Both the position numbers and the translations under genes were made by a program. The notes under the pieces are model-generated. The model made no database searches and was not told where the DNA came from. It was given only the letters and a program-made list of their open reading frames with translations. A DNA stretch of 45,154 bases from Bdellovibrionales bacterium (GTDB lineage Bacteria; Bdellovibrionota_C; UBA2361; SZUA-149; JAGRAN01), in assembly GCA_020434585.1 (NCBI GenBank), contig JAGRAN010000037.1:1-45154 (forward strand). Direction: 5' to 3'. Numbering within the stretch: position 1 is the stretch's first letter; each line of letters starts with the position of its first letter. Positions 1-45,154 of the stretch are shown in pieces.

Positions 1-647
1 TTGCGCTCGTTGATGCGGAAATAAGTGGACAGCTCCATCGGGCAGCGCACACCTTTCGGCACATAAACAAACGAGCCGTCAGTAAAGACCGCTGAATTAA
101 GTGTCGCGAAAAAATTATCGGTGTAGGGGACTACTGAGCCGAGGTATTTCTTAATGAGCTCAGGGTGATTTTTAACTGCTTCCGAAAAGGAACAAAAGAT
201 TATTCCGTGCTTCTCGAGTTCGGCCTTAAATGTAGTGGCAATCGATACGCTATCGAAGACCGCATCAACCGCAACGCCTGCTAGCCGCTTTTGCTCAGCA
301 AGTGGTATCCCGAGCTTTTCGTACGTTCGCAGCAGCTCTGGATCAACTTCGTTGAGACTTTTGAATTTCGGAGTGCTCTTTGGTGCAGAGTAGTAAACTA
401 CGTTCTGATAATCGATTGGGGGGTAATTGACGAAAGCCCATTCAGGCTCTTCCATCTCCTGCCACTTGCGGAAGGCCTTAAGGCGCCATTCGAGCATGAA
501 CTCGGGCTCCTCCTTCTTCGCTGAGATAGTGCGAATCACCTCTTCGTTGAGACCAGGCTCAACGCTGTCAGCGTCAATTTCAGTCACGAATCCATACTTG
601 TATTCGCGCTGGGCTAACTCTTCGAGCATCTCATTTTCTGTGCTCAT
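1..647 (-). CDS. sufB: Fe-S cluster assembly protein SufB (N-terminal part, runs off the left edge)
   Basis: SufB is the scaffold subunit of the SufBCD complex that builds iron-sulfur clusters in the cytoplasm. The reverse strand reads without a stop from an ATG at 647 to the window edge, giving about 215 residues. Family hallmarks are visible: the early KYGFVTEID segment, [30 protein letters not shown], a YYSAPK segment and, near the edge, [18 protein letters not shown] followed by TYFRIN. An AAGGAG lies about 10 bases before the ATG and supports this start. The rest of the gene, and probably sufC/sufD, lie to the left. SufE and a sulfurtransferase sit apart at 24564-25886. The identification is secure; only the truncation by the window is a limit. 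Confidence 0.96.
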
Positions 648-1008
648 TCAGCGGTTTCTCCTTGCCGTTGATGAAATTTACCTGCTTACCTGCAAAGGCG
701 AAGACTGGTTATAGCAGAAATAAACTGGGGTTTATAATCGCCTAAAACCATTTGAAAAAGACTAGAACACTGCTGGCACGCCAAGCAAAAACCAAGCAGT
801 TGTGCCACAAAACACTTGAAATTACAAGCGTTTAGACAAGAAATATATACTTGAATATATAATTATAGTTTACCCTGATACGGACGCAAGTCAAAGCACT
901 AAGTCTGAGCAGACTAGATTGAGTTCAGTAGATTACTAAGCTATATTTCGGCGATTCATTCGTCGACCTCTTTCAAATTCCTAGCACGGGTAATCCACCC
1001 GGGTGTGG

Positions 1009-1040
1009 CCCTGCGTCAGGCTTGAAAGTCTGGTGCAGGG
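1009..1040. other. Inverted repeat in leader of the 1317 gene
   Basis: CCCTGC at 1009-1014 is complementary to GCAGGG at 1035-1040, with a shorter CAG/CTG pair inside. It lies about 280 bases before the start of the GC-rich dehydrogenase-like gene. There is no T-run after it, so it is not a typical terminator. Confidence 0.4.
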
Positions 1041-1115
1041 ATGCCCGAAAGTCATTCCTATTTACTAATGTTTTTTGTGTTGTTGACGTGAAATACGCCT
1101 TCTTCCGGCTCAGGG

Positions 1116-1144
1116 GATGCTGTGAGACTTTGTCTGACAGCATC
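1116..1144. other. Strong inverted repeat in leader of the 1317 gene
   Basis: GATGCTGT (1116-1123) pairs with ACAGCATC (1137-1144), and inside it AGAC (1125-1128) pairs with GTCT (1132-1135) around a three-base loop, with one G-G mismatch. That gives 12 paired positions. No T-run follows. It could be a leader RNA structure of the downstream GC-rich gene; function unknown. Confidence 0.5.
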
Positions 1145-1316
1145 TTCTGAGTTTGCAGCTCGGTCCAACGAATTAGGACGAGCGCTCGGGATGCAATTCA
1201 CTTCTCAACCGGTTCTGCACGCTGTTAGCACGGCTTGCAGGCATTCCCTTACACGGGGGGGACGGCGCCAGAGTACGGTGACGTCTTCTTGTGTGTAAAC
1301 GTCGAAGGAGTCACGC

Positions 1317-2741
1317 ATGCTCCCCTCAATAACCACTACCGCTCTGCTGTCTGCACTGGCAGAGCAGATTCGTCTCGGCCGCGTCCAACAGACGCAGCCG
1401 GACGGCTACGCACGTCTAATCAACGCGCAGCTGTTCCCGGAGGAAGGCATCGCCCTTCCCTGCGGCAGGAAGCTCCAGGTGACGGCGAACATCGCCGCCC
1501 ACTGGTCAACCACCCGCTTCCCGTTCCTCGGCGGAGTTCGCGTTCTGCACATCTCGACCCCGGAACAGGCGCAAGCCGAAGCCATGGGTCTCGCTGCCGC
1601 AATGACGCGCAAGAACATCTGGCTCGCGCTGGTGCTCTCGAACTACCTGCAGCTGCTTCGTTCGCTCACCCATGACGGCCCGGTCGGTTCCATCGATCAG
1701 GTACTGTCCCAACTGACTCAGGTCAGTCTGAAGGGTGTGCCGGCGCAGTACCGCCGCGGAGGCGTCAAGGCCACGCTGCTGTTCTCGCTCGATCCGCGCA
1801 CGCTGCCGGTCGAAGTTCGCGCCCTGGTCTTCATGGCTCTGGGTCGTGTCGCCGGGCTGTATCTGCCTCAAGGGGCCGGTCAGCTCTCGGTCGACGCCGG
1901 ATGTTCGCCGGACGATATGGTCGCTGCCGCCCTGGGCTGCAGCGGTCGCATCGATCGCCCCTTCGCTGGCTTCGGTCCGGTGCAGGGAGGTCACGGTGAT
2001 CCCTCTCCGGTGACGGCGGAAGCGACTCTGCTCGGTCTGAACGCGGTCTCTCCGATCCTGTTCGGCCAAGGCAAGTCGCTCTCCGGCCTCAACGTCGCGC
2101 TCGAAGGTGCGGTGGGCAAGGTCGGAACCGCGATCGCCTCGGAGCTGCTCGGAGCCTACGGAGTCGGACATCTGTTCGTCAGCGACGTCGACGAAGCACG
2201 CCTCGAGCAGCGCTTCGGATCGATGTCGGATCGCGTCACCATCGTCCCTCCGAAGGACGACGCGCTCTACCTCGACACTCCGTGGGATGTCGCGATTCCC
2301 GCGTCGGGCCGCTTCCAGCAGTTCGGCGTGAACCTCGCAACCAAGCTCGCATCGGCCAACGAGGAGCGCAGAACTCGACTGCTGGCGGGACCCCAGAACT
2401 GCATGTTCTTCCCGCCCGAGGTCGAGCGCTCCACCGAGATCCTGCACCGCGCCGGCATCGTCACGCTCGACGACGCTGCGCTCAGCGGTGGAGGAGTTGC
2501 CTGCGTCGCCGGCGAAGGGTACTACAACACCCCTCCGCTGAGCCGACGCGAGCAGCAGGAGAACCGGCCGGTTCTGAGTGCCGCGATCAGCGACGGCTTC
2601 GCCATGCTGATCGACATCGCCAGGCAGCTGCAAATGCCGCCAACGGCGTTGTTCCACGCGATCACGGACCGGGCACGCGCCGTCCTGGATGTCGGAGATG
2701 ATGTGTTCTCAACTTCGAGTCCGGCCAGCAGCCCTGCCTAG
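1317..2741 (+). CDS. Divergent Glu/Leu/Phe/Val (ELFV) amino-acid dehydrogenase-like protein, GC-rich
   Basis: The 474-residue product aligns by eye with leucine/phenylalanine-type amino-acid dehydrogenases, which oxidatively deaminate amino acids with NAD(P). Visible pieces, in order: AAAMTRKN (Lys99), GGVKATLLFSLDPR (Lys151, matching the family GGGK lysine), DAGCSPDDMV, GDPSPVTAEA before the Rossmann domain, a dinucleotide-binding stretch around EGAVGKVG followed by VSDVDEA, then LLAGPQN and ALSGGGV near the C-terminus. The two lysines, normally about 12 residues apart in leucine dehydrogenase, are about 52 apart here, so an insertion separates them and the substrate may differ. AAGGAG at 1305-1310 fixes the ATG start. 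Base composition is far above the neighbours (41 of 60 G+C at 2101-2160), suggesting transfer. It ends tail-to-tail with the 2794 gene. Family is likely; true substrate is unknown. Confidence 0.7.
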   Translation: MLPSITTTALLSALAEQIRLGRVQQTQPDGYARLINAQLFPEEGIALPCGRKLQVTANIAAHWSTTRFPFLGGVRVLHISTPEQAQAEAMGLAAAMTRKNIWLALVLSNYLQLLRSLTHDGPVGSIDQVLSQLTQVSLKGVPAQYRRGGVKATLLFSLDPRTLPVEVRALVFMALGRVAGLYLPQGAGQLSVDAGCSPDDMVAAALGCSGRIDRPFAGFGPVQGGHGDPSPVTAEATLLGLNAVSPILFGQGKSLSGLNVALEGAVGKVGTAIASELLGAYGVGHLFVSDVDEARLEQRFGSMSDRVTIVPPKDDALYLDTPWDVAIPASGRFQQFGVNLATKLASANEERRTRLLAGPQNCMFFPPEVERSTEILHRAGIVTLDDAALSGGGVACVAGEGYYNTPPLSRREQQENRPVLSAAISDGFAMLIDIARQLQMPPTALFHAITDRARAVLDVGDDVFSTSSPASSPA

Positions 2742-2793
2742 GCCGGGACGTACGTTCGTCTACAGGTTGTGGAATGATTTCGGTCTTCCCGCC

Positions 2794-3870
2794 TTATTTT
2801 GGCGCGGGCTTGGATGCGCCCTGGTAGTGCATAAAGAGCAATAGCCCGGACCGCTGCAGAAATAGACTAAACAAAATCGTGCCGGCCATATATATGCACA
2901 TTTCCTCGATAGTGCACTGGAGCGGCAGGTCATACAGTCTCGCGATGAGCACTCGCAGCGGCAGCATTACGTTGAAGAAGAACGCGTAATGCACAGCGAA
3001 CACCAAGAAAGAAAAGCGTCCGCACCAATCAAAAATAGGAATCTTCATCGGGACACCGAGCTGCTCAAGGAGGATTGCGAACGCGATCGCTGCCGCCTGA
3101 ACCCCCCAAATGTACATGATGCCAACAAACTGAGAGGCAACTAAATACTCATTGTCCCAGACACTGTCTAAGTTAAGCACCCAGTATTCACCATACAGCC
3201 AAAAGGGAACCGTCAGCAGGAGGCCTGCAGAGAAGGACAGCAGGTGCTTGGGAAGACGGCCAAAACTCTTGCCGTGATGGTGAAAATATCCAAGCAAGTA
3301 ACCAACACAGCCTGAACCAATAAAATACTCCAGGCGTGACTCGTATTGAAAAGTAGGCAGCTGGAGACCACTTCTAACTGACTCGTTAATTGCGGCAGCC
3401 AAAGAATCCATCGGCAAGGCCCAGAAAAAGGTCTGCGCAAAAAACAAAATTAAAACACCTAAGCATCCGAAGCATCGGTGAATGCTTGCCAGCAGCATCA
3501 ACACCAGCATCCAAGTCAAAAGCGGGCCCCATGTCAGCGCCTGCCCCAGGTCAAAAGTTCTAAAAAAGCTTTCAAAGAAAAAGAACACAAAGAGCGATGC
3601 ATAGATGCCCATCTTACTCCAGTAAACGGGTCGATAGTCTGTCGGAGTGCGCTTGCCGATATTGAAGGCAGCAAGGGCCAGGAACAAATGGTCGCCGCTT
3701 GGAGTTAGGTTGTAGAAAAGCCACTGTATAAAGCCGTCCGGCCGCAGTCCCAGAGAACCGTTCAGCACGCCGGTGTAGTGCTGAATCATTGCCAATATGA
3801 TGTATAGGCCGCGAAGAAAATCTAACGCATGAACTCGGCGCTTTGCTAAAGAGTCGTTTTCAGCATCCAC
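2794..3870 (-). CDS. Acyltransferase-3/DUF1624-like multi-spanning membrane protein
   Basis: A 358-residue integral membrane protein with roughly 9-10 hydrophobic segments. The N-terminus carries R-x-x-ALDFLRGL followed by a membrane span containing a histidine (MIQHY), the arrangement seen in membrane acyltransferases such as the acyltransferase-3 and DUF1624 (heparan-glucosaminide acetyltransferase-like) families, which transfer acyl groups to cell-envelope sugars. The start is a GTG at 3870, since the nearest ATG is out of frame; the ribosome site is weak. It follows the TraB-family gene by about 10 bases on the same strand, so the two are probably cotranscribed. The exact acceptor cannot be told from sequence. 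Confidence 0.6.
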   Translation of the reverse strand: MDAENDSLAKRRVHALDFLRGLYIILAMIQHYTGVLNGSLGLRPDGFIQWLFYNLTPSGDHLFLALAAFNIGKRTPTDYRPVYWSKMGIYASLFVFFFFESFFRTFDLGQALTWGPLLTWMLVLMLLASIHRCFGCLGVLILFFAQTFFWALPMDSLAAAINESVRSGLQLPTFQYESRLEYFIGSGCVGYLLGYFHHHGKSFGRLPKHLLSFSAGLLLTVPFWLYGEYWVLNLDSVWDNEYLVASQFVGIMYIWGVQAAAIAFAILLEQLGVPMKIPIFDWCGRFSFLVFAVHYAFFFNVMLPLRVLIARLYDLPLQCTIEEMCIYMAGTILFSLFLQRSGLLLFMHYQGASKPAPK

Positions 3871-3880
3871 ACAGTTGTGC

Positions 3881-4762
3881 CTACTTGGTTAAATCCCAAG
3901 CTTGAAGCCACTCAACAGAAACGGGCTTTAATCCGAATTGAGATTTAAGTTTCTGGTCTAGGTCGGGCATATGGCCGCCGCCGTAAAAAATAGCGAATGT
4001 CTTTTTACCAGTGCCCAGCTCTTCCTTAAGAACTTTTAGCGCCGCATCGTTTCTCCCGCTAATTAGCGTCGAGCCTTCTTTGCCGTTAAGAGCCTGTATC
4101 AGCACATCCGTGCTTTTGAATTGCTCGGCCATCAAACGTTTCAAGCCACGCGAACGTGCAACGGGATCGGGACTCAATACCAACATTAGCAGCTGTGCTT
4201 CAAGCGCGGCCTGCGGAACGTTCTGCTGATGGGCATAGCTCGCTGCCATCAGCCGCATGAACATTGTAAGAAAGCTCTCACCCCGCTCTTCCATTTGCTG
4301 GGTAAATTCTTCGGGTGAAGTATCAGCGTGAACGAAATTCGCCGCACTGTAGTCAACCTTGTCTAGCTGGAACTCTAGTCCTAGCAGGTTTGTCAAACCT
4401 AGTTGGAAACTAGAAATTATGCTGCGTGGTTCGCCCTCGCCTTTAATTGGAACAGTTCCTTTGGGAGCTACGAGCTCGTAGAGAACTGCATCATACTTCG
4501 CAAATCTTTTATTAAGAGCTGCGTAGTAGGAGCCTTCACCAATATGCACCGCTGAAATTAAATCTACTTTGGGATAGCCCGAGCGGCCGGATGCTGGAAC
4601 GTAGTGGACAATCGAAGTCTCGAGGGAAACAGGTTCGCCGCTGGCGTTTTTGGCGACCCGCATAAACTCGCCGCCAACAACTTCCTGACCAACAGCCGAA
4701 GAAACGCCGACAAAAAGAAAATAGAAAACAAGGAACCGAATAAGTGAAACAACAAAACCCAT
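3881..4762 (-). CDS. Secreted TraB/GumN (Tiki-like) family protein
   Basis: A 293-residue protein with an N-terminal hydrophobic signal segment (about residues 5-25). The TraB superfamily, which includes metal-dependent Tiki-like proteases and pheromone-shutdown proteins, is indicated by a strand-ending SAVHIG motif, then YDAVLYELVAP with a conserved Glu, and near the C-terminus FAIFYGGGHMPDL, matching the family's second G-x-x-H motif. A helical middle region of about 120 residues separates these. A GGAAGG lies about a dozen bases before the ATG. It is the first gene of a probable two-gene unit with the acyltransferase-like gene. A role in envelope protein or peptide cleavage is an inference from the family. 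Confidence 0.65.
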   Translation of the reverse strand: MGFVVSLIRFLVFYFLFVGVSSAVGQEVVGGEFMRVAKNASGEPVSLETSIVHYVPASGRSGYPKVDLISAVHIGEGSYYAALNKRFAKYDAVLYELVAPKGTVPIKGEGEPRSIISSFQLGLTNLLGLEFQLDKVDYSAANFVHADTSPEEFTQQMEERGESFLTMFMRLMAASYAHQQNVPQAALEAQLLMLVLSPDPVARSRGLKRLMAEQFKSTDVLIQALNGKEGSTLISGRNDAALKVLKEELGTGKKTFAIFYGGGHMPDLDQKLKSQFGLKPVSVEWLQAWDLTK

Positions 4763-5043
4763 GAGCTGCGCCCTTCCTTCTCAATCAAAATGGCTGTAAC
4801 GAGCAACGTCTAGAAAATCGATATTTAACGCCAATAACTTCACCACATATTATATACGGCCTAGCCAGCCTAAAAAACCCTTAAATTTCAGCAACCTGCT
4901 TAGAGTGTTTCCACTGCTCCTTCGAGTCTATCGAACGTAAAATATTCCACTCCGAGATTCCCTCCCTCCACTGAACGCTTCAGGGTTTACTTTGCTTCCG
5001 ATCAACTTCGACTAGGGTTTAACAACTGGAGGAAGGTTTAAAC

Positions 5044-5052
5044 ATGGTGTAG
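5044..5052 (+). other. Two-codon mini-ORF (ATG GTG TAG) in frame just upstream of the sua5 start
   Basis: The only good Shine-Dalgarno here, GGAGG at 5028-5032, is 11 bases from ATG 5044 but 29 bases from ATG 5062. ATG 5044 is in frame with the sua5 reading frame, but is followed by GTG and then a TAG stop; four codons later comes the ATG used by the full protein. Either ribosomes terminate and re-initiate, or this is a recent nonsense change in an originally longer N-terminus. The motif is directly visible; the regulatory role is inference. Confidence 0.4.
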
Positions 5053-5061
5053 GTTTACGCC

Positions 5062-6045
5062 ATGATTCTCGCCGCCACTGAGGAAAATATTTCTAAGGCT
5101 GCTGCAGTTATTAGAGCCGGCGGAGTCGTCGCGTTTCCCACTGAAACTGTATACGGTCTAGGAGCAAACGCACTGAGTGATGCGGCTGTCCGAAGCATTT
5201 ATGCGGTCAAGGAACGCCCTCGGACCAATCCGCTGATTGTACACATTGCCGACTTTGCTGCGATTGGGTCCGTAGCCCAGATAGAAAATCCGGAAACGTT
5301 ACGGCGCCTCAATGCCTTGAAAGCCTTTTGGCCTGGTCCTTTGTCTGTAGTGCTGCCCAAACAACCGGGAATTTCGTCCATCGCCACCGCAGGTTCCGAT
5401 ACGGTCGCTGTTAGGATTCCAGCGCATCCATGCTGCCAAGCGATTATTAAAGCGGCTGGCGTTCCAATTGCTGCGCCTAGCGCCAATGCCTTCGCCGCAA
5501 TTAGCCCCACCACAGCGGAGCACGTCGCTGAGTCCCTAGGAGACAAGATAGATCTAATCATCGACGGTGGTCCTTGCCGAGTCGGACTCGAATCTACCGT
5601 TCTATCGCTGGTTGAATCTACGCCGCGAATACTTCGGCCAGGGGCGGTAACCAAAGAGCAGCTGACTGAGGCGCTGGGAGAAGTCCACACAGAAAAGCTG
5701 AGACTCGACGAAGAAACTCCTCAGCTTTCACCAGGACTACTCAAGCGACATTATGCCCCCAAGACACCCCTTAGATTCAGATCGAATTTTGACGAAAGCA
5801 ATTTACCTGAACGCACAGGCCTGATTTCCTTCGGCGAGCCCGAGAACCGAAGTGCTTTCTATAGGGTACTCGTGCTTCCCGAAGACGACCTTAGCGAAGC
5901 CGCTAGAAATTTGTTCAAGGCCTTGCACGAGCTGGATCATGCGAACCTCGACCTTATCCTTGTCGATCGCTGCAACGAATCGGGAATCGGGGCTGCGATA
6001 ATGGATCGTTTAAACCGTGCGGTAGACAACGATGACACTAAGTAG
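5062..6045 (+). CDS. sua5: L-threonylcarbamoyladenylate synthase (long Sua5 form)
   Basis: Makes threonylcarbamoyl-AMP from threonine, bicarbonate and ATP, the first step of t6A37 modification of ANN-decoding tRNAs. The 327-residue length fits the two-domain Sua5 form rather than the short TsaC. The YrdC domain (about residues 1-200) shows the opening AGGVVAFPTETVYGLG, the KxR motif region in KERPRTNPL, VAVRIPAHP and APSANAFAAISPTTAEHV, and ends in LRPGAVT. A linker with SPGLLKRHYAP leads to the Sua5 C-terminal domain (about 230-327). The start is ATG 5062; the better-spaced upstream ATG 5044 is closed by an in-frame stop. The last 14 bases overlap the next gene, implying coupling. Confidence 0.93.
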   Translation: MILAATEENISKAAAVIRAGGVVAFPTETVYGLGANALSDAAVRSIYAVKERPRTNPLIVHIADFAAIGSVAQIENPETLRRLNALKAFWPGPLSVVLPKQPGISSIATAGSDTVAVRIPAHPCCQAIIKAAGVPIAAPSANAFAAISPTTAEHVAESLGDKIDLIIDGGPCRVGLESTVLSLVESTPRILRPGAVTKEQLTEALGEVHTEKLRLDEETPQLSPGLLKRHYAPKTPLRFRSNFDESNLPERTGLISFGEPENRSAFYRVLVLPEDDLSEAARNLFKALHELDHANLDLILVDRCNESGIGAAIMDRLNRAVDNDDTK

Positions 6046-7090
6046 ATCAACGATTAAGCCGCTAAATGTTGACTGGCTCCGCTCCGTTATATCCGCAAGG
6101 GATGGTGAAACAAAGCTCGGTCAAGACCTGACTTCTTTTGATGGCAGTGCAAGCGTTGAATCCTTTCTAACGAAATGCGCCGAGTCAGGTGTAAAGTTCG
6201 CCCTAATTGGCGTCCCCGAAGACATCGGTCCACGAGCTAACTTGGGGCGGGGTGGTGCTAAGGGCGCTTGGGAAGCCTTTCTTGGACAATTCGCCAATAT
6301 TCAGGCCAATCAGATGTTCGACCACAGTCACCTCGCCGTCCTGGGGGCTGTGGACCTAGGAGGAATCGAGGAAAAGTCTGCTGATTCCCCTGCTGAACTT
6401 AGGAAATTGTGCGAAGAAATCGACGAGCATGTCGCAGCCGCAGTGGAAACAATTGTTAAACATGGTCTGGAACCAATTGTCATTGGCGGCGGCCACAATA
6501 ATGCACTGCCGATAATGCGTGGAATCGTTCGCGCCCGCTCTGCGGTGAGTAACAGTACGTTTAAACTTGGATGCGCTAATCTCGACGTGCATTTGGATTT
6601 TCGAAGAATCGAAGGGCGCCACAGCGGCAATCCGTTTCGCTACGCCTACGAAGAGAAACTTCTGCACGCTTATTTCGCACTCGGGACAAAAGACAGCTAT
6701 AATAGCGCCGAATCAATTGAATCGCTGCGTCGAGCCGGATTTCACTTCGTAAGCTACGAAGATTTGTTTGTACGCTGCTGCACAACGCTAGACTCAGCAG
6801 TTGATGCTGCTGTGAATTACTTCTTAAATTCGAGTTGCTTCGTCGGCATAGAACTCGATCTGGATTCAATAAACGGCCTACCAGCAAGTAATCCCGTTGT
6901 TGGTGGATTCACACTTGAGCAAGGTACTCGCTACATTTTCTCCCTTTCTTCCAGGCTGCCCTGCGCATATTTGCACCTGCCTGAAGGCGCACCAGCCCAC
7001 GCCCCTGACGGAGAGAGAATCGTTGGGCGAGCGCTGCTTGAGCTGGTTCTAGCCTACGTAAAGGGCCGTGCTCACTGCTGTTTGCTCTAG
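6032..7090 (+). CDS. Arginase-superfamily hydrolase, formimidoylglutamase-like
   Basis: Binuclear-manganese hydrolases of this superfamily cleave guanidino or formimino groups. The protein (352 residues) has all metal-ligand motifs: GGGHNN (the GGGH form seen in formimidoylglutamases, instead of GGDHS), NLDVHLDFR (D-x-H-x-D) and ELDLDSI (D-x-D). A RRIEGRHSGNPFRYA segment follows the second motif, as in HutG/RocF relatives. Its start overlaps the sua5 end by 14 bases, so the two are translationally coupled, although no functional link is known. No other histidine-degradation (hut) gene is visible in the window, so the substrate, formiminoglutamate or another ureido/guanidino compound, stays open. 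Confidence 0.75.
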   Translation: MTLSRSTIKPLNVDWLRSVISARDGETKLGQDLTSFDGSASVESFLTKCAESGVKFALIGVPEDIGPRANLGRGGAKGAWEAFLGQFANIQANQMFDHSHLAVLGAVDLGGIEEKSADSPAELRKLCEEIDEHVAAAVETIVKHGLEPIVIGGGHNNALPIMRGIVRARSAVSNSTFKLGCANLDVHLDFRRIEGRHSGNPFRYAYEEKLLHAYFALGTKDSYNSAESIESLRRAGFHFVSYEDLFVRCCTTLDSAVDAAVNYFLNSSCFVGIELDLDSINGLPASNPVVGGFTLEQGTRYIFSLSSRLPCAYLHLPEGAPAHAPDGERIVGRALLELVLAYVKGRAHCCLL

Positions 7091-7128
7091 CAAGCAACAC
7101 ATCCCGCCCCAGTCCACATAACATTTGC

Positions 7129-7362
7129 ATGGGATGGAATATATTCGATTTATTCAAAGCTGAGAGCGAAGACCTGCAGTCCACGCCAGCCAGCCCTACT
7201 TTTGCTGAAGAAAGTGTTGAGCGAATCGAACGCACCAACAAGCGTCTGACAATTTCACCGATTGCCCCTCCGACCCAGGCTAAGTCGACAAGCACTCACA
7301 AAAAGCTCAAATCCGCTAAACAAACTAGAATTGTCAGCGGACCTATGGGAATCAAACGCTAG
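7129..7362 (+). CDS. Small hypothetical protein
   Basis: A possible 77-residue gene starting MGWNIFDLFK and ending in a basic tail (PMGIKR). The middle is rich in Ser, Thr and Pro with a KSTSTHKKLKSAK stretch, so it is probably unstructured. It fills the space between the arginase-family gene and the nucleotidyltransferase, in the same direction, and has base use like its neighbours. There is no clear ribosome site. I do not recognise a family; it could also be chance coding. Confidence 0.35.
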   Translation: MGWNIFDLFKAESEDLQSTPASPTFAEESVERIERTNKRLTISPIAPPTQAKSTSTHKKLKSAKQTRIVSGPMGIKR

Positions 7363-7462
7363 TTCTCACGACAATCCGACTTTGCCATTTTAAAAATATG
7401 TGGTGAATATAACCGGATGTAATGGTCTAATCTTTTAGAGCCTAAAACTGTTCGACATAGCG

Positions 7463-9004
7463 TTGACCCCGTACGCACAAAAAATTGCCGATTTTATACT
7501 TTCGCAAAAGCGCGCGATCCCGCGAGACAGCGAAGAACTACGCCGACGCGTCCTGGCGCAGGATCCAGGTGCGCTTAAAGCAGCCAGAGAAATAGCAGAC
7601 CTTGTCGCGGCTCTGCCGGAGCATCCCGACGCTAACGGTCAACAGCCAACGGCTCTGCTAGTTGGTGGATTTGTCCGTGATGCAGTTCTTGGTTTGCACC
7701 CAAAAGATGCAGACTTGGAGGTTTATGGTGTCCCATCGACTGCCTTGCAGGAGGCCTTAGAACGAGCGTATCCAGGCAAGGTAGATCTGGTAGGAAAAGC
7801 ATATGGCGTTATTAAGGTTGAATTCGAAGCTGAAATCGACATCGACATTGCAATTCCGCGTCCACCCTTCGGAGTAAACCGAGCTCTGCACCATAGCGGC
7901 GACCCCTCGATACCTCCGATCGAAGGCGGACACTTGCGCGACTATACAATGAACAACGTAGCCGCCGATCCCTACACCGGCGAAGTGTACGACTGGTGGG
8001 GAGGGATTGACGACTTAAACAGCAATCAGTTGCGTGCTACCTATCCAGAGTTTTTTATCACCGATCCCTTGTGCGTATGGCGCGGAGTTCAATTTAGCGC
8101 TAGACGACAATTAATTCCCGAACAAAAAACTCTCGCTCTCATGCGGCACATGGTCGCCGAAGGCATAGTAGATCAGATTGAGCCCTATCAGCGGCGGCTT
8201 CAATTAAATAAACTTTTCTTTAAATCCAACATTCCCTCAATCGGCGTCGAGCTGATGCGCTCGCTGGGACTAATCCACCGATACGTAGACGTACTAGATC
8301 ACTGCTGTGAATCTGAAGCACTTTGGAACCGAACTTTAAAACTTACGGACACGATAAGTGAATTGCTCCAGACCGCTCCCTACGAGCTGGACGAACATGA
8401 AGTTGTTAACTGCTTCGGCAGTGCGCTTTGCAGCGGATTGCATCCTGAGAGTAACAATAGTCAGGATAAGCTGATTGATGCTGCACATAGCTTTAGCACA
8501 GCGCTTGGCTTCAGCCCGCAGTTTGCGGCAGCCGTAGCTATGATTTTAATAAAGCTGCACCTAGTTGATAGCTTCGGAAAAAGCGCTCCTGCTAAAAAAC
8601 AGACACAACAGCTGGTAGTCAGTCGCCCAGGACGTGCTGCGGGAGGTCTCAACTTCGGACCTTCCAAATCCGACCCGAAGGCAGACTTATCGACAATACT
8701 TCGAGAAGCCTTTCCCGCATCTTGGAAGTCTTTACACTTATGTGCGAGCGCCGCCCGTTTCGTAGACTCCGGCCAGCGCAGTTCCAAGGGTGGAGATGAA
8801 TTTCTTAAAACTGCTCAGCTGCTTGGTGAGGATGATATTCAACGCGAAACGCTACTTTCGAAAGACGATTTAATTCGAACACTCCGGATTAAACGCGGTG
8901 CCCATATCGGCCTGATAATAGGTGAAGTCGAAAAAATGCGCTTCGAACTCGTAACAAAAAAGAGAGCGCTGCAGTACGTGCGGGAAAATCTGATGCCAGC
9001 CTAG
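7463..9004 (+). CDS. tRNA nucleotidyltransferase/poly(A) polymerase family protein (CCA-adding type head)
   Basis: Class II nucleotidyltransferases add CCA or poly(A) to RNA 3' ends. The head domain (about residues 55-220) shows GGFVRDAVLGL followed by KDADLEVYG (metal-binding D-x-D), VDIDIA-type acidic strand, GGHLRDYTMNNVAADPYTGE (the R-D-x-T-x-N motif), WWGGIDDLN and DPLCVWRGVQFSARRQL. The remaining C-terminal half is helical and, at 513 residues in all, longer than a minimal enzyme; it lacks an obvious HD motif. The start appears to be TTG at 7463, as no earlier in-frame ATG fits and the homologous region begins soon after. Likely the cell's CCA enzyme, but poly(A) polymerase is not excluded. 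Confidence 0.8.
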   Translation: MTPYAQKIADFILSQKRAIPRDSEELRRRVLAQDPGALKAAREIADLVAALPEHPDANGQQPTALLVGGFVRDAVLGLHPKDADLEVYGVPSTALQEALERAYPGKVDLVGKAYGVIKVEFEAEIDIDIAIPRPPFGVNRALHHSGDPSIPPIEGGHLRDYTMNNVAADPYTGEVYDWWGGIDDLNSNQLRATYPEFFITDPLCVWRGVQFSARRQLIPEQKTLALMRHMVAEGIVDQIEPYQRRLQLNKLFFKSNIPSIGVELMRSLGLIHRYVDVLDHCCESEALWNRTLKLTDTISELLQTAPYELDEHEVVNCFGSALCSGLHPESNNSQDKLIDAAHSFSTALGFSPQFAAAVAMILIKLHLVDSFGKSAPAKKQTQQLVVSRPGRAAGGLNFGPSKSDPKADLSTILREAFPASWKSLHLCASAARFVDSGQRSSKGGDEFLKTAQLLGEDDIQRETLLSKDDLIRTLRIKRGAHIGLIIGEVEKMRFELVTKKRALQYVRENLMPA

Positions 9005-9007
9005 GTG

Positions 9008-9502
9008 CTAATTTGCATCTTGTTGGAAAATTCGAAACAACCAAGTGATCTGTGCCATTTTTACTAACTTTTGGTGGAACAGTTTAGGGTCTCGCTGAGC
9101 AATCAGGGTTTGATTCGCGATTGTTCTGGCCAAGACAGTTGGATGTGAAAAGCCCAAATCTCCTGAGACAAACTCAAAAGTCTTCATTACTCCGTCATAA
9201 TCTTGCAATGCAATTTTAATCCGGGAGCTCAGCAGCAAGGACTGTAGCAGTGGAGGTTCTCCGTCCCGGACATCCCAATTGTTGGCTCGAGCCGTCTTAA
9301 GAAAGTTTATCCTGCGGTCTAGAAGCTTGTCTGCTTCCTTCAACTTGTTCTTTTCAAGCAGGTGCACTACCTTCTCGAAGCTGTCGGCGGGAACCGTATT
9401 GATTACGACCTTTTCCTGGGTCGGTTTAGGCGGCGCGGCTTCGCCGGGGTTCTCGCCCTGGGTGGCAGCGAACATTAGTATTATCAGCAGTCTCAGCAGC
9501 AT
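9008..9502 (-). CDS. Small secreted or periplasmic hypothetical protein
   Basis: A 164-residue protein with an N-terminal hydrophobic stretch (MLLRLLIILMFAATQG) followed by a Pro/Glu linker, so it is probably exported. The body is largely helical and charged, with KLKEADKLLDRRINFL reminiscent of TPR-like helices, but no consensus repeat can be confirmed. Its stop lies only a few bases past the stop of the convergent nucleotidyltransferase gene, leaving no room for a separate terminator. No family recognised. Confidence 0.55.
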   Translation of the reverse strand: MLLRLLIILMFAATQGENPGEAAPPKPTQEKVVINTVPADSFEKVVHLLEKNKLKEADKLLDRRINFLKTARANNWDVRDGEPPLLQSLLLSSRIKIALQDYDGVMKTFEFVSGDLGFSHPTVLARTIANQTLIAQRDPKLFHQKLVKMAQITWLFRIFQQDAN

Positions 9503-9564
9503 AGCGGCACTAATACCACATCTTTAGTGCAAGTTCACGCGGGACTCTTGTGGGGAACCAGATT

Positions 9565-9867
9565 ATGAAGCAGCTTACTAGCGCACAAAGGAAGCATCTC
9601 AGGGGTTTAGCCCATCATCTCGACCCAATCGTCATGGTCGGTCAAAAGGGAATCACGCCAGAGCTGATCGCAGAAGTCTCGAGAGCACTTTCCGACCACG
9701 AATTGATTAAGGTCAGATTCACGGACTACAAGGACCAGCGCAAAGTCCTGTCTGAACAAATCGCCGCTGAGTCGGAAGGAAGTATTGCGGGAATCATTGG
9801 CAACCATTTAATCTTGTACAAAGAGCATCCAGACAAAGATAAGCGCCAAATTGAACTCCCGTCATAA
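9565..9867 (+). CDS. yhbY: YhbY/CRM-domain RNA-binding protein
   Basis: YhbY-type proteins are about 95-100 residue single CRM domains that bind the pre-50S ribosomal subunit. Here 100 residues begin with QLTSAQRKHLRGLAHHL, then VMVGQKGITPELIAEV carrying the GxxG loop, HELIKVRF, and end with IGNHLILYKEHP, all typical of the family. GGGGA at 9552-9556 is 8 bases before ATG 9565, so that start is preferred to the in-frame GTG at 9550. The next gene follows after 6 bases. Confidence 0.92.
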   Translation: MKQLTSAQRKHLRGLAHHLDPIVMVGQKGITPELIAEVSRALSDHELIKVRFTDYKDQRKVLSEQIAAESEGSIAGIIGNHLILYKEHPDKDKRQIELPS

Positions 9868-9873
9868 ACTCGC

Positions 9874-10206
9874 ATGAGTGAACAACTTCAAAAATCTACT
9901 GCCTGTTTCAAATTTAACGGCGGCATCTCGGTCGGTCCCAAATGGTGGTGGACGCTCAACCTGCCCTGGCCAATCGGCGCAATAGAAATTAGCAACGCTC
10001 AAATTGCCGTCAGCTATTTGGGCGCACGCCAAGTTTTTGAAAGAGAGAACGTCACCTGCCTGGAACTCGTTAGGCGATTTTTAATTACTGGCGTTCAGCT
10101 TAAGCATACCGAGCAAAGCAATTCAAAGTTCGTGCTGTTCTCCACTTTGGCCGCAAAACGCGTACTCGCACACGCAGAGTATCTCGGATATCCCGTTAAA
10201 TCTTAG
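9874..10206 (+). CDS. Conserved-looking hypothetical protein downstream of yhbY
   Basis: A 110-residue protein of mixed strands: WWWTLNLPWPIGAIEIS, then QIAVSYLGARQVFERENV and VQLKHTEQS followed by KFVLFSTLAAKRVLAHAEYLGYPV. The pattern of short strands closed by a C-terminal helix resembles small PH-like domains, but this is only an impression of fold. It starts 6 bases after yhbY and has similar base use, so it is likely in the same transcript. No family recognised. Confidence 0.6.
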   Translation: MSEQLQKSTACFKFNGGISVGPKWWWTLNLPWPIGAIEISNAQIAVSYLGARQVFERENVTCLELVRRFLITGVQLKHTEQSNSKFVLFSTLAAKRVLAHAEYLGYPVKS

Positions 10207-10508
10207 CTGCCAAAATCACCTAGCGCTTCGAACTCTCCCGGACTTGCAACTCGGTAAATAAGGAGGCAGAATTTTGTACCTCCCTCTAATACTTTAGTCC
10301 GCAGTTCTTTTATTCCTATTGATGTGAGCAGTTCTGATCTCAGCTGCCGACCCAGCAAATAGCTGGTTGGGCGGCTGGCACTAAGCAAGACAGGTTTTGT
10401 CTATTGTCCTTCCAGCTTTTTCAGAGTGAGGCGGCAGCTTCATACGCTCGCACGCTGCAGCGCATGAAGCCGCCGCTTCCACTGATAACATGAGAGGAGG
10501 ACTTCTGT
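10207..10508. other. Non-coding stretch: leader of the GC-rich 10509 gene
   Basis: About 300 bases with no credible gene. AAGGAGG at 10260-10266 stands 240 bases before the downstream start; its GGAGG can pair with CCTCC at 10279-10283. It is followed, 7 bases on, by TTG and a short frame (Tyr-Leu-Pro-Leu-Ile-Leu, stop) that could be a leader peptide. A long hairpin follows at 10431-10476 and then the true ribosome site at 10494-10500. Confidence 0.45.
10431..10476. other. 18-bp imperfect hairpin directly upstream of the 10509 gene
   Basis: Positions 10431-10448 are complementary to 10459-10476 at 16 of 18 positions, with a 10-base loop. It ends 17 bases before the GAGGAGG ribosome site of the 10509 gene. 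No T-run follows, so it is more likely a leader RNA element than a terminator; it could also end an upstream transcript. Confidence 0.55.
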
Positions 10509-11213
10509 ATGCCGACTAGATTGTCAAGCAGAGCTGAAGATGGTCGTGAGTTTACGGAAATGGGCGCTGATGGCTCGTTTCTCGATAAGCTCTGCGACGG
10601 TGCGCGCCACTGCAGTCATGACGGCGAGTGTCTCGACTCCGCTGTCGCTGCAATGAACGGTGCCGCTGGCAGTTTGCTGTCCAAACTTCGCGCATCAAGC
10701 GGAATGGGGGCAGAGATCGCTCTCGCCTCATTCGCGTGGATGCTCGAGCTGTACAGCAGCACTTCGCTGACGTTCGTCGAACAAGCGCTCAGCCCCGTGT
10801 GCGGAGGCTGTTTCCACCGCGGTGCCTGCCGAGACGCAATCGGCTGGGGCTGGATGGTGGAGAACGCGCTCAAGCAATGCCTGAGACCGGACAACGGCAA
10901 TCGTATCAGCTTCGCCGCCGGTGAAGATGAGCACGGTCCGTACCTCCAGGTCTCTCTCGTTGCCAGAGAAGGTGAACCGAGCTGGATCCGCTACCATGCG
11001 GATGCAGAAACTCTGGCAGCTACTCGAGAGCAGATCGATCCCCAGCGTGTCCTCGACATCCTGGAGCCGATCGGCCTGCGTGTGGCGGGACGCATCGGCG
11101 GCAAGGCCTCACACAAGGCGCTGATGCACGCGGATGTGGAGCGTTCTCGCAAGCTCGAAGCATGGAGCAAGTTCTTCAACACGCTTGCCGACTTGGCGGC
11201 CGGTCAAGCGTAA
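10509..11213 (+). CDS. GC-rich hypothetical protein with two cysteine clusters
   Basis: A 234-residue protein of unknown family. Two cysteine groups stand out: Cys29, Cys35, Cys41 in CDGARHCSHDGEC, and Cys98, Cys101, Cys107 in CGGCFHRGAC, separated by a helical stretch, with histidines close by. This arrangement could hold zinc or an iron-sulfur cluster, which is inference. The C-terminal third is helical (SHKALMHADVERSRKLEAW). No signal peptide or membrane span is seen. GAGGAGG at 10494-10500 gives an ideal start at ATG 10509. Its high G+C, structured leader and 15-bp terminator hairpin match the other GC-rich genes in the window rather than its neighbours. Confidence 0.7.
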   Translation: MPTRLSSRAEDGREFTEMGADGSFLDKLCDGARHCSHDGECLDSAVAAMNGAAGSLLSKLRASSGMGAEIALASFAWMLELYSSTSLTFVEQALSPVCGGCFHRGACRDAIGWGWMVENALKQCLRPDNGNRISFAAGEDEHGPYLQVSLVAREGEPSWIRYHADAETLAATREQIDPQRVLDILEPIGLRVAGRIGGKASHKALMHADVERSRKLEAWSKFFNTLADLAAGQA

Positions 11214-11227
11214 GGGGACGGCGCGTT

Positions 11228-11280
11228 AGGTGCTCCGACGAAATTCGTCGGAGCACCTGCGCCACCTCGCGGTGTTTTTA
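11228..11280 (+). terminator. Terminator region of the 10509 gene
   Basis: A perfect 15-bp inverted repeat (11228-11242 with 11244-11258, one base between) begins 14 bases after the stop codon. It is followed by a second small hairpin, CCACC/GGTG around TCGC at 11262-11274, that ends in five T residues at 11275-11279. Together they look like an intrinsic terminator. Confidence 0.75.
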
Positions 11281-11358
11281 GGTTCGAGCTTATGCCGGCC
11301 CGCCGCAAATCATCGATGAAATTTGGATGTAGGAATGAAGGAAGTTCGCCATTAAAAG

Positions 11359-11466
11359 GGCTGGCGGCAGGGTCTCTGTCTGCATACGAACCGCGTTGGT
11401 GTTCCCAACAACGCCAGCCTGAAAGCGGCGGACCTGGGCGAAGCATTGCTGCTTGCCCAGGTCCGC
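11359..11466 (-). terminator. Tandem inverted repeats downstream of the 11543 gene
   Basis: Two inverted repeats lie between the convergent GC-rich genes. GGCTGGCG at 11359-11366 pairs with CGCCAGCC at 11412-11419, and GCGGACCTGGGC at 11428-11439 pairs perfectly with GCCCAGGTCCGC at 11455-11466. The second is 77 bases past the stop of the reverse-strand acetyltransferase and may terminate it, although no clear T-run follows. The rest of the 11281-11542 gap holds no gene I can support. Confidence 0.5.
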
Positions 11467-11542
11467 TTGCGGAGGAGGAGCCGTACGAGTTCTCTTCGCA
11501 CGACTCAAACTCCGCGGCACCCTCGAATGGAGTGCTTGACGA

Positions 11543-12148
11543 TCATTCCGGGACGTTGACCGGACCGTCGTGCCGCAGGACGTGACGAGTGAGCGGGTGG
11601 CCGCCGTAGTCGTCCGGGGTGCTGGTGTACGTCTTGACGCGCAGGAAGCCGAGCCGAGTCTCGAAGAGACCCCAGACCGTTTCCTGCTCGACATGCGTCC
11701 GCACCCAATGACGAGCACTGCCGTTGGCACACTCGCATCGCCTTGCCACCAGTTGACCGTAGATCCCGCGCTGCCTGTAGGGCGTGTCGAGGATCCCGAT
11801 ACAGTGGTAATAATCTCCGTCCTGAGGACAGGGGTCGAGATCGAGCTTGTCGAGGCTCAGGTGCGCGATGAGCGAACCCGTGAGCTTGACACCGATCGCG
11901 AACCCGACGATCTTGTCTCCGTCCATCGCGACGAAGTAGTCGCCATCGACTCCGTACTCGTTGCCTACGAGGAAGGTCTCGAGAAACCCCCGCGCCGACA
12001 TCGGATCGTCCGTCACGCCGCGTTCCCACGCGAGGTGCCAGGGCGGTTCCGACATTCGACGCACGAGCAAGTCCTCGAATTCCTCGATGCGACGACGAAC
12101 GAAGTCGTGGTCAACGGCGCGAACCGTGACGTGACTCGTTGTTGTCAT
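11543..12148 (-). CDS. GNAT-family N-acetyltransferase (GC-rich paralog 1)
   Basis: GNAT enzymes move an acetyl group from acetyl-CoA to an amine. The 201-residue protein shows the fold order: an early helix pair, then DGDYFVAMDGDKIVGFAIGVK (strands 2-4 side), YYHCIGILDTPYRQRGIYGQLV, which contains the acetyl-CoA loop R-x-x-G-x-G, and WVRTHVEQETVWGLFETRLGF (motif-B-like C-terminal helix). GGGAG lies about 6 bases before ATG 12148. It shares the landmarks EPPW, HWVRTHV and a late Phe/Glu/Gly-Phe segment with the product of 12846-13553, so the two are diverged paralogs. Composition is high (38 of 60 G+C at 11941-12000). Substrate unknown. Confidence 0.78.
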   Translation of the reverse strand: MTTTSHVTVRAVDHDFVRRRIEEFEDLLVRRMSEPPWHLAWERGVTDDPMSARGFLETFLVGNEYGVDGDYFVAMDGDKIVGFAIGVKLTGSLIAHLSLDKLDLDPCPQDGDYYHCIGILDTPYRQRGIYGQLVARRCECANGSARHWVRTHVEQETVWGLFETRLGFLRVKTYTSTPDDYGGHPLTRHVLRHDGPVNVPE

Positions 12149-12287
12149 GTGTTACTCCCAAAGGGATGGGTTGAGGGGACCAGCGGTGGGAATTCTCTTC
12201 CGACCGCACTACTGAGTGGACCGAGTGCATGCGTTGACAGGAACGCTGCACTGAAGTGGTAGTTAACCTCCTTTCTGTTTACCTGTG
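12149..12287 (-). other. Leader of the 11543 gene with an extra Shine-Dalgarno-like motif
   Basis: On the reverse strand an AAAGGAGG (12275-12268) stands about 120 bases upstream of the acetyltransferase start and is not followed by a start codon at useful spacing. GC-rich sequence begins there. The CCTTT just upstream of the real ribosome site could pair with it. Regulatory meaning is inference. Confidence 0.35.
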
Positions 12288-12470
12288 ATGAGACCCTGCC
12301 AGACAGCACACGCCGCTAGCCGCAAAGGGTGGCTTACCGCGAAAGCTGCCAGGCGAGGATTGTTCGCCCATGATGAGAAATTGAAAGATCTAGCAGTTAA
12401 TAAACGGTTAACTCCTGACAAACTGAGTATATTAACTGAGCTATGTTTAGCTGGCAAAGAAAGGCAGTAA
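12288..12470 (+). CDS. Possible small protein or gene remnant between two GC-rich genes
   Basis: A 60-residue frame from ATG 12288 (GTG 12285 is also possible) with a reasonable protein-like C-terminal half: GLFAHDEKLKDLAVNKRL then TPDKLSILTELCLAGKERQ. Its base use is lower in G+C than both neighbours. There is no ribosome site on this strand. It could be a small regulator-like protein, the tail of a gene interrupted by incoming DNA, or chance. No family recognised. Confidence 0.25.
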   Translation: MRPCQTAHAASRKGWLTAKAARRGLFAHDEKLKDLAVNKRLTPDKLSILTELCLAGKERQ

Positions 12471-12740
12471 CTGTGTTAAATATTTGATTTTTCAAGTTTT
12501 CGTTTCTGACTCTACTAATGCTTGAATTTTGTGCTGATTTTTGGATTTAGGGCTTGATTTCCTCTTGTATACAATCTAAAAGGTGCCTCGGTATCGCACG
12601 AGTATGAAAGATGGATTGCTGTGGCAGGGGGCGTATTACCGGAACCTGAAGCTGTGTATGTGTCACACCACATGCACAACAATCCTGAGAACTAGCGTAG
12701 GCGGCACGGTACCTTGTGCTAGAGTCTCGCAGCTCAGCGA

Positions 12741-12777
12741 CGGTGCCACGCGATTCTCGAGAGAATCGCGGGCACCG
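12741..12777 (-). terminator. 17-bp hairpin downstream of the 12846 gene
   Basis: The sequence 12741-12758 pairs with 12761-12777 over 17 base pairs with a single bulged A and a two-base centre. It begins about 69 bases past the stop of the reverse-strand acetyltransferase. No long T-run follows on that strand, but length and placement match the hairpins after the other GC-rich genes. The rest of 12471-12845 has no gene I can support. Confidence 0.55.
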
Positions 12778-12845
12778 AACGCTTTGCCGCGAAGTGAACA
12801 CGTCTACCTCGCGCCGTGTTACTTCTTGTGACGATCTAGTCCAGA

Positions 12846-13553
12846 CTAGACGCTCCCTTCGACAGGAACGCTGGTCGATCCTCCACGAGACGCGGACGGA
12901 CGCTCGATCACCGGAACGTCGTAGAAGAATCTCGTCGCTTCGTCCTCACGAACTTCGCGACCGCAGCTGTAGACCACGCAGGACCACGAGCTGCAACCGA
13001 GACCTTCTTTGACACCGGTACCTGCTACTTCGTAGCCGGCTCGTTCGAAGATTCTGCGAACGGCGTGGCAATCGACGTGGGTGCGGACCCAGAAGCGCGC
13101 GGCGGGGTTTGAGTTCCCGGCGAGCATCACCATGTGACGAGCGTCACACAGCCTGGGGTACACCTTCTGTCCATTGCCATCACGCCGACCGCGGTACTCC
13201 GAGTCGAGCACGACAGCAGCGCAGTAGGCATCTCCGGCTTGCAGGCCGAATTTGCCGAGTTCCGTGACTGCGACGACTTCTTCGTCCACGTGAGGGATAC
13301 CCACGCAGAAGCCGCACAGTCTTCCTCCACGATCCGTATCGATCGCATCGACGAACACTCCACCGTGTTCCGCCAGCACACTGAGGTACTTTACCCAGTC
13401 GGCCGGCGTATCGGTGAAGTCCCAGGGAGGCTCCGCGAAGTTGCGGCGCATGTGCTCACCACGCTCGGCCATACGGCTGAGGCTAAGCGGGTGGTCACCG
13501 GGGACGAGCTGGAGACGAATGTCACCCAGCAGGGCAGGACGATCCTCCGTCAT
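12846..13553 (-). CDS. GNAT-family N-acetyltransferase (GC-rich paralog 2)
   Basis: About 235 residues. GNAT landmarks: GRLCGFCVGIPHVDEE (strand pair), AYCAAVVLDSEYRGRRDGNG containing the R-x-x-G-x-G acetyl-CoA loop, and FWVRTHVDCHAVRRIFERAGYEV (C-terminal conserved helix). The last 50 residues form an extension, including CSSWSCVVYSCGREV with several cysteines, that the 11543 product lacks. The start is ATG 13553 because GGGAGG lies 9 bases upstream; the in-frame GTG at 13562 abuts that site and is too close. GC-rich like its paralog. Acetyl acceptor unknown. Confidence 0.75.
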   Translation of the reverse strand: MTEDRPALLGDIRLQLVPGDHPLSLSRMAERGEHMRRNFAEPPWDFTDTPADWVKYLSVLAEHGGVFVDAIDTDRGGRLCGFCVGIPHVDEEVVAVTELGKFGLQAGDAYCAAVVLDSEYRGRRDGNGQKVYPRLCDARHMVMLAGNSNPAARFWVRTHVDCHAVRRIFERAGYEVAGTGVKEGLGCSSWSCVVYSCGREVREDEATRFFYDVPVIERPSASRGGSTSVPVEGSV

Positions 13554-14533
13554 GCTCGCCACCCTCCCTTCGTACGATCGAGGTTCATGCTGATTTCCAG
13601 AGACATGGCACTCCTCGATTGGGGTTGCGCACAGATCCGAAGATCCATGCTAGTTGGAGACGAATGATGGTAAGAATCAGATAAGGACGGGCCTCCTTCT
13701 TCTTACCCCCACGAGTTGCAGGAAGAGCGAACAAGTTCACTCAGTCCCACAAATTGGTCGCAACCCGTTCGACAGTCGGGTCTTTCGATCGCGCTAAAAA
13801 AACCTCCTTCCTTTGGTAAAGGGTTATTGGTAATACGCTCCTGCCGACAGCGTGCTGCACGCGCGAATTCGCGCACTCAGCGTGCTGCCGGAATCAGGGC
13901 CAGCTTCTACACTTTGATAGCTAACAAAGAACTAATGGTTGAGGACGCAGAACGCCTTCAAACGTTAGCTCTGCATACGAGCATCGCGCAAACGCCAAAC
14001 GTACGAGTTTAGCAGATCTAATAACCTTGTAATTTTAGGCAGTTAGGCGCACGGCTAGACTAATGGCCGGCACTGCCAAAGATAACCTGTTGAAAAAATT
14101 AACTTTTTAGGAAAAGGCAGACGAACCCACTTTCTCCCTGCTTCACCTGACTATTGTGCTCGAGCGTTAAAAAAAACTGCGCAATAACGAGGCTTTTTTT
14201 ACTGCCTTGCCGGTCTTTTTCTACTCTTTACCGAAAATGCTGGGGTAATGGGGGTTTATCGCGCTACAGCGCGAGAATAAATGGAAGGATAATAAATCGG
14301 ACAGTTTCTTGTCTCATGACTTCTCAAGCTGCCTTAGCAGTAGGATATAGTCAAACATTACTGAGCATCAAAATGACAAGCTTCTAATAGTAAAGAGTTT
14401 TTTTCCTAACTCAGAAATACTTGTTAGCGCCGACAGAGCGCCTTTGTGTGCACGGCGAGCAGTGTGCTACTTACTTTGTCCGGCGACCTTCTAGCGCGCC
14501 GCAGCAGTCCCAGAACAGCAAGGAGCAGATTTT
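13554..14533. other. Long non-coding stretch between the GC-rich block and icd
   Basis: About 980 bases. The left part (13554-13720) is the leader of the 12846 gene and carries, reading left, AAGGAGG at 13698-13692 inside an inverted repeat (GTAAGAA/TTCTTAC outer arms, AAGGA/TCCTT inner). From 13720 to 14012 one frame stays open for 98 residues but lacks a ribosome site and family resemblance. From 14040 the sequence turns AT-rich with several T-runs. The icd ribosome site AAGGAG is at 14520-14525. I see no tRNA, insertion sequence or known RNA. Confidence 0.45.
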
Positions 14534-15967
14534 ATGTCCAGCGCTACCCCTATCACCGTCGCGCACGGTGACGGAATCGGCCCCGAAATTATGGCGGCCT
14601 GCCTATCCATCCTTCAAGAGGCTGGAGCCAGACTCGACATCGAAACAATTGAAATCGGTCAGGCTGTATACGAACGCGGACACGACACTGGCATCGAGCC
14701 CAGCGCCTGGGAATCACTGCGCAGAACCCGAGTGTTTTACAAAGCGCCGATTACAACCCCGCAGGGCGGAGGCTTTAAGAGTTTAAACGTAACTATTCGA
14801 AAAACTCTTGGCCTGTTCGCGAACGTCCGCCCATGTGCATCTTACGCGCCGTACATCGAAACCAAACATCCGAATATGGATGTAATTATTGTTCGTGAAA
14901 ACGAAGAAGATTTATACGCTGGGATCGAACATCGCCAGACTCCCCAGGTCTACCAGTGCCTTAAACTAATTTCCGAACCAGGTTCGCGAAAAATTGTGCG
15001 TTACGCATTTGAAGACGCAAAGAGGCACGGCCGAAAGAAAGTAACTTGCTTTACTAAAGACAATATCATGAAGCTCACCGACGGCTTGTTTCACAAAGTC
15101 TTCGATGAGATTGCTGCTGAGTATCCGGATATTGAAAACGAACATTGGATCGTAGATATCGGAGCAGCAAAACTGGCAGACTCGCCTGAAGCTTTCGATG
15201 TAATCGTCATGCCAAACCTCTACGGCGATATTCTCTCTGACGTTGCGGCGCAAATCGCGGGATCAGTTGGCCTGGCCGGCTCCTCAAACATCGGCGCAAA
15301 CTATGCAATGTTTGAAGCAATTCACGGTTCTGCTCCGCGGCGCGCTGGCCAAAATCTAGCAAATCCTTCGGGTCTGCTGCATGGTGGAATTCTGATGCTG
15401 CTCCATCTCGGTCAAGCCGATATCGCGCAGAGAATTCACAATGCCTGGTTAAAAACCATCGAAGACGGCATTCACACCTACGATATCTACTCCGAGGAGC
15501 GCAGCACTCAAAAGGTGGGAACGAAGGAGTTTGCACAAGCCGTAATCGAACGCCTCGGCCAAGAGCCCAGCACGCTCAAAACTGTCAAATACAACATTTC
15601 CGAACCGGCGGACTTGTCGAAATTCGATATCGGCGACACCTCAAAAGTAAAGAAGGACCTCGTAGGATTTGACGCCTTCATCTGCTGGACGGGCAGTCCG
15701 GACGACTTGGCTGCAAAACTTGACGGTGTTCAGACTGGGTCGCTCAAGCTTCAAGCAATAACTAACCGCGGCGTTCAGGTTTGGCCGGGTGGACATCCTG
15801 AAACATTCTGCAGTGACCACTGGCGCTGCAGATTTGTCGGGCAAAATACCATACCCCACACCGATATCATTCAGGTGCTTTCGAACATTGCCGATGCCGG
15901 TCTTGACTTCATCAAAACCGAAAACCTCTGTAAGTTTGACGGCAAGCCCGCCTATTCTGGAGCTTAA
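14534..15967 (+). CDS. icd: Isocitrate dehydrogenase, Thermus-type (long C-terminal extension)
   Basis: Oxidatively decarboxylates isocitrate to 2-oxoglutarate in the citric acid cycle. Visible motifs: ITVAHGDGIGPEI at the N-terminus, substrate loop SLNVTIRKTLGLFANVRP, VIIVRENEEDLYAG, the metal/substrate lysine region TCFTKDNIMKLTDG, MPNLYGDILSDVAAQIAGS and EAIHGSAPRRAG at the coenzyme loop. The last about 140 residues, after the catalytic core, match the extended C-terminal domain of the Thermus-type enzyme (about 480-500 residues total). AAGGAG at 14520-14525 supports ATG 14534. Coenzyme preference (NAD or NADP) is not decided by eye. A small conserved gene follows after 17 bases. Confidence 0.93.
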   Translation: MSSATPITVAHGDGIGPEIMAACLSILQEAGARLDIETIEIGQAVYERGHDTGIEPSAWESLRRTRVFYKAPITTPQGGGFKSLNVTIRKTLGLFANVRPCASYAPYIETKHPNMDVIIVRENEEDLYAGIEHRQTPQVYQCLKLISEPGSRKIVRYAFEDAKRHGRKKVTCFTKDNIMKLTDGLFHKVFDEIAAEYPDIENEHWIVDIGAAKLADSPEAFDVIVMPNLYGDILSDVAAQIAGSVGLAGSSNIGANYAMFEAIHGSAPRRAGQNLANPSGLLHGGILMLLHLGQADIAQRIHNAWLKTIEDGIHTYDIYSEERSTQKVGTKEFAQAVIERLGQEPSTLKTVKYNISEPADLSKFDIGDTSKVKKDLVGFDAFICWTGSPDDLAAKLDGVQTGSLKLQAITNRGVQVWPGGHPETFCSDHWRCRFVGQNTIPHTDIIQVLSNIADAGLDFIKTENLCKFDGKPAYSGA

Positions 15968-15984
15968 AGGCAAGGTAGTAGACG

Positions 15985-16470
15985 ATGTTCGACGATTTCG
16001 ATGATGCAGCTAGAGTATGGATCTTCGCTGCGGACAAAACGCTTTCAGACGAACAAGCTGCCAACGTATCAAACGCAATTGCGGATTTTCTTGACGAATG
16101 GGCCGCGCATGGAAAAGCGTTAAACGCAGCAGTTCAAGTTTTTCATAATCGCTTTGCCGTAGTCTGCGCCAACGAAGCAGAAGTGAAAGCGTCCGGCTGT
16201 TCAGTCGATGCACTTTTTCGGGCGATTCGCGAAGTCTTTGAACGCTCCGGAACGCTTGTCGCGGACAGCTCCAACATCTTCTATCAGGACGGAGAGGAAG
16301 TGTTTTCTATTAGCAGACCCGCGTTTAAGCAGCTGGTCGAACAGAAAGCTGTAAACGGCAATACTCCTGTATTCGACAACTCCCTAACCACCCTTGCAGC
16401 CATGAGAACTGGCAGCTGGAACCGTGCATACAAAGATTCTTGGCACGCCCAGCTCTTCGGCGAACTTTAA
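15985..16470 (+). CDS. Conserved protein of the family often named 'ABC transporter ATPase' (no ATPase motifs)
   Basis: A 161-residue protein resembling short conserved proteins known from Bacteroidetes that carry the name 'ABC transporter ATPase'. Shared landmarks are a start of type VWIFAADKTLSDEQ, FLDEWAAHGKALNA, a RFAVV strand and the ASGCSVDALFRAIREV helix. No Walker A or signature motif is present, so the inherited name is misleading and true function is unknown. It follows icd after 17 bases and may be cotranscribed. The ribosome site is weak. Confidence 0.65.
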   Translation: MFDDFDDAARVWIFAADKTLSDEQAANVSNAIADFLDEWAAHGKALNAAVQVFHNRFAVVCANEAEVKASGCSVDALFRAIREVFERSGTLVADSSNIFYQDGEEVFSISRPAFKQLVEQKAVNGNTPVFDNSLTTLAAMRTGSWNRAYKDSWHAQLFGEL

Positions 16471-16777
16471 GCAGGTTTCTTTTTCATTCCTCAATTGTTA
16501 CGAGCTGATATGGCTTCAATCGCCAGGGTACGCACGTAGTTTAAGTGCCGATTTTCGTCACAGCCGCCAAAGAGTGCGTGCAGCGAAGCACCAAATTCAG
16601 CGCTAAATCCTTTAGGCGACTGCGAATAAGGTCGTTTCTGATCTCATTGGAACGACGGGCACCTGGCACTATAGTTGCCATGTATCCACGGGTTGCAGAA
16701 GGCAGGCAGACAGTTTCTAGAGAACAGCTACCAGCCGTTATGCTTGTTTAGCAGTTCTTGTTTTAGCGGTTTTGTAG
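16471..16777. other. Intergenic stretch before the metalloprotease
   Basis: About 307 bases with no gene I can support. Short frames lack ribosome sites. It contains a plausible promoter (see 16647-16675) and no terminator-like hairpin for the preceding pair. Confidence 0.4.
16647..16675 (+). promoter_or_regulatory. Candidate sigma70 promoter for the metalloprotease
   Basis: TTGGAA (16647-16652) and TATAGT (16670-16675) are separated by exactly 17 bases, close to the TTGACA/TATAAT consensus. It would give a leader of about 95 bases before ATG 16778. Confidence 0.4.
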
Positions 16778-19700
16778 ATGCGGAAGTTTCGCATAAGTGT
16801 AGTTCTCACCTGCCTGCTTGCAGCGGTACTACTGCTAGGATTTCCCGAATCATCTAAAGCTCCGCAGCTCGCAAAGGACACCACTCCGCCGCCGGCTGTC
16901 GTAAAAGAAAAAAAGCTGTTCTTAGCAGACCCTGTCGTAATTTCATTTTCAAACGATTCGGGCGCAGCTGCTCGGGCCAACGATGTCGGGTTTGTTCGTT
17001 CTAGCGCAGTTGAAATCGACAACAAAGTCCTGCTTGCCAATCGTTTTGTATTTAAGCCATTCCCGGACGTATCACTAAACATTGAACGATCGTTGGAAAC
17101 CCCGCGCGCAGTGCGCAGCAGAAAATCCAACGCTGAAACAATCGTCGGCAGCATTCTCGATGAATACGGAGCAATTGCCGGGACTGTAACGCTGACAGCA
17201 ATCTATGGCGACACGTTGGCTTATTCGGGACGCTTCGCGTTGAATACCGGCGAAGTGTTTGTGGTTTCGCAGAACAGCAGCGGTCAAACCGTAGTTTCAG
17301 AGTACCGCTCGGCTGAACTACCTACTTGCGAGGTCGAAGGTCACCACCACGTAGCTGGGCAGAGCGATCCGCATGACCCAAGACTGGAATCAGACGGGGG
17401 TGGACCGTCGGAAGAGGATGGGGGTCCGGGCAATGCAGACGCGGATGACAATACTATCGACCTACTAGTTGCCTATACCGACGATGTCCTCGACTACCTC
17501 GGAAGCGAAGCAGCAGTTCAGGCGATGATCGAGAATGCTGTTTCAGAAGCGAACCAGGCCTACTTAAACTCCGAAGTTAATATCAACCTGCGACTAGTTG
17601 GAACAATTGAAGTTGAATACGCCGAAAGCGGCAATACCGGTACTGACCTTGGTTTGCTAGCCGGTGACGGTGACGGTTACATGGACGAAGTTCATGCGGA
17701 GCGCGATGCAGTTAAAGCCGATAACGTTTCGCTCGTCGTCAAAAGTGGAGGTTGCGGAACGGGTTATGTGATGCAGACGCCCGCATCGTGGTTTGAAGGG
17801 TTGGCCTTTAACGTCGGAACGCTAAGCTGCGTTACTACCAATCTGACTCTACCGCACGAGCTTGGCCACAATTTCGGCGGCGCACACGACCGAGGCAACG
17901 CTGGCGTGAACGGAGCTTACTCATATTCGTACGGATGGTACTGGAACTCCAACGCTTACCGTTCAATCATGGCGTATCCGCCGGGAACACGACTTCAATA
18001 CTTCTCCAACCCAAACATCGAACATTTAGGATATCCAACAGGAACCGCAACAGACAACAACGCGCTTACTCTCAACAACACACGCGCGATCACCGCTGCC
18101 TTCCGCACCGGCACTTTCCAAATTGGCGGCAACGTTAAACTTAGCGGCAATAATCTCAGCGGCGTTACCGTTACTTTGGCTTCTGTAGGTTCTGTAAGTT
18201 CAAACGGAAGCGGCGATTTTCAGTTTTCTGCTCAAAACGAAGGCCTTGCTTATACAATCACGCCAAGCAAAACTGGCTATACATTCAGCCCCGCAAATTA
18301 CAGTGGGACGATTAAGGGAATTTATGTAGAAGCCCTCGACTTCACCGCTAGCTGTGCTGATGGCTACGAAGAGGTCGGTGGAGCTTGTGTTGCCGAGGCA
18401 TCGGGACCTGACGCGCCGACTGGCGTATCAGCAACCCAAGGCACCGATCCAGACGAAGTGACCGTAACCTGGAACGCGGCCTCTGGGGCGGATACTTACC
18501 AAGTTTACCGGTCTGAATCTGCAGGACTGCCGGGAAGCGCAGTCGGCTCAGAAACAGCCCTTACTACTTTTAGCGACACAAGCGCAGTGCCGGGTCTTCA
18601 TTACTTCTATTCAGTTGTGGCGATCGACAGCTCAGACAACACCAGCGACTACAGCGCGCAGGCAGAGGGTTGGCGTCAAGAGACATCAAGTGTAGACAGC
18701 GACGGCGACGGACTAACCGACGAACAAGAAGACGCGCTCGGCACCAATCCAAACGACTCGGACAGCGACGATGACGGAGTTAGCGACGGGCAAGAGGTTG
18801 GCGACAATACCAACCCGCTAGACTCCGGAAGCGCAGTGTACGCCCTACCAGTTGAAATGTGTGTTGAGTGGAATGGCTTTCTCGGGAACTCTAATCACTA
18901 CGGAATGTATAACATTTTAGAGAATGTTAATCGCAGCGGTTCAAATGTTACACTTGTTGCAGAACTGTTCGACGCCTTAGGTGAAAGTAAAAGCACACAG
19001 GGTGCGCTTGTAATTGCTCGCGCCCAGACAGACCTTCTTGTTCATGACATGTCGGGCTACGCTTATCAGCAGCTTGGGCAAGTCTGCGTTACTCATGACG
19101 GCGGTGAAGGCGATCTCGACGGTAGAATGGTGCTTTATCAACCCAGTCCAGAGCCAACTGCTGCACCTGACGACTTTCAGTTCGCCTACGCAATGCCGTT
19201 CGGTGCCGGTTTGCCGGGGAACCAATACGTTTCCTTTAACACTTATCAGCCGAGCGCAAACCCATCCGAACAAGACTGGTTCGTAGCAAACTGGATTCAA
19301 GTAACGAACAAAACCAGCACTAATCAAACCGGAACGCTGAACTATTACAACATGGCAGGCACACTACTTGGGTCTGAGATTGTGAGTTTAGCACCTTCGG
19401 CTCGAGGCGATTTCTCAGGACATCAATGGGGACAGCAAGTACTCGGCTTAGTCGAGTGGGTTCCCAGCAGTCCGAGCGCTAACTTCTCAGTAAGAAACGC
19501 TAGATACTTTTACACGAACAATAACGGCGCGGTGAATGATTTCTCTAGCGCATTTCAGCTCGACGCAGCCAAGGGCACGGGAGAAGCAATAACTGCCCCG
19601 CTTGATACGAGCGACGGATCTTCGATCATTGAGTTAATGAACGTTTCAGGTGCACCCACCGTTGTCTCAATAAACATTTATACTAGTAGTGGAACCTTGG

Positions 19701-20209
19701 TACATACGGAAAACCGTTCCCTGGCGGCCAAGGAGTCCTATCATCTAATTACAGATTCGCTCCTAGCTGGCGCAAAAGGCATCGCCGTACTAGACAGCTC
19801 CACAGCTAACAGTCTCCTTGCAATAGTGATGCAGTACGGCCGAGATTCGAATCTTTCGATGAAATATCTGTATGGTATTCGGGCGGCACAGCCTCTTGGA
19901 AGTTCAATAACAAGCTCCTACAACACTTATATCGGTCAGGGATGTTCGCTGCTACTCGCTAACATGTTCCCCACTGTACAAAGCGTTTCAGTTAGCATGA
20001 CTCGATCTGATGGAACTGTCGTAATGGCTGGAACCCCCGTAAATATTCCAGCCCGCGGCGGAGTAGACCTAGACCTGTGCTCAAGTGAAATTGACAACAA
20101 CTACGGCTCGGTGACTGTAGTTCCTACTAATCCAAACTCAGTCTTTGGAGCAGTCGTTCGACTCGGAAAGAACGACAACTACCGCTTCCCCACTCCACTT
20201 AGGCAGTAG
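16778..20209 (+). CDS. Secreted multidomain metzincin metalloprotease (reprolysin-like)
   Basis: A 1143-residue exported zinc protease. Order of parts: signal peptide (about 1-28), a propeptide-like region to about 210, then a metzincin domain with the zinc motif HELGHNFGGAHD (His360, Glu361, His364, His370) and Met-turn SIMAY (Met398). After it come a carboxypeptidase-regulatory-like beta domain (about 450-520, with GNVKLSGNNLSGVTV), an FnIII domain (about 545-630, GPDAPTGVSATQG), and calcium-binding thrombospondin type-3-like repeats (about 640-680, DSDGDGLTDEQEDALG and DSDDDGVSDGQEVG). The last about 450 residues form beta-rich repeats of unknown family, perhaps for surface attachment. It stands alone behind its own probable promoter. 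Role in degrading external protein is inferred from the family. Confidence 0.88.
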   Translation: MRKFRISVVLTCLLAAVLLLGFPESSKAPQLAKDTTPPPAVVKEKKLFLADPVVISFSNDSGAAARANDVGFVRSSAVEIDNKVLLANRFVFKPFPDVSLNIERSLETPRAVRSRKSNAETIVGSILDEYGAIAGTVTLTAIYGDTLAYSGRFALNTGEVFVVSQNSSGQTVVSEYRSAELPTCEVEGHHHVAGQSDPHDPRLESDGGGPSEEDGGPGNADADDNTIDLLVAYTDDVLDYLGSEAAVQAMIENAVSEANQAYLNSEVNINLRLVGTIEVEYAESGNTGTDLGLLAGDGDGYMDEVHAERDAVKADNVSLVVKSGGCGTGYVMQTPASWFEGLAFNVGTLSCVTTNLTLPHELGHNFGGAHDRGNAGVNGAYSYSYGWYWNSNAYRSIMAYPPGTRLQYFSNPNIEHLGYPTGTATDNNALTLNNTRAITAAFRTGTFQIGGNVKLSGNNLSGVTVTLASVGSVSSNGSGDFQFSAQNEGLAYTITPSKTGYTFSPANYSGTIKGIYVEALDFTASCADGYEEVGGACVAEASGPDAPTGVSATQGTDPDEVTVTWNAASGADTYQVYRSESAGLPGSAVGSETALTTFSDTSAVPGLHYFYSVVAIDSSDNTSDYSAQAEGWRQETSSVDSDGDGLTDEQEDALGTNPNDSDSDDDGVSDGQEVGDNTNPLDSGSAVYALPVEMCVEWNGFLGNSNHYGMYNILENVNRSGSNVTLVAELFDALGESKSTQGALVIARAQTDLLVHDMSGYAYQQLGQVCVTHDGGEGDLDGRMVLYQPSPEPTAAPDDFQFAYAMPFGAGLPGNQYVSFNTYQPSANPSEQDWFVANWIQVTNKTSTNQTGTLNYYNMAGTLLGSEIVSLAPSARGDFSGHQWGQQVLGLVEWVPSSPSANFSVRNARYFYTNNNGAVNDFSSAFQLDAAKGTGEAITAPLDTSDGSSIIELMNVSGAPTVVSINIYTSSGTLVHTENRSLAAKESYHLITDSLLAGAKGIAVLDSSTANSLLAIVMQYGRDSNLSMKYLYGIRAAQPLGSSITSSYNTYIGQGCSLLLANMFPTVQSVSVSMTRSDGTVVMAGTPVNIPARGGVDLDLCSSEIDNNYGSVTVVPTNPNSVFGAVVRLGKNDNYRFPTPLRQ

Positions 20210-20344
20210 GGGTGAATTCCGCGTGGCTGCTATAGAACAGTTACGCTGCGCCCCTTTTCGGTTTTTTCGAACCCTAGTGACAAACATCGTCACTCCTAAC
20301 TCATCCTGGCAGGGCTAAACGGCTGTTCTGCTTAAGGTTGAATC

Positions 20345-21883
20345 TTGGCAGAGCTTTTGCAGATTAAGACCTTGAATATGGAAACTGTTGTCCGTCCATC
20401 AGCTTCACACGACCTCCTGGGGTCCTTCCCGCGCTTGAGTAATCCGGGGCAGCTGTCCTCAGATGCGCTTAATCGTGCCTATCAGCACGTATCAAAACAC
20501 TGGCTGCCGGTTAAACAAGACGTTCTCGGACTTGTCGTTGAACGCCTGGAAGCGCGCGATTACGACATGAACGATGAATGCTGCCTGCTAAGCGACCTCA
20601 AGCAGGACTTTGCGCTCTATCTATATGTTCTAAAAGAAATCTCCGACCTGCCATTCAGCCCGATTAACGAAGCTCAGCATCCAGCTGAAATGCTCGCTAG
20701 CTGTTCCTGCGAACAACTGCTGACTATAGTGCGCGGCATTCGTTCAAATCCTCCAGAACACAGTTTTCCTTGGGCTGTAGACAACATGGACCAGCGACGA
20801 GACAGGGTTACTACCGGGGCAGTTTGCGCCGAAATCGTCGCTGAGCGTTGGAACCTAGATTCTGAAGTTGCATTTCTAAGCGCGATACTGCGACAGCTCG
20901 GGATAATGCTTATTCGATGGAACTATCCGCATATTTCCCGCCGTGCTGTTAAGAAAGTTTCAGATAGCTGGAATCTCGACAAATGCCTTGAACAGTTGCT
21001 GGGTTTTTCACCGGTAATGCTTGGAATTAAGTTCGCGCTCGAATGTGGATTTTCACGAACTGTATTTTACTCTTTTTACGGGACAAATTTGCCAACCGAA
21101 ATAGAAGTCGTCGTCCCCGAAGAGGACGGCTATGACGACCGAGCAGATGCCTACTTAACGATCTGTGAGATAAGCGACGCCCTCGTTAGGTCCGGCGAAC
21201 CCGAGTCGTATCCGGTTGTTCAGATGTATTGGGAGGAACTTCAAAAGACTCTCGTTGACGAACTCGGTGTAGGACTGTTTGACGAACTGCGCCAGCGCGC
21301 CAAAACAGAGACAGCACTCGAGCTTCACGCGAAGCATCTGCCGTCAGAAGAATATGGCGTACCGGTTAAAGCGGATGCACTTAACGTAGGTGTTTACATT
21401 CGTGAAAACCGGCACTTAAAAAACTGTCCGCTTGAGCTTAGGGATTCACTGCTTGAACTTTACGCACATATGCGTCCCGGCAACGTGTCGCATCGGTGCT
21501 TGTCTTCTCTAGTCAGAAATGTAATTCCCGCCGCCGGCTTCGATTTTGGATGTATCTTCACACTCAATCCTGATGCACGCGTGCTCCATCCAATGGTGGT
21601 TATCGGAAACCCGCCGGCTTCTCTATTAAAAGCAGTACCGCTGACTCAGGGCTCTGAAATTTCGGACTCAGTCGCTTCGGCGTTTAGCTGCAACCTGCCG
21701 TATCGGGATGTAGTCGAAACTGGCGACAGTTCAGCGCATACGCTGTTTACGGCTGTTGTTGGAACTACAAGAAAAGTTGGAGTTCTGGCGCTACAAGCCC
21801 ACACGACTGTGGAGAATGAGGAAGAGGTGTTCGCGTCGTTCAAGGCGCTTAGACATGCGTTGAACGACTTTCTGAACGTTTAG
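20345..21883 (+). CDS. Degenerate HDOD-like protein with C-terminal GAF-like region (paralog 1)
   Basis: The 512-residue product is a paralog of the 28965-30404 product: both share a Trp-Pro/Met-Pro segment near residue 45, a long helical middle with AILRQLGIMLIRWNYPHISRRA here and GIMRQLGLALISWNYPHVYARA there, and a C-terminal region around IPAAGFDFGCIF. The helix-LG-helix-P pattern matches HDOD domains, where HDIG-like residues are replaced by RQLG, so no phosphodiesterase activity is expected; HDOD proteins act as signalling adaptors. The final about 130 residues resemble a GAF sensor. The start is uncertain: TTG 20345 with AAGG 7 bases upstream, or ATG 20378. It is followed by a convergent tiny gene. 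Confidence 0.6.
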   Translation: MAELLQIKTLNMETVVRPSASHDLLGSFPRLSNPGQLSSDALNRAYQHVSKHWLPVKQDVLGLVVERLEARDYDMNDECCLLSDLKQDFALYLYVLKEISDLPFSPINEAQHPAEMLASCSCEQLLTIVRGIRSNPPEHSFPWAVDNMDQRRDRVTTGAVCAEIVAERWNLDSEVAFLSAILRQLGIMLIRWNYPHISRRAVKKVSDSWNLDKCLEQLLGFSPVMLGIKFALECGFSRTVFYSFYGTNLPTEIEVVVPEEDGYDDRADAYLTICEISDALVRSGEPESYPVVQMYWEELQKTLVDELGVGLFDELRQRAKTETALELHAKHLPSEEYGVPVKADALNVGVYIRENRHLKNCPLELRDSLLELYAHMRPGNVSHRCLSSLVRNVIPAAGFDFGCIFTLNPDARVLHPMVVIGNPPASLLKAVPLTQGSEISDSVASAFSCNLPYRDVVETGDSSAHTLFTAVVGTTRKVGVLALQAHTTVENEEEVFASFKALRHALNDFLNV

Positions 21884-21894
21884 CGTTCCATTCA

Positions 21895-22014
21895 TTAAAC
21901 TACGAAAGAAAGCACAAAGAAAAATGCCGTAAGCATCGAAGATGAGTACACTGATGCAATTGCGAATCGTTCTGCTGCGTCTGCCAGATTCTGAAGTGGA
22001 CTGCGGTAATACAT
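21895..22014 (-). CDS. Possible 39-residue single-span membrane protein
   Basis: A short reverse-strand frame from ATG 22014: MYYRSPLQNLADAAERF, then a hydrophobic stretch MLTAFFFVLSFVV reaching the C-terminus, so an amphipathic helix leads into one membrane span. AGGGCGAG lies about 5-10 bases upstream. It is the only such frame in the 320-base gap between the HDOD-like gene and yeiH, and lies downstream of yeiH on the same strand. No family is recognised, and it may be chance. The rest of the gap, 22015-22206, shows nothing else. Confidence 0.4.
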   Translation of the reverse strand: MYYRSPLQNLADAAERFAIASVYSSSMLTAFFFVLSFVV

Positions 22015-22206
22015 TGTTCTCGCCCTTTTGGTTCAATGCTAAATCAACGTGACGAATCGCTGCCGATAGAACCGAGCAGATGAACTAAATTTAAAACCGG
22101 GAAAAACGCAGGCAGGAGCGCCGCGAAAAGACAGCACTGTTATGCCGGGCAGTTCACGATGTGTGCTTTAAAAAGCTAACTTTTTTAAACTAGTATTTTC
22201 AAGCAC

Positions 22207-23229
22207 TTAACTGGTGGATCCGAAGGCGGATATCAATCCGGCACTGGCTGCCGCTACAATTATGCTGCCGATCAGACCGACAATAAAGGGCCGCAGGCCA
22301 ATCCCCTTGAAGGTCGCAAACACGGTATTCAGCCCGATGCCCGCCATCCCTAGCAGAATTAAAAACTTTCCTGCGTCGCTGAATCCCGAAATTCCTTCGG
22401 CAGTAAAATACCCCGCGGTATTCAGCCCAGCCATGATGAAGTAGCCGAACAAAAACCAGGGAAATCCTTTGGCCACCGAATTCCATCGACTTGCAGCATC
22501 CGGAGTCTCGGCTTCGGTCAAATTTGACCCGGCGTACCAAATTGCAACCAAAAAGGCCATCGGGGCCAAGAAGCAGTTCCTAACAAGCTTCACAGCAGTC
22601 GCCATCTTTCCCGCTTCATCGGAAAAAATAAAGCCAGCTCCAACAACTTGAGGCGTAGAATGAATTGAAGTTCCAGCAAATAAACCAAAAGTCGCATCAC
22701 TCACTCCGAGGGCACGTGCAATCATCGGATAAGCTATAATAGCCACCAGGCCCCAGAGTGCGATCGTGCCAATCGCATAACTCGTTTCTTCTTCTTTGGC
22801 TTTTATCATTGGAGCCGTAACTGCTATTGCCGTACCGCCGCAAATTGTTGTTCCAACGGCCAGCAGAACCCCAAGCGCTTTGGGCAGCGCAAACAAGCGA
22901 GCCAGCACAACTATCGAAATCAACCCAACAAGCATTGTTACGGTAATGATCGATAAAATTTCCACGCCCTGAGCCATAAACAGATTAAAGTCGAGAGATG
23001 CGCCGACTAAAACAATTCCAGCGATCAATATTTTCTCGAAGGCTTTAATTCCGGGGCGGCATATTTCTGGAGCAAAACCCAGGTTCCGCACAAGCATACC
23101 GAAGACTATCGCAAGCACCGGTGCTTCAAGCGGGTGCTTACCGCCGACTTCAACAATCTTTGATCCGTAAATTGCGGCGACAGACAGTGCGAGCATCAAC
23201 AGCCAGCCCGGAAGAAATTCTCGCTTCAT
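22207..23229 (-). CDS. YeiH/UPF0324 family membrane protein (putative sulfate exporter)
   Basis: A 340-residue protein with about ten membrane spans. Family hallmarks: the N-terminal PGWLLMLALSVAAIYGSK region, LEAPVLAIVFGMLVRN, ILIAGIVLVGASLDF, the diagnostic VGTTICGGTAIAVTAPMIKA stretch and GTSIHSTPQVVGAG. Relatives are annotated as putative sulfate exporters on limited evidence. Its ATG overlaps the stop of the upstream CBM9-like gene by 4 bases (ATGA), so translation of the two is coupled. Substrate is not provable from sequence. Confidence 0.85.
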   Translation of the reverse strand: MKREFLPGWLLMLALSVAAIYGSKIVEVGGKHPLEAPVLAIVFGMLVRNLGFAPEICRPGIKAFEKILIAGIVLVGASLDFNLFMAQGVEILSIITVTMLVGLISIVVLARLFALPKALGVLLAVGTTICGGTAIAVTAPMIKAKEEETSYAIGTIALWGLVAIIAYPMIARALGVSDATFGLFAGTSIHSTPQVVGAGFIFSDEAGKMATAVKLVRNCFLAPMAFLVAIWYAGSNLTEAETPDAASRWNSVAKGFPWFLFGYFIMAGLNTAGYFTAEGISGFSDAGKFLILLGMAGIGLNTVFATFKGIGLRPFIVGLIGSIIVAAASAGLISAFGSTS

Positions 23230-23819
23230 GAAATATTGCTCAATTCAATTTGTTCAAAGTGCTCAGGTTGGTGAAAGTCGGGGGTTTCGCCCGGCAGCTG
23301 CGCACTGCTGCAAAAACATCGAGGATCATTGCCCCAGATTGAGCAAACATTCAAGCGTGACCGGCTGTCGAACGCACACTGAAGCTGGAGGAAGCTCTCA
23401 GCGGCGCTGAGGCGAAAAAGTCCGCTTTCAGAATCGAAGGCAACCTCAACCCCAGTTACCACCTCAAGTTCACTTTCGGTAGCTACTCGCGTATCCGAAA
23501 AGACGGCACTCCACCACTCACCCGACGGAGCAAGATTAAATTCTTGGTAGCGGCGCGTGCTGTCATCAGCGACAAATAGTTCCGCAACATTGCCTTCCCA
23601 AAGCTGAGCTCTGAAGCGTCCCACAGCCGAAGCATCTCCCAGATCATTCGCCGGAAAATGAACCAAAAAGTGAAATCGGCCGGGTTCTTTAACTAGGCAA
23701 AACGATACGGGTGACTTTGCCCTATGCCCACGCCAGTCCGTCTGCAGCGTCTGGGTAGCTAAGCATCTGAAATCGCTCCATTCCAGTCGATAGTCCGCGG
23801 CGTATACATGAGGTTTCAT
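23226..23819 (-). CDS. CBM9/DOMON-like beta-sandwich protein
   Basis: About 197 residues without a signal peptide. The core RFHFLVHFPANDLGDA followed by GRFRAQLWEGNVAELFVAD and YQEFNLAPSGEWWSAVF matches the carbohydrate-binding family 9-like (DOMON-related) fold seen in many small bacterial proteins. The start ATG 23819 (MKPHVYAADYRLEW) is preferred to more upstream codons, whose extra residues look non-homologous and would intrude into the divergent promoter. It is coupled to yeiH by an ATGA overlap; the logic of that pairing is unclear. Whether it binds sugar is not known. Confidence 0.65.
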   Translation of the reverse strand: MKPHVYAADYRLEWSDFRCLATQTLQTDWRGHRAKSPVSFCLVKEPGRFHFLVHFPANDLGDASAVGRFRAQLWEGNVAELFVADDSTRRYQEFNLAPSGEWWSAVFSDTRVATESELEVVTGVEVAFDSESGLFRLSAAESFLQLQCAFDSRSRLNVCSIWGNDPRCFCSSAQLPGETPDFHQPEHFEQIELSNIS

Positions 23820-23896
23820 CTTAATTTTTCGCACCAAGCAAAAGGCTCTAGTACCGAGCTCAATCCGCCGATTGTAAATGCGGCAGGTTAACACTA

Positions 23897-24442
23897 ATGG
23901 ATACCAGCGGGAAAACATACTACGAAATGCTCGGGCTCGAACGCAGCGCCAGCGCGGCAGAGATAAAAGCTGCGTACCGTGAGATTGCGCGAATTTTCCA
24001 TCCAGACTCCAACTACTATTCTGACATTACCGAGCTTGGCCTTTCAGAAGCGGACATTCGCACGTTTAAAGACATAACTGCGGCCTACAATACCCTGATT
24101 GATCCTCAAAAAAAGGCCGAATACGACAGGGCGCTCCCCGCAGAGTTTCGCAGCTGGGATGATGGAGATGAGCCTGATTGGGAAACTCCTGAACAGTATC
24201 TCAGGTGGCACTCCAAACAGCGGGCCGCTTCAAACAGCAAATTTGGAGATATAGACCACCACGAAGTAGAGGTCGAAGCGGAGCATGTAGACGCACCCCC
24301 TCCTGCAAAGAAAAATGTTCAAGCCGTTTCGCAGATAATTCGCACCCAGCAGGTTGGCGACAACACCATCACCGTCTACATGCTTGCCGGTGTCTTTACC
24401 TTTGTCACCGTCCTAATGCTTGTTGTGCTTGTCCTACGCTAA
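23897..24442 (+). CDS. Tail-anchored J-domain (DnaJ-like) protein
   Basis: A J-domain occupies residues 7-78, with the Hsp70-stimulating tripeptide His35-Pro36-Asp37 intact, helix II KAAYREIARIF and helix IV KKAEYDRAL. It has no Gly/Phe region and no zinc domain. An acidic linker follows, and the C-terminus is a membrane span (about 158-180, MLAGVFTFVTVLMLVVLVLR), so the J-domain is held at the inner face of a membrane, presumably to recruit DnaK there. Insertion between helices II and III (SNYYSDITELGLSEAD) is longer than in DnaJ. It is divergent from the CBM9-like gene. Confidence 0.85.
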   Translation: MDTSGKTYYEMLGLERSASAAEIKAAYREIARIFHPDSNYYSDITELGLSEADIRTFKDITAAYNTLIDPQKKAEYDRALPAEFRSWDDGDEPDWETPEQYLRWHSKQRAASNSKFGDIDHHEVEVEAEHVDAPPPAKKNVQAVSQIIRTQQVGDNTITVYMLAGVFTFVTVLMLVVLVLR

Positions 24443-24459
24443 ATCGAGCTTTTTCCTAG

Positions 24460-24465
24460 TATAAT
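24460..24465 (+). promoter_or_regulatory. Perfect TATAAT -10 box ahead of the sulfurtransferase
   Basis: A consensus TATAAT stands 99 bases before ATG 24564. No convincing -35 box lies at 16-18 bases upstream, so this is only a candidate. Confidence 0.3.
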
Positions 24466-24563
24466 AGTAGCATTCCTGCTTGCCTTCTAAGTCTGCTGAG
24501 CTATTAATACAGCCCTATAGTTTAATGTTGTATTCAACCTTTCCGGCGAAGGATAACCAAGCG

Positions 24564-25427
24564 ATGGATAGCATAAAAGATCGCGGCTACAGCCATTCTA
24601 ACGTTCTTGTCTCGACTGACTGGGTTGCTGAAAATCTTGCTAACCCGAATGTTCGCATCATCGAATCGAACGAGGACCAGTTGTTGTACAAGACTGGCCA
24701 CATCCCAGGCGCTGTCGAAGTCGATTGGGTCAACGATTTAAATGATCAATTGGTTCGCGACTATCTGCAGCAGAGTCAATTCGAAGAGCTGGCATCCAAC
24801 CTTGGGATATCCAAGGATACGACTCTCGTATTTTACGGAGACAAGAACAACTGGTGGGCAGCTTATGCCCTGTGGGTTTTTCGACTCTTCGGTCACACTA
24901 ACTCCAAGATTATGGACGGCGGTAGACTGAAGTGGGAAAAAGAAGGCAGAGAATTGACCAGAGAAGTTCCTTCTTACAAGCCTAGTTCGTACGAAGCCCA
25001 GTCTCGCGATGATTCAAGCTATCGAGCCTTTCGCGATGACGTGCTTAAGCATCTTGGCACAGGCGGACAATTAGTTGATGTCCGCAGTCCGGAAGAATTC
25101 AGCGGCGAACGTCTGCACATGCCGGATTACCCGAATGAGGGCGCACTTCGCGGTGGACATATCCCCGGAGCAAAGAGCATTCCCTGGGCCCGAGCCATTA
25201 ATCCGGAAAACGGTACTTTTAAAACTGCGGATGAGCTTCGCGCGATCTACGAAGATGAAAAGGGATTAAAGCCGAACGAAGAAGTGATTGCCTATTGTCG
25301 AATTGGGGAACGCAGCAGCCATACCTGGTTTGTCCTGCACTATCTACTTGGCTACGATAAGGTAAGAAACTACGATGGAAGCTGGACTGAGTGGGGAAAC
25401 TCGGTCGGAGTACCAATCGAAAAATAG
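24564..25427 (+). CDS. Sulfurtransferase (two-domain rhodanese, CysA/SseA type)
   Basis: Transfers sulfane sulfur from thiosulfate or 3-mercaptopyruvate. Two rhodanese domains are present: an inactive N-terminal one with [14 protein letters not shown] and [11 protein letters not shown], and an active C-terminal one with [22 protein letters not shown] and the active loop [14 protein letters not shown], Cys245. The CRxGER loop matches the thiosulfate sulfurtransferase pattern. ATG 24564 with GAAGGA about 10 bases upstream is preferred to ATG 24480, whose additional 28 residues have no family match. sufE follows after 12 bases, which suggests the pair supplies sulfur for Fe-S clusters. Confidence 0.9.
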
Positions 25428-25439
25428 CCGCAGAAATCT

Positions 25440-25886
25440 ATGAGCCGCTTCCCCGGCAGTCTCCAAACCATTATCGACGAATTCAAAGCTATCGACGACG
25501 CGAACATGCGCGGAGAATTGCTAATCGAGTTCGCTGACAAGTTCATCGATGTCCCGGAGACTATTGCTAAACGCCCTTTTCCAAAGACTCACCTTGTCCC
25601 AGGCTGCGAGTCTGAAGCGTATATTTGGTGCACGAAGCTTGATGACGGCGGATTGAAGTTTCATTTCGCAGTGGAAAACCCGCACGGTGTTTCCGCCAAA
25701 TCCTTGGCGGTCATCCTCGACGAGGGGCTTAGCGGACACAACGCCGATGAAATCCTCGGTTTAAGCGAAGAGCTGGTTTACGAAATTTTCGGGCGCAATA
25801 TTTCTATGGGCAAGGGACAGGGACTGATGGGAATGGTGGCGATGGTCCGAGGGCTCGCAATGCAGCAGCGAGCCGCCCAATTGTAA
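25440..25886 (+). CDS. sufE: SufE family sulfur acceptor
   Basis: SufE accepts persulfide sulfur from the cysteine desulfurase SufS and passes it to SufB. The 148-residue protein shows the expected VPGCESEAYIW with the acceptor Cys56, then KFHFAVEN, AKSLAVILDEGLSG and the C-terminal helix GQGLMGMVAMVRGLA. It follows the sulfurtransferase by 12 bases and is followed by cinA, in one direction, so they probably form an operon. No sufS is visible in the window, so a direct rhodanese-to-SufE handover is possible but is inference. Confidence 0.92.
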   Translation: MSRFPGSLQTIIDEFKAIDDANMRGELLIEFADKFIDVPETIAKRPFPKTHLVPGCESEAYIWCTKLDDGGLKFHFAVENPHGVSAKSLAVILDEGLSGHNADEILGLSEELVYEIFGRNISMGKGQGLMGMVAMVRGLAMQQRAAQL

Positions 25887-25915
25887 AACACATGTTTAAG
25901 CAGTAGCCTTAAGCA

Positions 25916-27181
25916 ATGAATCCCAAAGCGGCAATTCTTTCTATCGGCGGCGAAATCCTGGACGGTCGAATTCAGGATACCAACGCGAACAGGTTTATTC
26001 GCGCACTTAATACAATCGATATTCCAGTCGTCAACATCCTGAGCTGTCCGGATGACATCATTCAAATTAACGATTCCCTGCGCTTCCTTTTTTTAAACTG
26101 CGATATTGTCTTAACGTGCGGCGGCCTAGGCCCGACCACCGACGACTTAACGCGCGAAGCAGTAGCAGAATTCACTGGCGGCAATCTCGAACTGAACAGC
26201 ACTGCTGAAAACGCTTTATCCGCTTACTTCGAAAGAAAGCAGCGACGCTTTGACGAAACAAACCGCAAACAGGCTTACATTCCTTCGGGATCGCAATTAA
26301 TTAATAATGAAATCGGCTCCGCTCCAGGATTCAGCATTAACCATAACGGTAAACTTATTGTTTCGCTTCCCGGCGTGCCGCGTGAGCTTTCGTTAATGCT
26401 AAAAGACAGCGTGCTGCCACTGCTTCTCTCGCTCTACCCGGACAAGCAGCCACTGCATTCGGAAATCCTGCGCCTGTTCGGACTCCCCGAAGCTGCAGTC
26501 GGAGGAATCATCGAGAGAGCTTCGCTAAAGCCTTCGACTAAGGTTTCATACCGCGCAACTTTTCCCGAAATACAGCTGCGGCTGTTAAGCAGCTCCTCAG
26601 CCGAAGTGCAAGAAGCCGCGAAGATTGCTGCGCGAGAAATCGGCGAAGAATATGTTTTCTCACGCTCACTCGACGAGTCGTTTCCTGCGGTATTACATCG
26701 GCTGGCAGTCGAAAGTGGTTCAACTATTGCTGTAGCTGAGTCATGCACCGGGGGCATGCTTGGTTCGCTGCTTACGCAAAATTCTGGCTCTTCAGCCTTC
26801 TTCCATGGTGGAGTGATAAGCTACAGCAACGAATTAAAACAAATCCTCCTCGGTGTTAAGAATAAAACGCTCTCCCAATTCGGCGCGGTCAGTCATCAGA
26901 CTGCGAGGGAGATGGCACGGGGCGCACGGACAAATGCTCGCACCGCTATAGGCGTATCGATCTCCGGCATCGCTGGCCCAGATGGGGGAAGTGAAGAAAA
27001 GCCGGTAGGAACATTCTACGTCGGACATTCTACTGAAGCGGAAACGGTGTCATACCGTTTTTTCTTTAGCGGAGAACGTGAAGCTATTCGTAGATTTGCA
27101 GCATTTGCGGCTATGGACACGATGCGGCGACATCTATTGTCCCTGCCAATACATGCTAAAGAGCAGGAAAATGAAGACTAA
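25916..27181 (+). CDS. cinA: CinA-like nicotinamide-nucleotide amidase/competence-damage family protein
   Basis: A 421-residue two-domain CinA. The N-terminal molybdopterin-binding-like domain (about 1-170) shows ILSIGGEILDGRIQDTNA and TCGGLGPTTDDLTREA. The C-terminal amidase domain (about 255-415) shows the catalytic VAESCTGGML motif, GGVISYSNELK, GAVSHQTAREMA and VSISGIAGPDGG. The C-terminal domain deamidates NMN in pyridine-nucleotide recycling. Its end overlaps the next gene by 11 bases, consistent with an operon starting at the sulfurtransferase. Confidence 0.93.
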   Translation: MNPKAAILSIGGEILDGRIQDTNANRFIRALNTIDIPVVNILSCPDDIIQINDSLRFLFLNCDIVLTCGGLGPTTDDLTREAVAEFTGGNLELNSTAENALSAYFERKQRRFDETNRKQAYIPSGSQLINNEIGSAPGFSINHNGKLIVSLPGVPRELSLMLKDSVLPLLLSLYPDKQPLHSEILRLFGLPEAAVGGIIERASLKPSTKVSYRATFPEIQLRLLSSSSAEVQEAAKIAAREIGEEYVFSRSLDESFPAVLHRLAVESGSTIAVAESCTGGMLGSLLTQNSGSSAFFHGGVISYSNELKQILLGVKNKTLSQFGAVSHQTAREMARGARTNARTAIGVSISGIAGPDGGSEEKPVGTFYVGHSTEAETVSYRFFFSGEREAIRRFAAFAAMDTMRRHLLSLPIHAKEQENED

Positions 27182-28316
27182 GCTGAAGCCCCTTGCTGGT
27201 AAGACGCTGTTGATTCTAGCACTGCTTGCGGGCGCAATGTTTTATCTCCGGCCCGGAGCGCTCTCTGCAGATGAGCTAAAAAGACAGATAAAACTTCCTC
27301 CAGGATTTAAGATTGAGTACTTTGCTCGCTCATTGCCGGGAGCACGGTCGATGGCCAGAGGCGATCAGGGAACTGTTTTTGTTGGCACTCGATCGACCAA
27401 CAAACTTTTCGCCGTTAAAGACACAAACGGCGATCATTTCGCCGACAAAGTTTTCGTCATCAGCGATAAATTGGAAGGCCCAAATGGGGTTGCGTTCAAG
27501 GACGGCAGCTTATATGTGGCCCAAACAAACCGCATTCTTCGCTTCGACGATATCGAGAATCGACTTTCTAACCCCCCGCAGCCTGTAGTGGTCAACGATT
27601 CGTATCCTACGGACTCACATCACGGGTGGAAGTATATCGGCTTTGGACCAGACGGCTACTTGTATGTGCCTGTAGGAGCTCCTTGCAATATCTGCAAAAA
27701 GGACGACGAGCGCTACGCATCAATTACTAGAATGAAACCGGATGGATCTGAAGTTGAAGTCTTTGCGCACGGAATAAGAAATTCTGTTGGATTCGACTGG
27801 CATCCAGATACAAAAGAACTTTGGTTCACTGATAATGGACGGGACTGGCTTGGCGATGATCTTCCTCCATGCGAGCTAAATCGCGCGCCGAAAGCTGGGA
27901 TGAACTTTGGATTCCCCTACTGCCACGGAAAAGGCATCAAGGATCCAGAATTCGGAGATTTGCACTCATGCACCGAATTCACTCCGCCTGAACAAGAGCT
28001 GGGCCCTCACGTAGCGCCTCTTGGAATGCGCTTCTACACGGGCGAAATGTTCCCGAAGGAGTATCACGGACAAATTTTCATTGCTGAACATGGCTCGTGG
28101 AATCGCAGCGAGCGCATCGGTTACCGAATCACAAAAGTCACATTGCAAAACGGCGCAGCGGCTGCTTACGAAGTTTTTGCCAGCGGCTGGCTTGAAGAAA
28201 ATCAGAAGGTTCGGGGCCGGCCCGTAGACCTTTTGATCTTGCCCGATGGCTCCATGCTAGTTTCGGACGACTATGCCGGAGCCCTGTACCGCATTAGCTA
28301 TAGTGCGCCTCAGTAG
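27171..28316 (+). CDS. Exported PQQ-type sugar/sorbosone dehydrogenase-like beta-propeller
   Basis: About 381 residues with an N-terminal signal/anchor (GKTLLILALLAGAMFYL). The body resembles soluble aldose/sorbosone dehydrogenases: LPPGFKIEYFARSLPGAR, then DGSLYVAQTNRILRF, HHGWKYIGFGPDGYLYVPVG, FAHGIRNSVGFDWHP and WFTDNGRDWLGDDLPP, with IFIAEHGSWNR and RGRPVDLLILPDGSMLVSDD towards the end. Several cysteine pairs (for example CNICKK) suit a periplasmic enzyme. ATG 27171 with AGGAAA directly ahead is chosen because it begins the signal peptide; longer starts lie inside cinA. Cofactor and sugar are unproven. Confidence 0.85.
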   Translation: MKTKLKPLAGKTLLILALLAGAMFYLRPGALSADELKRQIKLPPGFKIEYFARSLPGARSMARGDQGTVFVGTRSTNKLFAVKDTNGDHFADKVFVISDKLEGPNGVAFKDGSLYVAQTNRILRFDDIENRLSNPPQPVVVNDSYPTDSHHGWKYIGFGPDGYLYVPVGAPCNICKKDDERYASITRMKPDGSEVEVFAHGIRNSVGFDWHPDTKELWFTDNGRDWLGDDLPPCELNRAPKAGMNFGFPYCHGKGIKDPEFGDLHSCTEFTPPEQELGPHVAPLGMRFYTGEMFPKEYHGQIFIAEHGSWNRSERIGYRITKVTLQNGAAAAYEVFASGWLEENQKVRGRPVDLLILPDGSMLVSDDYAGALYRISYSAPQ

Positions 28317-28440
28317 GCTAAGTCCCTACAATCACGAACTTATTCTCCACTTAATCTCGCTCCAAAGTCTAAATTTTTGTCCTAAGACGGCCGATAAAGA
28401 CTTGTAGACCTGCACTAGAGAAGCGCCGCTTAAAGTTTTG

Positions 28441-28947
28441 ATGAAATTTAATCTCGGTTCACAACGTAAATACGCAATAATACTGAAAGGGCTTACGGCG
28501 AATTGTAATCGTCGAGAGCTGGTTATCGCTGTTGCAAGACAGCTGCGAATTAGGCCTTCCGAGGCAGCGGCCATGATTAAGCAGGCGCCAGTTAGGATTT
28601 TAGAGCACAAGCGGCGGGGTAGGCTCATTCCTTTTGCCAGAACTTTAAAACAGCACGGAGCCAAAGTTCTGCTGCGTGAAGTAGACGATGTTTCAGTGCA
28701 GCAACACGAGCCAGTCGAACAACCGAAACCTGCCCCTCAAGCAGAAGCGACGCACGCTTCCCACGTCGCAAGCGATCCACTAGAAAATTTTCTGTCCGAC
28801 TTAAAAGATTTAAATCTAATTTCGCCTGAATGTGAAATTGATGGGGACGAAGAAGCTGAAGCTGCTTTGTACGAAGAAATTCGCGCTACGCGAAAATCTA
28901 AATCTAGCAAAGACGAAGACAATAACGAACCAGCATTGAAGTTATAA
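28441..28947 (+). CDS. Hypothetical protein with L7/L12 C-terminal-like domain and acidic tail
   Basis: A 168-residue protein with no known name. Residues about 10-80 follow the pattern of the ribosomal L7/L12 C-terminal domain: strand YAIILKGLTAN, helix RRELVIAVARQLR, then RPSEAAAMIKQAP resembling the LKEAKxLVExxP helix, helix FARTLKQHGA and strand KVLLREV. It is followed by a Pro/Gln/Ala linker and an acidic C-terminus (EIDGDEEAEAALYEE). Such domains occur in proteins that bind other partners, so an adaptor role is likely by inference. It lies 18 bases before the second HDOD-like gene and is probably cotranscribed with it. Confidence 0.55.
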   Translation: MKFNLGSQRKYAIILKGLTANCNRRELVIAVARQLRIRPSEAAAMIKQAPVRILEHKRRGRLIPFARTLKQHGAKVLLREVDDVSVQQHEPVEQPKPAPQAEATHASHVASDPLENFLSDLKDLNLISPECEIDGDEEAEAALYEEIRATRKSKSSKDEDNNEPALKL

Positions 28948-28964
28948 CGGTTACTCGTTTGGCT

Positions 28965-30404
28965 ATGGATTTAAATTCTCCGCTTAACCGCAACGAACAG
29001 TTCCGCAAAGTGTGGAACGCGGTACATCAGTCTTGGATGCCGGCAAATCCGGCATTTCTTGAACGGCTCACAGCTGAGCTCGATCGCGGTGTTTATGACA
29101 AAGACATCAACTCCCTTGTCGACGAAATTCGAACCGATATTTCGCTGTTTTCATACTGCGTCAAAGCGCTCAAGGACGTTGTAAGCGACACCCCATTCGA
29201 ACATGATCCAGACAGCTTTTTGCGCAGAACAAGCATTGAACAGCTTAAGCAGGTCATCTCTGAAATGAAAGATGGAGTGCAGCACTCCAGGTTCAATGAG
29301 ATGGACTCAGCTCAAGCAGCGCGGCTGCAAGAGGCAATGATTAGCGCCAGCGTAGCAGAGAAGATTTCCGACGAAGTAGGACTCGGCGCCGGCTTAGGTT
29401 TTAGCACTGGGATAATGCGCCAGTTAGGCCTCGCACTAATTTCCTGGAACTACCCCCACGTGTATGCCCGCGCTGCGGCGAAGGCTCAATCGGCGGACGA
29501 ACTTGAAGATTTAATATCCCGAACACTCGGCTTTCGCCCTTCGCTGATCGGAATTGTGCTCGCGAAGAAGTGGTGCTTGCCACGTATTCAACGCGCCGCT
29601 CTGGGAGACACTTCTTCGCTACGGGAGCTGCCTCCAGAGGAAGCCGAGCAAATAGAACGCATGGCTTCGGAGCTTGAGACAATCTGCAGCATCGGCGAGG
29701 CACTTGCGCGCGCCAGCAATCCCGAAGCGTACCCCACTGCACGAGACGACTGGAACCACGCTCGGCGAGAAATTGAACGACGACTCGGCCGCCTTGGAAT
29801 GGATCGCATCAAGAAGAGCCTAGTCGCGAATTGCAGGCAGTATATTCGACATGCGCCGCATTCTTTCAGCAAGGATATTATCGAAAAGATCGACCGCCGT
29901 CCCGAAGTGCTTAGCGGCGCTGACCTATTTTCCCAAAACAAATATATTCGTGCATGTACTCCTGATGTTCAGCGAATGTTGAAAAAGTTGTACGAGAACT
30001 TGGATAGCCAGACTATTTCAAAGGAAAACGTACGCCTTCTTACCTCAACAATAATGCCGGCTGCGGGTTTCTCGTCTGGTTGTGTTTTTGTATACGATCC
30101 CGAGAAACGCTCACTCGTTCCGCGCGCACCGGTTGGAGGTGTTACGCTTGATCACTACTCGGAAATTGATTGCTCACCGATAGCTAAAGAGCGTCCGCTA
30201 GTTGTTAAAGCATTCGAATCCAACGAAGTAATTGTCTCAGAAGACGCATGGAGCAGTGACGACTCTACCGCCTACGGTGCAGCCTACGGTAGGATTCAGC
30301 GCGCCGGAGTATTGCTACTCAACACCCGATCGGTCAGTCATAACGCACTGCTGGTTTTCTCCGCCTTAAATCAAGCACTAATTGATTGCCTAAAACTGAA
30401 GTAA
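28965..30404 (+). CDS. Degenerate HDOD-like protein with C-terminal GAF-like region (paralog 2)
   Basis: About 479 residues and a paralog of the 20345-21883 product. Shared landmarks: KVWNAVHQSWMPANPAF near the N-terminus, GIMRQLGLALISWNYPHVYARA in the middle, a central pair of helices (GEALARASNPEAYP matching a SGEPESYP segment in the other), and MPAAGFSSGCVFVYDP in the C-terminal GAF-like part. The HD residues expected in true HD enzymes are absent. ATG 28965 is chosen over TTG 28959. Together with the L7/L12-like gene it may form a small signalling unit; this is inference. Confidence 0.6.
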   Translation: MDLNSPLNRNEQFRKVWNAVHQSWMPANPAFLERLTAELDRGVYDKDINSLVDEIRTDISLFSYCVKALKDVVSDTPFEHDPDSFLRRTSIEQLKQVISEMKDGVQHSRFNEMDSAQAARLQEAMISASVAEKISDEVGLGAGLGFSTGIMRQLGLALISWNYPHVYARAAAKAQSADELEDLISRTLGFRPSLIGIVLAKKWCLPRIQRAALGDTSSLRELPPEEAEQIERMASELETICSIGEALARASNPEAYPTARDDWNHARREIERRLGRLGMDRIKKSLVANCRQYIRHAPHSFSKDIIEKIDRRPEVLSGADLFSQNKYIRACTPDVQRMLKKLYENLDSQTISKENVRLLTSTIMPAAGFSSGCVFVYDPEKRSLVPRAPVGGVTLDHYSEIDCSPIAKERPLVVKAFESNEVIVSEDAWSSDDSTAYGAAYGRIQRAGVLLLNTRSVSHNALLVFSALNQALIDCLKLK

Positions 30405-30510
30405 GCAAAGCGGCAAATCTCCCGCTTTATGCTGCAACCTTGCCTAATTCGTGACATGATTACTGGGTCAGGAACCATTGAAACATCGTTACGAATGAGG
30501 AGTTGAAGCA

Positions 30511-31869
30511 ATGCAAAATCGGATACTGCGAAAAATATCTGGTTGGGTAGCAGTGATTCCCTTCCTATTAACTTCTAGCACTGCTTTTGGTGCCGGATTC
30601 GAACTTCAAGAACAGAGCGGTATCGGGCTCGGAACTGCGTTCGCCGGAATGTCAACTGGCTTTGGTGACGGCAGTGAATCCTTTTGGAACCCCGCTGCGC
30701 TGACTCAGCTAGACGGCTCGACAGCTACTTTCGTCGGACACGTCATTGTCCCTTCGACTAAATTTACGAACGAAGGATCAAGTTATCCCGCACTCGGTGG
30801 AATTCCGCTCTCAGGCGGAGACGGTGGTGACGGCGGAGAAGCCGCATTCGTCCCGAACATTTACTTTGCCCACGAAGTAGTTCCCGACAAGCTATTCTTT
30901 GGCCTCGGGATTAACACACCGTTTGGTCTTTCAACTAAGTGGGACGACGGCTGGGTCGGACGCTACCACGCCCTCGAGTCAACGCTGACCACGATCAACA
31001 TCAACCCGACCGTCGCTTACGCAATAAACGATATGATTTCGATCGGTGCTGGTGCTTCGGTCATGTACGTAGATGCGAAACTGACAAACGCCGTTGATTT
31101 CGGCACGATAGGCTTAGCTAACTTGCCGCCGGCAGTTTCCGGGCAACTCGGGCTTAGACCTCAATCGGCTGATGGAACCGCAAAGCTAGAAGGAGATGAC
31201 TGGGCTGCAGGTGCCAATGCCGGTGTATTACTTACTCCAACTGAAGAGCTCAAGATTGGTTTGGGCTGGCGTTCGCAAGTTAAGACTCGCGTCAGAGGAG
31301 ACGCTACCTTCGACGTTCCCGCAAACGCTCAAGCGCTCACCATGACAGGTTCATTCATTGATACTCCTGCCCAGGCAGCGATAACCCTGCCGCAGTCAGC
31401 TTCGGCGGGCTTCCACTACGCGATCACCGACATGATCGGCATAGCGGCAGATGCACGATGGGTAGAGTGGTCAAAATTCGACGAACTTCGCGTAGAGTTT
31501 GATTCGAGCCAACCGGACTCAGTCGTAGATGAGAGTTGGGACGACTCATGGCGATATGCGTTTGGTGTGGATATCCACCCGTCGGATGAGCTTGCCGTAT
31601 TGCTCGGTTATGCTTTTGAGGAAACTCCAATTCCTGACCCAGAGCACCGAACCCCGCGTATCCCCGACTTGGAGCGCCACTGGTTCACTGCTGGAGTCTC
31701 TTATCAACTAACGGATAGTCTGAATCTGAGTGTAAGCTACGCATACATTCTTACAGACGAAGATAAGAGCAACATCCTTGGACCGACTGGAGACAACTTC
31801 GCTGGTTCATATGACGGCGACGTGAATATTATTTCCGGTCAGCTGACTTGGAACATGAATTTGTCTTAA
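30511..31869 (+). CDS. fadL: FadL-family outer membrane fatty-acid transporter
   Basis: Long-chain fatty-acid channel of the outer membrane. A signal peptide (about 1-28, ending at STAFGA) is followed by the FadL N-terminal hatch signature GFELQEQSGIGLGTAFAG and ESFWNPAALTQL. The rest is a 14-strand-type barrel with alternating residues, including GLGINTPFGLSTKW and the C-terminal strands LNLSVSYAYIL and the terminal aromatic-poor strand LTWNMNLS. 452 residues fits the family. GAGGAG lies about 9 bases ahead of the ATG. A strong terminator follows at 31892, and the convergent fadD adds the matching CoA ligase. Confidence 0.92.
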   Translation: MQNRILRKISGWVAVIPFLLTSSTAFGAGFELQEQSGIGLGTAFAGMSTGFGDGSESFWNPAALTQLDGSTATFVGHVIVPSTKFTNEGSSYPALGGIPLSGGDGGDGGEAAFVPNIYFAHEVVPDKLFFGLGINTPFGLSTKWDDGWVGRYHALESTLTTININPTVAYAINDMISIGAGASVMYVDAKLTNAVDFGTIGLANLPPAVSGQLGLRPQSADGTAKLEGDDWAAGANAGVLLTPTEELKIGLGWRSQVKTRVRGDATFDVPANAQALTMTGSFIDTPAQAAITLPQSASAGFHYAITDMIGIAADARWVEWSKFDELRVEFDSSQPDSVVDESWDDSWRYAFGVDIHPSDELAVLLGYAFEETPIPDPEHRTPRIPDLERHWFTAGVSYQLTDSLNLSVSYAYILTDEDKSNILGPTGDNFAGSYDGDVNIISGQLTWNMNLS

Positions 31870-31891
31870 AGCAAAGGCAAAGCTAACCAAT

Positions 31892-31920
31892 AAAAAACGG
31901 GGCCTGTGGCCCCGTTTTTT
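31892..31920. terminator. Bidirectional intrinsic terminator between fadL and fadD
   Basis: A perfect 13-position stem (31892-31904 with 31908-31920, three-base loop TGT) has A6 on the left and T6 on the right, so it can end both the rightward fadL and the leftward fadD transcripts. This is the clearest terminator in the window. Confidence 0.93.
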
Positions 31921-31936
31921 ATTTCTGCGCAATCTA

Positions 31937-33811
31937 CTACTTGTACATCGAATCAATCAATTCTTTGTAATTCTTTTCGACAAGATTTCGTTTGATTTTA
32001 AACGTTGGAGTCAAATAGCCGTTCTCGACGCTAAAGTCTTCGGGAAGAATCGACACTGATTTTACCGTCTCGTAGCTGGCCAACTGAGTGTTTTGGCGCT
32101 CAACGTCTTCCCAAATCAACTGACGCAGTTTTTCATTTTTATGAATTTCGTCGAGCCTAGTTATCCCCTGCTTCTTCGCCCAGTTCTTCACAAATTCCAT
32201 ATCCAAAGTAACAAGAGCGACACAATACTTGCGACCATCACCGACTAAGACGGCCTGCGAAACAAATTTGCTGCTCTTGATGCCCTCTTCGATATCATGA
32301 GGTGCGATATTTTTGCCGCCCGACGTGACAATAATCTCCTTCTTGCGGCCTTCAATCGCCAGGAAGCCGTTTGCATCGACCGAGCCGATGTCTCCCGTAT
32401 GAAACCAGCCTTCACTATCCCACGACTTGTTCGTCGCGGCCTCTCGATTGTGATAGCCCAGGGCGATGTTCGGACCGCGATATAGTATTTCACCATCTTC
32501 AGCGATTCGAAGTTCAATGTCATCATCTAGAACCGGGCCGACAGTACCTATTTTTTTGTGGCCAAGCCGATTTACGTTTGTCGCGACACAAGTTTCTGTC
32601 AGGCCGTAACCTTCAAGTGTTTCGATGCCCAGTGCATCGAAAAATTCTGCGACTTCAACTGGGAGCTTAGCCCCGCCGCTCAACGCGAATACAAATTTAG
32701 GTCCAAATAGCGCCTCCTTGATTTTCTTTCGAAGTCCGGTGGTGCCTTTGTACACGATCTGAACCATCGAGCCGGGCATCTCGCGACGCTTAAGAGCTTT
32801 ATAATGTTCCCTGGCAGCCCAAAGTGTTGCGCCAATTATTTTGCCCTTCAGCCCGGCTTCAGCCTTAGCCTCTACGCCGGCCCGCATTTTCTCGAGTAAA
32901 CGCGGGACAACGGGAATTACGGTAGACTGGCTTTCAGCAATGTCGCGCGTCACCGACTTCGGATCAATCTTTGAAGTTTTTCGATCCCATACTCCTGCGA
33001 AATTTAGCGCCGACGGCGTTAAGAACCCAAGATAACCAACCAGTTTGGCGAATGAGTGGGCAAGCGGAAGGAACAGCATAATGTAGCTGGTCTCATTGAC
33101 CATACCCGACTTCCAGGCCTGTCTTACGTTTGATAGGTGGTTGCCGTGAGTCTGCACAACCCCTTTTGGCGGCCCAGTAGTTCCCGAGGTGTAAACAAAC
33201 GAGGCGACGGTATCGCGCGTTACTCCACCGAAGTCATCAGGCCGCGGGGCCTCTGCTCCGTTAACAATATCTTTAAAAGAATCGATCAGCTCATTTTGGT
33301 CGCAGTCTTCAAAGCAGATAATTTTAGCAACTTCGACAGATGCCTCTCGCTCCTTCCGCTCTTCAGTAGCCGGCATTTTCCACTGACGGCTGCGAATTTC
33401 GAGCAATTTATCGACTTGCTCCTGATTTTCCGCAAAGACTATCTCGGCACCTGAATCGAAAAGAATATAAGCGATATCGTGCGCCAGTAGAGACTGATAA
33501 ACAGATGTTACTAGTCCGCCGCAGGCAAGTATCGCAATATCAGCCTCCATCCATTCCGGTCTCGAACCTGAAAGGATTGCGACTTTTGTTCCAGCTTGCA
33601 CGCCTATCGATTTTAAATACGCGACGAGTTTGTTAACTCGGCCTTCACTCTCTGCATACGTAGTCTGCTGCCAGTCTCTGACACCGTTTAATTTGTCGAT
33701 ATCACTTAGAGTCGGCTGCCGATAAAGCACCCGCGAAGGATCAGCCGCAGCAAGTTCGTAGAACGCTTCTGCAATGCTTTGGTATGAATCTATCTGCGCA
33801 ACGAAGTTCAT
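31937..33811 (-). CDS. fadD: Long-chain fatty-acid-CoA ligase (AMP-binding)
   Basis: Activates fatty acids to acyl-CoA via acyl-AMP. The 624-residue protein carries the AMP-binding P-loop VYTSGTTGPPKGVV (about residue 205), GYGLTETCVATN, GEILYRGPNIALGYHN, GWFHTGDIGSVD and GRKKEIIVTSGGKNIAP. Length and the internal insertion place it with FadD15/long-chain ACSL enzymes. ATG 33811 is the start: AGAGGGGG lies about 7 bases upstream, and the 19-residue extension from a GTG/other codon upstream is not conserved. It converges on fadL and is divergent from the dienoyl-CoA reductase gene, forming a fatty-acid use cluster. Confidence 0.93.
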   Translation of the reverse strand: MNFVAQIDSYQSIAEAFYELAAADPSRVLYRQPTLSDIDKLNGVRDWQQTTYAESEGRVNKLVAYLKSIGVQAGTKVAILSGSRPEWMEADIAILACGGLVTSVYQSLLAHDIAYILFDSGAEIVFAENQEQVDKLLEIRSRQWKMPATEERKEREASVEVAKIICFEDCDQNELIDSFKDIVNGAEAPRPDDFGGVTRDTVASFVYTSGTTGPPKGVVQTHGNHLSNVRQAWKSGMVNETSYIMLFLPLAHSFAKLVGYLGFLTPSALNFAGVWDRKTSKIDPKSVTRDIAESQSTVIPVVPRLLEKMRAGVEAKAEAGLKGKIIGATLWAAREHYKALKRREMPGSMVQIVYKGTTGLRKKIKEALFGPKFVFALSGGAKLPVEVAEFFDALGIETLEGYGLTETCVATNVNRLGHKKIGTVGPVLDDDIELRIAEDGEILYRGPNIALGYHNREAATNKSWDSEGWFHTGDIGSVDANGFLAIEGRKKEIIVTSGGKNIAPHDIEEGIKSSKFVSQAVLVGDGRKYCVALVTLDMEFVKNWAKKQGITRLDEIHKNEKLRQLIWEDVERQNTQLASYETVKSVSILPEDFSVENGYLTPTFKIKRNLVEKNYKELIDSMYK

Positions 33812-33961
33812 AGCTATCCCCCTCTTTCCCCGACAAAGCGTGTCACGCAATATTCTAGTGCAACGCACTACATCAACACAACGAATTCAGGTATAGATTA
33901 CGGCGAAGCGTAAATTTCGCTTGTCCCTTATTTTCACTAAATTAATATGAAGTGAGGCGCG

Positions 33962-34813
33962 ATGCTTGCTGAAGATTCTCTGAAAAACAAAGTCGTTCTG
34001 GTTACCGGAGGTGGAAGTGGCCTTGGCTTGTCGATGGCCCAGCGTTTTGCCACCCTCGGTGCAGACATTGCGATATGCGGAAGAAATAAAGATAAACTGC
34101 AGGACGCAGTCAAATCACTCTCTGCTCACGGCACTTCCGTAAGGTCTTACCAATGCGACGTGCGAGAATATGACGATGTCGGAAAGATGGTCGAGCAAAT
34201 CGTAAAGGATTTTGGCAAACTCGATTCTCTCGTAAACAATGCAGCTGGCAACTTTTTCTGCACCTCAGAAGATCTAACTCCAAACGGATTTAAGACAGTA
34301 GTCGATATCGTTCTTCATGGAACCTTTAACTGCACGCAGCATTTCGGCAAACAGTGTATCGATTCAGGACGACCAGGCGCGGTCATCAGCATAGTAACAA
34401 CTTACATCAATACAGGATCGGCGTTTGTGCTCCCATCAGCTTGCGCGAAGGCCGGAGTTCAGGCCTTAACGACTTCACTAGCTTACGAATGGGCACCTTA
34501 CGGAATCAGGTTGAACTCCATTGCGCCCGGCCCCTTCCCCACTAAAGGCGCGTGGAGCAGATTAATGCCCGACGGCGACTTCGAGGAGAAGTTTAAAAAA
34601 CGTCATCCCATGGGTCGCTTCGGTGAGCCGGAAGAATTGGCAGAACTCGCATCATTTCTGCTTTCCGATTCCGCTGCCTATATTAACGGCGAGTGCGTAA
34701 CGATCGATGGCGGACAACAGCTAGAAGGTGGCCAGTTTAATTTTATTGCTCGGATGATGCCTCGCAAACAGCTCAAGCAGCTCTTTCAGGCAATGAAAGC
34801 GAAAGGCGCATAG
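33962..34813 (+). CDS. SDR-type 2,4-dienoyl-CoA reductase
   Basis: Reduces 2,4-dienoyl-CoA with NADPH during beta-oxidation of unsaturated fatty acids. The 283-residue protein has the Rossmann motif TGGGSGLG and NNAAGNFFCTSEDLTPNGF, typical of mammalian-type dienoyl-CoA reductases. The usual SDR Y-x-x-x-K is absent (a Ser stands at the Tyr place in PSACAK), but Tyr148 lies exactly 15 residues before Lys163, the same spacing as the catalytic Tyr and Lys of mitochondrial DECR1, and PTKGAWSRLMPDGDFEEKF also parallels that enzyme. GAGG is close to the ATG. It is followed after 13 bases by the thioesterase-like gene. Confidence 0.82.
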   Translation: MLAEDSLKNKVVLVTGGGSGLGLSMAQRFATLGADIAICGRNKDKLQDAVKSLSAHGTSVRSYQCDVREYDDVGKMVEQIVKDFGKLDSLVNNAAGNFFCTSEDLTPNGFKTVVDIVLHGTFNCTQHFGKQCIDSGRPGAVISIVTTYINTGSAFVLPSACAKAGVQALTTSLAYEWAPYGIRLNSIAPGPFPTKGAWSRLMPDGDFEEKFKKRHPMGRFGEPEELAELASFLLSDSAAYINGECVTIDGGQQLEGGQFNFIARMMPRKQLKQLFQAMKAKGA

Positions 34814-34826
34814 CGAACTGCCGGCC

Positions 34827-35339
34827 ATGAATCAGCAGCTCACTAAATTTCTAGCTGAAGCGGAACACTCGCCGTTCAAACGTGGACTGCTCAACAAAAT
34901 TCTCGCCCACACAATTCCGTTCAACAAACCGCATAGCCTCGATATAAAGGAGATTTCGCCTTCGACTGTTAAAGTCAAACTCCCATACAAGAAATCAAAC
35001 TTGAATCATGTGCGCGGATTGCACGCCTGCGGCTTGGCAACTGCAGCTGAGTACACTTCTGGCCTGCTTTTGCTTCGCCGGTTGGGTTCGGAAGATTACC
35101 GTCTGATTATGAAATCACTGTCGGTCGACTACGTTTATCAGGGAAAGTCCGATGCCACAGCAAGTTTTAAGCTGTCTGACGCTGAATATGCGGAAAAGAT
35201 TTCTTTGCCGTTAGAGAGTGATGAGTCGGTGCTGTTTGATGCAGTTGTTGAGGTTCATGACGCACAGCAAAACCTGTTGTGCACTGCGACGATTACATGG
35301 CAGATCAAGCCATGGAGGCTCGTAAAAACGAAGTCATGA
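34827..35339 (+). CDS. Hotdog-fold thioesterase-like protein (DUF4442 type)
   Basis: A 170-residue hotdog-fold protein: VKVKLPYKKSNLNHVRGLHACGLATAAEYTSGLLL corresponds to the central strand and helix of acyl-CoA thioesterase-like DUF4442 proteins, with YRLIMKSLSVDYVYQGKSDATA and VVEVHDAQQNLLCTATITWQIK as later strands. It most likely acts on acyl-CoA esters, in line with the lipid genes next to it. The stop overlaps the Nudix start (ATGA), so the two are coupled. Confidence 0.75.
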   Translation: MNQQLTKFLAEAEHSPFKRGLLNKILAHTIPFNKPHSLDIKEISPSTVKVKLPYKKSNLNHVRGLHACGLATAAEYTSGLLLLRRLGSEDYRLIMKSLSVDYVYQGKSDATASFKLSDAEYAEKISLPLESDESVLFDAVVEVHDAQQNLLCTATITWQIKPWRLVKTKS

Positions 35340-35905
35340 ACAAATACAGCAACCCCTGGAAAACCGTTTCCAGCAAAAATATTTACACCAACCCCTGGCT
35401 TAGTTTGCGAGAGGATCAGGTGATCCGACCTGACGGGCAGCCTGGAATTTATTCTGTCGTCGAAACCCGAATCGCAACTGGTGTTATCGCATTAACTCCC
35501 GAAATGGATGTTTATCTCGTCGGTCAGTACCGGTATCCAACTGAATGCTATTCTTGGGAAATCGTAGAAGGTGGAACCGACGACGAAGAAACCGCACTGG
35601 CCGCAATTAAACGCGAACTGCAAGAAGAAGCGGGACTCTTGGCTGCAAAATGGCACAATCTCGGCGGAAAAATTCACATCAGCAACTGCATCTCAGCTGA
35701 AGTCGCTCGTCTGTTTGTTGCGACTGACCTAAGCCAAACACAAAGCGCCCCTGACGGGACAGAAGTGCTGGAGGTGAGAGTTGAGCCGTTCGAACATTGC
35801 TTGCAGATGGTCGAACGGGGGGAGATCACAGATGCGATGTCAATAATCGCCCTGCTTCGTCTCGAGCAGGAGGTTCGGCGCGGCGGATGGGAACAGTTTT
35901 TCTAG
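35336..35905 (+). CDS. Nudix hydrolase (ADP-ribose pyrophosphatase-like)
   Basis: A 189-residue Nudix enzyme. The box G-x5-E-x7-REL-x-EE-x-G-x is complete at residues 79-101 (GGTDDEETALAAIK then RELQEEAGL). The preceding strand VYLVGQYRYP and following KIHISNCISAEVARLFVA fit the ADP-ribose/nucleoside-diphosphate-sugar subgroup. The start ATG 35336 overlaps the previous stop by 4 bases; longer frames read into the thioesterase-like gene and are not conserved. Substrate not proven. Confidence 0.87.
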   Translation: MNKYSNPWKTVSSKNIYTNPWLSLREDQVIRPDGQPGIYSVVETRIATGVIALTPEMDVYLVGQYRYPTECYSWEIVEGGTDDEETALAAIKRELQEEAGLLAAKWHNLGGKIHISNCISAEVARLFVATDLSQTQSAPDGTEVLEVRVEPFEHCLQMVERGEITDAMSIIALLRLEQEVRRGGWEQFF

Positions 35906-35965
35906 CTTTCTCTTCCAATCTTTGAGCGCTGCAGGTAAATATACTGCCTAACCAAGGAATTTAAC

Positions 35966-37225
35966 ATGATTAGAAAGTCATCATTCGCTCCGCCGGGTTT
36001 CAGACCTGTTCCTAGAACCGGCGTAATCTTTGTTATGACTGAAGCGGTAAAGCGCGGCTTCACCGCTGGATCTACTGAGTGGTCCAACCTCGGTCAAGGA
36101 GCTCCAGAAACTGGACCAATCGACGGTGCACCGGCGCGGATAAACAGCATTTCAATTACAAACGATGAGCACGAGTACGCTCCGGTCGACGGTCTGCCCC
36201 AGCTGCGCGAAGCCGTCGCTGAAATGTACAACGAACGCTACCGCAAAAATAAAACTAGCAAGTATACCAAGGAAAATGTCGCGATTTGTGCAGGAGGACG
36301 GCTCGCGCTGACTAGGCTTGTCGCCACGCTCGGCAGAACCAATATGGGCCATTTCCTTCCGGACTATACCGCTTACGAAGAGCTGCTGGACGCGTTTGGA
36401 ACTTTCGTCCCAATCCCAATCTTGTTGAATCCTGATAAGGGCTATTCCTTTACTGCCGAAGACTTGAAAGAAGAGATTCTTGGTCGCGGCCTCTCTGCTG
36501 TATTGTTGTCTAATCCATGCAATCCAACAGGAAAGGCGATGCATGGCAAAGAACTTGAAAATTGGGTTTCAGTTTCGCGCTCGCTCGGATGTACGTTGAT
36601 CCTGGATGAGTTTTATAGTCACTACATATTCGAAGGCGAAAACAGCAGCGTTTCCGCAGCTTCTTTTGTAGAGGACGTTGACGAGGATCCAATAGTAATC
36701 GTCGACGGTCTAACTAAAAACTGGCGCTACCCTGGCTGGCGGGTCTGTTGGACACTTGCACCAAAGCAAATTATCGAAGGAATTGCTTCCGCTGGCAGCT
36801 TTCTTGACGGCGGCTGCGCGAGACCGATGCAAATAGCAGCATTACCGCTTGTCAACGCAGCTACTGCCGAACAGGAGTCCGGCGCGATTCGTCGGCATTT
36901 TGGAGCGAAACGCAGCTATATGCTTGAACGATTGTCTGCCATGGGCATCAAGGTAGATCCAGTTCCTGGCGGAAGCTTTTACTGCTGGGGAGATCTAAGC
37001 GAGCTACCAGAGTCGATCGGCACAGGCATGAAGCTGTTCCGTCAAGCGCTCGATGAAAATGTAATTATCGTTCCCGGAGAGTTTTTTGACATCAACCCCG
37101 GTCAACGCCGGCCTGAACGACCAGGACGTTATCGTCATTACGCCCGGTTCTCCTTTGGCCCCCCAGCAGCTGAGCTGGAGCGAGGACTGGAGAAGCTGGA
37201 AAAAGTTATTTCCAAAGCGAAGTAA
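35966..37225 (+). CDS. PLP-dependent aminotransferase, class I/II
   Basis: The fold-type I aminotransferase has HEYAPVDGLPQLREAVAEMY near the N-terminus, SNPCNPTGK, LDEFYSHY (the Asp and Tyr that contact PLP), the Schiff-base region VDGLTKNWRYPGWRVCW with Lys251, and ARFSFG with the substrate-carboxylate Arg. The 419-residue length fits. AAGGA precedes ATG 35966 at a good distance. The N-terminal 60 residues with PPGFRPVPRTGVIFVM are characteristic of a subgroup whose substrate I cannot name. It ends just before two strong hairpins that mark the edge of a GC-rich block. Confidence 0.88.
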   Translation: MIRKSSFAPPGFRPVPRTGVIFVMTEAVKRGFTAGSTEWSNLGQGAPETGPIDGAPARINSISITNDEHEYAPVDGLPQLREAVAEMYNERYRKNKTSKYTKENVAICAGGRLALTRLVATLGRTNMGHFLPDYTAYEELLDAFGTFVPIPILLNPDKGYSFTAEDLKEEILGRGLSAVLLSNPCNPTGKAMHGKELENWVSVSRSLGCTLILDEFYSHYIFEGENSSVSAASFVEDVDEDPIVIVDGLTKNWRYPGWRVCWTLAPKQIIEGIASAGSFLDGGCARPMQIAALPLVNAATAEQESGAIRRHFGAKRSYMLERLSAMGIKVDPVPGGSFYCWGDLSELPESIGTGMKLFRQALDENVIIVPGEFFDINPGQRRPERPGRYRHYARFSFGPPAAELERGLEKLEKVISKAK

Positions 37226-37227
37226 AA

Positions 37228-37268
37228 CTCCCAACAAAAACTGCTCATAAAGCAGCTTATGTTGGGAG
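37228..37268 (+). terminator. Hairpin after the aminotransferase gene
   Basis: CTCCCAACA (37228-37236) pairs perfectly with TGTTGGGAG (37260-37268), and inside it CTGCT pairs with AGCAG. It starts right after the aminotransferase stop. No T-run follows, so it is either a terminator of moderate strength or a processing signal. Confidence 0.5.
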
Positions 37269-37297
37269 AACAGCGAACGCGGCCCGATACTACCCTC

Positions 37298-37332
37298 GGT
37301 TCCCGCCAGCGAGTCATTCGCCGGCGGGAACC
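37298..37332 (-). terminator. Long hairpin after the 37341 gene
   Basis: GGTTCCCGCC (37298-37307) pairs with GGCGGGAACC (37323-37332), and GCGA with TCGC inside, giving 14 pairs. It sits 8 bases past the reverse-strand stop codon. No T-run follows on that strand. Confidence 0.6.
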
Positions 37333-37340
37333 ATCAACCA

Positions 37341-38378
37341 CTAGGTCGCATTGCCGTTTGTCCCCTCGATCAAGTCGTCCTCCTCTTCGGTAGTCCGAAG
37401 CAGTTCCAGCAGAACTTCCACCGCACGCTGCTCGTCTTGGAGCTTTACAAACGGCTTATGGTCCATGCCGGTGCAGTCGACTCCTGAGTCGCGAAGCCGC
37501 TTGAACAGCTTCAGCCTGCGCTCATCGGTACCGAGCGCCAGTTTGCGCACCTTGCCGTCGGCTTCTTGGTCGAAGAACATACCTTCGCACATGACGACAC
37601 GAGCGTTCACTGGTTCACTGTAGAGGTCGTAAGTCAGACTAGTCATGTCGACCTCTCCGTCGATCACCACGCGCACCAGACCGAATCCGAGCTCCTCTCG
37701 GTCTTTGATAATCCGGCTATGCCGCTCAAGGATGACTTCATATTCCTCAATCCATTCATCCATGAAGTCAGCCTTGCGCAAGATGCGGGCAAAGTGGCGG
37801 ATCAGGGCGACCCTCCTCTGGCCGCTCTTGATGTCCGACTTGATGCACGCATTCACGTAGAACGCGATATTGGCATCCCAGAATGCTCGCCGATCGCAGA
37901 GATCGGCCGCATCGAGCAGCGCATCGATGTGCGGCTCGATGTTGGCGCCGAGGGCCCGTCGAAGGACCGATCCGGCGCTGCGAAACTCTCCGTGTTCCTG
38001 CGACTGCGGTTCGATTAGCAGCTCAGAGATGTCGATGCCGACCTCTTCGAGGACGGATTCCCACTCTGTGCGAGCGTGCTCATCGATGATCGCGACCAAC
38101 TCGTGGCCGTTATCGACGAGCGAACGAAGGAAGGCCTTCGTCTTGGTCGGCTGCGGTTTGGAGACCGCAAGACCGACAAGCACGACGCGACTGTGCTGCG
38201 GCCAGGTCTGAGGTGCAAGCGTATGCACCTTATCAGCCTGGGTTACTTCGATCCGCGGTTCGTCGGGCTGAAGCAGCCGAACGACCGCTGCAGCAGTGCA
38301 GACGGCGTCGCCGCTTCCTCCCGTCACGACGACCCAACTTGAGCCGTGGTGACTGACGAACGGGTTCGAGAAACTCAC
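37341..38378 (-). CDS. Degenerate DHH-phosphoesterase-like protein, GC-rich
   Basis: A 345-residue protein. The first half recalls DHH phosphoesterases: WVVVTGGSGDAVCTAAAVVR resembles the D-x-DG-x-x-A strand-loop-helix, RVVLVGLAVSKPQPTKTKAF the second acidic strand, and VAIIDEHARTEW the DHH motif, here changed to D-E-H. A later region (AGSVLRRALG, LDAADLCDRRAFWD) fits the remaining core. Most metal-binding aspartates are missing, so catalysis is doubtful. The C-terminal half contains a strand-rich part with DHKPFVKL. Start GTG 38378 has AAGGAGG five bases ahead. G+C is very high (42 of 60 at 37921-37980). The DHH link is a cautious inference. Confidence 0.55.
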   Translation of the reverse strand: MSFSNPFVSHHGSSWVVVTGGSGDAVCTAAAVVRLLQPDEPRIEVTQADKVHTLAPQTWPQHSRVVLVGLAVSKPQPTKTKAFLRSLVDNGHELVAIIDEHARTEWESVLEEVGIDISELLIEPQSQEHGEFRSAGSVLRRALGANIEPHIDALLDAADLCDRRAFWDANIAFYVNACIKSDIKSGQRRVALIRHFARILRKADFMDEWIEEYEVILERHSRIIKDREELGFGLVRVVIDGEVDMTSLTYDLYSEPVNARVVMCEGMFFDQEADGKVRKLALGTDERRLKLFKRLRDSGVDCTGMDHKPFVKLQDEQRAVEVLLELLRTTEEEDDLIEGTNGNAT

Positions 38379-38770
38379 CTTTTCCTCCTTATGCTGAAGA
38401 TCTTAGGGTGTGGGGCACAGGTTAAACGGCCTGTGGAGACACGCGGTGAACTACGTGAGTCCATCGGCCGTTCAATGCTGCACGTTCAGCGGAGGAGGAG
38501 AGAATCGATTGATTCTCAAAAAACGCTATTGCTGCGTTCGCCGTTTCTCCTCCTGGGGGCAGAGCTGCCAACAGGGGGAGAAACAGGAAATAAATCTACC
38601 CAAAAACATAGGGCATTTAGCCCGGTTTATATATGGTAAATGTCTAAGATCACTCAATAAAAAGTCACTAGGTCTAGTACCAGCGACGCGCGATTGTACA
38701 CTAGCCAAACAAAATAGTAAACTTATCGGTAAATGCCCTCATTTAAGCGCAGCCGCTATACTGCCTGGCT
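38379..38770. other. Non-coding stretch: leader of the 37341 gene and upstream region of the ROK kinase gene
   Basis: About 390 bases. Reading left, AGGAGGAG (38554-38547) is followed by an inverted CT-rich copy, TCTCCTCCT near 38482-38474, that could pair with it over 9 bases; inside are GAGAATC/GATTCTC arms. A CACAGG/CCTGTG repeat lies at 38414-38433. The right part, from about 38570, is AT-rich and native-looking, with TATACT at 38757-38762 only 8 bases before ATG 38771. No gene is supported here. Confidence 0.45.
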
Positions 38771-39655
38771 ATGGTGTGGGGCATAGACATTGGCGGAACA
38801 AAACTCGAGGGAGTGGTCCTGGAAAGTGCTTCCAGCGCTACTCCAATTGCACGCGAGCGAATCGATACGGAAGCCGAGCAAGGCTATGAGCATATTTTAT
38901 CTCGGACTGCCGAGCTGCTCAAAATTCTTAAATCCAAAAGCGGAACGTCACCCTCGGTAATCGGAGTAGGACATCCCGGAGCGACTGACACTTTCACTGG
39001 ACTGTTAAAAAATTCCAATACGACCGCCTTGAACGGGAAGCCATTTATTTCAGATCTTGAAAAGACACTTGGGTTAGATGTCCGCTCTGCCAACGATGCA
39101 AACTGTTTTACTTTAGCAGAAGCTAAACTCGGTGCGGCGAAAGGCTTTGATATTGTATTCGGAGTTATTCTGGGTACAGGAGTCGGTGGCAGTATATTCG
39201 TCAGTGGTAAGATTATTCAGGGCCGACATGGGATAGCAGGAGAGTGGGGCCATAATGTTCTCGATCCACAGGGCGTGACCTGCTACTGCGGCAAGCGAGG
39301 ATGTGTAGAAACGGTATTGTCCGGACCGGGGCTGGAGAAGTTTTACGCTCTGCATGCCAATAAGTCCATGAAACTCGAAGACATTGCGGCCACAGCAAAC
39401 ACTGATCAGATCGCAGCGAGAACGTTAGACCGTCTCTACGATCACTTCGGTAACGCAATCGCTTCAGTTGTGAACATACTAGACCCAGACTGCATCATTC
39501 TAGGCGGAGGAGTCAGTAACATAGAGGGCCTTTACACAAGGGGCAGAGAAGCAATCCTCCCTCACCTTTTTAACGATCGCTTTGACGCTCCGATATTGAA
39601 GCACTCGCTCGGAGACAGCGCCGGCGTATTTGGAGCTGCGTTATTGACTGCATGA
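38771..39655 (+). CDS. ROK-family sugar kinase (glucokinase/fructokinase-like)
   Basis: ROK kinases phosphorylate hexoses with ATP. The 294-residue protein has the phosphate-1 motif WGIDIGGTKLEGVVL at the N-terminus, NDANCFTLAEAKLGAA, GTGVGGSIFV, substrate motif GIAGEWGHN and the ROK zinc motif CYCGKRGCVE. It lacks the N-terminal helix-turn-helix of ROK repressors, so it is an enzyme. TATACT lies 8 bases before the ATG, so a leaderless transcript is possible. The next gene overlaps by 4 bases (ATGA). Confidence 0.88.
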   Translation: MVWGIDIGGTKLEGVVLESASSATPIARERIDTEAEQGYEHILSRTAELLKILKSKSGTSPSVIGVGHPGATDTFTGLLKNSNTTALNGKPFISDLEKTLGLDVRSANDANCFTLAEAKLGAAKGFDIVFGVILGTGVGGSIFVSGKIIQGRHGIAGEWGHNVLDPQGVTCYCGKRGCVETVLSGPGLEKFYALHANKSMKLEDIAATANTDQIAARTLDRLYDHFGNAIASVVNILDPDCIILGGGVSNIEGLYTRGREAILPHLFNDRFDAPILKHSLGDSAGVFGAALLTA

Positions 39656-40059
39656 ACACTACTATCAATGTGAGAACTTCGGGCCAAGGCCTGGCTGAAA
39701 TAACATCTCAAGTCCGTGAGGTCGTACGCAGCTCAGATGTTAAAAACGGTATTTGTCACTTAATGATTCGCCACACCTCAGCCAGCCTGCTCATCCAGGA
39801 AAATGCAGACCCTTCCGCCAAGCGCGATTTAGAGGGCTGGTTAAATCGACTCGTCCCTGAGAACGATCCAATTTTTACGCACACTCTAGAGGGGCCAGAC
39901 GATATGCCCGCGCATATCAAGGCCGCCCTGACTGCTACTACTCTAAGTATTCCTGTAATGGACGGGGAGCCCGCACTTGGCACCTGGCAGGGAATTTACC
40001 TCTGGGAGCATCGCAGTAATCCGCATAATAGATCTATTGCGGTTTACGTCGGCAAATAA
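39652..40059 (+). CDS. yjbQ: YjbQ/UPF0047 family protein
   Basis: A 135-residue member of the YjbQ family, some members of which have weak thiamine-phosphate synthase activity. Diagnostic parts are ICHLMIRHTSASLLIQENAD, GPDDMPAHIKAAL, TLSIPVMDGEPALGTWQGIYLWEHR and the final IAVYVG. The His/Glu residues of the metal pocket are kept. It is coupled to the ROK kinase by an ATGA overlap, with no known functional link. A hairpin follows directly. Confidence 0.9.
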   Translation: MNTTINVRTSGQGLAEITSQVREVVRSSDVKNGICHLMIRHTSASLLIQENADPSAKRDLEGWLNRLVPENDPIFTHTLEGPDDMPAHIKAALTATTLSIPVMDGEPALGTWQGIYLWEHRSNPHNRSIAVYVGK

Positions 40060-40085
40060 AAAACCGGGCAGATTTCTCTGCCCGG
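40058..40085 (-). terminator. Intrinsic terminator of the leftward SPFH operon
   Basis: CCGGGCAGA (40064-40072) pairs perfectly with TCTGCCCGG (40077-40085) around TTTC. On the reverse strand it is followed by six T residues, so it ends the leftward transcript from nfeD/SPFH. On the forward strand there is no T-run, although it lies right after the yjbQ stop. Confidence 0.85.
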
Positions 40086-40130
40086 CGTGTTGCCCGACCG
40101 CGTTGCATTCAGGAGCTGCCGTGCCCGGCT

Positions 40131-41054
40131 TTACTCCTGCTCTTTTTTTCCGTCTTGAAACAATCCGCCGATTCCTCCAATACTCCCAAGAATTCCACTC
40201 GTTTCAAGCGGGAGAAAAATCTTTGTTGACTGTCCGTTTGCTATGTCTTTAAGGCTCTCCAAGTACTTAATTGCTATTAAGTCGTTCGTCGGATTGCCTT
40301 CATGAATCGCCCGGTAAACCGTCTCAATCGCCTGAGCTTCACCGACAGCAACAGTCAGTTTCTGGAACTTCTCGGCTTCAGCTACTTTAATAATAGCCTC
40401 CGCTTCACCTTCTGCCTTGCGAATTGCCGCCTCTTTGGCACCCTCAGCCACCAAAATTGCAGCACGCTTCTCACCCTCAGCTTCAAGAATCGTCGCTCTT
40501 CGGTCGCGTTCGGCCTTCATCTGCCGGTGCATAGCTTCTGCCACGTCCACCGGCGGCTCAATTCGCTGAATTTCCACACGGGTGACCTTTGTGCCCCATT
40601 TGTCGGTAGCCGAATCAAGCACTTCGCGCAGCTGAGTATTGATTTTGTCACGCGACACCAAGGATTCATCAAGCGACATATCACCGATCAGGTTTCTCAG
40701 GTTGGTTTGCGCAAGTTTCGTAACAGCCATCCAGAAGTTATCGACGTTGTATTTATAGTTGAAGGGGTCGACAACTTGAAGGTAGATAACTGCGTCTACT
40801 GTTACTACGACGTTATCTTTGGTGATTACCTCTTGCGGAGGAACATCAGCAACTGTCTCTCGGATATCAACTTTGGACATTGTCTCGAAGAATGGGATAA
40901 TCAAATTTAGCCCACTTTCCAGTGTCCTGCTGTAGCGGCCGAGCCGCTCAACCACGCCTTTTTCCCAAGGTCGAATTATTCTGATCCCCATCAGCGCATA
41001 TACAAAAAGTACGCCGATGGTAATTCCAAAAAACATTAGTGTTGTGCTGTCCAT
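40131..41054 (-). CDS. SPFH/stomatin-like membrane protease-associated protein (QmcA/paraslipin type)
   Basis: A 307-residue SPFH protein with an N-terminal membrane span (about 5-25), then GIRIIRPWEKGVVERLGRYS, ITKDNVVVTVDAVIYLQV, LRNLIGDMSLDESLVSRDKIN, WGTKVTRVEIQRIEPP and a long Ala/Glu coiled coil with ILEAEGEKRAAILVAEG repeats. Such proteins build membrane microdomains and regulate FtsH-type proteases. GGAGG lies 6 bases before the ATG. It forms an operon with nfeD, the usual partner of SPFH proteins, and a possible tiny membrane gene between them. Confidence 0.92.
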   Translation of the reverse strand: MDSTTLMFFGITIGVLFVYALMGIRIIRPWEKGVVERLGRYSRTLESGLNLIIPFFETMSKVDIRETVADVPPQEVITKDNVVVTVDAVIYLQVVDPFNYKYNVDNFWMAVTKLAQTNLRNLIGDMSLDESLVSRDKINTQLREVLDSATDKWGTKVTRVEIQRIEPPVDVAEAMHRQMKAERDRRATILEAEGEKRAAILVAEGAKEAAIRKAEGEAEAIIKVAEAEKFQKLTVAVGEAQAIETVYRAIHEGNPTNDLIAIKYLESLKDIANGQSTKIFLPLETSGILGSIGGIGGLFQDGKKEQE

Positions 41055-41095
41055 TTCATCCTCCGGTAAAACCAGTCAAATAAACTCAAAGCTTG

Positions 41096-41158
41096 CTAAA
41101 GGTAGTTGAAAAAAGCTGCCAATAGAGCGCCCATGCCGATGAGAAGCATTGTACTCAC
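41096..41158 (-). CDS. Possible 20-residue single-span membrane peptide between nfeD and the SPFH gene
   Basis: From GTG 41158 a 20-residue frame reads VSTMLLIGMGALLAAFFNYL and stops at 41096. Residues 4-20 form one hydrophobic span. The GTG overlaps the nfeD stop (GTGA), with GGAGGG 4-9 bases upstream inside nfeD, which is an ideal arrangement for coupled translation. ATG 41149 is an alternative start. It lies in the same direction as both neighbours. The overlap and ribosome site argue for a real gene; its short length keeps the call modest. Confidence 0.5.
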   Translation of the reverse strand: MSTMLLIGMGALLAAFFNYL

Positions 41159-41595
41159 TGCACCCTCCTAACAATTAAATGCGTTCCCGATACACCTGTG
41201 ATTAAAACTGATTCTCCGCTTTCTATCTTAGAGCCGTCCTCTGAAAGTGCGCGCCAGTCTTCCCGCATAACCTGCACCAAACCAGCTCTGTCATCTGAAT
41301 AGATATCCTCACTGACAAGAGCGCGCATTCCGATCACTCGATCGACTCCCGCTTTACGTTCGGGTTCCTTGCAATACGCCGCGGCCAGCTTTCTAGAGAA
41401 GAAAACAAACACTGCGCTTACCGTTAGGAACATCGCCCACTGGACGAGCACTCCTGCGGAGAACCAAGCAGCTGCGGCCGCAGCTGCAGCGCCTACTCCA
41501 AAGCAGAAGATAAAAAATGTAGCAGTGAAAATTTCGCCAACAACAAGGATTGCCGAAACCATTAGCCAAAGCAGCCACGCTGGAATTGTGCTCAT
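41155..41595 (-). CDS. NfeD-like membrane protein (NfeD1b type)
   Basis: A 146-residue NfeD-family protein: two or three membrane spans in the first about 75 residues (WLLWLMVSAILVVGEI, FFIFCFGVGAAAAAAAAWF, AMFLTVSAVFVFF), followed by an OB-fold domain with VIGMRALVSEDI, AGLVQVMREDWRALSED and GESVLITGVSGTHLIVRRV. NfeD proteins work with SPFH proteins in membrane quality control. GGAGAAGG precedes the ATG. A candidate promoter lies at 41631-41659. It is first in the operon. Confidence 0.9.
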   Translation of the reverse strand: MSTIPAWLLWLMVSAILVVGEIFTATFFIFCFGVGAAAAAAAAWFSAGVLVQWAMFLTVSAVFVFFSRKLAAAYCKEPERKAGVDRVIGMRALVSEDIYSDDRAGLVQVMREDWRALSEDGSKIESGESVLITGVSGTHLIVRRVQ

Positions 41596-41630
41596 AACCT
41601 TCTCCAGTTAACCTACATATTATATTTCTT

Positions 41631-41659
41631 ATTATACACATCTATGTGTATTTCCGCAA
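41631..41659 (-). promoter_or_regulatory. Candidate sigma70 promoter of the nfeD-SPFH operon
   Basis: On the reverse strand TTGCGG (41659-41654) and TATAAT (41636-41631) are 17 bases apart; a second TATAAT-like box lies at 41624-41619. The first would give a leader of roughly 30 bases. A palindromic TACACATAGATGTGTA covers 41634-41649 between the boxes and could be an operator. Confidence 0.5.
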
Positions 41660-41768
41660 GTAAAATACACACTCTTTTGTTGTTGTATTACGGGTAGTTA
41701 ACTATAAACTTGGAAAATCGCTCTTAGCTGTCGATTGTAAAGTCAGGCACAGCTGGGGCTGCAGGTAG

Positions 41769-42269
41769 ATGCTTGGCGTAAACTGGACAGAATATTTTCA
41801 TCCAACTTGGGCAATTCAGCTCGAGCATCCGCTGCAGTGGGGAGTAAGCAGCCAAGCCGCCGACGGCAGCGAATTTCTTTTGCTCGCCGCCCCTCAAGAC
41901 GACAATGGATGTCAGCCGCATATTGTAATTCGGCGTATCGTGCAAACCTCGGATGCTATTTTAAACTTAGACTGCTACATCGACGATTTAGTTCCTAGCT
42001 TGATGGGAAGCGAAGTCGGCTTCAGCTTTCTTGAGCGCGGAGAGTTCACTCACCGCAATGGCAATCGGTGTGTTTATCTGGAGTACGGCAGCGAGCCTGA
42101 AGGAGTCTGTCTGAAAACTAGAACCTGTTTTGTAACACTAAACAGCTCAAGTACGTTTGTGTTTTCCTGCTCCGCTTCGTCCCCTGCGTGGAATCGCTAT
42201 ACTGATCTATTCAATCATATCGTATTATCGAGCAGTGATAAGTCAGATCTTAATTTACTAAGCTTTTAA
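41769..42269 (+). CDS. Hypothetical protein upstream of a Ycf46-like ATPase
   Basis: A 166-residue protein without signal peptide. It opens with WTEYFHPTWAIQLEHPLQW, followed by FLLLAAPQDDN, IVIRRIVQTS, the loop VYLEYGSEPEGVCLKTRTCFV and TFVFSCSASSPAWNRY with a final helix. The course from a PsbP/DcrB-like opening (W-x-I-x-x-P-x-x-W) to the S-x-S-x-x-x-x-x-x-x-Y ending recalls PsbP-like proteins, but this is only a resemblance. It ends 7 bases before the AAA ATPase gene, so the two are probably cotranscribed. Confidence 0.55.
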   Translation: MLGVNWTEYFHPTWAIQLEHPLQWGVSSQAADGSEFLLLAAPQDDNGCQPHIVIRRIVQTSDAILNLDCYIDDLVPSLMGSEVGFSFLERGEFTHRNGNRCVYLEYGSEPEGVCLKTRTCFVTLNSSSTFVFSCSASSPAWNRYTDLFNHIVLSSSDKSDLNLLSF

Positions 42270-42276
42270 TACCCGT

Positions 42277-43752
42277 ATGAACGACTCACACGACCTAGAA
42301 GTAGCGCTGCGCTCTCACACACCACTCATAGTCATTAACTCGCACGAAGAACGCCGCGTCGAGAAGATGCTGCAGGACAATATATTGCGCCTAGGCAAGC
42401 CGATATATAAATGGACAATTACTGACGGGTTGAAGCGCCTTGACCTTCACGACAACATCTCTCCAAAATTAAACGACGCTACAGCAGTCCTTAATCATAT
42501 CCGGGAAGCAAAGAAGGCCGGCTGCTATATGCTTGTCGACTTCCACCCGTATCTTGACCATCCGCTGCGAATTAGACTGCTAAAAGAAATTGTATTGGCT
42601 AACCTTGGAACTCCGCACACGATCATTCTGCTTAGCAGCCAGATCGAAGTGCCTGGCGAGCTGGCTCAAATGGCAATGCAGTTTGAGCTAGCTCTTCCCT
42701 CACGAAGTGAAATCGAAAGAATGGTGTCGGAAGTTGCTCAGGAATGGATGAAGCAGACTGACGCTCAAGTCAAAACTGATAAGCAGGCTTTCGATTTGCT
42801 GATCAGAAATCTAACCGGACTTTCGCTATCTGAGGCGCGAAGATTGGCACGCACGGCCGTGTTTGATGACGGAGCAATCACTGCCGAAGACGCTGCTGAA
42901 GTGATGAAGGCTAAGTACGACTTGCTTAATCGCGACAGCGTGTTGATGTTTGAATATGATACTGCGTCGTTTTCTGAAGTCGCAGGATTCGCCAACCTAA
43001 AACAATGGCTTGAGCATCGGCAGGTCGCTCTTAGTTCCGACAACGCAGCACTGAAATTAGACAAGCCTAAAGGTATTCTACTTCTTGGCGTTCAGGGCTG
43101 CGGCAAAAGCCTTGCTGCAAAGGCCGTCGCAGGCACTTGGGGGATTCCGCTTTTACGATTCGACTTCGGCGCAATTTACCAGAAATTCATCGGCGAAACT
43201 GAAAAGAACCTGCGCGCCGCGCTCAAAAGCGCAGAATTAATGGCTCCGTGCGTGCTCTGGTTAGATGAACTTGAAAAAGGATTATCGACCGGAGACGTAG
43301 ATGGTGGAACTTCCCGGCGCATTCTTGGCGCACTGCTGACTTGGATGGCAGAAAAGGAAGAGCCAGTATTCATAGTTGCAACGGCGAATGACATTAGCGC
43401 GCTTCCACCGGAACTCGTCCGAAAAGGACGCTTTGACGAAATTTTCTTCGTCGATTTGCCTAATGATGAAGTTCGAAGAAGCATTTTTGAGATTCACCTC
43501 AACAAACGAGAACTAAGTGTCGGAGAGTTTGACTGCAATAAGCTTGCCTCTTCCTGCTCTGGCTTTTCCGGAGCTGAAATCGAGCAATCCATCGTATCTG
43601 CAATATACTCGTGCTTAGCCCGCAACGAGCAGCCCAACACCCAAGCGGTCCTTGACGAACTCCAAAAGACTCGACCGCTGTCAGTAGTGATGTCTGAGAA
43701 AATCGACGAACTTCGCCACTGGGCCGACGGTCGGACCGTTAAAGCTGATTAA
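42277..43752 (+). CDS. Ycf46-like AAA ATPase
   Basis: A 491-residue AAA protein of the plastid/cyanobacterial Ycf46 type. The N-terminal half (about 1-230) is the Ycf46 domain, starting LEVALRSHTPLIVINSHEERR. The AAA module has Walker A GVQGCGKS at 271-278 (Lys277), Walker B CVLWLDELEK (Asp330, Glu331), sensor-1 FIVATANDI and arginine-finger region PPELVRKGRFDEIFFVDLP. The helical lid ends with SGFSGAEIEQSIVSAIY. Function in this group is not well known; it may remodel protein complexes. Cotranscribed with the gene before it. Confidence 0.88.
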   Translation: MNDSHDLEVALRSHTPLIVINSHEERRVEKMLQDNILRLGKPIYKWTITDGLKRLDLHDNISPKLNDATAVLNHIREAKKAGCYMLVDFHPYLDHPLRIRLLKEIVLANLGTPHTIILLSSQIEVPGELAQMAMQFELALPSRSEIERMVSEVAQEWMKQTDAQVKTDKQAFDLLIRNLTGLSLSEARRLARTAVFDDGAITAEDAAEVMKAKYDLLNRDSVLMFEYDTASFSEVAGFANLKQWLEHRQVALSSDNAALKLDKPKGILLLGVQGCGKSLAAKAVAGTWGIPLLRFDFGAIYQKFIGETEKNLRAALKSAELMAPCVLWLDELEKGLSTGDVDGGTSRRILGALLTWMAEKEEPVFIVATANDISALPPELVRKGRFDEIFFVDLPNDEVRRSIFEIHLNKRELSVGEFDCNKLASSCSGFSGAEIEQSIVSAIYSCLARNEQPNTQAVLDELQKTRPLSVVMSEKIDELRHWADGRTVKAD

Positions 43753-43838
43753 ACTCATACATGCAGTAGCAGCGTTTTCTCATGAGCGCTTTTATGCTAC
43801 TCATATTCCGTCACGCGAAACTTAATTGGTAAAAACTC

Positions 43839-44219
43839 GTGAACAAGTGGATCACAATCGGTGCCGTTCTTCTTGCGCTTGGGGTAGCCGCTGGAGCTTT
43901 CGGTGCACACGCACTAGCGAAGCGATTGGACGAATACCACCTCGATGTCTACCACAAAGCCGCCCTTTACCACTTCATTCATGCAATCGGCATTTTGCTT
44001 GTAGCTTCACTAAGCGCGGGAGGCAGCATTCCTGTTCCATCAGCAGAAAAGATTTGCGCGCTGCTTTTTGTTAGCATTGTTGTTTTCTCAGGCTCACTTT
44101 ACGCACTTGCAATAACCGACGTTAGATGGCTTGGCGCAATCACCCCTATCGGCGGCACCGGCTTTATCGCAGCCTGGCTCTGGCTGGCGTACTGCAGCTG
44201 GAAACACGCTTCGGTGTGA
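43839..44219 (+). CDS. DUF423 family small membrane protein (YgdD-like)
   Basis: A 126-residue protein with about four membrane spans. The family signature is plain: N-terminal AVLLALGVAAGAFGAHALAK, then YHKAALYHFIHAIGILLVA, GSLYALAITDVRWLGAITPIGG and the last span FIAAWLWLAYCSW. Role unknown. The start is GTG 43839; no ATG fits, and the family begins here. The next gene follows 7 bases after the stop. Confidence 0.88.
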   Translation: MNKWITIGAVLLALGVAAGAFGAHALAKRLDEYHLDVYHKAALYHFIHAIGILLVASLSAGGSIPVPSAEKICALLFVSIVVFSGSLYALAITDVRWLGAITPIGGTGFIAAWLWLAYCSWKHASV

Positions 44220-44226
44220 ATTTGAA

Positions 44227-45154
44227 ATGGAGCGGCAGTTAGTGCAAAGGATAGCGCGACGCTCTTTTAAGACAGTTTTCATTTTGCTGCTGACGGCCTT
44301 GCTCATCCACGGTTCAGCCGCCGCCGATGATACCGAAGACCTGAAGCTGGCTATGGCGAGACTTGAAGCCAATATCAGCCGATGCAGACCCCAAGGTGTT
44401 CAGATTTGGTTCAAACGTTTGAAGCTGCTCTCCAGCAGTGAGTTGCATGGCGAGCGCGTAATGCTTCTAATTGAGCGTTATCAGCCGCGGGTTCAAGCGG
44501 TCGAGAATGACGATCAAAAGATATCCCGAATGCTGGCAACGCTTGACCTAGTCTCATTGAGAAAGCAGCTGGCTGACTCGTGCGACCTGATAAAACAGCG
44601 AACTGCTCTCACGTCTTTAGAAAACTCTTTTCGCTCACTCGACCTCTCCGAGAATTGCGTAAGCAGTCCCCGAGTGACATCAATCCGCGATTTAATTAAA
44701 ACTGGCCGAAAAACAATTGAGGCGGCGGAAGAACATCAACGCGAATTGGAGGCGTTGCTCGCCAAATACAAAACAGATTGGGAAAAGACAATTAATGACG
44801 CCAGAAATATGGTGGCTGATCCTTCAGTCGTCAAGCAGCTTCAGGCTAATCAAATGATTAAGTCATTGGACGATATTTCAGTTTCTGCCCAGTCTCGCTC
44901 CTCTGACTTTAATGCGGAATGCGCCAAAGAATCTCCGCTAATGCCATACGAGAAATCGGCGCGCGAACTGCGGACAAAATTGGCTGCCCTGACTTTCGAC
45001 CGTAATAAACCCGACACGAAAGACTCCGAACCTCCGGCGGAGGTTAGCGTGCCCAGCGTAGTGTCTCTTTCTCTTGAAGAAGCCAAGCGCGTTCTTACGC
45101 GAGCAGGACTAAACGCCGAACTGCGGGGAGGAGAAGCCGCACCAGAGGACGCAA
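44227..45154 (+). CDS. Secreted coiled-coil protein with a C-terminal PASTA-like domain (runs off the right edge)
   Basis: The frame from ATG 44227 stays open for 309 residues to the window end. A signal peptide (SFKTVFILLLTALLIHGSAAA) ends near residue 33. The mature part is helical and charged, with cysteines at spaced positions and a strong coiled coil (KTIEAAEEHQRELEALLAKYK). Near the edge PSVVSLSLEEAKRVLTRAGL with the following NAELRGG matches the PASTA domain pattern found in cell-wall-sensing proteins. The start is 7 bases after the DUF423 stop. The protein is incomplete, so further PASTA repeats may follow. Confidence 0.65.
   Translation, partial: MERQLVQRIARRSFKTVFILLLTALLIHGSAAADDTEDLKLAMARLEANISRCRPQGVQIWFKRLKLLSSSELHGERVMLLIERYQPRVQAVENDDQKISRMLATLDLVSLRKQLADSCDLIKQRTALTSLENSFRSLDLSENCVSSPRVTSIRDLIKTGRKTIEAAEEHQRELEALLAKYKTDWEKTINDARNMVADPSVVKQLQANQMIKSLDDISVSAQSRSSDFNAECAKESPLMPYEKSARELRTKLAALTFDRNKPDTKDSEPPAEVSVPSVVSLSLEEAKRVLTRAGLNAELRGGEAAPEDA

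Follow-up and report, generated by a model that had tools for sequence, protein, structure and literature searches.

Proteins of the NfeD and SPFH types act as partners, and the small membrane proteins KdpF and CydX have their genes in the operons of the partners they serve. An operon class named NfeD1a–SPFH1a is described in passages of PMC2636767, and the E. coli ybbJ–qmcA type, in which nfeD is followed by an SPFH1-like gene, belongs to it. According to parts of PMC11222466, operons of the nfeD–SPFH type are near-universal and NfeD interacts with FloA, while a section of PMC12624060 cites a cryo-EM structure of the QmcA–YbbJ complex (Tan 2024). Among very short hydrophobic proteins attached to larger complexes, excerpts of PMC7267776 describe AcrZ (49 aa), which sits on AcrB, and KdpF, which raises KdpFABC activity.

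The window, by which we mean the whole 45,154-nt stretch of contig JAGRAN010000037.1 from a Bdellovibrionales bacterium, contains an operon resembling the ybbJ–qmcA type, and differs from it in a third gene, of 20 codons, lying between the two usual ones (Table 1). The minus-strand order is nfeD, the tiny frame and the SPFH gene. PF01957 and PF01145 match adjacent same-strand genes, and the NfeD protein lacks a ClpP-like protease domain (no protease family at Pfam E ≤ 1 across its 146 aa), as in NfeD1a–SPFH1a operons. Among solved structures, the SPFH protein is closest to E. coli QmcA (8z5g). The terminator-like hairpin downstream of the SPFH gene likely marks the end of the operon. On the other side of nfeD, a divergent 166-aa ORF precedes an AAA ATPase gene, and the inverted repeat in the divergent region is possibly an operator common to this ORF and the nfeD side.

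Table 1 Features of the nfeD–SPFH operon and its surroundings in the window.
Feature	Position	Strand	Evidence or remark
nfeD, short type, 146 aa	41155..41595	(-)	PF01957 C-terminal domain, E 5.3e-11
Shine-Dalgarno GGAGGG of the tiny gene	41163..41168	(-)	sequence; within last nfeD codons; also in congener
Tiny membrane microprotein gene, 20 codons	41158..41096	(-)	GTG start, TAG stop, peptide MSTMLLIGMGALLAAFFNYL (GTG read as M)
Shine-Dalgarno GGAGG of the SPFH gene itself	41060..41064	(-)	sequence; kept in congener
SPFH/Band 7 stomatin-like protein, 307 aa	40131..41054	(-)	PF01145 Band_7, E 3.1e-42
Terminator-like hairpin 3' of the SPFH gene	40063..40086	(-)	10 pairs, then T run
20-residue frame antisense to the SPFH gene	40243..40305	(+)	intact in congener
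Inverted repeat ATACACAT-N2-ATGTGTAT, divergent region upstream of nfeD	41634..41651		kept in congener, one arm mismatch
166-aa ORF, divergent from nfeD, just upstream of AAA ATPase gene	41769..42266	(+)	no Pfam match at E ≤ 0.01

The start of the tiny frame and the nfeD stop codon TGA (41157–41155) have the bases GTGA in common, giving a 4-base overlap, and a gap of 4 nt separates the GGAGGG from the GTG. An in-frame TAG four codons 5' of the GTG closes the frame, which is thus not an extension of a longer ORF. The encoded peptide of 20 aa is uncharged and hydrophobic (GRAVY 1.66). All of this agrees with the sequence-only reading, which had described a 20-residue membrane-type frame starting at a GTG that overlaps the nfeD stop by four bases, preceded by GGAGGG; its placing of the frame between NfeD and SPFH genes is likewise borne out by the two Pfam matches. 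With fewer than 50 residues and one hydrophobic span, the peptide has the size expected of small membrane subunits, and like AcrZ, KdpF and CydX it is very short and hydrophobic. It differs from these three in being shorter, in being found in one genus, in having a partner that is inferred, and in showing no similarity to a curated family: a Pfam search gave nothing above the cut-off (best match PEP-CTERM, E 0.086, 13.4 bits against a cut-off of 20.7), and there was no match in NCBIfam. Homology to a named small-protein family, a usual mark of small operon-encoded membrane subunits, is thus missing.

NfeD was searched in 57 genomes including the source genome (G000). One other of these is of the same genus (G001, hereafter the congener), and it carries the locus on contig JAUIIP010000315.1 (L005, identical to L027). 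Both are draft assemblies, the source genome comprising 304 contigs and the congener record being titled a MAG. NfeD is 75% and the SPFH protein 93% identical between the two, and synteny beyond nfeD is kept, with a divergent ORF of 166/168 aa followed by the AAA ATPase gene. Between nfeD and the SPFH gene, the congener has an intact frame of identical length with an ATG start, encoding MSTMILVGMGALLVTFFNYL; the 4-base overlap with nfeD (here ATGA), the GGAGGG and the closing upstream TAG are all present. The C-terminal FFNYL and the stop that follows are identical in both species, and the distance from the stop of the tiny gene to the SPFH start is 41–44 nt.

Codons 2–20 differ between the window and the congener at 17 bases, distributed as 4, 1 and 12 over codon positions 1, 2 and 3, an excess at the third position (12/17) with a hypergeometric P of 2e-4. 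Nine codons carry silent changes, and 4 of the 19 residues change (L5I, I7V, A14V and A15T), all conservatively. When 17 changes were placed at random 50,000 times at each of three transition biases, so few residue changes together with no stop arose with P values of 2e-5, 6e-5 and 8e-5, the mean expectation being near 10 against the 4 observed. By the Nei–Gojobori method, the tiny frame has a pN of 0.115 and a pS of 0.90 (dS saturated), compared with 0.159 and 0.705 for nfeD and 0.043 and 0.82 for the SPFH gene. Because these values lie near those of nfeD, the tiny frame is about as constrained as that gene, and a pN as low occurs in 37 of 127 nfeD windows of the same length. Identity is 45/63 over the frame with its stop and drops to 20 of 44 aligned columns in the spacer that follows, which holds one 3-column gap.

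As a control, ORFs of at least 18 aa placed in the stretch aligned with the congener contig were scored (n = 30), leaving 28, the tiny frame included, once nfeD and the SPFH gene were set aside. The SPFH gene, 93% identical from end to end, was itself scored as lost, and the sole cause is apparently a stop codon away from the aligned position. Start, frame and stop were kept in two of the 28, namely the tiny gene and a frame of 20 residues on the strand opposite the highly conserved SPFH gene. The latter is probably carried along by SPFH conservation, and no known gene lies opposite the tiny gene that could carry it in the same way. The retention of the frame in the congener, the synonymous bias of its changes and the drop in identity in the spacer together argue that this is a selected coding gene. 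We therefore conclude, from comparison of one species pair, that the tiny frame is a real coding gene, with its frame, start signal and amino acid sequence under purifying selection in the genus. The sequence-only reading had proposed looking in related genomes for the same short frame with synonymous-biased change, and had named a frame broken in close relatives as evidence against it; in the one congener, the frame is intact and the bias is present.

Among 15 genomes of the order, the tiny peptide was found in the source genome and the congener only, and a search of 45 genomes of the phylum returned the same two as confident matches. One further match (G030) was taken as chance, with an E value of 0.27 and a position inside a 94-residue open frame. 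Since diverged copies can escape a short query, the junctions themselves were surveyed: from 106 loci, 5 duplicates and 12 for which tblastn gave no neighbouring nfeD/SPFH pair on one strand were dropped, leaving 89, the window and the congener included. A hydrophobic frame, defined as at least 15 residues with a 15-residue mean hydropathy above 1.6, was present in three of these (the window, the congener and L092) and absent from 86 of the 87 other than the window and the congener. Many of the surveyed nfeD and SPFH genes overlap or nearly overlap. In the SPFH relative that comes nearest outside the genus (L006, 77% identity), no space is left between nfeD and the SPFH start, and in an order mate outside the count, in which NfeD was unmatched (L009), about 30 nt separate stop from start, with no hydrophobic frame by eye.

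The third junction, on an Acidobacteria contig, contains a 31-aa hydrophobic ORF (positions 240–335 of L092) that lies between nfeD and the SPFH gene and overlaps each by 4 bases. Among nine genomes covered for its order, it matched its own genome only, and in L110 and L111, two order mates whose SPFH genes are close, nfeD runs straight into the SPFH gene. It is unrelated to the tiny peptide and was rejected as a parallel case; as an unconserved singleton, it is not used as support.

Judged from these searches, the tiny gene looks restricted to the genus, and the pattern suggests either that it was gained there or that it evolves quickly. Origin by duplication of a membrane helix of NfeD or the SPFH protein was considered and set aside, as no alignment P value remains significant once the number of tests is taken into account: when the tiny gene was aligned locally with the 5' ends of nfeD and the SPFH gene, the protein P values were 0.025 and 0.17 in the window and 0.096 and 0.138 in the congener, and the DNA P values were 0.122 and 0.305, and 0.033 and 0.37, respectively. 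Turning to the operon as a whole, its nearest NfeD and SPFH relatives outside the genus lie on contigs labelled as, for example, Calditrichaeota, KSB1, Acidobacteriota and Dadabacteria, and a match to NfeD was obtained in some order mates but not in others. Horizontal transfer of the operon is hinted at by these two observations. Searches with the SPFH protein found no relatives among viral contigs and two matches among plasmids, both below 50% identity; junction DNA had no match among plasmids.

We consider it most probable, at roughly 0.55, that the tiny peptide inserts in the membrane as an accessory partner to the NfeD/QmcA-like complex, a role suggested by its position in the operon. The frame would be translated with nfeD through the 4-base overlap, with the SPFH gene next in one operon, and its product would be a 20-residue single-pass (or membrane-embedded) microprotein inserting in the cytoplasmic membrane. 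There it may pack on the membrane helices of NfeD, on the N-terminal helix of the QmcA-like SPFH protein, or on both, and this packing would adjust the assembly or stability of the NfeD–SPFH ring complex, as KdpF, CydX and AcrZ do for larger complexes. A single-sequence fold of NfeD was too poor for use (mean pLDDT 67, pTM 0.30). Only tentatively do we describe the peptide as a genus-specific 20-residue transmembrane subunit added to the QmcA–YbbJ-type NfeD–SPFH ring complex. The sequence-only reading had thought of a small regulatory subunit. Of that idea, the coupled membrane-peptide gene stands, and a role with its neighbours is plausible from position only; a general subunit of the complex it cannot be, since the gene is missing from nearly all other nfeD–SPFH operons surveyed.

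That same absence suggests that the complex does not need the peptide, and could be taken to mean that a real membrane microprotein acts elsewhere, with the operon providing the timing of expression and the target being another membrane partner or the lipid bilayer itself. Coding selection is established, whereas binding to the neighbours is inferred, and this too fits such a product; we nevertheless regard it as unlikely, given that the tiny gene sits between two partner genes and keeps its coupling to nfeD in both species. More doubtful still is a cis-acting leader or coupling peptide, whose translation, perhaps with stalling at the C-terminal FFNYL, would control the SPFH gene while the finished peptide had no role. 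Like a regulatory leader peptide, the tiny gene is a very short frame that precedes a structural gene, and both the identity of FFNYL and its stop across the two species and the nearness of that stop to the SPFH start would suit this explanation. It lies, however, inside the operon rather than at its head, overlaps nfeD and is hydrophobic throughout, whereas a frame serving only for coupling need not stay hydrophobic from end to end; moreover, the SPFH gene comes with a conserved GGAGG of its own. Nor was the RNA fold or terminator that a leader or attenuator would place between the peptide and the gene it controls found here: in neither species does the region fold better than shuffled sequences do (z 1.31 and 0.21), no terminator-like site was found between the tiny gene and the SPFH gene, and the window has no Rfam match.

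Conservation by drift or nucleotide constraints, leaving a chance frame, would be in keeping with a comparison of one species pair and with the commonness of 20-residue frames in the window, one of which, antisense to SPFH, was kept as well. It is nonetheless very improbable in view of the rarity of so few residue changes under random placement, the concentration of changes at third positions and the unremarkable RNA fold, and the one other non-gene frame kept among the 28 lies antisense in a well-conserved gene. We give hardly any credence to a C-terminal membrane extension of NfeD made by ribosomal frameshifting: the two frames do overlap by 4 bases, but the shift would have to fall within a few codons, after the in-frame TAG and before the GTG. 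Inspection by eye showed no slippery run, and both species have a proper Shine-Dalgarno sequence and start codon.

Returning to the membrane partner that we favour, the tiny gene encodes a new, narrowly distributed predicted membrane protein of the small operon-encoded kind, for which a subunit role is our hypothesis. To our knowledge, no dedicated small subunit of an NfeD–SPFH complex has been described earlier, and a subunit of 20 residues would rank among the smallest dedicated membrane subunits that we know of. The portions of the open-access literature on NfeD with small membrane proteins or leader peptides that were covered contained no such gene. NfeD–SPFH pairs are widespread, and their bacterial role is, according to passages of PMC11222466, still unclear. 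The present case indicates that a single related genome can suffice to validate 20-codon genes overlooked by gene finders, and a dedicated microprotein, if that is what this gene encodes, would offer a way to approach the membrane portion of the NfeD–SPFH complex.
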